From: Clostridia bacterium
GTDB lineage: Bacteria; UBA6262; WVXT01; JAUXBS01
Assembly (NCBI GenBank): GCA_030618495.1
Contig: JAUXDE010000068.1
Coordinates: 1-9,615 of the forward strand
Direction of reading: 5' to 3'
DNA: 9,615 nt
Under the pieces are notes generated by a model that saw only the letters and a program-made list of their open reading frames with translations, made no database searches and was not told the origin of the DNA. Below, in pieces: positions 1-9,615 of this stretch. Made by a program: the position numbers and the translations under genes. How positions within the stretch are numbered: position 1 is the first letter of the stretch; the number at the start of each line of letters is the position of its first letter.

Positions 1-2
1 GG

Positions 3-1286
3 AACAATAGTTGTATAACCCTTGCAATAATCAATGTTGACCAGTATAACATTATTAAAAAAACCTGCAATAAAGCAAGAGAAGATGCCATCATGAAATC
101 CATCGCAAAAACCATTAAAAACAATGTTCGCTCTTACTTTAATGTGGGAAGATACAGCAATAACGAATTTGCTATAATACTACCTGATACGGTAAAAGGC
201 AGCGCCATATCCATACTGCGAATCATAAGAAAAAAAGTTTCTCAAACGATTCACAGGGACAGTAAAAACAAAAGACTACAGGTTACACTGAGCATGGGAA
301 TCGCAAACTATCCTGAGAATGCGCTTAATAAGTCCAAACTTACAGAAAGAACAAAGAGCGCCCTTGCCATTGCAAAGAAGGAACACGGTAACCGTGTTAT
401 ACCTTACGTAACTACATCTAAAACATCCATTAAGCTTGCAGTATGTTATTCCGGTCAGTCTCAATTTTATTCCAACGTACTGTTGGGAATGAGGGAAATC
501 ATTGAAGATGCCGGGAACATTGACCTTAAGATATACTACATAGGCCAAACTCCCGATGATTTCAAAAAACCCGGTTCCGGAATAAGAAAAGCCATTGCAG
601 ACAAGCCGGATATTATTGCTATATCAAGCAAAGCTAACATTGGGCCTTATGTAAAGATGGCTAATAAGGCAAAAATACGTGTATTCGGATTTAATCTTCT
701 GGACTTTCAAATGAATCCAAAAGCAAAAATAGACACCTGCGTGGGATATGACTACCGCAAATTAGGACAAAAGGTGGGGGAATACATCGCCAGGATTTTA
801 CGGGGTGAAGGGAAAATCGCTCTTATTGAAGGAATAAAAAATGCAAGTGATTCTATTGACATTAAACGCGGGACAAATGATATACTTAAGAAGTACAAGA
901 AAATTCATGTAGTAGAATCCATTTCCGCAGAATGGAAAAGGAACAAAGCTCAAGTTATTGCCAAAAATATCATGAGAAAACATTCCAATCTTGATGTGAT
1001 ATTCGGGCTGAACGATGAAATGGCCCTTGGTTCTATACAGGCTGTAGTTGACAAAGGAAGGATCGGGAAAACCCTGGTTATAGGATTGGATGGAACAATG
1101 AGCGGGCTTAACGCAATAAAGGATGGAAAATTAGCGGCTACCCTTAACGTTAATCCCATAGCGCTGGGGATTCTCCTGATGCGAACCATATTAAGAAGTA
1201 TGGTAAAAGAGGAAAAAGTACCAGAAATAATAGAATCTCAAACGGTAATGGTAGATCCTGTAAATATAGACATGTATTTAAGATAA
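3..1286 (+). CDS. Degenerate GGDEF domain fused to sugar-binding (Peripla_BP_4-like) domain, 5' partial
   Basis: The frame is open to the left edge, so the true start lies outside the window; 427 residues are visible and the Met codon at 93 is internal. The first part matches a GGDEF domain, with helix and strand patterns around LAIINVD and the late VTLSMGIANYP segment. The signature is SNNEF (nt 156-170) instead of GGDEF. The first metal Asp of the usual DxD motif is Asn, and the RxxD inhibitory site reads RSYF. It is therefore probably neither an active diguanylate cyclase nor a typical c-di-GMP I-site receptor. From about nt 429 it becomes a type 1 periplasmic-binding fold of the ribose/xylose kind, with VGYD, NDEMALGSIQAV and GLDGT motifs at conserved places. 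There is no signal peptide or membrane helix between the domains, so the sugar-binding part is presumably cytoplasmic. Likely role: a ligand sensor or signalling protein (inference). Partner and output are unknown. Confidence 0.8.
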   Translation, partial: NNSCITLAIINVDQYNIIKKTCNKAREDAIMKSIAKTIKNNVRSYFNVGRYSNNEFAIILPDTVKGSAISILRIIRKKVSQTIHRDSKNKRLQVTLSMGIANYPENALNKSKLTERTKSALAIAKKEHGNRVIPYVTTSKTSIKLAVCYSGQSQFYSNVLLGMREIIEDAGNIDLKIYYIGQTPDDFKKPGSGIRKAIADKPDIIAISSKANIGPYVKMANKAKIRVFGFNLLDFQMNPKAKIDTCVGYDYRKLGQKVGEYIARILRGEGKIALIEGIKNASDSIDIKRGTNDILKKYKKIHVVESISAEWKRNKAQVIAKNIMRKHSNLDVIFGLNDEMALGSIQAVVDKGRIGKTLVIGLDGTMSGLNAIKDGKLAATLNVNPIALGILLMRTILRSMVKEEKVPEIIESQTVMVDPVNIDMYLR

Positions 1287-1315
1287 AATCACAGAGCACT
1301 AACAGCGAATTGGAC

Positions 1316-1329
1316 ACTTGTTAACAAGT
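1316..1329. promoter_or_regulatory. Perfect 14-bp palindrome upstream of lspA (possible operator)
   Basis: ACTTGTTAACAAGT reads identically on both strands. It lies in the 105-nt gap between the GGDEF-fusion gene and lspA, 62 nt before the lspA start. A weak -35-like TTGGAC (1310-1315) abuts it, but no convincing -10 follows at the right spacing; TATTTT at 1339-1344 is the nearest. A dimeric repressor or activator site is the simplest reading, but this is inference. The arms abut with no loop, so an RNA hairpin terminator is unlikely and no T-run follows. Confidence 0.4.
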
Positions 1330-1391
1330 AATACATCGTATTTTACCTGCCAGGAGCGTATTTCTAATTACAATTAAAGGATAGCTTCAAG

Positions 1392-1901
1392 ATGATGTAT
1401 ATAATATCAATAGTTATTGTTGCTCTTGACCAGTTGGTCAAGCACCTGATAAGAACCGGGATGACTTACCGCCAGTCAATACCGGTAATAAAAAACGTGC
1501 TACATTTAAGTTACGTGAAAAATACGGGCATGTCTTTCGGCTTATTCCCAGGAGTGAACATAGTATTCCTTGTAATCGCAACCATCATCGTTTTATCTAT
1601 AGTAATCTTTGAAAGAAGGGGAAAATTAAAAACGCCGGCCGAGAGGTTTTTCTTTGGAATGATACTCGGAGGCGCAGCCGGCAACCTCATTGACAGATAC
1701 CTGTTTGGTTTTATAACGGATTTTATAGATTTCAGGATTTTCCCGGTTTTTAACATAGCTGATTCCTGTATCTGCGTAGGCGCTTTTTTTCTCTTCATTA
1801 TATATTTCAAGAAGAAGCCGGAATCATCCGGCGGCGAAGATATCTCGACTGAAGTGGAAGTAACCGAACCTGACATAAATACTTCAGGGAATAAACCATA
1901 A
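1392..1901 (+). CDS. lspA: Lipoprotein signal peptidase (signal peptidase II)
   Basis: Inner-membrane aspartyl protease that removes the signal peptide of prolipoproteins after lipid is attached to the conserved Cys. All family signatures are present: DQLVK near the N-terminus (D12), [11 protein letters not shown] (43-52), [10 protein letters not shown] (93-102) and FNIADS (120-125). The catalytic Asp pair is expected to be D101 and D124. Four hydrophobic segments can be seen, about 1-17, 55-73, 86-104 and 121-139, and the length of 169 residues is normal. A polar, acidic tail of about 30 residues follows the last helix. AAAGG at 1376-1380 precedes the ATG at 1392; a second ATG at 1395 would also work. 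The gene is first in a cluster with the rluD-like gene 4 nt downstream, a common pairing in bacteria. Confidence 0.96.
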
Positions 1902-1905
1902 TATA

Positions 1906-2871
1906 ATGCCTGAAGAAAAACCTAAAGAAGTCATAGTAAATAAAAACAATTCAAAAAAAAGGATTGACACTTACCTCAGAGAAATCCTTCTGCACAGGTA
2001 TTCAAGAAACTACATCCAGAACGCAATCAAGCAGGGAAAAGTGCTCATTAACGGCACCCCTGTATCCTCTAACTACCGGATAAAGGAATCTGACAGAATT
2101 CTCATTAATGTTCCCGAAAAAATCAGGTACAGGGCAAAACCCGAAAACATCCCCTTAAACATAATACATGAAGACAACGATATTATCGTTGTGAACAAAT
2201 CCCCGGGCATGGTTGTACACCCCGCCTGCGGGAACTACACGGGGACACTCGTTAATGCCCTGCTTCATCATTATCCCGACTTGCCCGAGCCGGCAAGAAA
2301 GAGCGCCAAAAACCCGCTCGACAGCAGCCGGCTTGGCATAGTCCACCGGCTTGACAAGGACACATCCGGGGTTATTGTTGTTGCCAAAAACCAGCCGGCG
2401 TTGTCATTGGTTTCGGTCCAGTTTGCGAAAAGAACGGTCAAAAAAAGCTACCTTACGATAGTTGAAGGAACTCCAAAAAAAAGAAAAGGGTTTGTGGATG
2501 CCCCCATAGGCAGGAGCAATTTTGACAGGAAAAAAATGGCGGTTAGCCCGGTAAGGGGTAAAAATGCTATAACCGACTATTCCGTAATAAGGAAAATAGG
2601 CAGTTGTTGCCTGGTTGAGGCAAAACCCAGGACAGGCAGGATGCACCAGATACGCATTCATATGGCGCATATCGGCTGCCCCGTGATAGGCGATAAAACT
2701 TACTGGAAGGGAAAACTAAAAATAAAGATACCCAGGCAAATGCTTCATGCCAGCAGTATAACACTGGTTCATCCTTCAGGCGAGCAGGAAATAACCTTCA
2801 CGGCGCCCCTGCCTGAAGATTTTAAGACGGTCATGAAAACATTAGGCAAAGATGGGCAAAAAGAAAAATAA
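1906..2871 (+). CDS. rluD: RluA/RluD-family 23S rRNA pseudouridine synthase
   Basis: Converts specific uridines in large-subunit rRNA to pseudouridine; the RluD group acts on helix 69. An N-terminal S4 RNA-binding domain spans about residues 17-70 (KKRIDTYL, then GKVLING). The catalytic domain follows, with HRLDKDTSG at 147-155, where D150 is the expected catalytic Asp. The late RTGRMHQIRIHMAHIG motif and the IGD segment after it are also present. The 321-residue length fits the S4-containing RluD/RluC group. Paralogues RluA, RluC and RluD are hard to separate by eye, so the exact target uridines are uncertain; the symbol rests on the S4 domain plus placement after lspA. AGGGA at 1886-1890 is a somewhat distant ribosome site. 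The end overlaps the next gene by 20 nt, implying translational coupling. Confidence 0.92.
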   Translation: MPEEKPKEVIVNKNNSKKRIDTYLREILLHRYSRNYIQNAIKQGKVLINGTPVSSNYRIKESDRILINVPEKIRYRAKPENIPLNIIHEDNDIIVVNKSPGMVVHPACGNYTGTLVNALLHHYPDLPEPARKSAKNPLDSSRLGIVHRLDKDTSGVIVVAKNQPALSLVSVQFAKRTVKKSYLTIVEGTPKKRKGFVDAPIGRSNFDRKKMAVSPVRGKNAITDYSVIRKIGSCCLVEAKPRTGRMHQIRIHMAHIGCPVIGDKTYWKGKLKIKIPRQMLHASSITLVHPSGEQEITFTAPLPEDFKTVMKTLGKDGQKEK

Positions 2872-4927
2872 TTTAAAAACAAGTATACCGGTTAAAAACA
2901 GTTTGGCTTCAACGCCGCTGATAAAGTGGCAGCATATTGTTCTTATTATAGTTCTTTGCGTTGTCGTTTATTCAAACAGTCTTAAAAACGGGTTCGTTTA
3001 CGACGACATGGACACTATAGTTGATAACAGCCTGATAAGAAAGACTGAAAACATTGGTTTGTTTTTTATAAATCCGGTTATCACCGATTCCAGTACACCC
3101 GGACTGCAGGAAGGGTACCGGCCGCTTTTAATGGCTTCCTTTGCCTTGAATTATAAGTACGGAAGACTGAATGCATCAGGATACCATCTTGTAAATATTG
3201 TTTTCCATACTGCCAACGCAGTACTTGTATACCTGCTGGTTATGATAATATCATCTTTGGCAATAGCCCCTAACTCTACCCCTGAGCCGGCCAACAACCG
3301 GCGCCTTACAGCTCTTCTGACCTCCCTGGTATTTGCGGCCCACCCGATAAACTCTGAAGCAGTCAACTACGTGTGGCAGAGGTCCGTGCTCATGGCGGCT
3401 TTTTTCTACATGGCAGCCATTATTTTATTTTTATTAAGTGTACGAGAAAGAAAAACGGGGCTGCGCTTTTTATCCCTGGCTTCTTTCATTCTTGCCCTTA
3501 TGAGTAAGGAAATAGCGATAACTCTTCCGCTCGTGGTTATGGTTATTGACTGGTATTTCATAACCGGTTTTAAGAAAAACGCATTTGCCGCCAACATTAA
3601 AAAACTTCATTTGCCTTACATATTTGTTGCCTCAGCTTATTTCCTTGTCAGGTTCTTAGCCCACGGAGCCATCAAGGAATTCAGTTCGCCCGGCGGGAAG
3701 GAAAGCGTTTATAATTATTTCATAACACAAACCAGGGTGATTGTAAAATATATCGGCCTGACTATATTTCCCGGTGGACTTTCTTCCGAACACTATGTCT
3801 CCGTATCAAAGACCGCCGCGGACCCCCGCGTGTGGCTGTCCCTTGCCGTTATAATGCTCATCGCGCTGGCTGCCTGGCGGCTTAGAAATCACTCAAGAAC
3901 AGCTTCGTTTTTCGTAATATGGTTCTTCGTAACCCTGCTCCCGACATCAAGTATACTCCCCCTGAGGATAATAATGAACGAACACAGGGTTTACCTGCCA
4001 GGGGTGGGTCTTTTTGCGGCGGTATTGTTTTTAATTTTCAGGTTTACGTCCGATAAAGTTCGCCGGAGGGTACTGCCCGCCATCATTGCATCAATAATTA
4101 TAATGTTTTCTACATTAACCCGCGGAAGGAATAATACCTGGAAGGATGACTCCACACTTTGGACGGACGTGATAAAAACAAACAGTACATCCTCAAAAGC
4201 GTACAACAACAGGGGTATATTCTATGCAGGCAAAAACCTTCATGACAGGGCTATAGCCGATTTTAACAGGGCTCTTCAGCTTAACCCTGAATCTCAAAGG
4301 GCATACAATAACCGCGGCGCCGCGTACTTGAAGATGGGAGAGTACGACAAGGCAATTGCGGATTTCAGGAAAACCATAGAACTTGAGCCGAAATACGTTG
4401 GAGCCCGCAAGAACATGGAAACTGCGCTGGAGAATAAAAAACAACATGAAAAAATGGCTGAATTAGATAAGGCGATAAATACTACCCCTAATGACCCTGA
4501 CGTGTATTTTAACCGGGCAATTTACCGCAGGGATAGGGGGCTTTTTGACGAAGCGCTGTCTGATTTTGGTAAATCAATTGAACTTGCCCCTGATAATCCA
4601 AAAACTTATATAAGCAGGGGGACAATTTATGGAATTAAAAAACTTTACAATGAGGCCATAGAGGATTTCAACAAAGCAATAGAATTGGATCCGGGAAATT
4701 ACAGCGCATGGGTAAACAGGGGAGTTGCATTATGGAAAAGCGGGCTTTTTGAGAAAGCAATATCCGATTTAACCGGCGCTATAAATATAAACCCTGAATT
4801 GAGCCAGGCATATCATATCAGGAGCATCCTATACGGACAAACAAACAGGATGGAATTATCCGCCAGGGATGAAGAAAAAGTAAAATCACTACGAAACTCC
4901 AAAAATAACCGCCACGGAAAAAAATAA
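2852..4927 (+). CDS. Polytopic TMTC-like (DUF1736-type, GT-C fold) membrane protein with C-terminal TPR repeats
   Basis: The N-terminal 430 residues are a multi-spanning membrane domain and the rest is a TPR array. The first helix (about 28-42) is followed by NGFVYDD (46-52), which resembles the acidic first-loop motif of GT-C glycosyltransferases. Further family signatures are YRPLLMASFALNY (89-101), GYHLVNIVFHTANAVLVYLL (110-129), HPINSEAVNYVWQR (164-177), SKE (218-220), NEHRVYLP (376-383) and NTWKDDSTLW (428-437). About six TPR units run from 448 to 685, with the unit at 516-549 degenerate. The architecture matches bacterial relatives of the TMTC O-mannosyltransferases. A role in lipid-linked sugar transfer to exported proteins is inference; no substrate can be read from the sequence. 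The start at 2852 lies inside the rluD-like gene, and no terminator is visible after the stop. Confidence 0.85.
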   Translation: MGKKKNNLKTSIPVKNSLASTPLIKWQHIVLIIVLCVVVYSNSLKNGFVYDDMDTIVDNSLIRKTENIGLFFINPVITDSSTPGLQEGYRPLLMASFALNYKYGRLNASGYHLVNIVFHTANAVLVYLLVMIISSLAIAPNSTPEPANNRRLTALLTSLVFAAHPINSEAVNYVWQRSVLMAAFFYMAAIILFLLSVRERKTGLRFLSLASFILALMSKEIAITLPLVVMVIDWYFITGFKKNAFAANIKKLHLPYIFVASAYFLVRFLAHGAIKEFSSPGGKESVYNYFITQTRVIVKYIGLTIFPGGLSSEHYVSVSKTAADPRVWLSLAVIMLIALAAWRLRNHSRTASFFVIWFFVTLLPTSSILPLRIIMNEHRVYLPGVGLFAAVLFLIFRFTSDKVRRRVLPAIIASIIIMFSTLTRGRNNTWKDDSTLWTDVIKTNSTSSKAYNNRGIFYAGKNLHDRAIADFNRALQLNPESQRAYNNRGAAYLKMGEYDKAIADFRKTIELEPKYVGARKNMETALENKKQHEKMAELDKAINTTPNDPDVYFNRAIYRRDRGLFDEALSDFGKSIELAPDNPKTYISRGTIYGIKKLYNEAIEDFNKAIELDPGNYSAWVNRGVALWKSGLFEKAISDLTGAININPELSQAYHIRSILYGQTNRMELSARDEEKVKSLRNSKNNRHGKK

Positions 4928-4967
4928 ATATAAAGGTGCATGCTCCATTTAACAACGAAATATTGTC

Positions 4968-4996
4968 TTGAAAAAACCTCATTTCTCATCTATAAT
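4968..4996 (+). promoter_or_regulatory. Strong sigma70-type promoter at the edge of the IS remnant
   Basis: The -35 TTGAAA (4968-4973, 5 of 6 consensus) and -10 TATAAT (4991-4996, 6 of 6) are 17 nt apart, predicting a start of transcription near 5003. It precedes the transposase remnant and could also transcribe the hydrolase gene at 5259. A 7-bp inverted repeat, CTCATTT (4978-4984) and AAATGAG (5004-5010), flanks the -10 box and could be an operator or part of an IS end. If the IS tip is the CC at 4977 (a guess), the -35 would be host DNA and the -10 IS DNA, making a junction promoter. Confidence 0.65.
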
Positions 4997-5030
4997 ATGG
5001 TTAAAATGAGACGAAAAAGGGAGGCACCCA

Positions 5031-5207
5031 ATGGGTGAAGCGAAAAATAACTATATTGATGTACAATTCAACAGGAAACTGAAAATCGGATTGAAAGGTT
5101 CCGAAGTCACCTCCGACGGTGGACTGCTTGCAATAAGAGAACTCGACGAGAAACACTTTTACTTTGGCTTGACAGACCCCTTTTTTCTGTTGCATTTTTT
5201 TCGATAA
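5031..5207 (+). pseudogene. IS1380-family (DDE_Tnp_1 group) transposase remnant, N-terminal fragment
   Basis: A 58-codon frame starts at ATG 5031 behind a good ribosome site (AGGGAGG, 5018-5024) and stops at 5205-5207. Its residues 25-40 read SEVTSDGGLLAIRELD, the hallmark N-terminal segment of IS1380-type transposases. The match fades after LDEK, and the last 17 residues look unrelated and Phe-rich. The family normally runs to roughly 400 residues or more, so nearly all of the catalytic domain is missing. No right-hand terminal repeat was recognised, so the element is a 5' relic that cannot move by itself. It sits between the TPR gene and the hydrolase gene and carries the promoter described at 4968-4996. 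The family call rests on this short motif alone. Confidence 0.78.
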
Positions 5208-5258
5208 ATAAGTAATATATTGTCTCACATTTATTCAGTTATCGGATAAGGAGAAAAA

Positions 5259-7829
5259 ATGATGAAAGTTAATGTAAGGATAGGTTTATTCACAATGCTG
5301 TTGTTGTTCTCGAGCGGTGCTAAAATGGCATTTTCTTATACCGCTCCAGACAAACCCCCCTTTAACCTTGGATGGGTTCCTCTTGGCGGTATGGGAGTAG
5401 GGCAGATAGAGATTAACGGTGCCGGAAAATTTACCGGGATTGCCTGCAGTGAAAGGGATTCCAGTAAATGGCCTACCAATAAAACTGTGTGTCCATTTAT
5501 ATTATTCACCAGTAAAAACGACTCAATTTATAAAACTGTACTACAGGAACGCGCTGTGGACATTGACTATGTAGGGTTCTATCCAAAAGCAACTCTGACA
5601 TACACTAAACCAGCCATGCCTGTTATTCTTGTTCTCAAGGCGTTCTCTCCTATGATACCGGGTGATGATAAAAACTGTTCTCTGCCTCTTGCAATGTTTG
5701 AATTCACAATCACCAATAATCAAGAGGTAAACGTGGATGCCGCTCTCGCCTTTAATTGGAATACCCGATGGACCACGGCAGGGAAAAGCACCCAGGCTGA
5801 AATTCTTGATGACTCCAACAATAAAAAAGGATTAAATTTTAACTTTAAAGGCGGCAGTCATACGACTATGGTTATAAATGACGGATCTGCAACAACAAGC
5901 TATGGAGCAAAAAAATCAGATTTTACTACAGACGGAATATTAGGGAATATTTTCAAGGGAAACTCTTGTATGCTTGCTTCAAAAATTACACTTAGGCCCG
6001 GCGAGTCCAGAAAGATTTGTTTTGTCCTGGCCTGGCACAAAGCTGAAATGATTTTGGACGGTCAGGCTGAGGGCTTCAGGGAGAACAAATATGTATCAAG
6101 TTTAGCAAAAGATGAGGTTTTAAGTGGACGGTCTGTGGGTTTCAGGCACACTGCGGCACCTTATAATTTTACTACAGCACAGCTTATTGCTGAATATGGT
6201 TATTCATATTTTTCAACCCTTCTTGCTAAGGTTGAGGCCTGGCACCAGAAAATTTTCGATTCCAATTTCCCTGAATGGTATCAGGATATGCTGATAAACT
6301 CACTCTATATTCTATCACATAATGCCATATGGGCAGAAGACAACAGGTTCACTGTGATGGAAGAGGCTGTAGACGGACCTATGTGCGGAACGATAGACCA
6401 GAGGTATCATTGTGGTATAGGAACCATATTCTTTTCCCCTGAGGCTGATTATGGCGAGATGAAATTATGTGCGGATAGCCTGATTTCCAATACCCTTGTC
6501 ACACCAAACGTATACGGTGCAGTTCCTCATGATTTTGGAGTAAACTGTATAAACATGCCCAACCCTGGTACCGGTTGTGGATGTAATTATCCAATCGGGG
6601 GGGATAGCGGGGGAGCTTTAGTACTGCATTCATTAAGGAATTATATGTGGACAGGCGACCTCTCCAAACTAAAGGTTAACTATCCCGGAATAAAAGATAC
6701 AATTAAATTCATGAGAAATAATGACATCGACACAAGAAAAGGCGATTATCTGGTTGATGACCACGGGGCAACCAATACTTATGATGTTGGAGGACTTTGG
6801 GGTTCAAGTGCGTATTCCGCTGAAATACAACTTGCTAGTTATAAAGCCGGTATGTACATGGCTGCATTATTTAATGAAACAACTTGGTATAATACTTTAA
6901 ATAACTGGTATAAACAGGGTTCAGAAACTTTCGAGAAGACGGTTGTTGATGGAGGTCTCTGGGAACCAAATAACGGATATTACATAAACTGGATTAGCGA
7001 TACAGGAAACAACATGACTTGTATTACAGGTATGTTAAGCGGTACGATAATGGCTGATATGCTCTATCTTGGGAAAATACATGACCAGTCAAGAATTAAC
7101 CAGGCAATAGACAGAATTTATAAAACAAATTTGGCTAATAGGGGTATATATAATGGCAGAGTACCTGAAACTGGTCAGTTTTGGCCTCCTTCAGAATGCT
7201 CATGTCCTTCCTCAGACAACGAACAATGGCCCGGTTACAATATAGCCCAGTTCAGCGCTTATGCGGCTTCCAATGACAAAATCGACATGGCGCTGGAAGT
7301 TGCATACAGGACTTGGAAGGGTTTATTTAAAGATTACCCAAGGGTATGGGATTGGCCCTGCAAATCGTTTGGCGATAATGGTGAAGGACAGGGGTGGGGC
7401 AATCATGCATACATGAATTCTCCTGGATGTTGGAATTTTTATTACAACATGACCGGACTTTGCATGGACAAAAATGCTAAAAAGTTCTGGTTGGCGCCAC
7501 GTTTGCCTCTGAATACAACCTACATGTCAAACAATACTCTGATAGCCCCAATATTCCTTGGGTACACAACGGGGATGTTTGAATACAGGCAGTATCAGGA
7601 AAACTACGAGCAAAAACTTTCAATCACAATGGACAGCCCAGTAGAAGTTGAAAAATTTTACATAAAATTAACTACCGGCCCGAACCGGATGAACATTAAA
7701 GTAGTACAAAACGGTAAAAACATTATTCCTGTTAAAGTAAGCACTGTTGATAATAATTTAATTGAGTGTACGTTTGAACCTAATATTTATTTATCAACCA
7801 CGCCCATAATAATATATAGCGGCTTATAA
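5259..7829 (+). CDS. Secreted GH116-family (GBA2-like) glycoside hydrolase
   Basis: Residues 1-26 look like a Sec signal peptide (hydrophobic core 9-18, AFS before Y27), so the enzyme is exported. The GBA2-type N-terminal beta domain begins with PLGGMGVGQIEI (41-52) and includes AFSPMIPGDDK (128-138). The alpha-barrel catalytic domain runs from about 335 to 775. By remembered alignment to human GBA2, the nucleophile should be E368 (in FTVMEE) and the acid/base D509 (in TNTYDVGG); PHDFG (423-427) is also conserved. GH116 enzymes are retaining beta-glucosidases, beta-xylosidases or glucosylceramidases; the substrate here cannot be told. The protein has 17 Cys, mostly after the signal peptide, and a beta-rich tail (785-856). 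AAGGAG (5248-5253) serves ATG 5259 or, at better spacing, ATG 5262. No sugar transporter or regulator is adjacent, which suggests an isolated, possibly acquired gene. Confidence 0.88.
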   Translation: MMKVNVRIGLFTMLLLFSSGAKMAFSYTAPDKPPFNLGWVPLGGMGVGQIEINGAGKFTGIACSERDSSKWPTNKTVCPFILFTSKNDSIYKTVLQERAVDIDYVGFYPKATLTYTKPAMPVILVLKAFSPMIPGDDKNCSLPLAMFEFTITNNQEVNVDAALAFNWNTRWTTAGKSTQAEILDDSNNKKGLNFNFKGGSHTTMVINDGSATTSYGAKKSDFTTDGILGNIFKGNSCMLASKITLRPGESRKICFVLAWHKAEMILDGQAEGFRENKYVSSLAKDEVLSGRSVGFRHTAAPYNFTTAQLIAEYGYSYFSTLLAKVEAWHQKIFDSNFPEWYQDMLINSLYILSHNAIWAEDNRFTVMEEAVDGPMCGTIDQRYHCGIGTIFFSPEADYGEMKLCADSLISNTLVTPNVYGAVPHDFGVNCINMPNPGTGCGCNYPIGGDSGGALVLHSLRNYMWTGDLSKLKVNYPGIKDTIKFMRNNDIDTRKGDYLVDDHGATNTYDVGGLWGSSAYSAEIQLASYKAGMYMAALFNETTWYNTLNNWYKQGSETFEKTVVDGGLWEPNNGYYINWISDTGNNMTCITGMLSGTIMADMLYLGKIHDQSRINQAIDRIYKTNLANRGIYNGRVPETGQFWPPSECSCPSSDNEQWPGYNIAQFSAYAASNDKIDMALEVAYRTWKGLFKDYPRVWDWPCKSFGDNGEGQGWGNHAYMNSPGCWNFYYNMTGLCMDKNAKKFWLAPRLPLNTTYMSNNTLIAPIFLGYTTGMFEYRQYQENYEQKLSITMDSPVEVEKFYIKLTTGPNRMNIKVVQNGKNIIPVKVSTVDNNLIECTFEPNIYLSTTPIIIYSGL

Positions 7830-7837
7830 CAATTAAT

Positions 7838-7880
7838 AGGTTGTACAAACAACCTGTTCCTTAATTAATTATTTAAGGAA
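7838..7880 (+). terminator. Two tandem hairpins after the hydrolase gene (possible terminator)
   Basis: The first hairpin is AGGTTGT / ACAACCT (7838-7844 with 7849-7855), a perfect 7-bp stem with a 4-nt loop, 8 nt after the hydrolase stop. The second is TTCCTTAA / TTAAGGAA (7857-7864 with 7873-7880), an 8-bp stem with an 8-nt loop, followed by TTTATATT. Neither has a GC-rich stem followed by a clean U-run, so this is a weak intrinsic terminator at best; protection of the mRNA 3' end is another possibility. Confidence 0.4.
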
Positions 7881-7990
7881 TTTATATTGATATTTATTAA
7901 TGAAATATGTTAAATATATAAGATTATCCTTTTAAATGGACACCAATTAGATGCCAGCCAGTAATTAATATTATGTGTTTTTCAACGGAC
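7881..7990. other. AT-rich spacer between the hairpins and the tRNA remnant
   Basis: No gene is visible. A possible promoter, TTGATA (7887-7892), 17 nt, TTAAAT (7910-7915), could once have served the tRNA gene, but in sequence this AT-rich such a match is weak. A less AT-rich patch at 7938-7960 (around GATGCCAGCCAG) has no recognised identity. Confidence 0.3.
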
Positions 7991-8050
7991 GGAGAGGTAC
8001 CCAAGTTGCTGAAGGGGCGGGTTTGCTAAACCTGTAGTAGGGTTTTCCCT
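7991..8050 (+). pseudogene. Truncated tRNA-Ser(GCU) gene, 3' part missing
   Basis: The 5' acceptor strand GGAGAGG (7991-7997) and T8/A9 are followed by a D arm with CCC (8000-8002) pairing GGG (8014-8016). The anticodon stem CGGGT (8018-8022) and ACCTG (8030-8034) encloses loop TTGCTAA, with anticodon GCT at 8025-8027. The start of a long variable arm, AGGG-TTTT-CCCT (8039-8050), is as expected for a class II serine tRNA. After this there is no GGTTCGAATCC-type T arm and no CCTCTCC to close the acceptor stem before 8262. The gene is therefore broken or decayed and should not give a working tRNA. tRNA genes are common integration sites, which fits the accessory content to its left. Confidence 0.78.
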
Positions 8051-8219
8051 TTTATAGGTATTTAAATGCATACATTCCGCAATAACCTGTTCAATTTATT
8101 AACGTATCAATCCTAAGAACACTATCGCTTTTCCAATCTACAATGATACAAGACTAAAAATAGAATTATTTTTTATTAAAATGTCACAAGAAATAAATAA
8201 TAAAAGTAATAAATATTAT
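8051..8219. other. AT-rich intergenic stretch before the remA promoter
   Basis: No supported gene or RNA was found; the only frames are very short. The half-site AATGTCA (8180-8186) is inversely repeated as TGACATT (8221-8227) over the promoter -35 box. AGTAAT (8205-8210) is likewise repeated as ATTACT (8225-8230). Either could be a regulator site, or chance in AT-rich DNA. Confidence 0.3.
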
Positions 8220-8248
8220 TTGACATTACTAACTTAATTTATTATAAT
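8220..8248 (+). promoter_or_regulatory. Perfect-consensus sigma70 promoter of the remA-gmk-rpoZ-coaBC cluster
   Basis: TTGACA (8220-8225), exactly 17 nt, then TATAAT (8243-8248): both hexamers and the spacing are ideal. Transcription should start at about 8254-8257, only 6-9 nt before the ATG at 8263. No ribosome-binding sequence can fit in that leader, so the mRNA would be nearly leaderless. Confidence 0.85.
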
Positions 8249-8262
8249 AATCAGCTAAACTT

Positions 8263-8553
8263 ATGGCTATGGATCTAATAAATATAGGGTTTAACAATTT
8301 GGTTGTAGCTCAGCGTATAGTCGCGCTGGTTTCGCCTGATTCAGCGCCTATAAAACGTCTTGAAAAAACAGCAAGAGAAAACGGCATTCTTATTAATGCC
8401 GCATGCGGCCGTAAGACCCGTTCCGTGATAATAACTGACAACAACCATGTTATTCTATCTGCATTACAGCCCGAGACAATTGCTGACAGGTTTCCCAATA
8501 ATCTTAAGAAAAATCATTCGCCGCGTAAAAGGAATTTTACGAAAAACAAATAA
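8263..8553 (+). CDS. remA: RemA/DUF370-family regulatory protein
   Basis: Small cytoplasmic DNA-binding regulator; in Bacillus subtilis RemA activates biofilm-matrix and osmoprotection genes, while its role elsewhere is mostly unknown. The family core is very well kept: [20 protein letters not shown] (5-24), PDSAPIKRL (25-33), [11 protein letters not shown] (49-59) and [16 protein letters not shown] (62-77). A basic tail of about 18 residues ([15 protein letters not shown]) extends past the usual end, so at 96 residues it is slightly long. Start 8263 gives MAMDLIN; the in-frame ATG at 8269 (MDLIN) matches the usual family N-terminus equally well. Neither has a Shine-Dalgarno site, because the promoter lies directly upstream. 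It heads the conserved order remA-gmk-rpoZ-coaBC; gmk begins 15 nt after its stop. Confidence 0.93.
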
Positions 8554-8568
8554 CGGCCGTATCCCGGT

Positions 8569-9150
8569 ATGGAGAAAAACGATAACAGAGAAGGTAAATT
8601 ATTTGTGATTTCCGGCCCATCAGGAGCAGGTAAAACCACCTTAACCGATAGATTGTTTAAGGAAGTCCCGGATCTCATCAACTCCCTTTCCGCAACTACT
8701 CGCCACCCAAGGAAGGGGGAAATCAACGGGAAAGAATATTATTTTCTCTCTAAGGATGTATTTAAAAAAAGAATAGAAGAGAATTGGTTTGCGGAGTGGT
8801 GTATTGTTTATAACAATTATTATGGAACCCCCAGTAAGTTCCTGAAAGACACCTTAACAAAAGGAAAAGACATTGTTCTTGAAATTGACGTTCAGGGAGC
8901 AATGAAAATAAAAAATATATTCCCTGAATCAATACTTGTTTTTGTCAAAGCGCCTTCAATAAACATCTACAGGAAACGCCTTGAAGCGAGAAAAAAGGAC
9001 AGCGCCGAAGTTATTGAAGCCAGAATAGCGGTTGCGGAAAAAGAAATTGCGCAGATGAAGAACTATGACTATGAAATAATTAACGACAATCTCGATGATT
9101 CAAGCGAAAAACTAAAAACCATAATCAACAAAGAAAGAATAAACAATTAA
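8569..9150 (+). CDS. gmk: Guanylate kinase
   Basis: Phosphorylates GMP to GDP with ATP in the cytoplasm, needed for GTP and dGTP supply. The P-loop GPSGAGKT is at 16-23, and the GMP-binding region has SATTRHPRKGE (41-51) and YYGTP (84-88). EIDVQGAMKIK and the C-terminal DYEIINDNLDD segment also fit. The 193-residue length is slightly below the typical 200-210. The segment before YGTP reads FAEWCIVYNN, where most members have an FLE.A.V.GN pattern, a mild divergence. No clear ribosome site lies before ATG 8569, which suggests re-initiation from remA 15 nt upstream. Confidence 0.96.
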   Translation: MEKNDNREGKLFVISGPSGAGKTTLTDRLFKEVPDLINSLSATTRHPRKGEINGKEYYFLSKDVFKKRIEENWFAEWCIVYNNYYGTPSKFLKDTLTKGKDIVLEIDVQGAMKIKNIFPESILVFVKAPSINIYRKRLEARKKDSAEVIEARIAVAEKEIAQMKNYDYEIINDNLDDSSEKLKTIINKERINN

Positions 9151-9163
9151 AGGTAGGTATTTA

Positions 9164-9364
9164 ATGAAAAAAAAGGAACAGAAAAAAATGTCGTTTAATG
9201 AAATTGAAACAGATAATATTCCGCAAAAATTCGGTTTTATTATCAGGGCAGGGAAAAAGATACTGCACAAGAGAAAAGACGAGAAAGGCCAGCCGGGTCT
9301 TGACACTTACCTCGAAGTACTTGCAGATATGATTCAGAAAGAAAACAAGAAGGATGAAAAATAA
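9164..9364 (+). CDS. rpoZ: Probable RNA polymerase omega subunit, divergent
   Basis: A 66-residue Lys-rich protein in the place that rpoZ occupies between gmk and coaBC in many bacteria. Similarity to omega is limited to the core: NIPQKFGFIIRAGKKILHKR (18-37) matches the pattern NKFELVLLAAKRARQL. The later LDTYLEVLADMIQKE sits where omega has AL.EI..G.I. Omega helps assemble RNA polymerase by clamping the beta' subunit. AGGTAGG (9151-9157) serves ATG 9164; AAGGAA (9173-9178) could serve the in-frame ATG at 9188, giving MSFNEIE. The identification leans mainly on context. The alternative is an unrelated small basic protein. Confidence 0.6.
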   Translation: MKKKEQKKMSFNEIETDNIPQKFGFIIRAGKKILHKRKDEKGQPGLDTYLEVLADMIQKENKKDEK

Positions 9365-9615
9365 ACTAAAGGGAAGAAATGTCATAGTCGGAGTTACGGG
9401 CAGTATCGCTGCTTACAAGTCATGTAACATAGTTTCGGGGCTTAGAAGGTCAGGCATCGAAGTAAACATAATCATGACAAAGCATGCCTGTAAGTTCATA
9501 ACCCCGCTGACACTGCAAACAATTTCAGGCAACAGGGTACACACAGACATGTTTGATAATACTTCGTGGCAGCCTGAACACATACAACTCTCCCAAAAGA
9601 CAGACCTGATACTCA
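9354..9615 (+). CDS. coaBC: CoaBC (Dfp) phosphopantothenoylcysteine decarboxylase/synthetase, 3' partial
   Basis: Eighty-seven codons are visible before the window ends. They encode the start of the flavin-binding CoaC half: NVIVGVTGSIAAYKS (9-23), then VNIIMTKHACKFITPLT (37-53) and SGNRVHTDMF (58-67). PEHIQL (74-79) carries H76, the likely catalytic His of the decarboxylase. The full protein joins cysteine to phosphopantothenate and decarboxylates the product to phosphopantetheine in coenzyme A synthesis; the CoaB half is outside the window. The start at 9354 lies inside the rpoZ candidate (11-nt overlap), and AGAAGG directly abuts the ATG, too close for a normal ribosome site, so coupling to rpoZ translation is likely. 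Confidence 0.93.
   Translation, partial: MKNKLKGRNVIVGVTGSIAAYKSCNIVSGLRRSGIEVNIIMTKHACKFITPLTLQTISGNRVHTDMFDNTSWQPEHIQLSQKTDLIL

Follow-up and report, generated by a model that had tools for sequence, protein, structure and literature searches.

According to a 2022 review, PBP-clan domains are common in c-di-GMP proteins, where a single family of the clan had been studied by then; the review describes these domains as periplasmic (PMC8846402). For example, the sensor cyclases and phosphodiesterases RmcA (with SBP_bac_3) and CdgH (with PBPb) carry a PBP fold and a GGDEF domain on one chain and are presumed to sense small molecules. Their PBP domains are described as periplasmic (PMC8846402), and that of CdgH lies at the N-terminus (PMC5431781). 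The LacI/GalR repressors use a sugar-binding-protein fold in the cytosol, with one-component logic. CdgI, CsrD and FimX retain a GGDEF fold that has lost its catalytic motif; CdgI still has its I-site and binds c-di-GMP (PMC5635695), and CsrD and FimX have EAL domains.

The protein described here resembles each of these systems in part. Like RmcA and CdgH, it joins a PBP fold to a GGDEF domain, but the fold is of the Peripla_BP_4 family and C-terminal to the GGDEF domain, and there is no membrane segment. An earlier note on this sequence had remarked that this order is the reverse of the common one, which fits the review's picture of periplasmic PBP sensors (PMC8846402), the description with which it was compared. 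With LacI/GalR repressors the family shares an apparently cytosolic sugar-binding-protein fold, one-component logic and, for one copy, a place in a sugar cluster (lacZ-galT-galE-X-galK). Unlike them, it has no helix-turn-helix, carrying instead a GGDEF domain that is dead or alive, and within Pfam it is nearest to Peripla_BP_4 rather than to the LacI-type Peripla_BP_3. Compared with CdgI, CsrD and FimX, it has also lost the I-site, and its GGDEF domain is partnered by a sugar-binding fold. That fold is like the ribose- and allose-binding proteins (2ioy, 1rpj), as is part of the ligand cleft, but it has no export signal, is fused to a GGDEF domain and has several ligand contacts exchanged. PBP-clan domains in c-di-GMP proteins were known. 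The open-access literature searched held no description of a cytosolic GGDEF-sugar-domain fusion, nor of a soluble GGDEF protein with a C-terminal ribose-binding-type domain and parallel dead versions, which is not proof of absence.

The fusion gene

The window, a stretch of 9,615 nt, is the entire contig G000:C143 of a genome of 1.69 Mb in 179 contigs; sequence upstream of it is absent from the assembly. The gene at its start encodes a degenerate GGDEF domain and, behind it on the same chain, a ribose-binding-type domain; no membrane helix separates the two.

3..1286, + strand: fusion gene, degenerate GGDEF and Peripla_BP_4; open for 427 codons, truncated at its 5' end by the edge of the contig
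3..401, + strand: degenerate GGDEF domain, residues 1-133; PF00990 65.2 bits, model elements E5-12 ... E131-134
426..1271, + strand: ribose-binding-protein-like (Peripla_BP_4) domain, residues 142-423; from Pfam, model and structure match, presumably cytoplasmic

Alignment to the complete paralogue C86 indicates that 41 N-terminal residues are missing. The Pfam match to GGDEF (residues 2-131; cut-off 23.8 bits) covers profile positions 30-161, the domain lacking its beginning; complete short relatives score 52-73 bits across the full domain. Peripla_BP_4 (PF13407) matches residues 150-398 with 140.3 bits, well over the cut-off, and the protein belongs to this family by both sequence and fold. 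The earlier note had proposed a structure prediction, and AlphaFold, run with a six-sequence alignment, gives two folded domains (mean pLDDT 85.7, pTM 0.76), the second being a sugar-binding fold; the alignment is shallow, making the relative placement of the domains unreliable. The fusion is not a chance joining, because it recurs with 54-55% identity in the same genome and in a sister species. A family fragment at another contig edge, C30, was considered as the missing start of the window gene and rejected: the contig ends share no sequence, and the C30 protein is an intact copy resembling C49. An Rfam search across the window gave no match. Promoter matches in the window were not above chance, and its sole terminator-like site lies on the opposite strand, inside lspA.

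On which side of the membrane does the second domain lie? The highest 19-residue hydropathy in the window protein is 1.44, compared with 3.05 for LspA from the same window, indicating that there is no membrane helix, as the earlier note had claimed. Complete relatives (466-468 aa) begin at ATG, in the sister-species copy with an aggagg site just upstream, and by hydropathy they have neither a signal peptide nor a membrane helix. An exported, outward-facing domain, as in periplasmic sensors, might be expected because the close structural relatives are all exported transport proteins. However, the complete relatives lack the export signal of Peripla_BP_4 transport proteins (the window copy's own N-terminus lies off the contig), and the GGDEF domain precedes the sugar domain on the same chain. 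Export is contradicted by these relatives and scarcely credible, and the earlier proposal of a soluble sensor in the cytoplasm whose GGDEF domain is dead is supported.

A GGDEF domain without its catalytic residues

The substitutions that would inactivate the GGDEF domain, and the stretch that is best conserved despite them, are as follows.

33..35, + strand: Asn11, replacing the first metal Asp (PleD Asp327); residue table
129..140, + strand: RSYF (residues 43-46), replacing the RxxD inhibitory site; R[SA]YF in 3/3 dead-clade members
156..170, + strand: SNNEF (residues 52-56), replacing GG(D/E)EF; residue table
279..401, + strand: C-terminal part, VTLS...GNRV, best-conserved stretch of the dead domain; 28/41 columns identical in three dead-clade members

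All three motif changes had been read correctly in the earlier note. In what we take to be PleD numbering, the window copy has Asn for both Asp327 and Glu370, Asn for Lys332, Lys for Asn335 and Gly for Arg446. It therefore lacks the catalytic GG(D/E)EF motif, both metal ligands and the full set of GTP contacts, and the RxxD I-site is absent from it and from the other two dead-clade copies. Judged by these residues, the GGDEF fold of the window protein is predicted to be unable to make c-di-GMP.

Such a domain might still bind GTP or another nucleotide, so that the protein would integrate sugar and nucleotide signals. The fold is intact by prediction, the equivalents of Asp344 and Lys442 remain in the window copy, and the degenerate GGDEF domain of FimX responds to GTP (PMC8846402). 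Against this, C86 and C163 have lost Asp344 as well, and the window copy has neither metal ligand nor the counterparts of Lys332, Asn335 and Arg446, making nucleotide binding improbable. Since only Asp344 and Lys442 are left of these positions, a scaffold or interaction role appears likelier than GTP binding. The earlier suggestion of a structural or non-c-di-GMP nucleotide-binding module is thus weakened in its second part.

The sugar-binding domain and its cleft

In a structure search, the second domain matched sugar-binding proteins at Z 26.7-30.5, the best being 4kq9 (Z 30.5, 2.2 A over 283 residues); 2ioy matched at Z 28.6, with 2.9 A over 271 residues. The match lists are filled by the sugar domain, and these Z scores speak for the second domain. 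The cleft was aligned with residues that we take to be the ligand contacts of ribose-binding protein.

465..470, + strand: Phe155-Tyr156, aligned with cleft residues Phe15/Phe16 of ribose-binding protein; Tyr156 invariant in the family
933..935, + strand: Trp311, at the aligned position of Phe164, the stacking aromatic in ribose-binding protein; unchanged throughout the family
1089..1091, + strand: Asp363, at the aligned position of Asp215, a ligand contact in ribose-binding protein; unchanged throughout the family

In addition, Asn337 is the kept equivalent of Asn190 in the alignment. Several ribose-specific contacts are changed: Asp89 to Asn, Arg141 to Ile and Gln235 to Val, and the Arg90 position is changed too. 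A ligand of sugar size is likely from this pattern, and ribose itself is not likely. Because several ribose-specific contacts are changed, the ligand may be something other than a simple sugar. AI-2 is possible, by analogy, because LsrB carries the same domain (PMC12268683).

Live and dead copies

A search for homologues with the same fusion, as proposed in the earlier note, uncovered a family with both live and dead members. Besides the window gene, the window genome carries C86 (468 aa), C49 (605 aa) and two contig-edge fragments, C27 (C-terminal, dead-clade-like) and C30 (N-terminal, C49-like). The sister species, G001, has C163, C250, C120, C223 and a partial C270, so that both genomes of the window genus carry five or more copies. 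All Peripla_BP_4 matches in these two genomes belong to the family. Two members of a second small phylum, G255 and G387, have one intact copy each. Its members in this analysis come from four draft genomes: among 386 sampled genomes the family occurs only in the two of the window genus and G255, and a relative, G387, also has it. It was not found in four genomes of the same order, and two further genome samples, mostly overlapping the 386, held no additional members. Contig C35 of the window genome has, within the contig, a 76-codon C-terminal remnant (L048:3078-3293) that is probably a true pseudogene fragment.

Long members (C49, C120, C223, G255 and G387) have about 130-195 residues ahead of the GGDEF domain. 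This extension is tentatively GAF-like, from a weak match in C223 only (25.1 bits, below the cut-off of 28.6). They keep the 15 checked catalytic, GTP-contact and I-site positions if two exchanges are treated as conservative: C49 has Asp at the Glu370 position, and C120, G255 and G387 have Ile instead of the last Phe; C30 keeps those within its sequenced part. Short members (the window gene, C86, C163 and C250) have lost the metal ligands, although C250 has Asp at the second position, and also lack the Lys332, Asn335 and Arg446 equivalents; the I-site Asp is lost except in C250. Hence complete copies without the extension are all dead and complete copies with it all look alive; the window copy, whose own start is missing, is classed as short via its nearest relatives. 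Three points go beyond the earlier note: the live paralogues, the fact that no complete dead copy has a GAF-like extension, and the placement of one copy within lacZ-galT-galE-X-galK.

How often was catalysis lost? In a maximum-likelihood tree, the window gene, C86 and C163 group together (100/100) and C250 falls elsewhere, requiring a minimum of two live/dead changes. In the sugar-domain tree, the live G255/G387 pair is the nearest sister of the window clade (81/97). A single origin of the four dead copies was considered and is disfavoured on the sugar-domain tree (AU p 0.015), to be read with caution given that C250 is a long branch. On these trees, catalytic loss arose separately at least twice.

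Selection was estimated for the closest dead pair. Nei-Gojobori counts for C86 and C163 put dN/dS at 0.19 for the dead GGDEF domain and at 0.15 for the sugar domain, with dS about 1; synonymous sites are saturated for the window gene, and the figures hold for the C86/C163 pair. Within the dead clade, the active-site part is relaxed, with 10/40 columns identical (25%) compared with 68% in the C-terminal part, whereas three live copies have 19/40 identical in the active-site part. The difference between the C-terminal part and the rest of the domain has p 4e-5 in the dead clade and p 0.13 in the live copies, these column-identity figures resting on three sequences each. This is the pattern expected if the fold were kept for contact rather than catalysis.

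The earlier note had allowed that homologues with intact GGDEF motifs could mark this copy as merely decaying. Such homologues exist, and the C35 remnant looks truly decayed, as would be expected if the window gene were a functionless duplicate of an intact diguanylate cyclase. Yet the window gene has no stop in its 427 codons, the dead form is common to two species and has at least two origins, and the dead clade has invariants of its own, such as the Phe of R[SA]YF. Because purifying selection acts on the closest dead pair (dN/dS 0.19), the dead domain is, by its sequence, a maintained pseudoenzyme rather than a product of decay, and a functionless duplicate is highly improbable.

Gene neighbourhoods and signaling background

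In the sister species, C250 lies in a one-strand cluster with short gaps, lacZ-galT-galE-C250-galK: upstream of it are the gene for a LacZ-type beta-galactosidase, galT and galE, and downstream of it is galK. It sits where a galactose-responsive regulator would be expected. By eye, this cluster (L057:187-8541) is followed by rpoB and rpoC. Other copies also have sugar-related neighbors. For example, C223 and C30 adjoin a ROK sugar kinase gene, with a sodium/solute symporter also near C30; downstream of C49 are a GH2-like gene and nagB. The G255 and G387 copies adjoin a zinc alcohol-dehydrogenase-type gene and a CstA carbon-starvation transporter. The window copy is followed by lspA and rluD, with no sugar gene directly adjacent, and C86 is located after murG, so some family copies have no sugar neighbor. 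Context and cleft together leave a putative sensor role of the fusion protein well supported.

The LacI head (PF00356) was found neither in the window protein nor in six genomes of the phylum, while 9/14 control genomes were positive. The window genome has a c-di-GMP system with other GGDEF proteins, intact ones among them, 8 PilZ and 2 HD_5 matches, and no EAL match. GGDEF proteins of another type in this genome (L016, L012, L013) carry GGDDF as their motif; inspection by eye suggests response-regulator receivers in two and HEAT-like repeats behind one.

Proposed function

The preferred reading, which stands about an even chance of being right, is that the window protein is a cytosolic one-component sugar sensor working through a pseudo-diguanylate cyclase, most likely by pairing with intact paralogues. 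We infer that the ligand is a sugar, that sensing takes place in the cytoplasm and that the output is GGDEF-GGDEF contact. The C-terminal, LacI-core-like domain would close on an intracellular sugar or sugar-like metabolite. Binding would alter how the dead GGDEF domain pairs, such that the state of the ligand is reported by protein contact. Cyclase activity requires GGDEF dimerisation. Two-hybrid assays show degenerate GGDEF domains of E. coli binding to further GGDEF domains (PMC5635695). For these two reasons, the intact GGDEF-sugar-domain paralogues of the same cell would be the first-candidate partners, their cyclase activity being held back or released. The case for heterodimerisation is thus made from paralogy and the E. 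coli precedent.

The main rival of paralogue pairing keeps the same cytosolic sugar sensor but has the dead GGDEF domain act on targets other than c-di-GMP enzymes. As a plain scaffold for dimerisation or docking, it would control a transcription factor, a sugar enzyme or an RNA, and the protein would in effect be a LacI-type regulator that had swapped its DNA-binding head for a protein-binding one. In favor of this, the dead copy in the galactose cluster occupies the place of an expected sugar-responsive repressor, and no LacI head was found in the six genomes of the phylum. However, the neighbourhood shows no partner, and intact paralogues of the same layout make a c-di-GMP link the simpler assumption. 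Docking on another regulator or enzyme is possible but on the unlikely side.

Pairing with intact paralogues could be part of a broader scheme. A lineage without LacI-type repressors may have built intracellular sugar sensing on GGDEF-sugar-domain fusions and repeatedly made pseudo-cyclases, devoid of both the GAF-like domain and the active site, that replace a GalR/LacI regulator and pair ligand-dependently with live cyclases, each sugar tuning c-di-GMP via a live/dead pair. This scheme is speculative, and we doubt that it holds as a whole.

What are the implications of such a family? First, a PBP-clan domain at work in the cytosol, associated with galactose and amino-sugar genes and existing as live and dead paralogues, would directly link the intracellular sugar state to c-di-GMP signaling. 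Second, the GAF-like domain and the active site are repeatedly missing together, which is a natural experiment in turning a second-messenger enzyme into a pseudoenzyme. Third, the galactose-cluster copy, C250, suggests an obvious first candidate ligand.

Several observations concern other genes and the genomes themselves. A gene for a GH116-type glycoside hydrolase, with a signal peptide by eye, lies in the window 4 kb downstream of the fusion gene (5259-7829). TMTC-like membrane proteins with TPR repeats are encoded both in the window (2852-4927) and near C163 in the sister species (L042:3872-5437). A RemA-like gene (8263-8553; PF04025, 116 bits) is directly ahead of guanylate kinase in the window. 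Finally, the sister-species genome G001 (CSMAG_2805) was deposited as 'Clostridia bacterium' yet is placed in the six-genome phylum (L054-L058), so its NCBI label is probably wrong.
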